DNA of 64,000 nt from Delphinus delphis (lineage: Eukaryota; Chordata; Mammalia; Artiodactyla; Delphinidae), in NCBI RefSeq assembly GCF_949987515.2, contig NC_082690.1:102794400-102858399 (forward strand), read 5' to 3'. The translations under genes and the position numbers were made by a program. Under the pieces are notes generated by a model. That model was not told the DNA's origin, made no database searches, and saw nothing but the letters and a program-made list of their open reading frames with translations. The stretch's first letter is position 1. The number at the start of each line of letters is the position of its first letter. This document shows, piece by piece, positions 1-64,000 of the stretch.

Positions 1-195
1 ATAAACACTGGAGCTGGACAGACCTGGATTGGAGTCCTGATTCTGCCACAGAGTAGCTGTATGACCCAGACTTAGCTCTACGAGCTTCAGTTTTCACATC
101 TCTAAAAATGGGTATAAGAATCATATATCTAATTAAAAGTGTTGTCAGAAGGATTAAATGAGTTATTACAAGAAGAGGACTTAGAATTATGCCCA
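1..195 (+). repeat. MIR SINE, ancient
   Basis: The sequence follows the MIR consensus in order: 'gagtcctgattctgccac', the 'agctgtatgacc' core, 'cttcagttttcacatctct', 'aaaatgggtata', and 'aggattaaatgagtta' at the 3' side. It is strongly diverged, as expected for this old mammal-wide family. The left edge may lie outside the window. Confidence 0.75.
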
Positions 196-815
196 ACACA
201 TATAAAGACTCAATATATCACTTATATGTGGAATCTAAAAAAGGAAAACTTAGAGAAACAGAGTAGAATGGCGGTTACCAGGGGCTGGGGGCATAGGGGA
301 AATGGAAGATGTTGGTTAAAGGGTACAAACTTCCAGTTATAAGATTAACAAGTTTGGGGATCTAATATACAGCATGGTGATTATAGCTAATAATACCGTA
401 TCATAGGGCTTCCCTGGTGGCGCAGTGGTTGAGAGTCCGCCTGCCGATGCAGGGGATGCGGGTTCGTGCCCCAGTCTGGGAAGATCCCACATGCCGTGGA
501 ACGGCTGGGCCCGTGAGCCATGGCCGCTGAGCCTGCGCGTCCGGAGCCTGTGCTCCGCAACGGGAGAGGCCACAGCAGTGAGAGGCCTGCGTACCACAAA
601 AAAAAAAAAAAAAAAAATACCGTATCATATGCTTGAATGTTACTAGGAGAGTAGATCTTACACGTTCTCACCACAAAAAGGAATGGTAACTATGTGGCGG
701 GATGGAGATAGCAGCTAATATATGGTGGTCCTCATTTTGCAATTTATAAAAGTATCGAATCAACACCTTAAACTTACACAATGTTACTTGTCAATTATAT
801 TTCAATAAAGCTTGG
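196..815 (+). repeat. Old L1 3' end, split by a SINE
   Basis: The stretch has L1 3'-end character: 'cacttatatgtggaatctaaaaa', then 'ggttaccaggggctggggg', and at the end 'caattatatttcaataaag'. It is interrupted by the CHR SINE at 406-617. It is more diverged than the L1 pieces near 4 kb and 6.5 kb. Family assignment is from memory of such tails, and the left border with the MIR is approximate. Confidence 0.55.
406..617 (+). mobile_element. CHR-type tRNA-derived SINE (cetacean)
   Basis: A full-length SINE begins 'gggcttccctggtggcg', contains the tRNA-like B-box region 'gggttcgtgcccc', and ends in about 20 A residues. The 12-bp target-site duplication 'taccgtatcata' lies at 394-405 and 618-629. 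The near-consensus state, 'gtgagccatggccgctgagc' body and long A tail indicate a fairly recent insertion. This SINE type is characteristic of whales and dolphins and is the best evidence for the host. Confidence 0.95.
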
Positions 816-817
816 TG

Positions 818-2345
818 GGGGGAGCATTAATGAGACCGTTAGATATCATCATCATCATCGTCATCGTTTGGAAAAAGTAACACCCAGGAGACCAGATCTT
901 CAGAGGTTCTGGAGAAGGAGTTAGAATTCCAGGCATCACATGTATTGGGGGCTCTAATTACTTGGACACTCTGGCAGCGGGAGACGGTGAGGACCCCCAA
1001 AGAACCATGACTTCTTGTCCTGAAAACAACCTTGCGAAGTGGGGGTTATGATGCTCTATTTACAGATGAGGGAAACAAAAAGGTCCTGAAAGCCCAAATT
1101 CAAACCAAGACCATGAAGACCGCACAGCCTCCCTGCGTCCTGCTTGGGCCCTGGTCCTCATGCTGCGTCCTGCTGTGAGCACCGTGAGGGGCACAATGAC
1201 TTAGTCCGGGCCCTTGGGAAGCGTGCAGCCCATTACCCAACAGAGGGAAGAGCTGGAGGATCCTCCCGTGGGCAGGGGGCTGCGGTGGAGGTGGGCAGGG
1301 ACAGGGAGGACGAAGCGTGGAGGGATGGTGGCAACGGCCCTCAGATAGAAGAAATGGCTCACAAGGGAAGACGGGTGCAGGGCATTTCAGGCCATGTGAA
1401 GGAGGCGCCAAAGTGAAGGCTCTGAAGATGGGCTGGGGAGGGGGGCTCTGGCTGGCTTGGCCTTGTCTCTGAAGCGCTCGGGAGTCATCGGAGGCTTTGA
1501 GTAAGGGTGACGAGCCGGAGCCTGCAGACACCTTCAGAGGGACCGACTGAGGCTGTCCTCCCAGAATTGCCATCTGGTCTCAGGGCACTTGAGGGAAGGG
1601 AGGACAGTGGAGTTCAGGTGCTGCTTTATACTCTGTCCCAAGTGCTGGGGATCCCGGAGGCATAAGCCAACTCAGCTCGCTGTGGCTGCCACCTCCTCCA
1701 GCCGCCTGCCTGGATGCAACCAGCCTTCCTGGCCACCGGGGACTTTGCTGAGTCACTGACAGTGAGCACTCCTACTGGCCTTTCTCCTGCCTGGCCTGGG
1801 ACCAAGGGCAGCTGCTGTCACCGCAGGACATTGGGGCTGGGAGGAATCACAAAAAGCCTGCTGCACCATCTGGCCAGAAAGGTCCATGGCGCATCCCCAG
1901 GTCCAAAAAAATACATAAAAAAAGACAAAAGGAAACATGTTGTTGAACAGCTTGCCTGTGCCCATTTTCGGAAAGTACGTGATCTTACTGGTCACAACCC
2001 CCAGTATTTACCAGGGCTGGCTCCGGAGCGGGGATGCCACACATTCCTGCAACAGCACCTCCCCTGGTCCCTTCGCCCCAACTGCCTGACCTCTCTGCTC
2101 CTTGACCTTCCCTCCACCCGCCGCTCACCCCCACGGTCATGATCCAGACTCTCTTTCACTGGAACCTTGTCTTCCAGGCCTCTAAACACTGGAGACCAAG
2201 GGCTCAGCCTCAGACCTCATCTTCCTGCTGGGAAAGGTCACTCCCTAGGTGAGCTCAGCCAGTCCTGGACTTGAAATGCCTTTCAGCCCTCGTTATCCCC
2301 ACATACCAACTCTCACTGCATAGCGACCTCCAAGAGACAGGTCAG
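818..2345. other. Intergenic, no gene seen
   Basis: No exon or known protein similarity was recognised on either strand. A short ATC/TCG triplet run lies at about 848-868. About 1015-1100 resembles a reversed MIR ('ttacagatgagggaaac'). The remaining open frames are short and look random. Confidence 0.6.
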
Positions 2346-2492
2346 GCTTTGTTTATTTTGCTTTTTGGTTTTTCGGTTTTTTTGGCCGCACCACGCGGCT
2401 TACGGGATCTTAGTTCCCCCACTAGGGATCGAAACTGTGCCGCCTGCAGTGGAAGCACAAAGTCCTAACCACTGGACCACCAGGCAATTCCT
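2346..2492 (-). mobile_element. Truncated CHR-type SINE, minus strand
   Basis: Read on the minus strand it starts 'gaattgcctggtggtccag', continues through a B-box-like 'tttcgatccct', then 'gggaactaagatcccg', and ends in a short A-rich tail. An 11-bp duplication 'agacaggtcag' flanks it at 2335-2345 and 2493-2503. It is more diverged and shorter than the copies at 406 and 6450, so it is an older cetartiodactyl insertion. Confidence 0.9.
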
Positions 2493-2759
2493 AGACAGGT
2501 CAGTCTTATCGCATCCAAAGCCAGACAGTTCGCTACCCCCTCAAACTCGCTTCACCCCAGTGTTCTCCATCTCAGTAGATGGCCCCCCATTTACCAGCCC
2601 GACCACAGGGTCAACCTTCCCTCCCCTCTCTGCACCCACACCCAACCCAAAATAAAACAATATACCCCGAGTCTAAGCATTTCTCCCACCTGCCCTAGTG
2701 TCCTAGAGCTGACCCTCGTCTTTGCTCACGGGGACACCAGCCCTGAGGACCCCCTCCTA

Positions 2760-3330
2760 CCCTGCTCCTTTTTCAGTGCATTCTCCACACAGCAGCCAGA
2801 GGGATCTTTTTAAAACATGTCAGACCACATCGCTCCCCTCCTCAAGACCCTATAAGGATCTATATGCTCCGGCCCCATAACTGCTCACCGCATCCTACTC
2901 TCACTCCATTCCGTCCCCGGCCTCCTTACCAAGCCTTGAGCACACCAGGCACACACCCACCCCAGGGCCTTTGTATTTGCTCTTCTCTCTCCCAGGGATG
3001 TTCTATCCCCAGGCATCTGTGTGCCTTGTCCCCTTACCTATTTGTGTCTCTTCCAATGTCACCTCCACAGAGAGGTCTTCCCTGACTGCCGTGTCTAAAG
3101 GAACCCCCTCACTCTTACCCCTTATGCCCCCTTGTTCCTCTCCATGGCATGACCACTACTCATCATCGGATTATATTCATCTATTTTTTGGTTTGCTTCC
3201 CCTCCCCCAGCTGCATGGCCTCCACGGAGCACAGGGGCAGGTACTTAGCTTGTTTGTTCTCTGCTGCATCCCCAGTGCCAAGAGCAGTGGCTGGTGCATA
3301 ATCAATGCTCAGTGAAGAATGAATCTCCAC
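2760..3330 (+). repeat. L2 LINE 3' end
   Basis: The order of blocks matches L2: 'cagggcctttgtatttgctc', 'ttccaatgtcacctccac', 'gagaggtcttccctgactgc', then 'cacaggggcaggtact' and a final 'gcataatcaatgctcagtgaa'. It is heavily mutated, as expected for an ancient mammalian element. Confidence 0.75.
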
Positions 3331-3929
3331 AACAGTAAGAGAAAAGCACACTTGATATCCTCTAAGAGATCAAGGAAATGATGCCACCCATGAAACAAGA
3401 AGTGGAAGTTAGGAAACAAGAACAGGCAGTTGTAGGAAGGACCAAATAGTAATTTGGAAATGAAAAGTATAAATTCTGAAATTAAAATTCCCACAGTTTG
3501 AAAATCAGAGTCTCAACTGAAGGACTGAAGAGCAGAATGAGTTCAAGTAAAGAGCAGCTCAGTGAGCTGGATGCTGGCGTGGAACTCCTCCCACCAGGAG
3601 GAGGTTGATTCTGATGAATTCTGGAATGTGTTTGTGTTTGTAGTGTGCACTTTAAGTATTTGCTCATTCATTCAGTCCACACTTGCTGAGTGCCTCCTAA
3701 GTGCCAGGCTTTGCTCCGGGTGAAGGGGATACAGCAGTGAGCAAAACTGACCAGGCCCCCACTTCCAAGGAGCTTACATTCTAGCAGTGGGAAGCCAGAC
3801 AACAAGGGAATCCATGAGTAAAAGATGAAATGTGCTGGATGGCGGGGAGGGCAACGGGGAGAAGAGAAGCAGGAAAGGAGGCTGGGGAGTGTGAGGTTGG
3901 GGGCAGTTAACATTTAAATAGGGGGTCAG

Positions 3930-4244
3930 AAATGAACTTATTTACAAAACAGAAATAGAGTCACAGATGTAGAAAACAAACCTATGGTTACCAAGGGGGA
4001 AAGGGGGTGAGGGATAAAGTGGGACATTGGGGTTGACATATACACACTACTATATCTAAAATAGATAAATAATAAGGACCCACTGTATAGCACAGGGAAT
4101 TCTATTCAATACTCTGTAATGACCTATATGGGAAAAGAATCTAAAAAAGAGTGGTTATATGTATAACTGATTCACTTTGCTATACAGTAGAAACTAACAC
4201 AACGTTGTAAATCAACTATACTCCAATAAAATTTTTAAATAAAT
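3930..4244 (+). mobile_element. L1 3' end, 5'-truncated
   Basis: The sequence starts 'aaatgaacttatttacaaaa', continues through 'acctatggttaccaaggggg' and 'actgtatagcacagggaa', and ends 'tactccaataaaat'. These are typical of cetartiodactyl L1 3' ends. A near-perfect duplication of 'aaatagggggtcag' lies at 3916-3929 and again at about 4245-4259 with one extra G, so it is a standard target-primed insertion into the older repeat. Confidence 0.88.
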
Positions 4245-4555
4245 AAATAGGGGGGTCAGGGAGGGCCTTGCTGAGAATGAGACTTCTTCACAAAGACTTG
4301 GATGAAGTGAGCTGTGTGCCTCTCTGGGAGAAAAGGGTTCCTGGAAGAAGGAACAGCAAGTGCAAAGGCCCTGAGGCAGAGACATGGAGCAACAGGAGGC
4401 CAGTGGGGCTGGCGTGGATGCAGGAAGGACAGGAGAACAGCTTACAGAGACAGCAGAGGCTGACAGTGAGGGGACTTTGACTTTCACTCTGCGTGAGATG
4501 AGGAGGCACTGCTGGGTTTCCTGCACAGCAGTGACACAGTCTGATGGAAGTTGAT

Positions 4556-5790
4556 GAAATAAAAATTCACATCTTAAGGCAAGACAAGAAAAATTTTAAC
4601 ATAGAACTTTTTCTCTGCCCTCTGGCCTCCTCCCTCCCCATGGTGTGCATAGTGCCCCCACGTTCTGTGTGAACCAGACCTCCCCAGTGGCAGAGGCACC
4701 TGCTCACCATAAAGATCCAGTTTTCTCCTTCTGGCACCAGCCCTGTAACTCCTTAGAAGAAAACATTCTTTTCTCCATCCTGTAAGGAGTCAAGATGACC
4801 CACCACTCACCCTGTATAGCCCAGAACAGACTGGTCAGATGGCCTGGGGAGACACTGGGCCACACCTAATGGAAGTTCTTAGCTTAAATACTTACAACCA
4901 TATTAAGGTTACTGGCTATATTACTTGTATTCCGTCTATTTATAAGATTACTGTCTCTTGCATTACCCAATGTATGACTGAGCCTCTGATAGAATTAGTG
5001 ATGATTAGGTGACTTGAAACAATAGACCAAGCATCGAGTTCTGTAAGATCAATGACTGTAACAGTGTAACTCTAGGTATGGGAAGAAGTGACAAGAGGGC
5101 ACAATTTCCTGGACCATAAAAGACTAATGAGACAGGCAGCCCAGAGGCTCTTGGCTACTGTTAACAGGGCCTAGTCCAGGAATAGCACACTGAGTGGCCT
5201 GTCAATGAAATCCTCGCCTGACCTGGGAATGAGCATTCCTAGCGCCATGGGACAAATTGGTCACAGAGCGCCTCCTAAGCCTTGGTCGAAATTAAGTCCC
5301 AAAGGGAAGGGATTGTGAAATAAAGAACGTTGCCTACCATCCAGTTCTACAAGAATCCAGTCGTTTGCCACTGCAGTCTCTGACCTACAGTAACCCTAAA
5401 AAAAATGCAGGGCAAAGATCAAGATGAAGCACTTTATGCTCTGGGAAAACGTGCAGAACGGGCCTTTGGCTAATGAGCTATTTTCAGGAGAAATTTTTTA
5501 TGAACTCGGATTCTTGCACCTTCTCACATTTAGAAAAGCATTAACTAAGATGTCTGTTCCTCGTGACTAACGGCAACCGTCTCCTGAGATGTGTGCTCAA
5601 TTGCAGGTTCCCGCTTTGCCAACATCACGTCTATACTGGCCTCCCCCTTAAACTCTTCAGAACAGTCCTTAGAGCTCTCTCAGAGACTGTCTCCCACGTT
5701 ATAATCCTCAGTTTGGCTCAAATAAAATTTTCCATTTCTTTCTTCGGTTGACACTGATAAATTTTTTTTGTTAACGAAGTAAGACAGAAT
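4556..5790 (+). repeat. Insertion block with LTR-like 3' part
   Basis: This block interrupts the ancient repeat. Its 3' part (about 5400-5760) has 'cagagactgtctcccacg', 'cctcagtttggctcaaataa' with an AATAAA at about 5720, and ends near 'cggttgaca', which resembles the R/U5 side of a mammalian class I retroviral LTR. No gag, pol or env reading frame is visible, so at most it is a solo LTR. Borders and family are uncertain, and the 5' part is unassigned. Confidence 0.35.
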
Positions 5791-6181
5791 CCCTCTATCT
5801 GCGTGCGTGTGGAGAATAGATGGCAGAGGCTCAAAGGTGGAGGAAGGGAGACCAGTGAAGAGGCCCTTGCAATGATCCAGGGAAACACGGCAGCAGCTTG
5901 GGCCACGGGGGTAGCAGATGGGGAGGGGAGAAGTGGGCATGGCCCAGGCATGGCTTTAAGGTCAAGCCAACAGGACATCCTGGCAAATGGCATATGAAGT
6001 ATGACAGGGATGGCTCCAGGGTTTTTTCCTGAGCAGCTGGAAAGATGGAGTCCCCGACCGCTGAGACAGGAAAGGCACAGAGAAGCATGTTTACAGGGAG
6101 CTCAGCTTTGGCCTCGGTAATTGTGGGACGTCTGTTAGGCCTATTACAAAGTGATTAAAGATAACTGAGGTGATACAAAGT

Positions 6182-6880
6182 TTATTTAACACTTCACGGA
6201 TAGACCTAGAGATTATCATACTAAGTGAAGTAAGTCAGACAGAGAAAGAAAATATATGATATCACTCATACGTGGCATCTAATTTTTTTTAATTATACAA
6301 ATGAACTTATTTACAAAACAGAAAAGACTCACAGATTTCGAAAACAAACTTGTGGTGACCGAAGGGGAAACGTGGTGGGCAGGGGTAGAGATAAATTAGG
6401 AGCTTGGGATTAACATACACACACTACTACATATAAAATAGATAACCAGGGCTTCCCTGGTGGCGCAGTGGTTGAGAGTCCGCCTGCCGATGCAGGGGAC
6501 GCGGGTTCGTGCCCCGGTCCGGGAAGATCCCACATGCCGCGGAGCGGCTGGGCCCGTGAGCCATGGCCGCTGAGCCTGCGCGTCCGGAGCCTGTGCTCCG
6601 CAACGGGAGAGGCCACAGCAGTGAGAGGCCCGCGTATTGCAAAAAAATAAAAAAAAAAAAAAAAAAAAATAGATAACCAGCAAGGACCTATTGTATAGCA
6701 CAGGGAACTCTACTCTATATTCTGTAATAACCTATATGGGAAAAGGAATCTGAAAAAGAATGAGTATATGTATCTGTATAACTGAATCACTATGCTGTAC
6801 ACTTGAAACTAATACAACAATAAACTATAAAATTAACTATAAATCAACTATACTCCAATAAAATTTTTTTTAAATGGTGA
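6182..6880 (+). mobile_element. L1 3' end interrupted by a SINE
   Basis: The sequence contains 'gacctagagattatcatact', 'agtgaagtaagtcagac', 'atatgatatcactcata', 'ttgtatagcacagggaac' and ends 'ctatactccaataaaa'. It is the same L1 type as at 3930-4244 but longer at its 5' side. The CHR SINE at 6450-6666 inserted into it, which dates the SINE as younger than this L1. Confidence 0.88.
6450..6666 (+). mobile_element. CHR-type SINE inside an L1
   Basis: This is a full-length copy with the same body as the SINE at 406. Differences are few ('gggacgcgg' against 'gggatgcgg', 'ccggtccgg' against 'ccagtctgg'). The tail is A-rich. The 14-bp duplication 'aaatagataaccag' lies at 6436-6449 and 6667-6680. 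It is a young insertion of the cetacean type. Confidence 0.95.
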
Positions 6881-8060
6881 ATTAGATAAAAATTTCAAAA
6901 AAAACCCCACAACACTTCATGAGGTGGACCATCTCCATTCAGACAACTGCAAAATGAGGGAGGGGGAAGGCAGGAAGCTTTACAAAATAAGGAATAAAGA
7001 ACAGGATGCGAAAAGTAGAAAATATCAGATTGGCTGGGACCACACAGTGAATGGAATGAGGAGCAACAAGGCAATAAGTATAAAGCCCAGGGTTGGCTTG
7101 TCGTCTGGGGACCGGCTGACTGCATACACTGCATTTCTGGTCAAGCGGAGCACTTACAGGGGCATGAATGTTACCAAAGTTTTCCTTTGTTGCCATGGCA
7201 CCCCCAGCAGGAGCAGCTCCATCTGGGGCCTTCTGTATTTCAACAGGCCCCTACGTTTAGGGGGTTGGATTAAAGTCTAGCATTCCAACAAGAGGTCCTT
7301 GAAGAGGTGAATTGTCCCAAAGATAGAGGAGAGAGACTGAGGAGAGGACCAAGTACTGAGCCCCGTGACCTCAAGGGTAAGAGTGTGGGGAGAAGAGGAG
7401 GAATCAGTCAAAGAGATTGAGAAGCGGGGGAGGGGGAGGAGAGCCGGGCGAGCCCTGGGGCCCAGGGAAGAAGGGTCTTATGAAAAGAGAAGTCTCAGAG
7501 GCTGTGATGGCTCAAGTAAGATGAAAATAGAAAGTGGCACTGAACTCGCTGTAGGGACATCATTGGTGACCATGGGGTGACAGGTCAAAAACTTGATGAA
7601 GATGAATCCAAAAAAGAATGGGAAGAGAGATTGGAGATGGGTGTCGACAAGCCTTTTATGGAAATGTACAGCAAATAGAAGCAGAAAAAGAGGGTGGCAG
7701 CTGAAGAGAGATGCAAGGTTGAAAGTGAGGGGAGCTTTTTTGAGGACTGGAGAGAAAAGCAGCATGTTTGTACATTGATGGGAATTGTCCAGTAGGGAGG
7801 GAAAATCAGGTGCCAGGGAGGAAGGGGATCTTGAAAGGGTGGAGAGGTGGGCTGCAGGGCACACAGGGAGGAGCTGGCCACGATGAGAGGGGACGTGTAG
7901 GGCATTTACGGTGGCAGGATGGAAGGCAGAATGTTGGGGCACCGAGGCCTGTTGGCTTCGGTGAGAGACTCAGACTGTTGGTTTCTGATGGCTTCTATTT
8001 TCTTAGTGAAATAAGGAGAAAAGACATTTATTGAGAGGACAGAAGAGGAGGTGGGAGGTT

Positions 8061-10498
8061 TGAAGAGAGGAGATGGTATAAAAGAGCTCCTAGTTTGTGT
8101 GTTCAAATATAAGGCTAACAGAAATAAAATATGTCACTGCCAAACCACAACAGAAGAAAAATAGAACAAGAAAAAGCAATGGATTCCACAGAAAATAGGA
8201 ACAAGGAAAAGATTTAAAGGGAAAATATGGTAAAGAAGAAAAAGCATCAAAAGGCCAAACATGACCATAACCACAATAAATGTGAATAGGCTAGAATCAC
8301 TAGGTAAAAGGCAGAGGCTTTTCATTTGGACTTTACAAAAGGAGATGTTAAGCTTAGTTTGCATTCCAGGCTTATGAAGCAGAACATACAATGACTAAAA
8401 TAGAGTCTGGAAGTATTCACACCAAATTGTTACCAGTGGTGATCACTGGTTGGTGAGTTTAGGAGAGATCTTTGTTTTCTTTTTACCTTTCAATATGTTT
8501 TGAATTTTTTGGAAGGGGCATACATTAATTTTATTATCAGGAGAAAAAAAGTTGTTTTTAAAAACAGCTGAAGCACGTCTTCATGGAACCTTTGTTTGCT
8601 GTCCAAACCTGGGTTCCAAAGATGCTCTTAAGAAGGGTCCCTGCCTAACATGAACTGGATGGAATTGAGGCCAGCTGGACAATAACAGAAGGGTGCAGGA
8701 CAGTGTGAAGAGGGGGGCTCCACTGCCCACTCTGAGCTCCACGGGGAGGCAGGAATAATCAAGGAGAGCTCCCTGGAGGAGGAGGCTCTTGTAGTACATG
8801 GAGGATGTGGCCCAAGGGTGAGCCTGGAGATAGCATTCTAGGCTAGGGGCACTGTCTGAGTAAGGGCAGGAGCCCACTGAGCCAGCACAGGGTGCATGTG
8901 GGAAGCAGTGGGTGAGTTGGGGTACAGAGGCCAGGGAGGCGAGGAGGTTGTACCTGTGAGCTACATGAATGGGCCAAGGGAAGAGTGGGCAAGACAAAAG
9001 GAGCAGTGGGAGGGGAGATATTCTTAAAATAGGTGGGCCTCATGCTCCAAAGCACATGAGAATAAATGGCTGGGTCACCATCACTGCTCCATTGCCCACT
9101 CTACCTGCCACACGTCACACACACACTTGAACACACTCATGTACATATATGTGCACATACATCTATACACTCATGCACACACACATGCACACACATTCAT
9201 GCACCACGTGTGTACACACATCCATGCACTCATGTATACATGCACACACATTTTTTGCCCTTTTGTGGCCTCTGGCCCTTTAGCCTGGAGAATTAACTAT
9301 TGCAACCACGGGGGGGGGGGGTGTCTCTTGGCTCAGGTCCAATCTTTCTTGACCTTCCCCCCAGCATGCATTGCTTCCCCACCCCCGCCCTGGCCATGGG
9401 ATACATTGGCTAGCTGCTGCTGAGGGGGTGCCCCCTGGCTTTTAAGCAGGATTTGACAGGAGGGTTTTGCAGTGTGGGAGATGGGTTGCAGGGACAGGAA
9501 CAGAGGCAGGAAGACCAGGGAAGGGACAGCTGTGGAGACAGAGAGGTGGGGGAGGAGAAGTTAGTAGGGCTTGGCCACTGGAGGGGTTGGGAAGTGAGTA
9601 ACAGGAAGCATGAAACAAGACACGGAATTTGGGAGTGGATTTGGGGAGGGGGCAGAGACCTTGGGGAAACACTGAACTTGAGGAACCCATGGGGTGTCTG
9701 GTGACACTAAAAGCCCCATGAAGGACTCAGGAGGGGGTGACCGCAAAGCGGGGCAGCATCAATGACAGTGGACACGTACAAGCGAGGGGACGTGGGGGGA
9801 GGGCTGGGTCACACTGGCTGGGACGCGTGGTGCTTGGATGCCTGCCGGTGACTCAGCCTACACACACACAGAAGTCCTCACGGCGCACGATGTCGTACCA
9901 GCCCCCAGATTAAGAGGACCCCGGGCAATGCTTCTCCTGGGTCAGTCCTCTGCACCGGCAGAGCCAGGCCAAGGGGCAGCAGGGATGCTGGGGGCGGTGG
10001 CAGCCTCACGGCAACCAGGGCAGAGCCAAGGCCTCCCAGCCCACATGGGGCAGGAGCTGCCGTGCCTTTGAATTTGCACCTCCCTCAGAGCCGGGTTAAA
10101 CTGACCAAGGAAATGATTACTAACCCCTCTTCCACAGTGTCACCTGGGCACAGTAACTCCAGCCTGGGTGACTTCAGCCTCCGCTTTCCCCACTTCCCCA
10201 ATTCAGCTTCTCCCAGAGATCCAGGGGCAGCTGCGTCTCTGGGGAGATGCCGGTGGCTTCAGGGTCACACCTCACAGGCTCAGGTCCCCGTCGGAGCCAC
10301 CCTGAGTGACGGCGGCTGAGCAGGCGCTCGGATACCCGCGGGCCAGGTCTGCGAAGCGGGCGCCACTGTCATGCCCCAGGTGGCCTGGCTGGCGGAGCAG
10401 GAGATGCCACGGGGGAGGCAGGCCCCTCACGTCAGCCCCTCTGCCCTGGGCCGGCCTCTGTGAAGTGGGCACCTCCACTGGCCCCCTGGGCAGGCTCC
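8061..10498. other. Intergenic, upstream of the SLC22A12 relic
   Basis: No exon was recognised. It contains an impure CA-rich tract (about 9110-9255), an uninterrupted run of G at about 9311-9322, and otherwise unassigned sequence. The stretch just before 10,499 should contain the old SLC22A12 5' untranslated region and promoter, but no TATA box or convincing HNF1 palindrome was seen. Confidence 0.6.
9110..9255 (+). repeat. Impure CA-rich simple repeat
   Basis: Interrupted CACA/CATG/CACT units ('cacacacacttgaacacact', 'atgcacacacacatgcac') run for about 145 bp. There is no long pure array, which suggests an old microsatellite. Confidence 0.85.
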
Positions 10499-10891
10499 AT
10501 GGCCTTTTCCGAACTCCCAGACTGAGTGGGCAGCCTGGGCAGGTTCCAGGTTCTCCAGATGGTGGCCCTTGTGGTCCCCACCATGTGGCTCACCACTCAG
10601 AATATGCTGGAGAATTCCTCGGCCACCATGCCCAGCCACCGTGGCTGGGCGCCCCTCCTGGACAACAGCACTACCCAGGCCAGTGTCCCCAGGGCCCTGG
10701 ACCCTGAGGCCCTCCTGGCCGTCTCCATCCCACCGGGTCCCAACCACGAGCCCCACCAGTGTCTCTGCTTCCGCCAACCACAGTGGCAGCTCCTGGCAAC
10801 TCCTGCAGCCACCGACTGGAGCGAGGCTGCCACGGAGCCACACGTGGATGGCTGGGTCTATGACCGCAGCACCTCCACCAGCGTGGCCAAG
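10499..10891 (+). pseudogene. SLC22A12: SLC22A12 relic, exon 1
   Basis: ATG at 10,499 begins MAFSELPD and is followed at once by TGA (10,523-10,525). After the stop the frame stays open and clearly homologous: 'LGRFQVLQ', 'QNMLENSS', 'WAPLLDNST', 'SIPPGPN', 'FRQPQWQLL', 'DGWVYDRS', ending VAK before a good GTGAGG donor. Two cysteines expected in the large first extracellular loop are replaced (HRGW for HRCW, TEPH for TEPC). No in-frame ATG soon after the stop restores the first helix: the next, about codon 21, would remove the N terminus. Confidence 0.92.
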
Positions 10892-11595
10892 GTGAGGGCC
10901 TCCCCCATGACCCTCCCCAGGTCCTAGCACCTTAGAGGCCAAAGTCACAGATTACAGTTGGCTGGACTCAAAAATGGCCCAGTCCCAGGAGGGACCCGCC
11001 ACCCCTGGCCTCCACACTCACAGGTGGCTTCTGGCTCCTCCTCGGCCACATTGCCCTACAGGGGTTGGTGGCAGGAATGAGCCTGCAGACGGACACTGTC
11101 CCCAGGCTGTGGAAGAGCAGGTGGTACTAGAGCAGGTCTGATACCCAGGCGGCCCTACTGCTGCAACTCGGGCAGCTCTCTCCACCCAGGAGTCTCAGGG
11201 GACTCAGGGGAGAGTCGCTGGGTTCCCAGAGGCAGGATCCAGCAAATGAGGGAGAGCGGGAGAGGCGGCCCATCCCAGCAGGCAGAAGGGGCCTCTCTAT
11301 GGAACGGGAGGGACGCGGCCTCGGGAAAGCGGGGGGAGGCGCCAGCGTTGCGTGGCTGCTGCCGAGGGGCCAAAGCAAAGGAGGCAGGTGAGGCCAGAGA
11401 GGGCTTGATCCTGGACCTATGGGCAGTAGGAAGCCATGGAGGGGCTTAGGCAAGGGGTGACAGCCCCAGAGGTCACCAGGCCGGCCGCCCGGCCCCAGTG
11501 CCCAGGGCCTTCCCATCTGGCTCCTCTGCGCCCTCCGCCCCTCCCACCTGGGCTATCCAGCCTCCTGAGCTCAGATCCTCTTCCTCTCCCACCAG
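10892..11595 (+). other. Relic intron 1
   Basis: Starts GTGAGG and ends 'ctcccaccag'. GC-rich, with no exon or repeat recognised. Confidence 0.6.
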
Positions 11596-11699
11596 GGGGA
11601 CCTGATGTGTGACTCCGAGGCCCGGAAGCCCACGGCCCAGTCCATCTACCTGGACGGGATCCTGGTGGGAGCTGCTGTGTGCCGCCAAGCCTCTAACAA
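11596..11699 (+). pseudogene. SLC22A12: SLC22A12 relic, exon 2
   Basis: The 104-bp length equals that of the human exon. The translation is [12 protein letters not shown], then [21 protein letters not shown]. The family's leading Trp is Gly here, an Asp is placed inside the second helix (IYLDG for IYLAG), and the loop that carries the MFS signature G-x-x-x-D-R-x-G-R-R has become CRQASNK. The acceptor AG (11,594-11,595) and donor GT (11,700-11,701) remain, although the last exon base is A. Confidence 0.88.
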
Positions 11700-12195
11700 G
11701 TGAGGCCCCCTTTCCCCTCACTGTCCCTGTGCTCCCAGACTCCTGGCCCTGACTGGCCCTGAACTGGCCTCTTGCAGCCGGCCTGGGGAGAAAACTCCGC
11801 TTGCAGTGGAAATACCTGCTCCCGGGTCTCACTCTGACACCCTCCAGCTGTGCCGCTGAGCAAAGCTCAGCCCCTCTCCGGGCCTCGGTTTCACTGACCC
11901 TCCTCTGCGGCCGTGAAAGGTCATTGCCCTCATCAAACGTTCACTGCTAAAACCTGCTCAGCAACGTGCCTGCCTTCCGCTGCTGCTTGGCTGCCCCTGC
12001 TGACAGGGAGCTCACCCCCTGCCCAGCGCCTTCACTCCTGCCTGGGCCGCGGGGGCGCTGCCCACGAGCCCTCCCTCCACGGTCGCAGAATGTGGGTCTG
12101 GCCCTGAGAGGCACTTTAGCACCGCTATGCTCAGCGGGCGAGCGTAGGGTGGGCACACCATGGACCCGGCCGCCCTCCCCGTGCGTGTGCCGCAC
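11700..12195 (+). other. Relic intron 2
   Basis: About 0.5 kb without recognisable genes. The 3' border reads 'tgccgcac' directly before the exon 3 homology, so no acceptor AG is present. Confidence 0.6.
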
Positions 12196-12350
12196 GTTTG
12201 GACTCGGGCTGGTGCTGACCTGGAGCTACTTTCCGACGGCCATGTGGGGCACGGCAGCCGCTTTCCTCCACACCTTCACCGTGTACCGCCTCTTCCGCTT
12301 CCTGGTGGCCTTCGCCGTGGCGGGCGTCACGATGAACACCGGCACTCCCC
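12196..12350 (+). pseudogene. SLC22A12: SLC22A12 relic, exon 3, no splice sites
   Basis: The 155-bp length equals that of the human exon, and it is open in frame: [39 protein letters not shown]. The usual FGRR is FGLG, so both arginines of the MFS loop are lost. The base pair before the exon is AC instead of AG, and the two bases after it are AT instead of GT. Neither border could be spliced by the major spliceosome. Confidence 0.88.
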
Positions 12351-12424
12351 ATAGGTCCCCCGACCCGGGCCGTGCAGGGGAGGCTCGTGCAGCCTCCCAG
12401 GCTGACCCACTTGTCTCCTTGCAG

Positions 12425-12593
12425 TGACGGAGTGGACATCGGCGCAAGCCCGTGCCTTGGCAATGACTTTGAAAGCCCTGGGCTTCAGCTTGGGCCCGGT
12501 CCTGATGGCCGCAGTGGCCTACGGCGTGCGCGACTGGGCGCTGCTGCGGCTGGCGGGCTCTGCCCCCTTCTTCCTCTGCTTCGTGTACCCCTG
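12425..12593 (+). pseudogene. SLC22A12: SLC22A12 relic, exon 4
   Basis: 169 bp, the expected length, with intact acceptor ('ccttgcag') and donor ('gtgggt'). The open frame reads [44 protein letters not shown]. This is the best-preserved exon of the relic. Preservation probably reflects chance or recent gene death, since the exons around it are broken. Confidence 0.9.
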
Positions 12594-15313
12594 GTGGGTG
12601 CTACCCTTCCCCCTCCTCGGAGGAGATAACTGCCCACCCTCCCCCCGGGGCGCAGAGGGCCGGGGTGCAGGAGGCCGGAGGGGAGCCACGGGAGCCTGGT
12701 ACAGCCACAGCTCACCCACTCAACCCAGGGCTTCTTCCCCTGCTCCTCCCACGAGTCTCCACTCCCTCCGCCTTCTTTCCCATCACCTGTCGGCCCTTTC
12801 CCCTCTCCGGTCATCGCCTGCCTTGGCAAGTGTGCCTCGAGGCACGTTTTCTGAGCCCCTCCTTCGTGCCAGGCATGGCAGGACTAGGCCAGATGGGGGA
12901 TGGGCTGCAAAGATCCAGCACACACACACACACACACACACCCCCACTCCCAAAACACAGCCACAGTCAGCCTTACGTACTGACATTATTGCTAGAGGAC
13001 AAGGACCACAACCCAATTGTCAGAGGGGGCCCTAGTTCCTCCACACAGGGCTGACACATGGGAGGCTAGGAAATGTCTGCACTGACCTGAAATGAATCCG
13101 GCATGGCCCTGACCAAGCTCCTGGCACACAGCAGGTGCACAGTAAATATTTGTTGGATGGATGGAGAGATAGATATATAGATAGACAGGCAGACAGATAG
13201 ATGAGTGCATGGTTGGGTGGATGGATGGGTGGATGGGTGGATGGATGGATGGATGAATAGGTGGGTGGATGGATGGATGGCCCTTCAGGGTAGGGCTGAG
13301 CCTCGCTCATCACATATATACAGGCCCAGCACCTGGTAGTCGCTTGGCCATTGCAGCCACCGCAGAAAGGAGCACAGCAGAGGCCCAGTGGAGGACAGGG
13401 CACCTGCACCCGCACTGCGAGGAAGGCTGGCTCCACAAATCTCTCCCAGCCCAACAGCCTGGAGCAGAAAAGTTCTTAATCTGGAGCCTTTAGCAACTAA
13501 TTTGCAGTCACTTGCCAGCGCAGGAGGCAATCACATCTCACGCAGCGGCTCCGGGACGGGGCACTCGTACCTGACAGGTGGCCTTCTGGGATGGCAGACT
13601 GACCCCCATAACAAGAGGGTGAAGGGCAAATGTCAGTGATGCAGAGTCCAGGGCACCCCTCCCGGCTCTCTGATGCTGAGGCTGACTCGCGGGGCTGAGC
13701 CCCACTTTCCTTGGCAGACAGGCCCACACAGGTGCTATGTGCCCACGTGTATTCATTACTCCACTACTTCATCACGTCAACAAATTGCACTGAGAACCAC
13801 CATGGCGGGGGGACTGGCTGGTGCCGGGGTGACAGCGATGAGCAGCACGGACAGGGTCACTGCCCACGTGGAGCTCGCAGGAAATCCCCTGCATCACAGC
13901 ATCACAAACCACGCTTGGGGTTTGACGCATCAGTGGGGGATGTGGACCCATCTGAGGATGGGACCCCCTGGCCCCGCAGCTCCCACCAGCTCCTCTGCCT
14001 CTCTTCCAACCCAATTTCTCTTCGTGAGAAGCGTCTGCACACACAAACCCACTCCAATGACCCTGCCGCCCTCGCTCTGCTCCCCTCACTCGGCCCCTGC
14101 CCAAAAGGGCACCGATGCTCTCTCTCCGGGGATCTCACCTGTGCCCACTGCTCTCCCTCCAAACACTGCAGGCCCCCAACCCCCTCCCCTGTCCTGCCGC
14201 TCCCCGGCCTCCAGCCACCCGCGTGATGTCCCCATTACCAGTGTCTCGGCATCACAAACGTAGCATCTCCTTACCCCTGCTCCTCCCAGGGCCTCCCCAA
14301 CGTTGATGGCGAGACCCCACCCACAGGTACTGGAGTACCTGACACCTGACACCTCCCTCTCCCTCACGGTTGCCGCACCCCAAGTCCAGTAGGTCACAGG
14401 GTCTTGCCAACTCTACCTCTAATGTGCGCTTGAGTCCCTGCTCTGCAAACCCCCAAGGATCTCAGGGACCCGGTGGCTGTGGAGCAGACGGCCCTGCCCT
14501 GGCTGCTGCTGGGGGCGGGGTGCGGGGGGCAACGTGTCTGGCTGGGGGACCTGAGTCTGGAGGCAGGAGCCTGTGCACAGTGGTGGGCACGGAGGGGGCT
14601 CCGAGGCCTGGATGGTGCAGGGGATCTGGGCTTGATGTTGAGGGGGTGGGAGACAGGTTAGTGTTAGGCCCACCCTGAGCCTGGGCCCTGCCACGGGGAG
14701 GGGGCACTGGGATGCCTGAGGCTGGCTGGCACTCAAGACGCGGCGACTGTCACCGGGCATGGGCGAAAGGGCCAAAAGTGAGGCAAGGGCAGTGGGCCGG
14801 TCACCTGCAAGGGGTGCTGGAGGTGAGGGGCATTGGTGACTGATGGGTGCAGTTGGACGGGGCTGGTGATGTCAGGACCAAGGACCCTGCTGCAGGCCTG
14901 AGCCCCTCCCCTGGTGGGTGTGGACCTGTTTGCAGGGAGGGGCACCTGGGGAGGGGCCAGCTCAGGCAGGAAGGTGTGGCCATGGGGATAAACAGAAGGG
15001 CCGTGTGACATAGGGGAGGGCTGGACAGCGGGGGACCCTGGTGGGCTCGCAGGACTGCGGTCCTGGAGCCATTGAGGGCGTCCTTGCTGCACGCAGGCCC
15101 ACCAGCCCTGGGTCCCGGGCGAGGCCGGGGAAGGGCCAGGGGGTTGGGAAGGAGGCAGGAAGCAAGATCAGGGGCCCCCAACCCCAGCCCAAGAGAGGGA
15201 GGAGGGAGGAGGGAGAAAGGGTGGCCTGCAGGGGAAGGAGGGTGCCAGAGGGCGCGGCTTCCGCAGCCCCAGAGCCCTGTGCTGCCTCCCACGACCTCAG
15301 CCACCCTGAGCCT
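12594..15313 (+). other. Relic intron 4
   Basis: About 2.7 kb. It holds an (AC)n run at 12,918-12,940, an old repeat tail around 13,100-13,155 ('cacagcaggtgcacagtaaa'), and a TGGA-rich array at 13,157-13,282. Both strands were scanned for the missing exons 6-8 and nothing convincing was found. Confidence 0.6.
13157..13282 (+). repeat. TGGA/GATA-rich microsatellite
   Basis: Tandem tetranucleotides: 'ggatggatgg' runs mixed with 'gatagatatatagatagac' and 'gggtggatgggtgg'. The array has probably varied in length between individuals. Confidence 0.9.
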
Positions 15314-15439
15314 CGGCTGCCAGTGAGGCCACTCCTCTGGGCAGAAGGGGACGGGCAGGCTGGAGAGGGGCCTGCGGGAGCTACAGAGGGTGGCTGTCGT
15401 CAACGGGAGAGGGCAGTGCGGGACGCACTGACCATCGAG
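15314..15439 (+). pseudogene. SLC22A12: SLC22A12 relic, exon 5, frameshifted
   Basis: Homology is clear in 'GRLERGLRELQRVAVVNG' (compare the human G-R-L-x-x-G-L-Q-E-L-W-R-V-A segment), followed in another frame by AVRDALTIE and a GTGAGG donor. Two frame changes are needed: one at about 15,333-15,353, where the sequence is about four bases longer than expected, and a one-base loss at about 15,408-15,413. The frame used between them soon meets a stop. The acceptor is not clearly identifiable, so the left border is approximate. Confidence 0.82.
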
Positions 15440-15622
15440 GTGAGGCGGGGCTGGGCCTTCCCCCTTGAATCTCTCTTTCACGTGGTCTCAGGGCTGCCCA
15501 GGTGCATCCCGACCCAGCCTGACCCACGGCGCCTCTCTGGGCTGAGCAGGGCCGGGCCAGAGTGAGAGGCCAAAGCCACAGGTAGGCAGTGCGGCCCCTC
15601 ACAGGTGCATCTGTGCAGGCAG
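15440..15622 (+). other. Fused intron remnant; deletion site of exons 6-8
   Basis: This short segment begins as the intron after exon 5 (gtgagg) and ends as the intron before exon 9 ('gtgcaggcag'). The three exons that should lie between are absent, so a deletion breakpoint is inside it. Confidence 0.75.
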
Positions 15623-15827
15623 GATGACCGCAGTGGGCCTGGGCCAGACGGCAGCCCGAGGGGGAGCCATCCTGGGGCCTCTGCTGCGGCTGCTGGGTGT
15701 ACACGGTGCCTCCCTACCCCTGCTGGTGTACGGGGCGGTGCCAGTGCCGAGCGGCCTGGCTGCACTGCTGCTGCCCGAGACCCCGAGCCTGCCACTGCGC
15801 GACACTATCCCATATGTGTGGAGCCAG
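15623..15827 (+). pseudogene. SLC22A12: SLC22A12 relic, exon 9, donor lost
   Basis: Starts after 'gcag' with [54 protein letters not shown], ending WSQ. This is helices 11-12 and the start of the cytoplasmic tail. The frame is open, but the two bases following the exon are GG where GT is required. Confidence 0.9.
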
Positions 15828-16357
15828 GGAGTGGGCCATCCCCTCCACCCTCCGGAGAACCCCAGAAGAGGGCAGGCCTGGCAGCCACCCCTACTGCTGG
15901 ACAGAGGGAGAAGCAGAGGCCCAGAGAGGGATAGGACTGGCCCAGAGTCACACAGCACATTTTTGGGAGATTGGAGACCAAGGGCTGGGTCTCCCGGCTG
16001 ACAGTATGGACTTTGTCCCCTACCCTTCATTCCACCATTTGAGACCTAAATGCCCTAGCTACCCCCCAGCTCCACCTCGGGAGAGATCAAGGGGAAGGGA
16101 GGGTGTAGGACTTTGTGAGAGGGAGAGCTGAGGGTGTGACGGCTGTGCTGCAGGTCCTCACGGGCCCCAGACTCTACTACTAAAGCCCCTAGACGTCTAT
16201 CAAGGCTGTCACTGTGCACCCATCCCCCACGATGTGCTCAGGGAGCTCAGTCCTGGGCCCCTGAGAGCAGGGCAGCAGTATCTCCTAAGTCTTCAGGACG
16301 GACACATGTCAGGGGTCAGGCGTGACTTGCAACCCCTCCGTGCCTCTCCTGAACAGG

Positions 16358-16420
16358 GCAGTAAAGAAGGCAACACACAGCACCCAGGGGCGTCCTGTTC
16401 TGAAATCCACACGACTTTAG
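16358..16420 (+). pseudogene. SLC22A12: SLC22A12 relic, exon 10 and stop
   Basis: The short last exon reads AVKKATHSTQGRPVLKSTRL and a TAG stop at 16,418-16,420. The human tail ends S-T-Q-F, a class I PDZ ligand for PDZK1; this one ends S-T-R-L, which still fits that class. The acceptor AG (16,355-16,356) is followed by one extra G, which would shift the frame if it were used. Confidence 0.88.
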
Positions 16421-17224
16421 GCCTCCTGGGAAGCCTGCGATGGGATGGCAGGAGGAGGCTCTTCTCTGCAGAAGGAGAGCAAAGGCCTCGGTTTCCGGAG
16501 GGCCGGGGGGCTGCCCCTCCAGCCGAGCCCAGCCTCTCACTATCTAAGGAGCCGCCCTGAACACAGAAGGGGCCAAGGAAGGTGTGATTGGCAGGACGCT
16601 GCCCGGTACACCATCACCCGACCTTCTCTCAAGGCTGCTGAGAGAGGAGCAGGGGCACAACCCGACCCGACCCTATGCTTCCTCGCCCCTCACCAGCCCT
16701 GAGCTCACAGGCTGACGTCAGCCACGCTCAAAACCTCCCCAGCTTCTCACACCACCCTGAGGGCTCCGCACAAGCGCCCCTCAACTTTACCAGAGAGACG
16801 GCTCGGGCCCTCCCCATCCCCCTCGCTACTCCAGCCACGCAGCCAGGTCTTCTGCCTGGAATGCTTCTGCCACCTTCCCTACCTGACAAATCCCCCGCCT
16901 CAGCCTCCCATACCCAGGGCAATGGCCTTGTTCTGGGGCCCAGCGCCCAACCCAAGTCTCCAGTGAAATTCTTACCACGGCTGCGGCCACACGCCTGTGA
17001 GTCCCCAGAGGGTTGGGGTGGTCCGCCTCCCCGTGTCCCCAGCTCCCACACAGACCAGAGGGCCATTGGTGCGAGGGAGACGGGAGAGTGAATCAAGGAC
17101 TGTGCCTCGGCGACTCCAGTGATGAGCCCCCAGGGTCTGCCGGCGCAGGGGGTGGGACTTCCTCCCTGGGACGGCCCTTTCCCAGGCCAGCTTCCCTGTC
17201 CTGAGTGCCAGCCGAGTGGCTGCC

Positions 17225-17415
17225 TTTTCCAGCCTCTGCTGTGGGCCAGGCACCGTGCTGGACGCCTCAAGGCATCGTCTCGTTTCATCTTTTCCTGAAC
17301 GCTTTGTGGTAGATGTTGCCCCATTTTACACACGGGAAATCTAAGGCTCAGAGAAGCTGTGCCTGGGTGCCCGTGACACCCAGCTAGGAGGGGCAGATTA
17401 GGAGTCAAGCGCAGG
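17225..17415 (-). repeat. MIR SINE, reversed
   Basis: Typical reversed MIR order: 'gtgggccaggcaccgtgct', 'gttgccccattttacacac', 'ctaaggctcagagaagct', 'cacccagctaggag'. Confidence 0.7.
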
Positions 17416-20400
17416 TCCGAAGGCCTCCAGAGCCAGCTCTGGCCCCGACACCCCCAGCCTGGCCTCAGGCCTCAAAGTCTGGGCATCCAGTGAGCTTCTC
17501 GAGGGCAGGGCCTCCCTCTAAAAACCATCCCAAACCCCCTCACTGGCATCACTTATGGGGAAACCCAGTGCAAGAGCTCAGATGGAAAGGGATGGGCCCC
17601 GAGCTCCCCCACCCCAGCTAACACACTCATGGGTGCAGCAGGAGGCCTTTCCTGCCCAGCGGGGTCCCCGCCAGCTGCCCCATCTACTGAGTCACCCCAG
17701 ACCTGTGCTAGGTGGTCTCTGGTCCACCTGTGCCTGTGCCTCTGCTTCCAGGCACCTCAGCAGAAGGCTGCAGCCTCGACCGACATACACACACACACAT
17801 CAGTGAGGTGTACACACGTGGGCCCACACACGTAAGAAGGTCAACGGGAAATCAGGAAGCAGCTCCCTGGCCCCAGGAGACAGGATCGCTCCCTGGCTTG
17901 GTCATATCTGCCTGGGCCTCTGGGGGGTCGTGTCCTTTAGGTGTCTGCCTGTGGCCACCCCTCAGTGAAGACCCCCAGAACAAAGGGGCTGGGTGTGGGA
18001 ATCACGTTTGTAAAGGTGCCCGAAGGTGAGATTTCGCCAGCCTGCCGTGACCTTCTGTCTTGTCTGCCTGCTGCCCAGCTGAGCCTCAGCTGCCTCACTT
18101 GCTGTTGCTTAGCATTCTTGGGGCCTTATGGGTGTCCGGAAGCCTCCAGCAGGCAGACCCCAGGGCTGGCGGAAGATGGCCCCTCCTCTCCCCAGCGATG
18201 TCCTCCAGCTCACCGAGTGGTCAGAGCTGTCCCTCTGCCCAAATTCAGAACGGCCTTGCTCCTGGTCCTTCCAGGCGGTCACAGCCTTCCAGGACCCAGG
18301 GCCTACCTAATTCCAACATGTCACTCCTCACTTAATTCAACAGGACCTAGAAGCTGGGAGGTGCAGGGCCCTGCCCCTCTGGGGCAGCTAGGGAGTGACA
18401 GAGTGGGCGCCCTACCAAGGGAGAAGGGGCCTCCCTCGGCAGCAGTCACAGGCCTGCAATCAGCTAGGTGCCACCACCCGAAAGGCAGGTCTTCACTTGG
18501 GACACACTCGCTCTTTTGATGCCCGTGCCAGTTTGCTCCCGGCCCCGGAAGCTGCTGGGCACCCTGCAGTGTTAGAGCCAAGGGAAGTGGGTGTGGGAAA
18601 GAAGAACCCACCACCACCCCTACAGTCTCTGCGCCCCCCATGGCAGGAGACGCCTCAGGCAGCAGGCACAGGAAAATGCCTCAGGACCCACTTGGGCCAT
18701 TCTCCTGCCTCCAGCCGGGCCTGCAGCTCACCCAGGAGGGTGTGTGAGGGAGGACAGTGTCAGCAACACAGGCCCCATGTCCACCCCCAGGAGGAGGACA
18801 TCCTCCCAGAAGAGCCCCAGCACTGGCTGAGCTTGTGTTCCCTCCCCTGGGGGCTTTCATGGCCAGTGCAGGTCTTCAAGGTAGAAGGCAGCAGCCAGAC
18901 TTCACTGCAAGCTTCTTCCCCAAACTCCGTCCTTCCTTTCCCATCCCCCTCCCCCGGTAGAATCTCCTGACACACCCCTGCCAGTATCAGCTGGCAAGGA
19001 GCAGCGTGCCTGGAATTCCGCCCCCCCCCCCCGAATGCTGTTTGGACTCTCCTGGGGGTCACTGCCAGCCCAGCCAGACACCAAGGAGCCCAGGTCCGGC
19101 CCAGGTGTTAAGGTCAATATCAGATGCACAGGATGAAGGAGCTAAGAGCAAGGTGACCGTCTCTTACGGACAAGTACACTGAGTCAGCAGCAGAGTCCAG
19201 GAAGCTTTCCTCTTACTACCAAGTCCTTGGGTGGCAGGGCTCTTAGCTTCCTTACGCAGAGAGGAAAACACCCAGTCCCACAGGCACACGGCAGTGAGCC
19301 GGACTGGGGCTCATCCTTCCAGCTCCTGCACGCTCCCTCTTTCTGGCCCCCTACTCTGATAGACTATTCAAGGCCACTCTAGAATTTCTGGAGTAAGGAT
19401 GCTCCCTTCTTGATACCAAGGAAATCCTGCCTGCCTCTCTTTGCTTTCTCTGGCCAGTGGTGATGGGGGAGGAGAACCTGAGCTAAGTCTCCATTCCTTG
19501 GACTGAGAGAGCGGCAGCAGAAGAGCCGGGGGCAAGGCCATTACCGGCACAGGAACAGGATGTCTTGACAAACCTGCCTCAGGTCAGGCCTCCCCCCTCG
19601 GGCTCCCACAGAGGGTTAGAGGCGGCCTCGGTGATGCTGATCTCCAAGACTGAGCAGCTGTAGGAGGCAAGTGGGGCCCAAACCTCCCTCCTGGTGGCTG
19701 GTTCAGGAGGGCAAGGGGAGGCCAAGTCCATGGGGACCCACCTTCAGGGGCCGCTGGGGGAAGACTCGCTCTCCCACCCATGTTAGGACTTGGGGGTGGG
19801 GGGAGGACTCTCAAGGGCCACTGGGGCACAACCTGTGGTGGGAAGGGTGGTCCCACGATAAGAGCTTCGTCCCAGGATGGAGGGAAGGAGGGGGAGATGA
19901 GGCGGCCCTGGGTGGGGCTCCTGTGGGCAGTTGAGCCCAAGGGCCCTCGGTGCTGTCCAGGCCTAAACACAGACCAGGCTTGTGAGCTGGAAGATGTTGC
20001 AAGAATGAGCTGGCCAGCAGCAGAGCCGCCCGAGGTAGGAGCTCAGGAAGCAGAACAGGGCGGTGAAGGGCCACAGTGAGCCAAGAGCACGAGAAAGCAG
20101 AGCCAGGAGGGGGAGGCGAGACCCACCAAGCCGAAGGCAGAGGAGACCTGAGTGACGGAAGCGTGGCTGAGTCCTGTGTCCAGTGGCGTGGCGGCCCACC
20201 GTGGCCCCCTGGGAGACACAGGCCCACCCACACTCTGCTTGCTCTCCCGAGGGTGCCCAGGTGCGCGGCTCCTCGTGTACAACCCCCATCTCAAGAGTCT
20301 CGGCTCCTTTCGACGGAGAGGCTTAACAAATCCAGACCCATCTCACATGTCTGGGACCATGAGCCTGTTTAGTGTCCCCATGAAGAAGCAAACACCTGGT

Positions 20401-20524
20401 CTGAGGTGTGCTGGCTCTACTTCCACCTGCGGCCACAGGGGCTGCCCACCGTCAGCCAGGAGGGGGCAAGGTCCAAACCCTAGAGATGCAGAAGGGGCAG
20501 AGACCGGAGTTAGGCGGAACTAGG

Positions 20525-20612
20525 GGCCAATCTGGACTCAGACACTGAGTTACCTTGAGACCTTGGACCAGCCACTGAAGCTCTTCCCGCCCAGGAATAA
20601 CATCACCTCCCC
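20525..20612 (+). repeat. MIR fragment
   Basis: Forward MIR core: 'gagttaccttgagaccttgg' followed by 'accagccactgaagctcttc' and 'aggaataacatcacctccc'. Short and diverged. Confidence 0.5.
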
Positions 20613-20979
20613 CAAGGGCTGTGTCAAGGCCAATGCCCTGCACACACAGCCACCAGAAGGGCAGGCCCTCTTTAGCCACTAGGGGGCAAAACACTGCTCC
20701 CGTCTCGGGATTTGTCAGCCCCCAGAGAAGCTAAGGTCCGTGGCCAATGGGACCAGAGACCAGTCATCGCTCACAAGCCTGGGGCCTGTTTGCGGTCTCC
20801 TTCCCCAGCCCGCTGGGACATGGGGGTGAGACAAAGACAAGCTGCCCCAAGGTGCCCAAAGTCATGCTCAGCCCAAAACTTTGGGGGCTACTTACCAGCT
20901 CTCGTGGGCTCCAATCTGCACCCAGACCCCAGCCCAGAGCTCAGACCAATGTCCCAAAAGCACCCAACCCGAACAAACT

Positions 20980-22032
20980 GCACAGGACCGTTGGATTTGG
21001 AAAGTTTTTGTTTTCTTTTCCCACACATTTCCGGGGTTGGGGTGTTATCCAAGACTCAGACACATTTGTTAACAAAGAGAGAAAAAAAAAAAACTGGGGA
21101 GCAGGGAGCCTGTGGGCAGATAAGTGACCCCAGCAGTATGCGGGTAATGCCTGGCTCCCTCTCTTCCCTGCTGCCCGCACCCAATGGGTGCCACAGGCTG
21201 CTGCTCGCGATATCTAGATTAATTGTCTTCAATATATATCTGCATTTGCCTTTCCCCTCCCACCCGCCCCCCACCCTGCTCCTCCAGCAGCTTCCCCATC
21301 AATGCACGTCGCCCGGCGGCACACAACAGAACAGGTCTTCCCAGGCCCGAGCCCCTTCCCTGGGCGGAACCAGGCAGGCGCCTCCTCCTGGTGGGCGGAG
21401 CCATGGCTCTCGGGGCCATCCCGGCCCCGCCCCCCGCTGGGACGCTCCGCCCACCCTCCCGCCCTTCTCCCACCGACTCTGGAAACCCAAAGGGAGGAAA
21501 GGAAGGGGGAAACCAGACACACACAAAAAGAACTGGGGAAGGAGGGTGGGGACAGAGAGACATAGCAAGCCTGGGGTGGGGACTGGAGGGCTTGGGAAGA
21601 GAAGGAAGGCTGGGGGAACAGAGGGAGGAGGAAGAAAAATGGAGGAAAATGAACAGGACGAGTAGTTGACACTGTACAAAACCCCCAGTCTTCCTTCCCT
21701 CCCAACCCCACCAAAATAAAACTACCCCCCTTAAAAAAATAAATCAACCCAGGGCTGTGAGCACGTGCCCTGCCCGATGGGCGCAGAGCTGAGAGGGACA
21801 GACAGCCCCAGGACGCACGATGACTCCGCGCCGACGGACGGCAGGAGGAAGGGGACGAGCACGGGGTTTTCCTTTTTTTTTTTTTCTTTCATTTTTTTGC
21901 GTTTCCTCTTCGTGAGAGAAGTCTGAGGCAGCCAGGGAGTGGGTCCCCAGGGCCCCGGCAGGGAGAGGGCCGCACCCTCCTCTCGGGCCCTCCCAGGAGG
22001 GGCAGCTGGCAGTGGGGCGCGGTGCCGGGGGC
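20980..22032 (-). other. NRXN2: NRXN2 3' untranslated region (end approximate)
   Basis: Sequence directly 3' of the NRXN2 stop codon on the minus strand. In transcript sense it carries A/T-rich islands ('gttgatttatttttttaagg', 'agttttattttgg'), long pyrimidine tracts, and an AT-rich patch at 21,206-21,245 inside otherwise GC-rich sequence. No canonical AATAAA was found within 1 kb. An AAGAAA variant in A-rich sequence near 21,010 is the best candidate for the polyadenylation signal, so the distal border is a guess. Confidence 0.5.
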
Positions 22033-22919
22033 TCAGACGTAATACTCCTTGTCTTTGTTCTTCTTGGCCTTGCTGGGCGTCTTGGGGGCAGCCGGGGCCT
22101 TCTCTTTCACCACCGCCCCGTTGCTCTGGGCCGAGTTACTGATGTAGTTCCGGCTCTGGTCCACCTGGTAGGAGCCCTCGTCGCGGTTGCGGTACTTGTA
22201 CATGGCATAGAGGAGGATGAGGATGCAGAGCGCCGCGGCCGCCACGATGCCCACCACCATGCCTGTGGTGCTGCTGGACTCCCGGATCACCTCCACTGCG
22301 CCCGGCGGGCCCCGCTCCCCAGGCCCCGTGGGGTTGGCTGTGGGCAGATGGGGGAAGCCGGGGGCGGAGGTCACGCCGGGGCGCAGGGGAGGGGGCCTCC
22401 GCGGCTCGAAGGACGTGGGGGCCCCGGGCCCCAGGGGTGGGTTCTCCAGCAGGGGCTGCAGCGGGTCTCGGTGGTTCATTTTGCCCGCTGGCAGGTTGGG
22501 GGCCGGGGCGGAGGGGGCGAGCAGCACCCCAGGGGCGCCCGTGGCCCCATCTGTCCTGAGGTTGGGCCGGGGAGCGGGTTTGCGGGGGGAGAGGAGGGTG
22601 GTGCGGTCCGTGACCAGGGGAAAGGTGGTGTAAAAGTCCTCGTCGTCCGTGGGGGGGAGGCTGGAGTCAAAGACCTCGCCGGAGGCAAAGCCCGAGGCCT
22701 CGATAGGCTCCTCGCAGTCGCTGTCGTCCTGCTCGGCCTGGCACGGGCCCCCGGCGGGCGGGCGGCGGGCCGCGGGCGGGGGCAGGGTGTCTTGGGTGGC
22801 ACCCACGCCCGTGAGGAAGGGGTAGAAGGTAGGGGGTGGGGGCACGAAGGGGGATCGGGTGGCCACGGGAGGGGGGTCTAAGGAGTCCTCCGTGATAATG
22901 GGCAATATTAACTCTCCTC
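22033..22919 (-). CDS. NRXN2: NRXN2 last exon: stalk, TM helix, PDZ tail
   Basis: This exon encodes the C-terminal part of neurexin-2, a presynaptic adhesion receptor. After the splice it reads [18 protein letters not shown], then a long Pro/Ser/Thr-rich extracellular stalk, [11 protein letters not shown], the single helix [20 protein letters not shown], the basic stop-transfer YKYRNRD, and a short cytoplasmic tail ending DKEYYV with TGA at 22,033-22,035. The C-terminal EYYV is the neurexin PDZ ligand for CASK and Mint family scaffolds. In the stalk, [14 protein letters not shown] has Ser-Gly pairs in acidic surroundings, as expected of the heparan sulfate attachment site reported for neurexins. 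The acceptor is AG at 22,921-22,920; the joining codon is G|GA. The exon is shared by alpha and beta forms. Length and sequence look fully normal. Confidence 0.97.
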
Positions 22920-24369
22920 CTAGAACAAGAGAGAGAAGAGAAAAGACAGGGCGTCAGCGAGGGCCGGGGTGCAGGCGGCCGGCACAGAGAGAGAAACAAC
23001 AGCCTCACACACCCAAATCGGTTCCAATTGGCTTTGGCGGAGACTAGAGCGGACTGGGCCCGCCCGCCAGCCGGCCGGAGCACTGCGCTTTAAGCTTTAA
23101 GCGGGCAGCGGCTCGGATGCCCTGGGCACCCCACGCACGGGCTCTGTGGCTCTCTGGGTTTTGGTCTTTTGTTTGTCTTAAGAAACCAAAAGGAAAAGAA
23201 AGGAAAGGAAATAGAAAAGAAATGGAAAAGAAAAAAAGAATTCTACTGGTTTAAGGCTTTAAAAACAGATACAAGAGCAGCATTTAAACAAACCTAACAA
23301 CAATATCTTTTAGGGTTTTTTCTGGGTTTTTCTCTTTTTTTGCTTTTTTTTTTTTTTCTTTTGTTTTTAAAAAAGAAGATAGCATACCACGGAATTCAGG
23401 CAACTTACATCAACAAATAGGCCGTGTGATTTTAGCATGAAGAAAAAAATTACAAACAGAGCTGTGTAAGCGGGTTCTCCCGGAAAAAATAAGAAAAAAA
23501 CAACTTTTCCGTACAACGTTTCCTTTCTATCTGTTTGGTATCTCCCTCCCTCACTCTTCTCTCCCTGAACAACTTGCTTCCTCCAGAATACTCTCTCTCC
23601 TCCCTCACTTGGGCCCTCTCCCCCTCATTAAACACAAAGCTGAAATCTGCACAGTGAAGGCTGGCGTTGAGGAACTGTTACCACCACTTGGTGTCAGCGT
23701 GTGGGGGAGGGAGGGAGCAGTGGGAAGGAAGGCTTGGGGAGGAGGCACGTGACAGGCAGCTGCGTAGGAATTGCCTCATGGGTGAGAGGACTTGGGAGGC
23801 GATGAGCATGGGAAGGGGCTTTGAAGGCTAACTGCAGGTTGGTCAAGGGGAGAGGAGAACTGAAGGTGGGAGGTGATGAGGTCCAGGAGGAAGAGCTGGC
23901 AGGGACACACGGGCACATTGGAGGAGGGTCTTATCCTATAGGACTTTGGGAGTGGTGGTGAGAAGCCATGTTGAGGTAAGGAGGTGAGGAAGGACAGGGA
24001 GTGAGTGAGGGAATTGGGCAGGGACACATGATTCTTGAGCTAACCCTAAATCCCCAACTTTCTCTTTCTTCACCCTCCACCTCTGACCCCCACTGACTTC
24101 CCCCCCTCCCCCTCCCCAGAACCCCCATGGGCCGCCAGGACCTGGCCAGGGCTTGACGGCCTCTGGCCCTCTTATTATTGTTTAAAACAATAATAAAACA
24201 ACGGAAAGAAGAAGAAAGCAAAAAAAGAAAAGAAAATACATACACAGCCATCTGGGAAGGATGCACTTGCTAATATAGGGCCCAGGAGAACTACTGGGGA
24301 GGGTCTTTGGGGTAGGGGTGTAGGTCTCCTCACTCCCTAGGTGGGATAACTGGGGTCCCTTGGGCCAAA

Positions 24370-24486
24370 ACTGCAATTCCCATCAGCCCCAGAGGGTGAG
24401 AATTACAACTCCCATTAGTTCTTACAGGGGTGTGGACCACAATTCTCATCAGCCCCTGGGTCAACAACTACAACTCCCATCAGCCC
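24370..24486 (+). repeat. Four-copy ~32-bp repeat with ACTACAACTCCC motif
   Basis: Four spaced copies: 'actgcaattcccatcag' (about 24,370), 'attacaactcccattag' (24,402), 'ccacaattctcatcag' (24,437), 'actacaactcccatcag' (24,468). Spacing is about 32 bp. The core resembles the ACTACAnnTCCC element bound by ZNF143 and THAP11. Copies 2 and 4 fit best. Confidence 0.8.
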
Positions 24487-25389
24487 GCTGGGCCCCCTCT
24501 CAAACAAAAGCACTGCAACCCACTGGTCTGGGGTAGAACAGAGCTGCAGCCCTGGGTCTAGGTGGCTGGTGGAAGGGCTCCCTCCTCTTGGAGGGGCAGC
24601 TCTGGGCCTGGTAGGGGCTGTAGGTTTCCTCTCTAGCTCTCCCTCCAGCACAGCTCAAGCCCTGCCCCCATCTGAGTGCAGCTTGCTGGTCTCTCTGCAG
24701 GGTTTGATCTTCAGAGATCACACCACAAACCTCCCACCCGCTCCATGGGAGGCTTCTCAGGGCTTCCCCGACAGACCCCTCTGCCCCAGTGCATCCAGGC
24801 CAGCCATGTGCCACCACCACCACACCTTGGCACCTCTCCTCCTCCTCCCCCCACCCAAAGCGCTCTGGTCTCCACCCTGCTGTTCAAACACCTCTGCTGA
24901 TCCTTCCGATCGCAAGCTCCAGCAGTTTGGCAGAGCTGTCCTTGGCCACACTAGCCAGCTCGGCCAAGACCTTGCTGTTGAACTCACAGCCTTGCTGAGC
25001 TCCTCAGGCTGCTCTCCCCATCAGGCTCCAATCTCCCCCTGGACAGGGGCTCACCTGCACCCCAGATTGTGAAGCCTCGGGGCACCTGGGCTTCCACCGG
25101 CTCAGCCACACTGGAAAACTGAGCCAAGAGCAGAGAAGCATGTTTTGTGGGGCTGGAACTGTCCAACCCCGGCTTTTTATGGAGGAGGATGCTGAGGCCT
25201 GGGGTGGGCAGGACTTCCAGGGTCTTCCAGGTGTCACTGTCAGGCTACATGAATGAATAGACTATCCAGTCCCTTCTGTGGCTCTCAGAGGCCAGGCGAG
25301 GGCCAAGTCTCACAAGGAGCCCCGGAAGGCCTGACTCATCCTCCCCACGCCTGCAGGAATCTGCTAGGCTGCTTGACTCTTGGCTTGGA

Positions 25390-25500
25390 TTTTAATGTGG
25401 GAGGCCAAGACCTGTTCTGTCATTAATTCCTGTGACTGTGGGCAAGTTTCTTTCATTTCCTGGGCCTCAATTTCCTCATCTATAAAATTAGGGTATTGGG
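25390..25500 (+). repeat. MIR SINE
   Basis: Contains 'ctgtgactgtgggcaagtt', 'tttcctgggcctcaatttcc' and 'tcatctataaaattaggg', the central MIR core in forward orientation. Confidence 0.75.
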
Positions 25501-27609
25501 CTCCAGGCCCAGGGTGAGGCCAAGGCCTGGATCCCAGCCTGTGGATGAACATAGATTGTCCTCCCATCCCTACTGAGCCCTAGACCCACCAAGGATGGCC
25601 CAGCAACCTGGCCCCTGGGTAAGTGGCAAACTCAGCTGTTAGGTCTCAGGAGGAGGCTGGTAGCCCTTCGAGTGGTAGCATCTGGGCCCAGCCATGACAA
25701 GGTTCCCTTCCCTGTGTGGACCCTGAACACATCTGGGGTCCTCACTGCTGGCCCACACCACCTGCCCCCTTCCTGAACTTTGCCTTCTGTTCAGAACACC
25801 TTTCCCCTGCTGATATCTCATTCATCCTTTGAATCCAACCAAATACCTCCTCTTCCAGGCAGACCTCCAGAGGCTCCTCCCTGCCTTGGGTGCCTCTGAC
25901 ACCTTGTCCCTATTCTGTCCTGGAGGCACAGGTTTGGACTCACTGCCAGGGAAGGCCCTTGCTGGGGACACATCATGGCCCAAGGGGTTGATCAGGCCAA
26001 TCAGGGCGTAGACCTTGGCTTTCTATCCTTTTGCTCACCTCCCCAGTAGATGAGGGTGTATGGGGGCTTCAGGCCTTGGACCACAGACAAATCCTGCTCA
26101 GCCTGAGCCGCCCCCCACCCCCACCGCCCACAACCATTTGCCCCAATTCACTGGCTCCTTAGGTCCTTGGGACACACAGGCTCCCAGGGTCCCCCTGAGC
26201 AGCCTCCTGCCTCCCCCAACCCTGCCTCCAGAGCCCTCCCAGTCCTGGTCATATTGACTTCTCGGCCCTGCCCTTCAACCCCAGCCAATTCCTGGCCTCC
26301 ATCTCTGGGTCTCGGTCCTGTCCCTGCGTCCCCAACTCCTTTGGGGACTTTCCCTGGCCCAAGGCTTTGACAGCATCTCCTGAGGGTGCCCTGCCCTCAC
26401 TCACATCCCCCCACACTGCCACAACTGCCCCTTGGTGTCTCCTTCTCCTGGCCCTGAACCTCAGCCTCCACCTCCCACGCCACTTCCTCCCTGGGCCCTA
26501 CACCCCTCACCACAAGACGACACACTACTGAGACCCCACGCTGCCTTCCTTCCCCAACTCTCACTCAAGTCGGCCTGGGCTCTGTGGCAGTAGGGTACCG
26601 TCTTTTCCTGGGGTCATGCAGGAAGGGTCAGGCAAGCTTGTGCCAATGAGGAGTTAGTGGGGCCTGGAGGAGGGCAGGAACCCTCAGAGACTTCTCACTG
26701 CAGAAGTCCAACTCGGGGGCTCCCCAGGACGCCCCTCCCACTGGGCTTTTAGGGGTGCAAACTCATGAAGACTCATGGTGCCTCGGACCCTGGGTCCTGC
26801 TCTATGCCAAGGGTGCACATTGGGATGGGGTGCCCCTGGGGGTCTGATAAGGACCCTAGGCAGCCTCCCTCCCCTCCCCCACTTCAGGCAACTGCAGCAT
26901 TTGGGAAAGATTCACAGGAGCACTTATCATAGACGCCACCCACCCTCTGCTCCTAAATTGAATTTCAGTGCATGTCAGTTCCGCTTACTAAAAGGAATTC
27001 CATTCTGGCCAAGGAGACCACAAGCCATTCCCGAGCACCCTCCTCCCCCAGCTCCCCTGCCTCTGGGGGCCGCTGGACAAGCAAGCTGGGCCCTTTCTGC
27101 CTTTAGGGCAAAGAAGGCCCTTGACTGAAAACCTACCCAAGAACCCCATTCCCTCCCAAGCAAGATGCGCCCACCCCCAAAGCAGCATGTAGAACTGAGG
27201 CTGAACGTCAGAGACTAAGCAGTCAGCGGCCCGAGGCCTCATCTGCCAGTGCTGGGTGCCCTGCCCAGGCTGTGACGGCAAGAAGGCCACTAGTCCACAG
27301 GGCATTTCGTGTGGATTAGAAACATGGCAGACCCTCAGTGTGGCCACAGCCCTGCAGGTACACCAGTTGGCAAACAGTGTCTCTGTGCAAAACTGGAAAA
27401 AGGCATTCTGTTCTCCTGGTGGGCACAGCCCCGCTCCAGGGCGCAGGACACACAGCTTGGCAAGCAGAGCACTGGCTAGATTTCAGCCCTTACTCACCTG
27501 TTCCAGCAGAGAACAATCTGTGCAACTGTGTGCAGTGGCCTGAAGGGTACCACCCCTCCCCACCTGGAAACCCACACACAGCAAGGGCAAACGTCAAGGT
27601 GGAGTCAAG

Positions 27610-27930
27610 GTCATAGGCGGTGAAGCGCCTACTGTGTGCATGCATGTGCACCCACCCCTCTGAGGGTCTGTTTCTGCGCAGCTGGGCACGTGTCTCTAAG
27701 CGTGTGTGTGTGTGTGTGTGCGTGTGTGTGTGCGCGCGCGTGCTCGAACCTCAATGGATCCAAGCACGTGAGCATGCATGTCAGCGAGTCTTAGCGGACG
27801 TGCGTGCATGTGAGTGAGCCTGTGCTCTGTACGTGGTTTGTGTGTGGTCCGCCTGCCTCTAGGCCTGGGTCCGAGCTCGTGTGTGCATGTGAATGCATGA
27901 ATGTGTCGCTGAGAACATGTGAGCGTGCCA
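27610..27930 (+). repeat. TG-rich degenerate repeat, left part
   Basis: A pure TG run at about 27,702-27,735 lies within TG-rich sequence with repeated 'catgtgagtg', 'gagcatgcatgt' and 'gtgcatgtgaatgcatg' motifs. Composition and motifs match the larger block at 30,480-32,240, from which it is separated by an older repeat and an L1. Confidence 0.7.
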
Positions 27931-27984
27931 CCACGGGTCTGAACACACGCGGTTGTGCCTCTGTGACCACCTCTTGCCCTCGGG

Positions 27985-28330
27985 TAGTGAGACTACATTT
28001 CCCAGCATCCCTTGCAAGTAGGTGCGGCCACAGGAGTAAGCAGTGGTCAGTGCCAGTACCGGCCCATAAAAGCTCCAGTGCCCGATCCTCCGCACTCCTT
28101 CTCCTCCTTCCAGTGACCTTGCGAACCATGTGTTGAAATGGAGGAGCCACAGATGGGAGGTCTCTGGATTCCCCAAGCACTCCTTGGGGCAGAGCCACCT
28201 GCTGGTCAGGAGCACCCAGGTGGGGCTTCACCTGAGTCAGAAACTCCCCTTGAAGGACCCACTGAGATTCGGGGGGAGATTATCTGTTACAGAAACACAT
28301 GTTACCTTAACTAATACAGACACAGCCAGA
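27985..28330 (+). repeat. Ancient interspersed repeat, family not assigned
   Basis: Starts 'gactacatttcccagcatcc' (an ACTACA..TCCC element), continues 'cttgcaagtaggtgcggcc', and ends 'cccactgagattcggggg', 'taactaatacag'. These phrases are typical of an old, widely dispersed mammalian element. I cannot name it with confidence. Confidence 0.4.
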
Positions 28331-29792
28331 AGTGGGTGTCACATTAACAAAAACCTGTGGCCCTCAGGTAACAATTCAAGAAAATGGATTTGGAGGCTGG
28401 AAAGATGCAGAACCACATAATGCAGCGGCAGGACACCTGGCACCAACCGTTGCTTGGGACAGACCACGTGCTTACTGAGGCTGAGGCACTAAGGGAAGGT
28501 GCCAGAAAAGTCGGGACAATGCCGGCTTTTACTTTCTGTGTTTGGTAACATATTAGAAGAAAGAAACAACATTAGATGAGAATTGGTGCGTTTGCAACAG
28601 AGATGAAGGGACCAGCGAGAGCCCAGAAATGCGGGGCCGGCAAGTGTCAGAAGAACCACTGCCCCCAAACCCCAAATCTTAAAAGAGAAGACTGGAAACG
28701 GCTTTCAGGGATAGTGGCCCAGTGACACTTCCACCTGAAAAACGGGGCTCAGCCTTGCCTCAAGGATCACACTAAGGGTGTGTCTCCCCGCCTATTGTTT
28801 CAAACGCCCTCAAGATAGTCACCACTAAATTAAGAGATAGGGCAGAGAAACAAGGAAATAAACAGGCTTGAGAATTATGTCTAGGAGAGAACTCTGAGTG
28901 CCGTTCCGTTGACTGCTGGAGCCTTGGGCCCCCAAATATGCATGAGCAGGAAGAGAGGGCCGTCAAGGCTGTGAGACCTCCAAGGAGGTCATTTTCCCGA
29001 CACCCACCCAGAGGATGGAGGACTGGGAAGGGTCTGCCAGAGGGCAGCGCCAGGGCCCCAGACAAAGCAGAGGGGAGTTTCTCACACACAGCAGAGGTGG
29101 GGTTTCAGGGAGAAACTTCCCCACTACTGAGGGCAGAGCCTCAAGCTGCCTGCTGGCTGGATCTTCCCAACACTAGGAACTACAAGCTGCTGTGCACCCT
29201 CCATCCTTCCCTTTGGACGCAGGGTTTTATGGTGGTGGTTTTCTCTGGCCCATCATGGTATTCTGGGTGTGTGTTGGGCTGTATGGGCAGTGAGATCAAT
29301 TATCCTTTTAGTTCATGGGTATCCAGACCACATATGGGTACCCAGGAGCCAAGTCTGGACCCAATGGAGCGGGTCCATCTCCCAGACATCCTCACCTCTG
29401 AGATGACTATCCTAACCGGGTAGGGCTTCGGGTGTCTCTCCTGGGTAGGAGTGGGTGTGTTCTGTCAGTGGGGGGAACAGTGGACTGGATCGTTGGTGAC
29501 CCAAAGCCCAGACTGTGGCAAATAAATGGCTAGCTGGTCACCAAATCTGTTTTTGCTTCCTCCTGGACTGCCTGGAAGCTAGGTCGTGCCACATGACCGA
29601 GCTCTGGAGAACAGAATCAGTAGGGCCCATGCACACCTCTTCCTCCCAGGCCTGGTCCATAAACCCTCCCCTTCATGCCCCTCCCTGCGTATCCCCTTCC
29701 ACCACAACTTGGGAAGTCACGGTGAAGATGATGCAGCTTCAAGGTGGAGACAGACCAGCCCTGAATCAGCGCCCTGAAAAGAGCTGCTCACC

Positions 29793-30358
29793 TAAGTGTC
29801 CGTCGACAGATGAATGGATAAAGAAGATGTGGCACATACACACAATGGAACATTACTCAGCCATAAAAAGAAATGAAATTGAGTTATTTGTAGCGAGGTG
29901 GATGGACCTAGAGTCTGTCATAGAGTGAAGTAAGTCAGAAAGAGAAAAACAAATACCGTGTTCTAACACATATATATGGAATCTAAAAAAAAAAAAAAAA
30001 TGGTTCTGTTGAACCTAGGGGGAGGACAGGAATAAAGACGCAGATGTACAGAATGGACTTGAGGACATGGGGAGGGGAAAGTGTAAGCTGGGACGAAGTG
30101 AGAGAGTGGCATGGACATGTATACACTACCAAATGTAAAACAGATAGCTAGTGGGAAGCAGCTGTATCGCACGGGGAGATCAGCTTGGTGCTTTGTGACC
30201 ACCTAGAGGGGTGGGATAGGGAGGGTGGGAGGGAGACGCAAGAGGGAGGGGATATGGGGATATATGTATACATATAGCTGATTCACTTTGTTATACAGCA
30301 GCAACTAACACACCATTGTAAAGCAATTATACTCCAATAAAGATGTTAAAAAAAAAAA
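29793..30358 (+). mobile_element. L1 3' end, 5'-truncated
   Basis: Begins 'taagtgtccgtcgacagatg', contains 'gaacattactcagccataaa', 'gaggtggatggacctagag', 'gtgaagtaagtcagaaag' and ends 'actccaataaag' plus an A tail. The 11-bp duplication 'agctgctcacc' is at 29,782-29,792 and 30,359-30,369. It is antisense to NRXN2. The open frame that runs into its 5' part is chance. Confidence 0.9.
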
Positions 30359-30479
30359 AGCTGCTCACCCATCAGGAACAGTGTTTATAACTTTACGTGA
30401 AGGAGAAGTCAATGTCTATGTGTTTAACCACGGGTGCCGAGAGTTTCTCTGTTACAACTAGTGTTACCTTAAGACACGC

Positions 30480-32240
30480 TGGAATCTGAACATGTTTGTG
30501 CCTCTGTGATTCTGAGCTAGATGCGTGGGTCTGAGCAAATGTGTTTGTGCCTGTGGAATTAAGCATGTGTACGCCTCTGAGGGCCCTGTGTATGTGTGCA
30601 CGGGGGCAACGCCTCTGTAGTGGGCCGAGTGCATGAGGCTGCCTCTCTGGGTCTGAGCACACGTGGGCTTATATGAAGCCGAGTACACATGTATGTGTGG
30701 GTCCTTGTGGGTCTGTGTGCTCACCTGGTGAACACGGAAGCATGCATTTTACTGTGTCTGAACATGTGTGATTGGCCTGAGGGTCCACGGATATGTGGGT
30801 GTCCTTCTGTGTGGAGCTGCATGTGTACCTCTAAGCATATGAGTAAGTACACCAGCAGCTGTGAGCGCCCGTGTCAGTGTTGGCCTGACTCTGTGTGTGT
30901 GTGTGTGTGTTCACGTGTGTGTACACCACCGTGGGACTGAATACGAGTATGCATGCCTTGAGGGGTGTGAGCACGTGTGTGTGTGTCTGAGCATAAGGCA
31001 TGCACATCAGAGTAAGCCTCAGAAGGTCTGAGCTGAGGTGGGCCTCCGAGGGTCTCCTTTCCTGGGGCGGTGGGGCAGGGGCGCAGGTCTGTGAGTCTGA
31101 AGAAATGTGTGCGTATGCCTGGACCCCTGGGTCTGGGCACACACAGCCTGCCTGAGGATGCACACACGTGTGCCCTCATGGCCCTCAGCATGAGCACACA
31201 CGTCGGTACACGAGGATATGCCTTTGAGGATGTGTGTGTCTTAGAGTACGTGAACAGATGTGCAGGCGACTGTAGGTCTGAGCCCAAGTGTATGCGGGGG
31301 TGGCGCTGTGACACTCGTGCACCTCTGTGAGCCTGGGCGCAGACGTGTACATCCCTGAATTCACACGCCCACGTGCACATGTGTGCATGTCGTATACGTG
31401 CCTGCCCTGAACACGCACACACACACCTGTGATTCTGAAACATCTGTGTCTGTATGTCTGAGCTCACGTGGAGGATTCTGTGGCCTGAGCACATGTGTGA
31501 GCATGTGTGTGATGCAAGTGGATTTCTACACGTGTGTGTGCCTCTGTGAGCTGAGCGTGGATGTGGAATTCTGAGAGTCTGAGGATTCGTATATGCCTGG
31601 GCCTTGAGGGTCTGAGCACATAGGTGTGCGTGTCTCGTGAGTGTGTGAAATATGCAAGTGCTCTGAGCACGTGCGTGTGATTCTGAACATCTGGTCTGCT
31701 CCTCGAGAGATGTGCACACGTGCGCTTCAGTGGGTCTGTGTGTACGTGGATGTGCGGCTCTGAGCACATGCAACTGCCCTGGTGGGTTGAAGACATGCTG
31801 CGTATGCACCCTTGTGCAGCTGAGCTCGTGTGTAAGTGTCTCTTTAGACACTTACACTTACACTTACTCACTGGCAGACACCCGTGAGTCCACATCTAGG
31901 TGTGGAGCCCTAAGCGCACACATGCAGGACTGCAGCTCTGAGCACACGTGTGTACCTCTGTGAAGATGTGCACGTGTGTGGGTTTGTCTGTGCTCATTGG
32001 ACTCCCGGGGCTCTGAATACACGCGTGTCTCTTTAGATCTAAGCACCTGGCGCCTCTTTCGCTCTAGGCACAGATGGTGCCCTTTAGGTCTGAACATACG
32101 AGTACCTGTGGAAGTGGATGTGCGTGAGCTTGCTGGTAGGTCCATAAATGTTTGTGCCTGGACATGGGCGTGCCTCCGGTCAGACACGAGTGTGCATGTA
32201 GCTGGGTCCCTCTGTGGGTGAGTCTGTGTGTGCACTTCCT
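30480..32240 (+). repeat. TG-rich degenerate satellite-like block
   Basis: About 1.75 kb built from a loosely repeated phrase of the type 'gtgcctctgtgggtctgagc' followed by 'acacgtgtgtgtg'. Copies are 35-50 bp long and diverged. The minus strand is open for 325 codons (30,874-31,851) only because the repeat rarely forms stops in that frame; its His/Thr/Cys-rich translation resembles no protein. Confidence 0.8.
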
Positions 32241-34746
32241 ATGTGCCTCAAGGGGAGCAATTCCTACAGGGGCCAGGCCCGTAACACAAGGTGTGGGACA
32301 GGCTGGCTAAGGCAGCGAGGGGCATTGGGTCACATTGCCCACTATGCAGGGCAGGTCCCCATAAAGGCACTCCCATTCAAAAGAAGTTAAACACCGTGTC
32401 CATCAACACAATACTCTTGGCTGGGCTGCCAACCTCAGGTAAAATAACCATTAGATGATGGGCTCTCCAGGCTGGGGAGGCTGGGACCTGGGGTCTGTGG
32501 AGGGGTCCAAGTCAAGGGAAGGTATGAAACGTTTCAGGGATGACCCGAGGCTTCACACCTGGACCCAGGAAGGAAGATCTGGCAGGTGAGAGGGGTGCAA
32601 AGAGCCTGCGGTCAGCCCCTGGGTAGCTGCTGTCTCCAGCCAGGCTGCCTCCACCTCTGACACTGACCTTGGAGCCCAAGGAGTCCTGGTTGTCTGCTAG
32701 AGAAAAAGCCTCCCTACACTGGGGGCACAAGAGGGCTCTGGCCTGAGTCCCCTCCCTCTCCAGGTGGGGTGTATCACAGTCTAAATCAGCCTGAGGGACC
32801 CTGGAGTCATCTTGGTCGTTGTCTGGCCTCCCATCAAGATAAAAATCCAATTTAAGCATTTCAGGGCAGTATGAGCGTGGAGGTGCAAACATACGCGATG
32901 CACACCTGTGGGTTGCGATGGTTTTCTCTGGGGGCTCAAGCATGCACTCTGCCCTCCCTCCCTCTTATTTTTAAAGCTGGATGCTGGGCTGGCCCGCCAG
33001 CCTCTCCCCATCCCCCAGCTTCCATTCCTCCTCCACCCTCCTTGTCCCCTCACATACTTGGCCCTTTGATGCGGGGAGGGCAGCTGACCCGCCCACTTCA
33101 GCTCCTCCTCACTCCGTGGTCCCAACACAGCCTAAAAGAGCTCGGCCCACCTGTGCACGCGCTCAGCATCACACCCAGGCCCCTGACAAGACCCCGGGCT
33201 GGGGCTGGGAGGCCAGAATTTTGGTGGACAGGAGGTGGCCTTGGGGTAGCCCAGTGTGCGCTTCCCGTCCCTGCATCATGGCCCTCTGCAGGGTCCAGGG
33301 AGAGCAGAGGCTCCTCCTGTCACCTGGCAGTTCCCACCCCTGAGTGTGCAAACACATGTGGCAGGGCCAAGCCGGGCCCTTTTCTCGTGACCGCACAGCC
33401 TTTTGTCCCCAGAGTCCCATCCCGGGGCTCTCAGGGGACCATGTGTCCCAGGTGCTCCCCGCAGGCCTAGGCTTGAGGTACTGTGTCCACCTATAGGAAA
33501 GCCCCACCAGTAACTAGGTAGGGGGAAAAGCAGGGTGCAAGGAGAGTGCTGTGTCGAAGCTGCCAGATTCCCAGGGCCTCCCAAAGCAACGGTGGGGTGT
33601 GAGGGTGCATCCCTGAGCCGAGATCATCCAGTGAGACGGAGGGGAGAGCCCCCAGCAGAGGAGACTCCCCACAGTGGAGGGTGTCTGTCCGGAAAGCACT
33701 GGTCCTGGCTGTGGCGGAGAAGGCCTTTCCAGCCCAGCAGCCGGAGGCTCCCCCAAGGACCTCAGGGCCCAGGACTGCCAGAACAACCCCCTCAGCTCTG
33801 GCCTACTGGGGGGACACGGAGCAGTCAGGCTTCAGCCTCTGGGCCTGGCGGCCTGTGCCCCAGAAACCTCTCTGCCCTTGGTCTCTGGAACCTGAGCCTC
33901 TGCTCCAAGGCTCCTCACACTCCTTCCTTGGTTGCAGCCCACCCTCACCTTCAGCCCCAGAGTGTCTCTTCTGGGGCTGGCAGACCCCCTAGGCTCATGC
34001 CCAGGCCAGATTCACAGGATATGCCCAGGTCACACTGCCCACCTCAGCTGACCCCATCACCCCCCGCCCCAACCCTGTGGGCACCTGCCCCAACCTCCAG
34101 CCTTCCAGTACCAACAACCCAGGTGCCACACACTGCAAAGTAACGGAGAGAAGTCTCTGGAAACCCAAGCAAGGGATGAGGCTCCCAGGGGCTCATCCAG
34201 GACACCACCAAGCCCACGCGCTCCCACTGGGAAATCTGGCCACATCCAGTCTCCTTCCATTCCCGCTGCCAGCCTCAAGCACCAGGACCTCAGCTCCTCC
34301 CAGCCACCGCCCACCTGTTCAGAGGCACCCCCTGTGCCGTTCCACACCCCACACTTCTGAGTCGGCACCCAAGGCCCACCCCTGCCTTGCCAATCTGGTC
34401 TCTCTCTCTCTGGGGCTGCACCCTTCTCTCCAGCTGGAAGCATCAAGTAGAGCCCTGGAATGCCTCCCCCTGTAAGCCTTCCCTCCCAGCTCTGCTCTCC
34501 TCCTATAGCAGCTCCCCAACTAGAAATGTGGACCAGACCCCAGGCCCAATCTCCCCGGGGGACATCATGTCTGGCTGGGGCACCTCCTACCCAGCACGCT
34601 GCCCGACACTGTGCAGTAACTGCCCCAGCTTGGCCTGGCAGCCCCGGCAGTGTCTGGCCACCTCCCTGACTCTGGGAATGAGGAGGGTTCAGGAGCCAGC
34701 AGAGACCTCCTCTTCTAGCGACCAAAAGAACACCAGGCCTCGGGGA

Positions 34747-34880
34747 CTGATGGGAGTTGTAGTTCTGGACCCAGGAGTCGATGGGAATTGTAGTTCCTAG
34801 GCCTGTGTTCCCCATCCCCATCCCCCACACACCCCGCCCCCCGACACACACACCCTAAGGACTCATGGGAGCTGCAGTTA
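34747..34880 (-). repeat. Three ACTACAACTCCC-type motifs, opposite orientation
   Basis: 'tgatgggagttgtagttct' (34,749), 'cgatgggaattgtagttcc' (34,780) and 'tcatgggagctgcagttac' (34,864). The first two are 31 bp apart, and the spacer 'ggacccagg' matches that of the array near 24.4 kb read on the other strand. The third follows a C-rich interruption. Confidence 0.8.
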
Positions 34881-35177
34881 CTCATCTTTCTAGGGAAAAG
34901 TCTCCCTCTTTCCCTCCCAGCATCCCTTGGCCCTCAACCCCAGGACCCCAAGCTAAGGACCTCACTATCTCTGAGGGGCACCAAAACGCCAGAAACTGCC
35001 TCGCCAGGGGGCATTTGCGGGACCTGGGGCAATGGTAGGAGGGGAAAGGAAGCTACCAGGGAAAGTTAAGGCCTGGCAGCAGGCCCCCTGGGCTCGGGCC
35101 AGGTGGCAGGGACAGTCGCCCCCCTCCCATCAGTGTTGCAGCGGGCCCGGGGCAGGGGAGGGGGGAAAGGCACTCAC

Positions 35178-35256
35178 CAGTACTGGGCTCACACTCCTCT
35201 AGGTCCTCGTCGTCGCTCGGACACTCGGCCGAGGCCACCAGGAGGTCATCTGTGTT
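35178..35256 (-). CDS. NRXN2: NRXN2 79-nt stalk exon (SS5 region)
   Basis: Encodes [19 protein letters not shown] then EECEPST and the first base of a Gly codon. It lies between the LNS6 exon and the last exon, in the acidic juxtamembrane stalk where neurexins have alternative splice site 5. The acceptor is 'cgcccccaag' and the donor 'gtgagt'. It enters in phase 0 and leaves with one base, joining G|GA of the last exon to give CEPSTGGELIL. Skipping it would change the frame of the last exon, so it is expected to be constitutive with this last-exon acceptor. Confidence 0.95.
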
Positions 35257-37796
35257 CTTGGGGGCGAGAGGAGGGTGGGGGGAAAGAAGAGGGTTCCAGG
35301 CTGGGTCAGCAGGCCCCGCAGCCACCTCTTGAGGCACAGGGGATGAGCCCTGGGCTGAGACACACACCCTGGTCCACACCCCAGCTCTCTCATCGCTCGC
35401 TGGGTGACCATGGGCCTCCACCTCCCTTGTGCAAAGGTAGACTGAACAGCGCCTGCCCTGCGGCGGTTCCCGCGCTCCCGGGGATCAATGAAACAGCACA
35501 CGTTGTGCCATTTATTTCTGGGAAGGCTGGGAGACTGGACCCCGGAACTGGGACTGCAGGGCCAGAGCGAGGGGGCCCGGGGCAGCAGGGAGGTGAAGCA
35601 CAGGGGCCTCTGGAGGCAGACACGGAGCAGGACCTGGGGGGTTTCTTGGCTCCAGCCTCACCACCCCACCACCTTCATCTCTCTCCCAACCCCCTTCCCG
35701 GAGCCTGGAAACCGGGCTGCACACGATAATTAGGGCTGTGGTTGCCATGACAACAGGAGTCGACTTTGTCAGCATTTTCTCTCCTGCTTGCAAAGAAAGA
35801 GAATCCCCAAGAAGAGTGAGTGTTAAGGGGTGGGAGGGATTCTCAGGGGGTGCTAGGGAAGAAACTCAAGGAGGGAAACCCAGAATCCAAGCAGGAACGG
35901 ACTCTGAGAGACTTCGGGTGAAGGGAGAGGGCCAGGCTGAAGGCCAAGGATGGGAGGAGTCTGGGGTGGGTAGGGGGTGAAACGGTCACATCTTGCTTCT
36001 TCCCCACCCCCTGAGCTGCGGACACTGCAGCCCTCACCCAAGGGCAAGGTGGGACCTGGAAGACTAATTTTCCTTCTGCATCTCCGCCCCTCTGCACCAG
36101 TCTCCCCTGTGCAGGCTCCACCAGCACAGCTATGACCCCTAGAACCCCACCCTTCTCTTCTACCTGGATGGTCTGCCCATCACCTCACACTGAGACTGGA
36201 CAGCCCTTCTTGCCATTGGGCACTGGGCATGGCCGGTGCCCAACCTTGGCTAGAGCCAGGCCTTTCTCCCAGGGCTCCCCGCTCCCTAGGGCAAGGCCTG
36301 GCATTCAGGTCCCCTCGATTTTCTTGGCATTGAAGGCAGAACGGAAGGAGGCTCAGGCTTGACTCTCTTGCCTGGACGAGGCTGTCAGCCAGACCCAGGC
36401 CCCTGCAGCACTGATGGGGAGGGACAAGGGGACTGCAGCTCAGAGAACCCAGCCCTCATTTACAGAGGCTGAAGGCGGGCTGGCAGTGGAGGTAAGACGC
36501 ATCCCCATGGCTGACCCAGCACCTCCTTCACCTGGGGAGGGCAGAGGTCCCTCCAGGCCCAGAGGCCCACAGCCATGTGTGATGGGGGCCAGAAGTAGCT
36601 TGGGCAGAGGGAGCAGGGTGACTGAGCAAGGTCCAGTGTGCCAGGTGTGAGCCCTCCCCCCGCTGGCCAACAATGACCGGCAGCAACAACTAGAAAACTC
36701 AGCTGCACTCCAGGGCTGCCTTGGTAAGTCACATATACTCAATCGGCTTTGGCCACCGGAAAAGCCAGCCCTGTCCTTCCCCAGTGGAGCCTCATTCTCA
36801 GGTACAGCCCCCTCCGGTGCTCCCCTGGGTGCAAGAGAAGATAAATTCAAACCTGACACAGGGAGAGCACCTGAGCAGGTGGGGCAGGCAGTGGGGAGGG
36901 AGGGTAAAGCACCAGGGGACTGTCTGTACCAGCCCCGGCTCTGAGGCACAGGCATGGAGGACACTGAGGCCTGCTACACGGCGGCGCCTACTCAAGGTCA
37001 CACGGAGAGGACGTGTGAAGGCAGCGGGCTGGCAGTCTCACTGCAAGGACACCAGCCATCAGGGAGAGGCTGCTCCTGCTTCCATCAGCCTCCGGAGAGG
37101 GGCTGCCACCATTGGGTGAGCCACTAGCCCTTCCAGTGCTGTCGTCTCTGTGCCCTGCGCAAAGCGACGCCATCCTGGCTCCCCCCGTCTCTCCCTCGAT
37201 GCCCACACAACACTGGGCGTCGCCTTCGTTATGGGGCAGGCAGAGGGGGTCATTCCACCCCTCATCCCCAGCCCGGACTTCCTCTCTCATAAGTGGGGTG
37301 GTCTTCCCTGGTCTAGCTAGGGTACCAAACTCCCCCTCAACTCTGGGAATGGTCCCCCTAGAAATAGTGGTCACCTCCACATCTACAACATCCCTGGCCA
37401 TCAGGGTGACAATCGCTTTGAGAAAGGAGACCTTGGGGACTTCCCTAGTGGTGCAGTGGTTAAGACTCCGTGCTCCAAATGCAGGGGCCCCGGGTTTGAT
37501 CCCTGGTCGGGAAAGTAGATCCCGCATGCATGCCGCAACTAAGAGTTTGCATGCCACAACTAAGGAGCTGGCGAGGCACAACTAAGGAGCCCGCTTGCCA
37601 CAACTAAGACCCGGCACAACCAAATAAATAAATAAACAAATATATTTTTAAAAAAAGAAAGAAAGGAGACCTTGCCAGCCCCACCTAAACCACAGTCCCC
37701 TCCGACCCTTCCTGAGCACCACAGTTGCTATGCAGACATCAGCCCTATTCCCCACCTGGAGCCCCGTTCCTCGTGCACCAGCGGAGGGGCCCTCAC
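35257..37796 (-). other. NRXN2 intron between stalk exon and LNS6 exon
   Basis: 2.5 kb with one CHR SINE (37,436-37,660). No other gene or strong repeat was recognised. Confidence 0.75.
37436..37660 (+). mobile_element. CHR-type SINE, older subfamily
   Basis: Begins 'gggacttccctagtggtgca', has 'gggtttgatccctggtcggg', several 'gccacaactaagga' phrases and an AAATA-rich tail. The 14-bp duplication 'gaaaggagaccttg' is at 37,422-37,435 and 37,661-37,674. It differs in its 3' body from the copies at 406 and 6450. It lies antisense to NRXN2, 122 bp beyond the donor of the exon at 37,797. Confidence 0.95.
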
Positions 37797-38122
37797 CTGG
37801 GTGGTGCTGTCCCTCAGCGTGGGGGAGCGGCCCCGGCGCGTGGTGGTGGTGGCCATGGTGGTGGTGGTCTCCATGATGGTGGTAGCCATGTCGGCCAGCA
37901 GGGTGGTGGCCGTGGTCTCCGCACTGAGCAGCACGGACGGCCCCTCCCCCACCAGGCGCAGGTGGCCCTCGGTCCGCACGTTGGGGTCGCTCTCGGCGGC
38001 CAGCGCCAGCACCTTGAGCCCATTGTAGTAGAGGCCGGACACCTGGCCCTGGAAAGGGCGGCCCTGATCCCGGCCCCCAATCTTGATGGCAGCCTGGCTG
38101 TTGAAGATGGTCAGCTGGCGGC
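37797..38122 (-). CDS. NRXN2: NRXN2 LNS6 C-terminal half and Thr-rich stalk
   Basis: Reads [16 protein letters not shown], the end of LNS domain 6, with [17 protein letters not shown] near its end, followed by GEGPSVLLS and a Thr-rich mucin-like segment ([28 protein letters not shown]) likely to be O-glycosylated, ending DSTTQ. In beta-neurexin structures the I and N of TIFN are calcium ligands next to the neuroligin surface; that is family knowledge and was not tested here. 326 bp: two bases complete the Gly codon left by the upstream exon, and it leaves in phase 0. The acceptor is 'ccccgccag', the donor gtgagg. It joins either to SS4 or directly to the exon at 45,904 without frame change. 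Confidence 0.97.
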
Positions 38123-39839
38123 CTGGCGGGGAGGGGAAGGGGCAGGAATGACAGACGGGGGCGGGGGGGTGGGGCAGGCAGTGGGGTGGGGAGACCAGAA
38201 AAGGATAGGGAGAATGGATGGAGATCCAAGGGAGGGAAGGAGGGGTGGAGGTGGAAACCAGCAAGTGGGGGTGGGGTGGGGAGGGAGAAAGGAGGAAGGG
38301 GCAGACACCAAAAGGAAAGTCCTTGTCAGCCACTAGCCCAGCCCAGCCAGGTAGGGACCCTGGACAGGAAGGATCTCCAGGACACACTTGGGCTGGGAAA
38401 GGGGGCCCAGCTCCCCACTCTCCCCACCATGCTCATGCCTCTGGCCTTCCCATCCCCCCTCCTCTCCTGCTCCAGGGGCATCGCTCCCCTTCTTTCCCTT
38501 CCCTCAATTTGACCCCCCATCTTCCCTCTGTGCTTCCCCAAACTTCCCACACCCAGTGTCCAGCCCCAAGCCACAGAACCCTCGGAAGCAGCAGGTAGAG
38601 GAGACAAAAAGGCAGAGACAGAACAGCGACTGCCAGGCCACATGGTCCGTGCATGTCAGGGCAGGGATGGAGATGAGACCGAGGGGTGGACAGCGCATGG
38701 GAGGAGCGCCAGCGTGAGTGAGGCTGGGAGCAGCCGCGGACCTCACGCCACCCTCCCAGCCACCACCAGGCCCTCTGACCTCTGGCCAGGCCCCCCTCTC
38801 TCCTCCTCCCCTCCAAGGCCCAGCCACTGCCTGGGGATCAGGCCCTGGAGAGCAGAGACCTTCCTTCCCCGCCAGGATGTGCAAGCGCAGAGATGGAAAA
38901 TGTTAAAGGGACCTTGCTTCGCTCGCTGACAGCCAAAAAAACCCCACTCCAGCTCCAACCTCACTCTTTACTTAGCAGTTACACCTCAGAATGCCCACCT
39001 GGGTGGGGTTTGGCTGTTCTGTTTGGTTTTAATGGATCTGGGGGTCAGTTTAACCCTCTGAGTTTGTTGCTTTGGTTTGGTTTTTAGAAAAGATATTTAT
39101 TGTGTTTAAGTTTAGATTTAACTTTGGTTTTGATGTTGCTTATTTTTGGGGGGAGAGGGTCAGAGGAACTACTAAGCTGCCCCCTGCTCCCCTGGACCTT
39201 CAGCTGCTGGTGCTGGGGGTGTTTAAGACCTGGCTTAGCCCTTGTTAGCCTCTGGTTAGTGCTTTGTTAAAGATCTGGTTTAGAGTTACGTGCCTGTAAG
39301 CCCTGCCCCCCAAACCTGGGCTGAGGACGGTCCAACTTGTGAAACCCACACCCTCGCTGGCAACACAGGTTCCCTGGGACACCCAGGCCTCTGGGGCACC
39401 CAACCATCTGTCTGGCCTCTGGTCAATGATCAGCCAGGGGTGTGTCTGCTCGGCCCCTCTGCTCAACCTCTGTACCTCCTCCAGCTCTCCCTCCGCCCAG
39501 CACCTCCCTCAGGCCTGGAGCAGGGTCACCATCTTACAGATGGGGGAGCCGGAGCCCACAGAAGCGGAGAACTAGTGAGTGGCAGCTGGACACCAGACCC
39601 AGAGAGGCCCTCGAGGAGCACTGTGTCCAGAGTTTATTCTCGCATATGAGAATTATGAGAAAAACGAAGGGGAGAAGGTTCACAGTGGTCAAATGAGTTT
39701 GGAAAACAAACATTTCACAATTACACAAGGGGTTTGTCTCTCACAGGACCTCTCAGAGCCTTTATTAAAATCCATGTCCATATGCATCTCCAAGAGGAAG
39801 AAACAGGATTCAGACTTCTCAAGCTCATTTCACCACAAA

Positions 39840-39868
39840 TCTCTCTCTCTTTCTCTCTCTCTTTTTTA
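39840..39868 (+). repeat. CT-rich microsatellite
   Basis: 'tctctctctctttctctctctct' plus a T run; AG-rich in the transcript. Confidence 0.85.
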
Positions 39869-40039
39869 TAACCACAAATCTCTTTATCGTGAAGCATCTC
39901 ATGGGACTTACGCTTCACAGGACATGTTTTGGAACTGGATTCACTCAATAAATATTTATTGAGAACCTACCACACGCCAGGTGCCGACAGTAAAGCAGTC
40001 CCTCCAAGAATGCCCCGCTTTTGTTCTCAAATACTTTCC

Positions 40040-40290
40040 TGCTCCTCATTTCATCTCATCCTCACAGCACCCGGTGTGAGGCAGGCTGAGCCGGGATCAC
40101 CAGCCCTGTCTCCCCGAGGAGGGAACTGGGGCTCGGGAAGGGGAAGCCTTGAGCAAGGCCATGCAGCAAGTGAGCTCCTCCAGCCACACTCTGGGAAATG
40201 CTAGAGTATGTGGCCAACCCTTCACTTTCTAGAAGAGGAAGCAGAGGCCTAAAGAGAAGATGTGACCCTGCAGCTAGTAAAGGATGCCTG
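40040..40290 (-). repeat. Reversed MIR-like relic
   Basis: 'cctcatttcatctcatcctc', 'ggagggaactggggctcggg' and 'gcaaggccatgcagcaagtg' suggest a reversed MIR. Weak match. Confidence 0.4.
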
Positions 40291-41572
40291 GGCTTCCAAA
40301 CCGCCGACAGGAGCTCTTCCCTCATCTGGACCACAAGTCCCTCCACCCCCACCCCCCTACCGGGCCTGTCCGGCTCTCCCTACCCTTGGGGTCACAAGTT
40401 GTCCCAGCTTCAGCCCAAGCTGCTCCCTTGGCCTCTCTGATTCCGGGAGAAGGAGGTGGGTAATGGAGAGGAAGCTACACAGGTGAGCCAACTAGGCCTC
40501 TGGGGCCCCACCCACCATGAACTCCTCAAAGGGTTAAAGTTCGCCCCGCTGGAGAGAGCAGCCCAGTGTGGCTGGGGGCTGTAGGTTTTAGCGATGTCTG
40601 TTAGTCCCTTTAACTTTTTGTCCTGTTATGGATTTATCACATCTGGTTATCAGCATGTTTAGTCCCCGCTGGCCACGTTGGGGGCTGGAAGTGACATTGG
40701 GGGTTTTAGTTGGGGCAGGCCCCAGTGGACATTTAAAAGCACAGTTATCAGCTGGTTAGGTGGAGGTTTAACAGTTCTACTTCCCCCCTAGAGTTTAGCC
40801 TTAGAGGTACAGAGCTCGCCCCCTCTCCAAAGGGAATGGGATGGCTTTGCCCTTGGCCCCAACTTCCCTTGGTGACAAGTGGCCTTCTCCCTCACACCCA
40901 GCAGCGCCTCACACATACGGCCGCTTAGCCAGCCTGTTCTGTCTTCCTCATCGGCTCAGCAGGCACAGGAATCCCCATGGGATGGCCACCTCTTCCCCAT
41001 CTCCTAGTCTCCCTGCAACCTCCACTGCTTCTAGGAGACCTTCCGGACCAAGGTGGGCCCGTTCCAGAGATGGCAGTCCCACAGACACTCTCTCAGGGTG
41101 GCAGTCTTTCCAGTAGGATCTGAGCCCCCCACTCTTCCCTTTGCTCCTCAGATGACCCTGGTGGACCCTTCCTACCCGCCTTTGGATCCTAGGACCAGCA
41201 CTTGCTGCTTCCCAAAGCCTTCCTGCTTCTCAGTGTGCTGTGGCCCTCAGGTGGCCCTTGACAAAACCTCTGAGCCAACAGGGCAGCTCCCTCCCAACCC
41301 GCACTCCAGCCTGCTTTCCTGGAGGGGTTCCAGGATCTCCCCTATGACCCTGGTCCCTTCCCAGGTTTAGAAAGAGACCAAGGACTCTCCGTCTTCTAGG
41401 AAAAGCCCCTCCCCTGCCCAAACCACCACTCTAAAAGACAGGGACCCTGGACAACAGAGAGGAAGGGAACAACCTGGCCGGACAATTGTCCTTTTACTAG
41501 GGGGTGGGCGATGGGGAAGGCACGGATGGGGAAAGAGAGAGCTCTGCACCTTTAAGATAGTGTTTTTAAAGT

Positions 41573-41606
41573 TAATTAATTAATTAATTAATTAATTCTG
41601 GTTAAT
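41573..41606 (-). promoter_or_regulatory. TTAA tandem after SS4 donor, candidate STAR-protein site
   Basis: Immediately inside the intron downstream of SS4 the transcript reads gtaattaacc and then an uninterrupted (attaa)-type array with six overlapping TTAA units, ending in tttaaa. KHDRBS family proteins (SAM68, SLM1, SLM2/T-STAR) bind UUAA/UAAA RNA and are known to control neurexin SS4 inclusion. The position fits such a response element; binding is inferred. Confidence 0.7.
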
Positions 41607-41609
41607 TAC

Positions 41610-41699
41610 CTTTGTCGAGCAGCCATTCATCTACTACTCGACCAAGCCGGTAGGGGATTCTCTGTCTAGCAATCGCCAGGCGCTCGTTATCAAAGTTTC
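41610..41699 (-). CDS. NRXN2: NRXN2 alternative exon SS4 (30-residue insert)
   Basis: This 90-nt cassette encodes [17 protein letters not shown] then [13 protein letters not shown], the neurexin splice-site-4 insert in LNS6. It enters and leaves after the first base of a Gly codon, so inclusion (PAG-NFDNE...LLDKG-RQL) and skipping (PAG-RQL) both keep the frame. SS4 choice selects postsynaptic partners: the insert favours cerebellins and disfavours some neuroligin and LRRTM binding (family knowledge). The acceptor 'aaacttttccaag' has a short, A-interrupted pyrimidine tract, and the donor is gtaatt, so both sites look moderate, as expected for a regulated exon. No lesion is visible. Confidence 0.97.
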
Positions 41700-42738
41700 C
41701 TTGGAAAAGTTTAGAAAGACAGTAGGTTTCTCAGGCGGCGAAATTAGAAAAGTAATTATGCATTTCTCAGGAGACTCAGAGTAAGCAGCGACATTCAACG
41801 GAGAGGGGGCCAGGTCCACCCAAGGCGGGAGAAGAAACGCGGGTCCCTCGTCCTCCCTCCGGTCCCCCTCCCTAGGCTCCCATGCAGAGCCAGCCCCACC
41901 CTGGGGGCGGGAGTGACCCAAAGAAAAAGAGAGGGACAAAGAAGAAAAGGAAAGGGGAAAGGAAGAAAAGGCAGCTGGAAGGTCAAAGGTCAGAGGTTAA
42001 ACAGGTTTGTCTGTGCTCTCCCTGTCTGCCCACTTCCTTCCCCATCCCAGAGCGGGGCAGAGGGGCGGGGAGGGGCATTTAGCGGGTTTAAGTTGGGGGT
42101 GGGGAGGCCTCGGTGGCCGGCGGGTTACTGCGTTTAGAGGGCTGTTTAGAAGTGGGAGGGATGGGTTAAGCGGGGGGTTTATGCGGCATTTAAGGGGTGG
42201 CCCAGCACACGCATTTAACAGTGAGATTTCAACCACTTCTCGAAGCCCCCTCGGCTCCCTTTACCTTCTGTGCTCAACCCCCAGCTTCCCCTCACCTCCC
42301 ACCCCACCCCACCCCACCACCAGCTTCCACCTGAATCCCCCCAAGCCCCCCGCTGCTCTCACTGCAGGCACTTCCGGCTTCTCACCCTGGGCACAGGTGC
42401 CTGCTTGTGGCAGCTGGATGTCACCCAGCCGCCTCGCCCACCCTTTGCATCTCACCTCTTCCACCCCTGGTCCACCCTACAGGCGCCCCAGCCCTCCTCT
42501 GCCTGGCGGCACCTTGCTCTCTTCCCCTCTCTCTCAGCTTCACTCCAAGACCCTCAGACTCCTGTCCGCTCAGGTCCCCTCTCCTTCCAGCCCTGGGGAG
42601 CCCAGTCCAGCTCCCACTTGAGCCTTCCTCCTTCAGGTTCCTCCCCCCACGATTCCTAACCTCCACTCCTCCTCTCAACCCTGGCTGCCCATCTGGATAC
42701 ACACCTGCTCTTCTCTCCACTCACAGGGAGGAAGGAGG

Positions 42739-42792
42739 ATGTGTGTGTGTGTGTGTGTGTGCGTGTGTCTGTCTGTCTGTGTCTGTGTGTCC
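42739..42792 (+). repeat. GT/TCTG microsatellite
   Basis: (GT)n followed by 'gtctgtctgtctgtgtctg'; CA-rich in the NRXN2 transcript. Confidence 0.95.
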
Positions 42793-43159
42793 TGTGAGCT
42801 CTTCCCCAAGGCTGTGGGTGATCCCAAACTGCAGCCGTGGAAATGGAAATGATTTCCTTTGGAAATCTGGCCACTCTACCCACTGCAACCACCTACACGA
42901 TCTTCAGTAACATTCATGCCGGGGGCATTTTCCCTCTCATCTCCCACTGCACAGCTGTACTACCTGCCCAATGAGACCTGGGCCTGGGCCTGGGCCTGCC
43001 TGCGTACACATCCCGTTAATGAGCCCATGGTGTATTCACACGAGCATGGATGGGGCCTTCCTAGGTGCTTACGAGGCAATGAGACCCTGCCTTCCCACAG
43101 ATTCCACAGGTTCTGAATCCACAGATTCAGGTCACTTGTGTTTCAGACAAAAATGGATC

Positions 43160-43370
43160 ATCCATTTGTTTAGTCACTCAACAAACATTTCTTGAGTGCC
43201 TGTTCTGTTCCTGGTGCTGGGTACTGGAGATGCAAAGATGAACGTCTGGTCCTTGACCACCGGGAGCCCCAGCCAAGCAGGAGAGACTGGCAAGTGACCA
43301 GCAGTGTCCTGTGTTCTGTTAGAGGTAGCACAGCCCTGGGGATGGGGCTGAGAGGGGCCCTAGAAGACAC
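43160..43370 (+). repeat. Ancient repeat tail
   Basis: 'actcaacaaacatttcttga', 'gtgcctgttctgttcctgg' and 'tgctgggtactggagatgc' are of the same dispersed type as the repeat starting at 3661. Confidence 0.5.
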
Positions 43371-43599
43371 TGGAGGAGAAGTATAGTAGCCAGAAGAGTG
43401 TCAGATGGGGGAAGGGAGGGAGAGGGCACACACAGACAGAGGCAGAGAGGCAGGAGGGCAGGAGGCGTTCAGGGACCTACCTGCACTGGGATAGTTGTGG
43501 GTGCGTCTGTGTGTCTGTGTGTGGCATGTATTTGCGTGTGGGTCCTGAGAAGACGGGAAGAATGTATGTGTGTCTCACCCGCACACATAACAATTCTAA

Positions 43600-43825
43600 C
43601 AAAAGCTCCGTTTACACAGCACCTCTGAGCACCTCTGCTACGCCACGCCATTCTAGCACTCTCCTTAGGTTATCTCACGGAACTCTCACAGTACGGCTAT
43701 GAGGTAGATATTATCCCCAACTTTCACAGGTAGAAACTGAGATCCAGAGGAGCTAAATGACTTGTCCAAGGTCACACAGCTTGTCAGTCGGAGACCCAGG
43801 ATTTAAAGCCTGGTCCTGCTGACTC
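43600..43825 (-). repeat. MIR SINE, reversed
   Basis: 'gaggtagatattatccccaa', 'cacaggtagaaactgagat', 'cttgtccaaggtcacacag' and 'acccaggatttaaagcctgg' give the reversed MIR order. Confidence 0.7.
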
Positions 43826-45903
43826 GGAGTCCCTGGGCTGTGTCTCTGAGCTCCCTGAGTCTGGGCCATGCACACTGCTGTTGCTCAGGGTGACTCTCGG
43901 CTTTCGTAAGGGATCTGCTGTCACAGGGCACACAGGCAGCCACCAGGCCCTCAGGGTGCTCTGCTTGGCAGGTAAGGGGGCACCCAGTGGCCTTCCGCAC
44001 CCCAGCCAGGGGTCCCTGAGGAGAGGAGAGAAGGCGTGACTCCTCTAACCTCGCATCCAGCCTACGGGGCTCCAAGGGGAGGAGCTCTGGCTTGACATGG
44101 TAAAGCCTTCATGCTCCCCAAGTCCAGCCTTGTCCAGTGTAGGCTGGTGTCTTCACTGCTACAAAGGTGGCCCTGGTGTGTGTGTCTAAGACAGAGCGAA
44201 GTCTGATGCCCGCAGAGCCTGGCCTGTCAGTGTCTGCGCATCTGTGGGACTCAGCATGGAAGCGTTTGTGTGCCTGAGTTGCCCTACACGTGCCCAGGCC
44301 CTGGTGTAAGCTGGCATCCCACTGTAGGGCTCTTTTTTACCTTGTGTCTGTCTGACCGTATGAATATCTGCAGTTGTCTGTGTGTCTGGGGCTGGCCTGT
44401 GTGTTTGTCAGCCTCTGAGTTTCCTAGGGGCCCGTGTGGTTCTCTCTATTTCCAGGGCCTGCCTGAAAGCGTCTGGGTACAAGCCTACACGGCTGTGAGC
44501 CGTGAGCCCACACTGGCGTTTTCATCCTAGCATGTAAGCGGGTCCATGAGGGTCTGTGCACTTGAACCTCTCACTGTCCTTCTGCCCACGGCTCTCTCAG
44601 CCAGCACGGGGCAGCTTCTCTGGGCATCACTTCTGCCAGGAGAGGGGCTGAGCCCGAAGACGCTCTCTCTGCTTCTCAGGGGCTGCTTCTCAGTCGGCAC
44701 CCGCGCGCGTGACTCTGCAGTGCTGCTCAGCCTGTATCTCCACATCTCTGTGTTTCTGCGGTTCTTCTGCAGTACCTCCACTTCCCCTCCCTCTTCATCT
44801 CCCGCACTGGGGCTCTCTTCCTCTCCCTCCCAAGGCTCTGGCCACCTCCTCTCTCGCTGGCTGGGTCTGCACGACAGCGGCTCCATATATCTCCCTGCAC
44901 CCCTCTGGGAGCTGCCTCCGTCTCCGCTTCTGTCTGGGTGACTATTTCCATCTCGCTCCCTTGCTCCTCCTCTGGTTTCCTCTCACTCTGAGGCTCTTTC
45001 TCTGCCTCCCTCAGATTCTTGCAGAGTCTCTGCCTCCTCATTTCTTTCAGGTCCTCATTTCTGTCCCTCCCCTGTGCTCCTCAGACCTTGGTTTGTCCTC
45101 GGCCACCACAGCTGTCACACTGTTGAACTGGGTCTCTTTGCATCCCCGTGCTCCCCCAGCCCCAAGACCGCGAGCTCCCTGCAAGCAGGGGCTGTATGCT
45201 GTGTCCTCAGGGCGCGGCACAGGACCTGATACTAGTAGGTTGTCGATGAAGGTTTGTTGAAGGCACTTGACCTATTTTTTGCTCTCGTTGTCACTTGTCG
45301 CTCTCTCCTTTTCACCATGTCCCTTACTTCTTGAGACCCTGGGGTTCCTTTTCTCTGGGTCTCCATGGTTACTTCTCTTCCTTTATCGAGATCACCTAAT
45401 ATGAACCTTTGACTTGCTCTTTGTAAAGACCTGGGTTCTTGCCTTGGTTCTATCCTTGGGAACAGTCCTGCCTCCTTGCCAAGATCCGTTTTGGGTTACT
45501 TCTGGATCTTCTCTCTTTGGTTTCTGCATCTGCCTCCCCATTTCCGCCTGTCCCTCTTTTCTCAACTCATCCTTCCCTCAATTACGACAGACTCTCCCTA
45601 CTTCTACCTTCCTTCCCTCCTCTCCTCCCCCATCCACAAACTGGACCCTGACCTTGCATCCTTCCCTGTTGAGCTGTGCCGCCTTCCTCCTAGCTGACCC
45701 ACTCCCACAGTCTCGCCCCCACCCTACAAATCCCAACTTTTCCCTTTAGCCCTGCCCCGCCATCGTCCCGCCCCTACAAGCCACGCCTTTCCCGCAGCCG
45801 AAAGCCTCGCCACTTAACCCCGCCCCCGGTGCAGGCAGCTCTCCTATCAGAGGCCGCCCCGCCCGCCCTGCCCCGCACCTCCCCTGCGCCCCGCGCCGCC
45901 TAC

Positions 45904-46075
45904 CTGCCGGGTACCGCTCGTTGACCGGCCAGCTGTCCACCTGCAAGGTGGCATTGCCGCCGCTTCGAGTGAAGCGCACCACGTGGTATTTGCCGTCGCT
46001 CACGATGGCGTTGGGCTCGTCGATGGTAATGTCGTCCGTGCCCACGTTAAAGATCACCCCCACGGTGCCCTGGTC
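45904..46075 (-). CDS. NRXN2: NRXN2 LNS6 middle exon
   Basis: 172 bp encoding [53 protein letters not shown] and the first base of Gly. This is the central beta-sandwich of LNS6. The family's calcium-coordinating region includes the main chain around FNVGTDD (family knowledge). It enters in phase 0 after QLHI and leaves with one base, the phase shared by SS4 and the downstream exon. Acceptor 'tgtccccag', donor gtaggc. No lesions. Confidence 0.97.
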
Positions 46076-47059
46076 CTGGGGACAGGGAGGTAGAGGTCAG
46101 GGATCCGGAGGGAGAGACCGTTCACTCCTTCTAGAACTCCACCTGTGAACACCACCGGTCCAGCTCGGCAGCATTTAACAGCTTTACAACACACCTCCCA
46201 GCCGCGTCTTCACTGGACCTTTTCACCTGCCCAAGGAGGTGGGCAGGCTTGTCCCCTCCCTGCCTCATATGCAAGCAAGGGAGTAACTGAGGCTCAGAGA
46301 GGTTGGGGAAGCCACCGTGGGGTGCACAGCATGGGCCTGGAGCACTTCCACTGACCACACCTGCCTGTTGCTTTTTGGTTCAATCAAAATGTTCACAGGG
46401 CACCTCCTCCATGCAAGGGCCACTGAGCCTCCAGGCCCCAGACAGGGACGACCAAGAGGAACCCAGGACCAGCGGGACCACAGAAGGTGGAGGCTTCACC
46501 AAGGCACAGCCAACAGAGAAATCCACAGAAGCCAGCCCTGTGCCTGAGGAGGGTCTGGCCTCCCCACTCCTCACACCTCCAAGCTCAACCCTCGCCTCCC
46601 CTGCATGTTCTGCACTGGGCGAGTCCCTGAGGGCTCTGGCACCAGGGCATTGGCAGGTGTCAGCCCATGGAGGTCAGGCCTGAGTGCGGGGGCAGCCCCT
46701 TTGCAGTCAAGGGGGCACAGGCGCAGGGTCTGGACTGTGTGTTTTGGAGGGAGTCAGGTATAGAAAGAGATCAAGAAGACAAACCATGTTGGGCTTATTA
46801 AGGGAAGGTTAGCTTGGGGGTGTAATGGTAGAGGATAGGGCCAGCAGCTGGGAAGGGACAGGAAGAGGAAAGACAGGGACTGAGGCCTGGAGAAGGGGAG
46901 CAAAGAGTCAGTCTGAGCAACCTCTCCCAGGCCCAGGCTCCAGAGCGGACCTGCATAGGGAACCCTCAGAGGCCACCCAGGATCCAGCCCAGGAAGAGTT
47001 CTGTCCATGGTGCCAGGGTGAGAGGGAGAGCCTCACTGAACCCCTAAATGGTGCCAGGT

Positions 47060-47255
47060 CCTCTGTGGGTACTGTACACACATGCTGTCTTCATCCCCAC
47101 AGCAACCCTCTGAGGAATAGACAGCATCCCATTCTACTGAGGGGGAAACTGAGGCTCAGGGAGGCTAAGTAACCTCCCCCAATCTCACAACTCATAAGGA
47201 CGGACCCCCAGATTTGAACCCCAGTTGGCCTGACTCCAAAGCCAAGTGCTCCCTC
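47060..47255 (-). repeat. MIR SINE, reversed
   Basis: 'cattctactgagggggaaac', 'tgaggctcagggaggctaag', 'ccagatttgaaccccagtt', 'tgactccaaagccaagtgct'. Confidence 0.75.
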
Positions 47256-47805
47256 CCGCTTTGCCTGCCAGTCTCGGGAGACACTGACTCAGGGTGCTGG
47301 AGGTGGGGGTGATCTGAGAGGCTACTGAGGCCAACCTTCCTTCAAGACCAAAGACGTCTAAAGAAGCCAGTGGAAGGCCCACTCGGCCCTAAACCTGAGC
47401 CCTTATTCCATTCCCTGTACTACCCAGCAGCACCCCCGAACTCGGCCTCCTGAGTTCCTGCACCCCTCCTCCCACACAGGACAGACACTCGCGCAGGCTC
47501 ACACAGTCACGGGGACCAGATCAGCACGGAAGACACTACACTCCTGGAGTCTTCCTGAAAGACTGTTGCAGTCCGGCCTGGGCATGAGGAAGCATTTAGT
47601 TGCCACCTCCAGCATCCAACACGGCTGAGAGACTTGGTGGCCCTGGGTGTGGGGATGGGGTGACTCACAGACGGGGCAGGGATTGGGGTTTTGCAGAGAG
47701 AGCTGGGGGGGCAGGACGTGCAGCCGTGGCCCACTTGAAGATCCACGCCCTATCCCTTCCCCACTGTGGGTCCAGTTCTCCCCCTCCTAGAACCTGGGAA
47801 AGATA

Positions 47806-47905
47806 CACGCGCACACACACACAGAGTCATACACACACACTCACACACACACACACACACACAAGTCATACACACTCACACACACACACACACAGAGTCA
47901 TACAC
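47806..47905 (+). repeat. CA microsatellite, interrupted
   Basis: Three CA runs separated by 'gagtcatac' or 'aagtcatac' interruptions. Confidence 0.95.
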
Positions 47906-48299
47906 GTGCAGCGTCCCTCAGATGCAGCAAAGCAGGGAAACTGAGGCCGAGCTTGCCTAACAAAGGGTACTAGCAAGCCGCACTCATCCACCACCCACAG
48001 ACTGACGACATCCAGGGAGAAGGGGTGGTCTCTGCTCCCCACGTGAGAGGAACAGACCTCAGTACTACTGTCAGTCATAGAACAGCACCAGCCCCTTGGG
48101 TGCCGCTGAGGGTTTCTCCCCACGAGGCTCAGCTGGGTGGTGACAACGGTCAAGGAGCAGAAGTGGTCTGGGAGCCGGGATGGCAGAGGGCTGTCCAGGG
48201 CGGCTGGAAGGCAGGACACCTGCGTTTCCTAGGAGGCAGCCGAGCCCAGAGCCCAGAGCCGTGCACTCCAGGGGAGAGGCAGCTCCCAGAGCTGCTCCC

Positions 48300-48545
48300 C
48301 ACGTGAAGTCAGTTGTCACTTCTTTTAAAGTCATTAATTCCTAATTCCCCAATTACCTCATTAGGCGGCGGTGGGAGAACGAGGCCGCTCCTACAGCAAA
48401 TAATTATGGGAGTCAAAATTAATTTGGCAAAGTGGAGCGACGCTTTATTAGAAACGTCAAATTGCTTTTCTCTCATTTTGCTGCCGCCTCCCCACTCTCT
48501 GAGAGCTGCTAATGACGCGGCGGTGGGAGCTGATATGTCACCAGG
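48300..48545. promoter_or_regulatory. Candidate conserved noncoding element, AT-rich
   Basis: About 245 bp of unique, TAAT-rich sequence in a GC-rich, repeat-laden intron: 'gtcattaattcctaattccc', 'caattacctcattagg', 'aataattatgggag', 'caaaattaatttggc', 'ctgctaatgacgc'. It has no coding frame or repeat match. Density of homeodomain core sites and lack of decay suggest an enhancer-type element. Conservation is inferred from appearance only. Confidence 0.5.
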
Positions 48546-48686
48546 GGAGAAGGGGGCTTGGGGGCTGCCCCAGGGGGCTTCAGCCCGTCGGGTGCCCAGC
48601 TCTCCCCTCAGAGCTGACCTCTCTCATGGCTCCCACGCTTCCTCCAGGGCCCCCGACCCTCGCCAGGCTCCTCATCCCAGGGGCAG

Positions 48687-48787
48687 CCCCGCCCCGCCCC
48701 GCCCCGCCCCGCCGGCTACAGCACCAGGTACCAGGCCTCGTTCCTCCATAACCCTCGTTCCTCCATAACCCTCGTTCCTCCATAACC
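48687..48787 (+). repeat. (CCCCG)5 and a 17-bp triplicate
   Basis: Five pure CCCCG units at 48,687-48,711 are followed by three exact copies of 'ctcgttcctccataacc' at 48,737-48,787. In NRXN2 RNA the first tract is (CGGGG)5, with five runs of four G. Confidence 0.92.
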
Positions 48788-48999
48788 CGGCACCAGGCGA
48801 GGGCTGTGGGCAACTGCTGGGAGAGCAAAGGAGACTCCTTCTCCCTGCACCCTGATCCCCCTGCCCCTTCTCCTCAGCACTGGGGAACCCTGTCCCCTAA
48901 ACCTTCAGGCATATCAACAGAAGTTGTCAAATGAGGCGGACACAGTGCACCCACAGATCTGCTCACCCAGGCGGATGCTCACAGGTGCTCAGGACATTA

Positions 49000-49215
49000 G
49001 TGGACACAGTGCTTCCTACGGGCTGGGCAAGGAGTGTCCTCAGTGCTTTATATACATGGTCTCGCTTATTAAACCTGCGAGCATCTCTGTCCGCTTATCA
49101 TGCCATTACACAGATGAGGACACTGAGGCTCGGAGACACAAGGTGATGCACTAGGGCAGAGCAAGGACGCGGCAGAGCTGGGACTCAAACCCAGGCATCT
49201 GCTCCAAAGCCACAC
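49000..49215 (-). repeat. MIR SINE, reversed
   Basis: 'tgctttatatacatggtctc', 'cattacacagatgaggacac', 'tgaggctcggagacacaagg', 'tgggactcaaacccaggc'. Confidence 0.75.
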
Positions 49216-50746
49216 ACCACCTCTCAGGACTATGTGATGAGAGAGCAGCAGCCCTCACTCACAGAGAGGGACCCGGAAACACAGTCACACCTGCCACGCA
49301 GAGTCAGGAGACTGAAACAGCAGCAAACGCCACACTGCCAAGAAATACAAATATAGAGCGACACACCCGATCAGAGGCCACGAGACTGTCCCCCACGGCG
49401 CCGCCCCCCAGCACTCCTGACACGATCAACGTGCACGGGGCCCACACTGTCACATACAGTCACCGTCCACACTGCCTCTCACGCAGGTGGAGACGCTCAC
49501 ACGCACAGAACTTGCAGGCCTTCTCCCCAGGCTACTCCTTACTCTGCTTTCCTTTCCCCCTCGTTTCCCTGCCCGGCCTCCCAGGCCCGGTGTCCATCAG
49601 CTGCCACTTCTACTCCAGCTCCGCTCTGTCCACGGTCCATCTCTCCTCAGACCTCCTTCCTTCCCTCCCTCGTGTCGGGGAAGGGGTGTGCAGGCTGGGG
49701 ACCCTGCAAAGCTGTCATGTAAGGAGGGGCCAGAGCCCAAACGAGCCTTCTCCCCTGGCTCCCTCGCTCCCCTGAAAGCTCAGGGCCCCTCACTCAGACC
49801 CTTCCAGCACACAGAGCCTGGCCAGCCTGTTCGACCCTCCCAGCTCGGGGTCCTGGCCAGGGTCACCATGTGGGATGCGGGCAGGGAAGGGAGGGGGCCG
49901 TAAGCGGCTGCATAGGTGGAAAATGGAGACTGAGGTCAGAGGCCCAAGGGTTAAGACAGTGGGCCGGGGGCAGGGGAGAGGCTAAGAGCACAAATGAAAT
50001 GGAGCAAGGCTTGAGGCCACAGGGAAGTGTGTGGGGCCAGAGCAGAGAGGGGGAAGAAAAGGGGCCACCCGAAGACCAGAGTTAGGATGGAAACTGTGAG
50101 AAGAGGAGCCACAGGCATGGCGGGGGGCCTAGAGGGAGGCAGTGGGGAGCAGCAGAGGGCGAGGAGGGGAGCTGGGCAGAGAAAAGCAGAGCTGAGCAGG
50201 ACCGGAGGCCAGAGCAGAGATGTGGGGTAGGGCCGAGGTCAGGGAGGAATGAGCAGGGCTATGGCCAGAAGGGCTGTAAGGGAGGCCGGGTAAGGGGGCG
50301 GCTGGGAGGGCAAAGGTCATGGGAACAGTAATCAAGGGCAGGGAGGCCCGAAGGAGGGGACAGGAAAAGGTGCAGGACACAGTGGGAGGCATAGGCGGTG
50401 CAGGAGTGAGCAGGCAGCAGCCCAGGGCAGTCACAAGGTGGGGATGTTCCCACAGGCTGCAGGAGAATGGCCGGGAAGGCTCAAGGAAGCCCCTGAGGTC
50501 TCAGGGTGGGGAGCTGGGGAGCTTCAGGTGAGCGGAGGTGGCTCTGGGGGCCTCAGTGAACAACCGGGAGGAGAATGGGTCTCAGGTGCGGAACCACAGA
50601 CTGGAAACCCCAGCACTCAGGGAACAGAGGTTCTGAGGGCTCCACGGGAGGGAAAGATGCGAGGTGCTGGTCCCATGACAAGAGAGGACTGAGTGGATTC
50701 GGGGCAGAAGGCTGGGGGGTCGGGGGTGCCAGCCCTGCGTCCTTAC

Positions 50747-50928
50747 GATGTGCAGCTGCAGGTAGTCCCCGAGGCCGGAGGCGCTGTCCACCCGCACCAG
50801 CACGGCGCTCCGCTGGTGCGTGCTGAAGCCCACGGCCAGGCGGTCCATCCTCGTGCTCGGCCGGTCGTTGGGAGGCCATGTGTAGGTGATGAGCGCTCCC
50901 CCCTTCCCAAAGATGTATGTGGTCCCGG
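50747..50928 (-). CDS. NRXN2: NRXN2 first LNS6 exon, shared by alpha and beta
   Basis: 182 bp encoding [59 protein letters not shown]. This begins LNS6, the only LNS domain of beta-neurexin and the neuroligin/LRRTM/cerebellin-binding unit. The Asp of LGDYLQL is a calcium ligand in known neurexin structures (family knowledge). The exon starts with CC. The alpha exon ends in C (CCC, Pro: CNDPGTT) and the beta exon ends in G (GCC, Ala: GGHAGTT), so both first-exon choices join in frame. Acceptor 'tctctctgcag', donor gtaagg. Intact. Confidence 0.97.
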
Positions 50929-52019
50929 CTGCAGAGAGAAGGAAAGGGAGACAGAGATACGAGGTCAGGAGGGCGAGATTAGCAGGTCCTTGGGGCTGTG
51001 ACCAGAGCACCGGGACACCAGGTTTAGGGTACGGGGGCTTCAACTGTGATACCCACAGCGGCCGCCAGGCCCTGCCCTCCTAGGGAACAGTTGGCAGGCG
51101 GGTGCCTGGGTGGGAGCCCGTGCAGGCGCACAGACAGATGCAGCCGCCTCATCAAGAATTCTAGCTTTAATTACAGCAAAACAGAGAGGTAATAGAGAGA
51201 GTGACACACAGAGAGAGAGAGCCCGGAGAGAGGCTGGCTGCAAGGGGACAGAGAAGATCGCCAGGGACGGGCAGGACCCAAGGGGCCTGGGCCTGAGCCA
51301 TTCGGCTGCTCCCAGGGCTGGCAGAGGTGACAGGTTCGAGGTATGTACTTGTGTGGGGCCTGAGCTGAGCAGGCACCAAGGCAAAAGCAGCCCCAGGCGA
51401 TGGCGGCCGGAAGAGCAGGGGCTGTTCGCTCTGACTCACAGCCTGCAGGCTGGCCCCGCTCCAGCGCCTGCTCCCCACCCCCTCCCAAGCCCCTGCAAAT
51501 CCTGGTCCCACTTTGCCCGGACTCCCTGCTTCTACTCCCAGCTAGGGGGCTGCCTGGGTGCCAAAACGGGGTGGGGGGGAGGGGGGGTCCTGGAGCCCTG
51601 CCCAGAAAAGAAGAGACAGACAAGGGGGTGGGGGGGTAGAGATTGACAGCCAGAGGAGGAAGGAGGCAGAGAGACAGATGGACAGAGAGGGACAGAGAGG
51701 GGTGTAGGTGAGAGAAGGCGGGAGAGTGGGAGCCAGAGATGATGAAGAGATCCCTCTCCCTACCCTCTCCCATCCCACCCTCTCTCCCCCTCTGTCTCCT
51801 CTTTGCCATCCGGCTGCTGCCGGGGCGGGTGTGAGGTCCCTAACGATCTCAGCCCCAAAATAAACCCTATTAGTCGCCTTGTTCCCTCCTGTGGCTGCCT
51901 GGGCTCCCTGGGGGTGGGGGCAGACTGATGGCCAGGGTGGAGGCAGGGGTCAGGGCCGGTCGCCCAGTTTCCGGGAAGGGAGCTTTGTCTGGGAGGCCTA
52001 GAGGACTAGTACTCTGGGG

Positions 52020-52115
52020 CCTTCAGAGAAGGAAAGACAACAATCTTGCATTCTTTAGAACATAAATGGAGCAGATGAGACTCATAAAATGCTTAATTAA
52101 ATAATTAGCCACTAA
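52020..52115. promoter_or_regulatory. Candidate noncoding element, AT-rich
   Basis: 'gacaacaatcttgcattc', 'gaacataaatggagcagatg', 'aaaatgcttaattaaataat', 'tagccactaacaact' in a GC-rich intron. It includes a SOX-like ACAAT and TTAATTAAAT homeodomain-type cores. No repeat match was recognised. Confidence 0.4.
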
Positions 52116-52700
52116 CAACTCCTCTCAAAGCACTTCTTGCGGGTAGAGGGGTTCAGGGGAGGACTTATCCAGAGAGAAGGAGAGAGACAGATGGGGCGTG
52201 AGGGCACAAGCCTGGAGCAGGCTGGGAGAAAAGCAAGGCCTTGGGGGTGGGAGAGCTCTGGGTGGGATGGGAAGTCCGGGTCAGGGAAGGCCTGGGGTAC
52301 TTCCCTGGAGCCAAAGCGCTCTGCCAAGATGGCAGCCAAGCTGGTAACACTAAGGCCAGGCCTCTCAGGCACCTTGGGGTCTCTCACCTCAGGGACTGGG
52401 AACCCCACTGTAGTTTGGGCAATCGGGGATCAGGGGTCTCTATCCCAGGAAGCTCCTAGGCCCCCGAAGGAGAGGGGACTCCTGAGTGCCTTGGAGGGAG
52501 GCACCATCTGCCGGCCCAGGAGGAGCTGAGAAGGGAAGGCTGTTGCCTGGGTCGCAGAGAGGCAGCGAGGCCAGCTGGGGCTGGGGGGGCAGGAGCTGTC
52601 ACCCAGAGCGCTTGTCATCAGGGCCCTCGGTCTCCCCAGGCAAGGCTAGAGGGGAGAGGTGACTCCCGGGGGGGCAAGGCAGGTGGGAAAGAACCACCTT

Positions 52701-52720
52701 GATGTCAATTAACTGACATC
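52701..52720. promoter_or_regulatory. 20-bp imperfect palindrome
   Basis: Arms GATGTCA and TGACATC flank ATTAAC, matching 18 of 20 positions on the opposite strand. TGTCA/TGACA are TALE-class (MEIS/TGIF) half sites and the centre is homeodomain-like. Function unknown. Confidence 0.45.
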
Positions 52721-53714
52721 TTGCCACAGCACATTGCAGGGAAAGTCCCCGCGCAGAAGCTAGAGGGAGCTCGGCTCTGCCCCTCCAAACTGAGGGATGC
52801 TTCCTACCTGAGGGCCCCGGAGGCTCAGTGGTGAGATCTGAACTCTCAGGATGGGGTCCCAGGATCAGGGTGGAGAGCTGGACTGGGGCAGTGAGCCACA
52901 CACCCGCCTCCAGCAGGTCACTGCCTGGACAGGGCAGGGCCCGAAGGCTAGGAGCAGGGTAGGCCTCAGTCAGCAACGGTCTCTCCACTCCCAACACTGC
53001 AGCACTCTGGAAAATCGGCTGTTTCCATGGTAACCGTAATAGCCAGGGTCCTCCCTTCCCCCTCCACTCACTCACAAGCTGCATGTACAAAATTTGGGGG
53101 GTGAGGAGGGCCAGGGGCGCTAAGATGCTGACCCTCCTCCACATACACCCCTCCCTGCTTCCCAGACCTGAGGCTGCTGCCTCTCACCCCCTGGGCTCCA
53201 GCGCCTCCCAGTCAGACGCAGGAGGGGCTTACTGGGTTTCTCGATCCCTCAGACCAGCGAAAGAAACTCCATCTACCTGGAGCCTCCCAAATCTCCCAGG
53301 TCTAGGGGAAAGGAGGCCCCTTCTCCTCACTTTCCCACCCCAGGAACCCAGACAGCACATCAGGCTGAGCCCGGAGAGGGCGCGCGGAGCGAGCACGCCC
53401 AATGCCCCATAGGGCAGTGAGGCCGGAGGGATCCAACCCCGCAGACCCCGCACCCACACACAGGCCACGACGCAGCCAGCTGCGCACAAAGACCCAGTGT
53501 GGAGAGGCAGACCCCAGACAGGAGACAGCCGGGAAACATGGCGGTAAGCGCACAATGACGGGCCCTGGCAGGCGGCGAGGGCAGCGGCTGGCTGGCACTG
53601 CGCAGGACGGGACAGGCGCACGGGTCCCCGCCCCCGAGGCCCATGGCGCACGGGCCGCACACCCCCGCCCCAGCCTCCCCCAGTCCCCAGCCAGGGCCCT
53701 GCTCGGCCGGGCCT

Positions 53715-53910
53715 CCCCCGGGATTTATTACACAGCTGCTCTCCCACTGCCGCCAGTTTTTTCCGGGGGGGGCTGGCCTGTTAAAGCCTAAGGGCGTTTA
53801 TTACACGGTGGGGGGATCGGGTGGAGAGACACTTGTTGGGCCGAAGAGGTGAAGGATGAATGGTTTATCGGACTGGGGCGGCACTAATTACCCTGGGGAG
53901 ACATTTCTCT
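53715..53910. promoter_or_regulatory. Candidate noncoding element with paired TTTATTACAC
   Basis: 'gggatttattacacagctgc' (about 53,719) and 'ggcgtttattacacggtggg' (about 53,796) repeat a 10-bp TTTATTACAC core 77 bp apart. They are followed by 'gaatggtttatcggactgg' and 'gcactaattaccctgg'. In NRXN2 RNA each copy reads GTGTAATAAA, which includes an AATAAA. No repeat match was seen. Confidence 0.45.
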
Positions 53911-56394
53911 CCCCGGCACCCCGCTCCAGCCCGGGCGCACAGGGCTCGGGCTGGGATGAACGCGGGCGGAGGGGCGGGACTCCGCCTGGTCCCTCCCCGT
54001 CCCTCCCCGCCGCGCTGCGTAGGCGTAGGCGCCTCCCGCCTCTCACTCCGCAAGCCGTCCTCTGCCCTGGCCACCGGGCGTCCTGGGTCGGGGGGCGAAG
54101 GCACATGGAGCCCAGGACACCGAACCACAGCTAGAACCTCTGAAAGGTTCCGGAGAGGGCTCCAGAGAAGAAAGGGGCCAAAGCCAAGGCCCATTATGTT
54201 GCCCTAGGGTGGTCCAGACCCATTGTTTTTGACCTCCCCAGGAAAACGCTAGTGAGCTTCAAAGTACACAACATTGCAGTGTGGAAGGGTGGGGAGCAGC
54301 CCTGAAGCCCAAGGCAAGACAGCCTCTGGCCAGACACAAAATGCCCCAGGCCCAAGTGGCCACCACCCAAAGGCCCTGGCCTGGAACCTTCTGCCCACAC
54401 CCAACATAGTCCCCTCAATGCCTCCTGGACCCAGAAATTCACTGATCCAATAGAACACTAAATGATCAAGAATCTTCTGTACAATTCCCACACACCTGCA
54501 TTCTAGAAAAAAAAAGAAAAACCCCAACCAACCATTAATAATGGTTAGCTTACCCAGACCCAAACAACATAATCATCCCATGTGAAAAACCACCCATGCA
54601 GTGCTGCCCCTGTGGTTCAAACTACACGTGCAGACCCTCTGTCTGCCTGTCCCTGCCGCATCAGAAGCCATGACAAAAACCTTCTGGTGGATCTCGAATC
54701 ATGAGAGGATAAAACGTCTTGTACCATCCAGGAAAGCCGCAGTCCTGGGTGCCCACAGCCCACGCCAGCTCTCTGAATACAGACCCTCACAGTCCGCGGG
54801 GTTATCTCTCCAGGTCCAGAGCCCTGGGCTCAGGTCGCTCTTGATCCCAGAACAATAGCCCCTCAATTCTTAAGCCTGTTCTTGGCCATAAGACATCCAG
54901 TCAGAAATCCAAGTGAACACACCCATATCCAGCAAATCAAATGAAATGCCAGCCCCCTTTAGAAGCTGGAGTGATGAATCCAGAACCCGTGGAAACTCCT
55001 GACTCAGAACCGAACCGGGATTGACCCCTCTATTCCTGGCCTCAGAGGGTACAAGAAATGAAGGTCAGGGGCTGCAAGGCTCGTAAAGGGCTCTGAAACT
55101 AGAATCAGGGTCAAGGATCAGGAGAGTGTCTCCCCCTCAGGCCATTTTTAGGACCCGGGTGTACTGGTCCTCCCAAGCTCAGACTGACATCAGGTGCAGG
55201 AGTGTCAGTGAGTGTCCGGCAGGTCAGTAGGGATATTATGTAACGGGTGGGGTTGAGGGTGGAAAGGGAAAGGCAGGAAAGAGTGAGGAGAGGAGGGAAG
55301 GAAGGCAAGGAGGAATGCAGGAAGAACGCAAAGAGTCGGGAAGTGGAGACGCAGGTGCAGGAAAGAGAGGCTTCTCACACTGGGTGCAGCCAGGAAGATT
55401 TCATCTGGCACAGAAAGGAAGGGTCTCCCCTGGCCTACAAAGGTCTCCCAAGCTGGCCTCTTCCTCTACCCAAGCATGGGGTCCCAGCAGAAGCCCATCC
55501 TGTCGCCTCCCCCCACATCTGAGGTGCGCCCAGGTGAGGTTCAGCCATGACAGCTGGCCTCCTCCCTCCTCTTCTATCCGTCCTTTGACCCTCTTCCTTC
55601 CTCTTCACTGCCTGACCGTTCTCGGGCTCCTCCACTCGGTCTCCCCACCACCTTCCATCACGGCCCCGCAGCACCCTCCACCTCCTCTGCTTCCACGTGG
55701 TCCTCGGCAGCCATCGGCCCTCTTGGGGCTGTTTGTCTCCTCTGCACAACAAGGGAGTCTCTGAGGCCATCCCAGCACCAACATTCCATAGGTTCCCCCA
55801 ACACCCCCCCTACAAGCTCTTTCCTCCATTTTCTCTCCCTCTCCCCCAGCTCTTTGCATCCCGACTCCAACTCCTTCACGGAGCCTTCTTCTGGCACTTT
55901 GGCTCCCAGGTCCCTCCTTCCAATCTGCTCAGCTCCCCTGGGCCAGCCCCTCTCTCCTTTCCTTTCCCCTTTCACCTCCTCTCCTCTTCCCCCCACCATG
56001 ATTTCCCCCAATAGCCTTTCTTCTCTTGTCCCTTCATGCCTCTCCTCATTGCCCAGAAAGACCATGTCCTATCTGGGTGTCTCTGGGGACTGAGCCTCAA
56101 GGGAGTCAGAAGGGATGATGAAGGGGACGGTGAAAGGCAAACAGGGCCAGATTGCTCGCAGGGAGAAAAGGGGAGTTAAAGTCAGGTGCAAGGTGTGTGG
56201 GGGGAAGTGGAGCAAGGAGTCTAGAGAGCATTGCACAGAGAGGACCCCAGCTGGGACAGGGGCTAGCCAGGGACACTCTGCTGGGCAAGGGAGAGGAAAG
56301 GAATGAAGGAGAGTGTTGGAAGAGGCCGCTCCTGGGAACTGGATGAAGAGAAAGTAGAGACATGAAGAAGATAAAGGTGAACTAGGAAAAAAGG

Positions 56395-57960
56395 GGGAAG
56401 GAGAGTAGAAAAGGGGTGGAAGGACTGAAAGTGATATGGGGGAACAAAGATTGGGAAGCAAGGATGGACAGATGTAGAACAATGATGGGGAGGCAGAGAT
56501 GAGTGCAGAAATAGAAGGCCATGAGGGCATAGATGGGAAGTGAAGATACAGGCATGAAAGATGCGGGCAGAACAAAAATGGAGTAAAAAAATATGAGAGG
56601 GGATGGATGAATAGAAATGGAAGTGATGGGAATACAGAAATTAGAGGCAACAAGGTACAGAGTGAGAACTGGTGAAGGCACAGTGATGGGAGTCAAGATA
56701 AAAGGTGATGGAAGCATGGAGATGTCAGAGTGCGAAGATGGGAGGTGATAGGGGTTCAGAGATGGGAAGTGATGGGAGGACAGGTATAGGAGGTGATGAG
56801 GATATAGGGATGGGAAGTAATGGAGGTACAGAAACGGTGAGTGTTGGAGGGATGAGATGGGGACCGAAGATGAAAGGTGATGAAGTATATGGATGGGAAG
56901 TGATGGAGGTACAGAGATGGGAGGTGATGAGTTGCACCATATGGTAGGTGAGAGAGGTACAGAAACGGTGGTACCCTATGGAAAGTGATAGCAAGGTACA
57001 GAGATGGGAGGTGATGTGGAGTACAGAGAAGGGAAGTGGACTAAAATGGGAGGTGATGGGGGTCTCTGGGATGGTAGGTAACAGGAGATTTGAGATGAAA
57101 TGTGAAGGAGAGACTGAGATGGGGAGTGATGGAGTCTGACATGGAATAAAACGTGAAGAGGGACACACATGGGAGGTAGTGGGGAGGGCAGAGATTGGAA
57201 GTTATGGGGATGCAATAACGGGAAGTGATGGAGGTACACATAATACGGAAGACAGAGATGGAAGGTGGCAGGTACAGAGATGGGAAGAGATGGCATCCAG
57301 AGAATCTTAGAGGTCTAAGGTATGAGGTGATGAAGGGACTGGGCTGGGAGGGCCAGCAAACCCACAAAGGGCAGAAACCAGAAGTGATAGAGGTCAGAAA
57401 TGGAAGGTGATGGAGTCTGAGAGGGAAGAGGAAGTAGGTTTTGAGATGGAAGGTTATGGGAGGGGGCGCTGAGATAAGAGGTGATAGTCAGTGTAAAGTG
57501 ATAGGGGACTGACTCTGGAGGTGATGGGGAGGCTGGAATAGGGGAACAGAAATTCAAACAGTGGGAGGTGGGAGATGCTGAGGATCAGGGGTGGAGGTAG
57601 GGCAGAAATGAAGAGGTGTGGAGGGGAGAAACCGGAGATTCAGGGCATGAGGCTGGGAGAATAATGGGACAGTGGAGTGAGGTGACTGCTTGGAGGTGGT
57701 GGAAGGACAGTAACAGGGGAAAGACAGGACAAAGACGGGACAGTTGCTGGAGGAACAGAAGTAAAATAGAGACAGATATGAAGAGGTGAAAGAGGCAGAG
57801 ATGGAACACGTCTGAGCCAGAGATGATAGGTGGGACAGAGGTGAGAGGTTGGTGGGGGACAAAGATAAGAAAATAATGGGTACAGAGATGCTGGACCAGC
57901 AGTGGGAAGGCGACGGTGAGGCAGAGGTGGAGCTAAGCCAGGTGGAGAAATGATAAGGGG
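56395..57960 (+). repeat. GA-rich degenerate tandem repeat
   Basis: Built from variants of 'gatgggaagtgatggaggta' plus 'cagagatgg', units of roughly 22-30 bp, many of them diverged. The strand bias (purines on plus) makes the transcript strand C/T-rich and free of stops over long distances. Borders fade gradually. Confidence 0.85.
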
Positions 57961-58350
57961 CAGGGATGGAGGAGGTGAAGACAAGAGAAACGGAAGGGAG
58001 AGCTGGGCAGAGAGGATGAAAGGACAGATGGGGAGGTGGTGAGGGGACCTAAACAGGAGGGTGATAACAAACCAGAGATAGGGATTCGGAGGTAAAGGTG
58101 AGGCGAGGAATGAAAGTGATGAAGAGATGAGGATGATAAAGGGACGGGGTGGGGGGATTGTGATGGAGAGGCGAGGGTGGGGCTGAGATGCTGGGAACCG
58201 AAGATGGTAGGTGAGGGGATGCGGGCCCGCAGGGCCGAGGGGCCGGGCCTCGGCGCTCACGGGCTGGGGTGCGGCCCGCGGGGGCCAGGGCCGCGCACAC
58301 GGGAGGCCCCGGGAGCCAGCCGGCCGGCCGGTATCGGCAGCGCCACTTAC

Positions 58351-58597
58351 CGTGCCCGCCGCGGGTGAGGAAGGGCATGCGGTTGATGGCGATCGGCACG
58401 GTGCCGTGCTTGCTGTGGAAGTGGTGGACGTGGTGGGTGGTGCTGAGGCTGGAGGAGACCCGGGCCCCCTCGGCTGCCCCAAGCAGCAGCAGCAGCAGTA
58501 GCGGCAGCAGAGGTGGCGGCGGCGGCGGCGGCACGGGCCCGGCCAGGGCGGGGGGGCGGCGCGGGCACCCCCCCGGCCTGCTCCCCCCGGGGGGCAT
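58351..58597 (-). CDS. NRXN2: NRXN2-beta first coding exon
   Basis: ATG at 58,597-58,595 opens [20 protein letters not shown], then a proline run, [16 protein letters not shown] (signal-peptide core), [19 protein letters not shown] (the His-rich beta-specific segment), [17 protein letters not shown] and the first base of an Ala codon, before donor gtaagt. This is the beta-neurexin-specific N terminus that replaces all alpha LNS/EGF units. The Pro and Leu runs are coded by GGC/CAG-type triplets on the plus strand and appear a little shorter than I recall for human. The start was chosen by similarity with known beta-neurexins. The upstream base context (gccgaaATGc) has A at -3. Confidence 0.95.
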
Positions 58598-59149
58598 TTC
58601 GGCCCGGGGGCGGCCGCCTCACAGTCCCATGGCCGGGGGCAGGGACGCGGGGCTGCGTAGCCCCGCGAAGCCCCCCTCCGGCTCCGAGCCCCGGGAGGGG
58701 GGTAGGGGTGAAGAGAAGGAAAACCAGAGCCCAAGCCTCGGTCCCGAGCCAACGAAATCAACTGGATACCGCCGGGAAATCCGGGGTCCGCAGAGTGGCA
58801 ACGCCAAGGTCCAGGACGCCTGGGTCCATCGCGAGGAGCTAAGGGTCTCCCCGCATCCCGGCGGGGTCGGAGCGGCGCAGAGAGCCGTCAGAAACCCGGG
58901 GGAGCGCCCGGGGGAGGGGGCATGGTGCCGGGTGGAGAGGTAGGGGAGGCGCGGGGGCCAAGCAGGGAGGGGAGAGCGGGGGAAATCCTGCAGAAAAACC
59001 GAGCCGGGGAGGAGGGGGACTGGAGGAGAGAAGCGGGAGACCGACGGAGGCTAGGGCCGCTGCCGCTGCCGCTGCCGCCCGACGGAGACAGGGGAAAGGA
59101 GGGAGGGGCCGGGGGAGGGGGGGCGGGAGAAGAGAGAAGGGAAGCAAAT

Positions 59150-59240
59150 CCGGGTGAGGGGGGAATGAAGGGAGAGGAGAGGAGGGGAGAGGAGAGGAGG
59201 GGAGGGGAGAGGAGAGGAGGGGAGAGGAGAGGAGGGGAGC
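59150..59240 (+). repeat. GA-rich purine tract near beta promoter
   Basis: Repeats of 'ggagaggagaggagggga' with almost no pyrimidines for about 80 bp; a candidate for triplex or slipped structures. Confidence 0.9.
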
Positions 59241-60984
59241 GGGGCTGAGCAGAGGAAAGGCGCGAGCCTGCTAGATTCCGGCGGAGAGATGGAGGCAGCG
59301 GAGTGTTGCTGCAGAGGCTGAGAGGGCTGGAAGGGAGAGGGAGGGAGAGAGGAGGGAGGAAAGGAGCGGAGTGGAGAGGGGAGGCGAGGGGAGGCGAGGG
59401 GAGGAGGAGCGCGGGAGAAGGAGGGGGCAGGGCGGAGGGACCCGGGCGGCTCCCGATCAGCGGGCGGCGCTGGGCAGCTCTGCCGCGCGGCTCCCGGCTA
59501 GCCCGCTCGGGGCTCGCCTCTCCTCTGCGCGAGCCCCGCCTCTCCCCCGCGCCCTGGCGCGCGCTCCCCTCCCGCCCCCTCCGGAGAAGGGGACCTGCTG
59601 AATAATTGAACAGGACTGAGGCTAGCAGAAGAGGCCGCTCTCTCCCACCTCCTCCCTCCCCCCCACCTGGACAAACCCCAGGAGTGCTCGCTGGTCCAGG
59701 GCGCAGAGATGTGGACACCGCCACCTCTGCACGCACGCCTCGGAACACACGTGCACGCTAGGATGTGGACGGGCTCGGGTATGGAGACACCCACGTGCCC
59801 ATACAGGCATCAGTGTGCACGCACGCACACATAAGCTCAGATACATACATGCATACATGTGCTCATAGGCACTGGCACACGAACTCACACTCAGCCGAGC
59901 GTGTACACATGCTCACGGAGGCAATACATGCGCACACACATACATGTTTGGTCACAGGTAATGAATGAACAGCCAACGTACACACGGACGGCTCCCTCCA
60001 GCTCACCCTCCAAAAACAGGGTCACCCATACGCACACAGACAACGCACCCAGAGGCTCAAAGGTGCTCCAGAGTAAGACATGCCACACACAGAGTCCCTC
60101 GCCACCTCTCCAAAAGGGTGCTCCCCTCCCCCACACACACACCCTCCTGGACTCCTCCAATCCTTCCTGTCCACTTCCCCTGCCCCTCCCGCTGCCTCAA
60201 CCTCTACCTCTGGGGAGGGGAGTTTCCAGGATACTTATCCACTGAGTGGCCCACTTGTGACAAAACCCTTCCTGGGCCACTTATGTCCAGCTGAGGAAGT
60301 CACTTCTCTTTCTAGGGGCCCCTCCACTGAGATCTGCCCCCTCCCAGACTTTGGGACACCTCTGGGAAGCACGTGTCACAGGCCCAGAGATAAGTGCAGG
60401 GGGGCTTTCTTCCCTTCCTCTGGATGCCACCTCGGCATGGGGCCTGGGGGGGGCTGAGGGGGGGAGATGCTGAAGGTAGAGAGGGAGGGAGGTAGAGATG
60501 GGACCTGGAAGGAGGCAAAGAAGGAGTGTCATAGTGTGAGAAGGAGAGGTGGTGAAGAAAGGGCAAAAGGAAGCAGGTGCAAAAGGGGAGGGAGGGGCTG
60601 GCTCCTGCTTATTGATTCTGAATTCCGTTTTGGAGCAAAAACTGCTACCAGGAGCCCCACAAGTTCTGCACCCAGGTCCTGGGTGCAGTCAGAACCCAGG
60701 ACAGCTCCTCTGCCGCAGCTGCTACCTCCCCAGCCCTGCTAGATGCCAGGGCCCCATTTGGCCCCCAGCCCTTCAGAAGGGAAGAAAGGGGTCCTCAGAG
60801 GCACCCGGGAGGAAGTTTCCAGGTGGTGCGTGGCCCCATGAGGGAGGAGAGATTGCAGGCTGAGGAGCAGGGCTGGGGCCCCCAAAGCCTTGTCCTCCTG
60901 CCCTCTCATCCCGTGCACGCTCTTGGCCCTGGCGCTGAGGTAGAGACTGACATGGCTCTGAGCAGGCAGAAAATGTATGGTCCC

Positions 60985-61012
60985 GGAGGGAGGGAGGGAG
61001 GGAGGGAGGGAG
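60985..61012 (+). repeat. (GGGA)n microsatellite
   Basis: Seven tandem GGGA units. Confidence 0.95.
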
Positions 61013-63007
61013 GAGCCAGTGGCAAGAGGAGAGGAAGGGAAACCGCCTAGAGGCCAATCAATACCAGTGAGTGGGAAGTGGAGAGCTGGAGGGGGTGACG
61101 CTGGGGATCGAGGGGGAGAGACAGAGGGTAAAAAAGAAGGGAGAGACAGAGGTGTGCAAGAGATCAATAGAGGCTGTGGAGCAAGTGGAGAGACGAGAAA
61201 CACACAGAGGGGCAGAGATGGGGAAGAACTGACTGCCCGGGCGAGCCAGAGACAGGCTCTGGGAGGCTGAGCTGCCAAGGCGAGCTGTCCTGACCTCAGC
61301 CCTGGGACTTCAGGCCCTGCCAGGAAGCGTGCCTCCTTCCAGCTTCCTTCCTCTCTGAGTTCATATTCTCTTTTTCATTCTCTCTCCACTCTTCTCTCTC
61401 CCATCCTGGAGATGACTTCTCTCCCTCTGATCTCTCTCCTGCCTTCCCAGGGCAGACTCCTGAGCCCACAGAGGTACCTTCAGCCCCAGGTGTAATGCCC
61501 ATATCCCAGACGGAGAAACTGAGGCCACACAAGGGGAAAGGCTGTCCTGAAGGTCGGACTCCTCCTCATTCCAGTCTCTTTACCACCAGACAGCTCCACA
61601 CCCCAGGCCCAACCCTCTAAGGACACCTGGGCCATTCCCACCCGCCTCCCTCTCTTCAGGCACAGGGGCCCTTGGTGCCCAGTGGTGCCTCCAGGGCCTT
61701 CACACTTGGGGGTGAAGCAAACAGGCCTCTGGGCCAAGTTCCTGCTTGACGTTGTGCATCAGTGGAGCCTCAAGAAGACCCGCCATAGAGAGACAGCACG
61801 AACATGAAACAGCCAAGCCTGGAGAAGCGGGAGGAGGCACAGCTTCAAGAGAAAAGGGGTGTGGCTTGACCCAAGATTCCTGCCTCGACCTTTGGGGCCA
61901 GAGATCTCAGAGGTACCCCAGGGCCAGGGTTTGGAGGCTCCCAGATTGCACCCACCTTGTCCTTACCTCCATGGCTTTGCTCAGGCTCTGCCACCAGACA
62001 CACAGACCAGTGCTCGGGGACAGTGACACTTCCCAAGACGTGCCCAGCCCCAACTCTCCCTGCCTCCCACCTGCCCCCAGAGAAGTTGCTCCAAGCTCCC
62101 TTCCCACCCCTGCTGAAAGATGGCTTGACTCCCTAAACCACCATCCCTCTCTACGCTCCCTTCCAGAAGGCTCCATCATGTGGGAGTGTAATAGTGATGA
62201 CGGGCAGTAGCTCTTCTCAGCCCTGATGCCCTGCAGCCCGGGCCAGCCATGCCCACCGTCGGCACCGTCTCCACCTCCGCCACCACCCCCAGCCCAGGGA
62301 CTAAATGAGCAACAGGGGAAGCAAACTTTAGGGACGCCTAGCTTCTAGCACCTGTGAGTTAGGGCAGGGAACTGCCTCTTACTGAGGCCTCAGTGTCCTC
62401 AGCAGCTAAATCGGATGGTTGGTCTCCATCCTACTGCCTTCTCTGAGGACAAATTAAAAGGGCTTTGCAAGCTGCAAAACACGAAACAATCAGTGGGGAA
62501 CGTTACTGTTAAACAGCAAAGTCACCACCATCCCCAGATCGCCCGTGCAAAGCTGAGTGAGCTGGAGAGGACGAGGCCCAGCCCCGTCTCTATTCCCCGG
62601 CAGCCAGGGCTGGAGCGCCCCTGAGCTGGCCATTGTCTGGAGGCTGGAAGGTACAGAGAGTGGCAGGTCGGACAAGAAAAATCCTGGGGGACAGGACGGG
62701 ATGTGGAGGTACCGAAGGACAGGTCTGCCTTAGAGCACCAGGAAAGCACTGAGGGAGATTGGTGGGCATTCTCACAAAGTAGAAGAAAAAATCAAGACCC
62801 ACGCAAGAGCCCAATCCCTGAAACCAGTAGGTTATCTATCCCGTAAGAAACTCAGGACTCTGCCCAGATGGCCAAGGCTCTGCAGTGTGGCACAGAGGCA
62901 AAGGCCCTGACCCCCGTTCTCAGCCCAGATCTACCGTTCACTCCTCCAGAAATCCACCCACCCCTCCAGCCCTCAGCGTCCATGTCTGTAAAAGAAGCCC
63001 TAGCCTC

Positions 63008-63060
63008 CTCTGTGTGTCTGTGTGTGTGTCTGTGTGTGTGTCTGTGTGTCTGTGTGTTTC
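63008..63060 (+). repeat. TG/TCTG microsatellite
   Basis: 'tgtgtgtctgtgtgtgtgtc' type array with TCTG interruptions. Confidence 0.95.
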
Positions 63061-63960
63061 TTCCAGGCAGCTGACCCTTCATGTCCCTGGTCTCAGCAGG
63101 GCTACCCCAAGGAAGACCACTCAAATGACACCTGAAGAGTCTGCGTGCTCCCCAGCCCGCCCCCTGCAAGCAGGAGGTTGGCTCTCCCCCGCTCTTGCCC
63201 CACTGCCCTCCGTCTGCCAAGCTCAACCAGCTGCTGGCCACCAACCACTAGGGACTGGAAACTGCTGCTGAAGCTGCCCTCTCTGGGAAGGGGCCTCAAA
63301 CAATATGCGGGCTGGCAGCAGATACCCAGCCAGGGAGGAGAAGAGCCAGGTGAGGACACTAGGGAGTGTTCTTGTGGCTCCAAGGGACACCCTGCAGCTG
63401 GGTGGAAAACCAGGGAACTGCACCACAGCCGGCTTCCAAGGAAGCCAGCTCCAGAGGCCTGCCCTCCTGAGCCCGTCCTCTGGGGCGCAGGCCTACCCTG
63501 GGCAGGAAATCCCAGGCTTCCACTGCACGTTTCTGAGGGCACCAGAGGAAAGGGGGTGCAGGTCGACAATTCCCACCCCCACCCTGTGCAACAGTGTGTA
63601 CGTGTGAGCTACGACTTGTGAGACCATCGCCAGGATCGCATGGGGAGAGCGACAGAGGCTGACGCCCTTGGTGAGGGGTGAAGGGAGCGGTGTCCCGCCA
63701 GCTCAGAAGGAAGAGGAGAGGCCGTCTATCAACGATTTGCCCCAGACATGCAGGCAGCAGCAGTCCTGCACAGGCCCGAGAGGGGACTCCGGGAGGGGAC
63801 GGCAGCCAGCAGCTCCCTCGGTCTCTCGTGACGAGAAGGGATGAGAAGCAAGCAAGCAGCACGGCTCTCAGAGACCCTCCCTCCTCCGGAGCATCCCTGG
63901 GGCCGGGGACGGGCCAGGATCTCCCCCCAGCACCCCGAACTCTCCCGGTCCCGCACTCAC

Positions 63961-64000
63961 GGTCGTTGCAGACGGGGCCTCCGTAGGAGGTCATGGTGCA
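63961..64000 (-). CDS. NRXN2: NRXN2-alpha EGF-C exon end, partial
   Basis: The last 40 bases of an alpha-specific exon, cut by the window edge. They read CTMTSYGGPVCND plus the first base of a Pro codon, then donor gtgagt at 63,960. The pattern is the end of the third EGF-like domain of alpha-neurexin, just before LNS6. It joins C|CC to the exon at 50,928 to give CNDPGTTYIF. The rest of the exon and all upstream alpha exons lie beyond the right edge. Confidence 0.93.

Follow-up and report, generated by a model that had tools for sequence, protein, structure and literature searches.

The locus analysed here raises the question whether SLC22A12 (URAT1) is still a working gene in this cetacean and, if not, when it ceased to be one and what its loss would mean for urate handling. 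In the proximal tubule, urate is taken back up by the apical transporter URAT1, and renal hypouricaemia results when this transporter is mutated (PMC7582461); in people, loss of SLC22A12 accompanies nephrolithiasis and kidney failure (PMC5138847). Unless a contig is named, all positions refer to the window, i.e. the whole 64-kb stretch of DNA that was analysed, which corresponds to C8:102794400-102858399 in the animal's own assembly (2.66 Gb, 630 contigs). The window contains no N bases anywhere, and a scan of it for Rfam families returned 0.

Exon remnants at the native locus

A tblastn search with the SLC22A12 protein of Hippopotamus amphibius (P0041) revealed seven exon remnants on the plus strand between 10499 and 16420, which correspond to exons 1-5, 9 and 10 (Table 1); they follow one another in order, as a preliminary description of this DNA had claimed. 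Exon 1 was matched at 83% identity (E 9e-59), exon 5 only in part, with no in-frame match recognisable for its first part, and exon 9 within a longer match. The exon boundaries in the window were inferred from the reading frame together with the expected gene structure.

Table 1. Features of the SLC22A12 locus in the window, with the corresponding tblastn matches to hippo SLC22A12 (P0041; all on the plus strand).
Feature	Position	Strand	Observation	Match to P0041
SLC22A12 exon 1 remnant	10499..10891	+	TGA at codon 9; donor GTGAGG intact	10499-10882
SLC22A12 exon 2 remnant	11596..11699	+	AG/GT splice sites intact; G164R	11593-11706
SLC22A12 exon 3 remnant	12196..12351	+	acceptor AC, not AG; donor GT 3 nt late	12197-12346
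SLC22A12 exon 4 remnant	12425..12596	+	one additional base at start; donor GT 1 nt late	12430-12600
SLC22A12 exon 5, 3' part	15351..15439	+	frame change near 15407; donor GT intact	15351-15422
Exon 6-8 gap	15440..15622		183 nt in place of exons 6-8 and their introns: deletion	
SLC22A12 exon 9 remnant	15623..15827	+	open frame; acceptor AG intact; donor GG, not GT	within 15501-15848
SLC22A12 exon 10 remnant	16358..16420	+	terminal stop TAG at 16418-16420; additional G after acceptor AG	16352-16411
NRXN2 last coding exon	22036..22920	-	open; tail-to-tail neighbour, quality control	

The remnants derive from SLC22A12 itself rather than from a paralogue. Compared with solved transporter chains, the part of exon 1 behind the stop matched URAT1 with E-values down to 1.1e-56, with SLC22A11 behind at 1.9e-37, and when the surviving pieces were joined and used as query, hippo SLC22A12 scored first among the best 120 of 330 matches, most of which were named SLC22A12 and a few of which were unnamed or hypothetical. 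The joined pieces are identical to the hippo protein at 305 of 386 positions and to that of the warthog at 306 of 386.

The surroundings agree with this assignment. The last coding exon of NRXN2, which ends at 22036 on the minus strand, is open and shares 98.98% identity over 295 residues with a stretch of human NRXN2, and its syndecan-type end was recognised by Pfam, so that the proposed tail-to-tail arrangement with NRXN2 is found in the window. As the reference for synteny we took the human gene order at this locus, with NRXN2 and SLC22A11 as neighbours. The exon remnants are parted by introns and lie between NRXN2 and an SLC22A11-like gene upstream, in line with the earlier view that the native gene was lost and that this is not a processed copy. 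Because of these introns and the conserved synteny, we consider SLC22A12 to be a unitary pseudogene at its native locus in this cetacean, with a probability of about 0.95.

Lesions and rival readings of the remnant

Inactivating lesions are spread over several exons. The ATG at 10499 is followed in frame by the TGA (10523-10525) already noted in the preliminary description, and since the corresponding column commonly holds arginine (30/71) or glutamine (29/71) in the orthologues described below, this stop may plausibly have arisen by a CpG change in an arginine codon. Several splice sites had also been described as lost. This stands for two sites that are clearly lost: the acceptor of exon 3, which reads AC (12194-12195), and the donor of exon 9, which reads GG (15828-15829). 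The donors of exons 3 and 4, where a GT is present 3 nt and 1 nt late, respectively, are better described as displaced. The exon-1 donor, both exon-2 sites, the exon-5 donor and the exon-9 acceptor appear intact. Of the two frameshifts originally proposed, one is clear, with the matching frame switching within exon 5, while the other is likely to lie where exon 4 meets exon 3 or exon 5, given the one additional base before exon 4 and the GT one base late after it.

The deletion of three exons was upheld as well: exons 5 and 9 are only 183 nt apart, and no convincing counterpart of exons 6-8 was recovered there. The best E-value was 0.16 for the corresponding hippo residues (313-465) in the interval 12600-16350, 0.13 for exons 6-8 of pig SLC22A12 in 10000-22000, and 0.052, on the minus strand, for the exon-7 part of the gray-whale protein in the same 10000-22000 interval. 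A match at 15501-15620 that would have joined an exon 8 to exon 9 was rejected as spurious; it contains a stop and reached an E-value of 0.033 in a short interval. The conserved motif A (GxxSDRFGRR) is degraded, its first glycine being replaced by arginine (G164R), and Pfam gave no match for three SLC22A12 pieces, all of them short. With motif A degraded and exons 6-8 absent, the locus does not encode a functional SLC22A12 or MFS transporter.

A remnant of this kind might be a mere duplicate, with an intact SLC22A12 residing elsewhere in the genome, and the preliminary description had suggested looking for one. Searching the complete assembly with hippo SLC22A12 returned 53 exon matches among the best 78 of 101 candidates scored. 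Five of them lie inside the window (60-80% identity), the best one outside (60%) belongs to exon 1 of the adjacent upstream gene, and the others outside are lower, many of them clustered at C8:101.7-101.9 Mb in what looks like a group of other organic anion transporters. For exons 6-8 (hippo residues 313-465), eight matches were obtained genome-wide, none above 52% identity. There is thus no intact SLC22A12 elsewhere in the assembled sequence covered; a copy could in principle lie in the gaps between the 630 contigs, but no positive support for one was found, and the position of the remnant at a conserved locus, beside NRXN2 and downstream of the SLC22A11-like gene, makes this reading extremely improbable. 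Nor do we expect the lesions to be products of sequencing or assembly error, although they are known from one assembly of one individual: they are several and of differing types, the adjoining NRXN2 exon is open at the identity given above, the window is free of N, and an independent gray-whale record has residue changes in common with the window, so that error is a very improbable source. It is likewise highly improbable that a truncated product still functions. Re-initiation at Met21, which is present, or translation of exons 9-10, of which exon 9 has an open frame, might be considered, but the loss of the exon-3 acceptor, of the exon-9 donor and of exons 6-8, together with the alteration of motif A and of the cysteines C49 and C116, stands against it.

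The gray whale and the timing of the loss

Among the best 120 of 330 matches to the joined pieces, some clusters of which are unnamed, the sole cetacean-named protein was P0136 of the gray whale Eschrichtius robustus, a mysticete ('Solute carrier family 22 member 12, partial', 316 aa), which also showed the highest identity (86% over 64% of the query). No cetacean-named protein occurred among the best 120 of 896 or the best 120 of 938 matches of two further searches, again with some clusters unnamed; less similar mammals fill these two sets. At 246 common sites the window is identical to the gray whale in 214 cases, to hippo in 191 and to pig in 188, and the protein divergence between window and gray whale amounts to thirteen percent, which exceeds what would be expected among rorquals and is in keeping with a toothed whale. 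We therefore regard the window as cetacean and its source as most probably a toothed whale. In a protein tree of 22 taxa, the window and the gray whale form a clade with a bootstrap of 100, whales, hippo and pigs are united at 86, and all artiodactyls with musk deer at 38; a grouping of whales with hippo rather than with pigs was not resolved in this tree (support 32). The SINEs near positions 405, 6448 and 37439 resemble the CHR family, which occurs in whales, hippos and ruminants. A CHR 5' motif was found three times, and neither a CHR 3' motif nor a SINE motif of ruminants gave any match; these motifs are weak hints to the clade.

The hippo orthologue, which comes from the sister group of cetaceans, is annotated at full length with a 553-aa frame and no lesions, in contrast to the gene in the window. 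The gray-whale protein shares derived changes with the window gene, yet is less diverged and, though apparently broken, is annotated as a protein. It covers hippo residues 21-125, 128-276 and 357-418, and thereby retains most of exon 7 (357-418); its start at residue 21 places the codon-9 stop outside its range.

To judge the shared changes, we used 71 orthologues selected from 137 proteins by a length of 545-556 aa, which removed isoforms, fragments and fusions. Some of the primate and pig sequences in the set are nearly identical to one another, and an old human cDNA (P0018) with many odd residues was retained. Of 98 alignment columns that are invariant in these orthologues, the window covers 69 and P0136 covers 53, and each is changed at 10. 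In a leave-one-out baseline, which spans the whole protein while the whale rows span the surviving pieces only, the orthologues had a median of 0 changed columns and hippo 1/93, with extremes of 11/103 for P0018 and 4/96 for a bat. Forty invariant columns are covered by both whales, and they carry identical changes at five of these (F40S, C49G, V138M, G164R and Q262R), with three further columns altered in the window only and one in the gray whale only. C116, present in 70/71 orthologues, is a histidine in the window and an arginine in the gray whale, and motif A is degraded in both, its second half differing between them. Near hippo residue 127, where 70/71 orthologues are equal in length and one is longer, both whales are a net two residues shorter than the 71, a change that falls close to the end of exon 1; one further codon missing from the window row reflects the first codon of exon 2, which was left out of the piece.

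Because both whales carry identical changes at 5 of 40 otherwise invariant columns, constraint was probably lost before the window and gray-whale lineages parted, although some of the common changes may date from a time when the gene was functional. The deletion of exons 6-8 appears to be younger and restricted to the window's lineage, as the gray-whale model retains exon 7. An alternative would place all lesions in the window's lineage and leave other cetaceans, the gray whale included, with a working URAT1. This would fit the absence of the exon 6-8 deletion from P0136, the exon 3-4 junction, which is open and reads through in the gray-whale model, the three invariant-site changes confined to the window, and the fact that cetaceans are not named as having lost SLC22A12 in the available part of Sharma et al. 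2018 (PMC5865188). However, the gray whale shares the five changes at otherwise invariant sites and lacks C116 and parts of motif A, and its record begins past codon 9, is without residues 277-356 and contains nothing past 418, all of which renders a loss limited to the window's lineage unlikely. In the scenario of early loss, selective constraint on SLC22A12 would have ceased in an early cetacean before the two lineages diverged, and lesions would then have gathered separately in each, including the later deletion of exons 6-8.

A second transporter lies upstream, with its exon 1 at C8:102765304, about 29 kb before the window. Over its first 98 residues the best match is SLC22A11 (OAT4), with an E-value of 6.7e-41 compared with 5.1e-31 for URAT1; for the 34 residues behind a frame break a URAT1 chain is slightly better (1.9e-14 against 4.5e-12). 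With a frame change in exon 1 near 102765596, within a run of five C, and an in-frame TAG in exon 4 at 102770306, this SLC22A11-like neighbour is broken as well. A TGA at C8:102778838 in the same gene was not counted, as it may fall beyond the end of an exon.

Urate handling, kidney stones and the fruit-bat precedent

Without apical exchange of urate against anions in the proximal tubule, less of the filtered urate would be reclaimed and its fractional excretion would rise. Such a loss would be tolerable if the conversion of urate to allantoin by uricase keeps plasma urate low. Dolphin plasma urate was reported to be more than 16-fold below that of humans (PMC4898134), and the same source refers to other work in which seals and dolphins form allantoin through uricase. 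Dolphin plasma itself showed no uricase activity in that study, so that the support for this step comes from the work it cites and from open exons in the animal's own genome, where three uricase-family exon matches without stops were located on C1. As a partial check of the gene, these exons are consistent with a working UOX.

A constitutive urate leak would be a predisposition to stones, with diet as the trigger. Dolphin kidney stones are reported to consist exclusively of ammonium urate, and their prevalence was 35% in a managed group versus 0% in free-ranging animals (PMC3797464); since a fixed gene loss cannot explain this difference, we envisage a predisposition that would act together with diet. 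Another genetic candidate, the absence of the stone inhibitor TFF1 in dolphins, is already in print (PMC12772130).

In the open-licence full texts searched, SLC22A12 loss is reported only for flying foxes (Pteropus), by Sharma et al. 2018 (PMC5865188) and restated in PMC11014510. As far as the available text goes, the former study, whose species set included dolphin, orca, sperm whale and minke whale, described the loss as bat-specific, so that either it left cetaceans unclassed for SLC22A12 or its conclusion conflicts with what is seen here; the cetacean loss may also already be listed somewhere in the literature. As an event, it adds a case to a well-known type, gene loss. The losses of DSG4, DSC1, TGM5 and GSDMA in early cetaceans (PMC5865188) are of the same kind, although these are skin genes documented with reads and in four cetaceans, compared with one genome and one protein record here. 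In flying foxes and in the window the same gene has been lost in a mammalian lineage, with renal transport presumably affected. The authors tied the flying-fox loss to dilute urine on a fruit-juice diet (PMC5865188), an account that is not directly transferable, because cetaceans are marine and feed on protein- and purine-rich prey.

These observations can be combined into a broader proposal, which we put forward tentatively and with the odds against it: that early cetaceans lost a tandem of apical urate exchangers, SLC22A12 and SLC22A11, that the loss of URAT1 converged with that in fruit bats despite opposite demands on urine concentration, and that the resulting constitutive urate leak is a genetic cause of the ammonium urate stones found in dolphins on managed, purine-rich diets. 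What makes the locus interesting is this convergence, the decay of SLC22A12 together with its SLC22A11-like neighbour, and the stone hypothesis. A dead SLC22A12 in a whale means that the loss is not bound to a fruit-bat lifestyle; either the adaptive account based on dilute urine needs revision, or SLC22A12 is expendable where uricase holds urate low. For captive dolphins, the loss offers a testable lead on urate kidney stones.

Repeats and an open frame in the window

The two SINE copies (Table) are 95% alike and fit a cetacean CHR-type SINE; an apparent target-site duplication lies on either side of each. The mutually related A+T-rich fragments at three sites comprise two families, arranged in the same order in each, and the fragment at 6666 immediately follows the SINE copy at 6448. 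These fragments are probably parts of a single interspersed element, one of them interrupted by the SINE. In addition, the beginning of one open frame is similar to the NRXN2 beta-form first exon.

Features in the window and in the same assembly
Feature	Location	Strand	Remarks
SINE copy 1	window 405-617		213 nt
SINE copy 2	window 6448-6660		213 nt
A+T-rich repeat fragments	window 4058-4247, 6666-6862, 30137-30358
Open frame	window 58049-58618	-
SLC22A11-like (OAT4) gene	C8:102765304-102778858		~29 kb upstream of window; L036, L037
Uricase-family exon matches (n=3)	C1:73524922-73543916		L040-L042

SLC22A12 in other artiodactyls

Among the SLC22A12 protein matches listed (best 120 of 896 and best 120 of 938), the artiodactyl sequences came from hippo, pigs, peccary and musk deer, and none from cattle or camel, an absence that possibly reflects additional losses or only annotation gaps. 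Sheep and ibex entries among these matches resemble fused models of other SLC22 proteins. The gray whale (Eschrichtius robustus) public record P0136, titled "Solute carrier family 22 member 12, partial", looks like a pseudogene translation despite its protein title.

The neighbouring transporter and uricase

In the SLC22A11-like gene, exon 1 shifts frame near C8:102765596 and exon 4 contains an in-frame TAG at 102770306. The gene is broken, like SLC22A12, and both members of the tandem transporter pair are predicted to be dead. All three uricase-family exon matches are without stops, which is consistent with a retained UOX gene.
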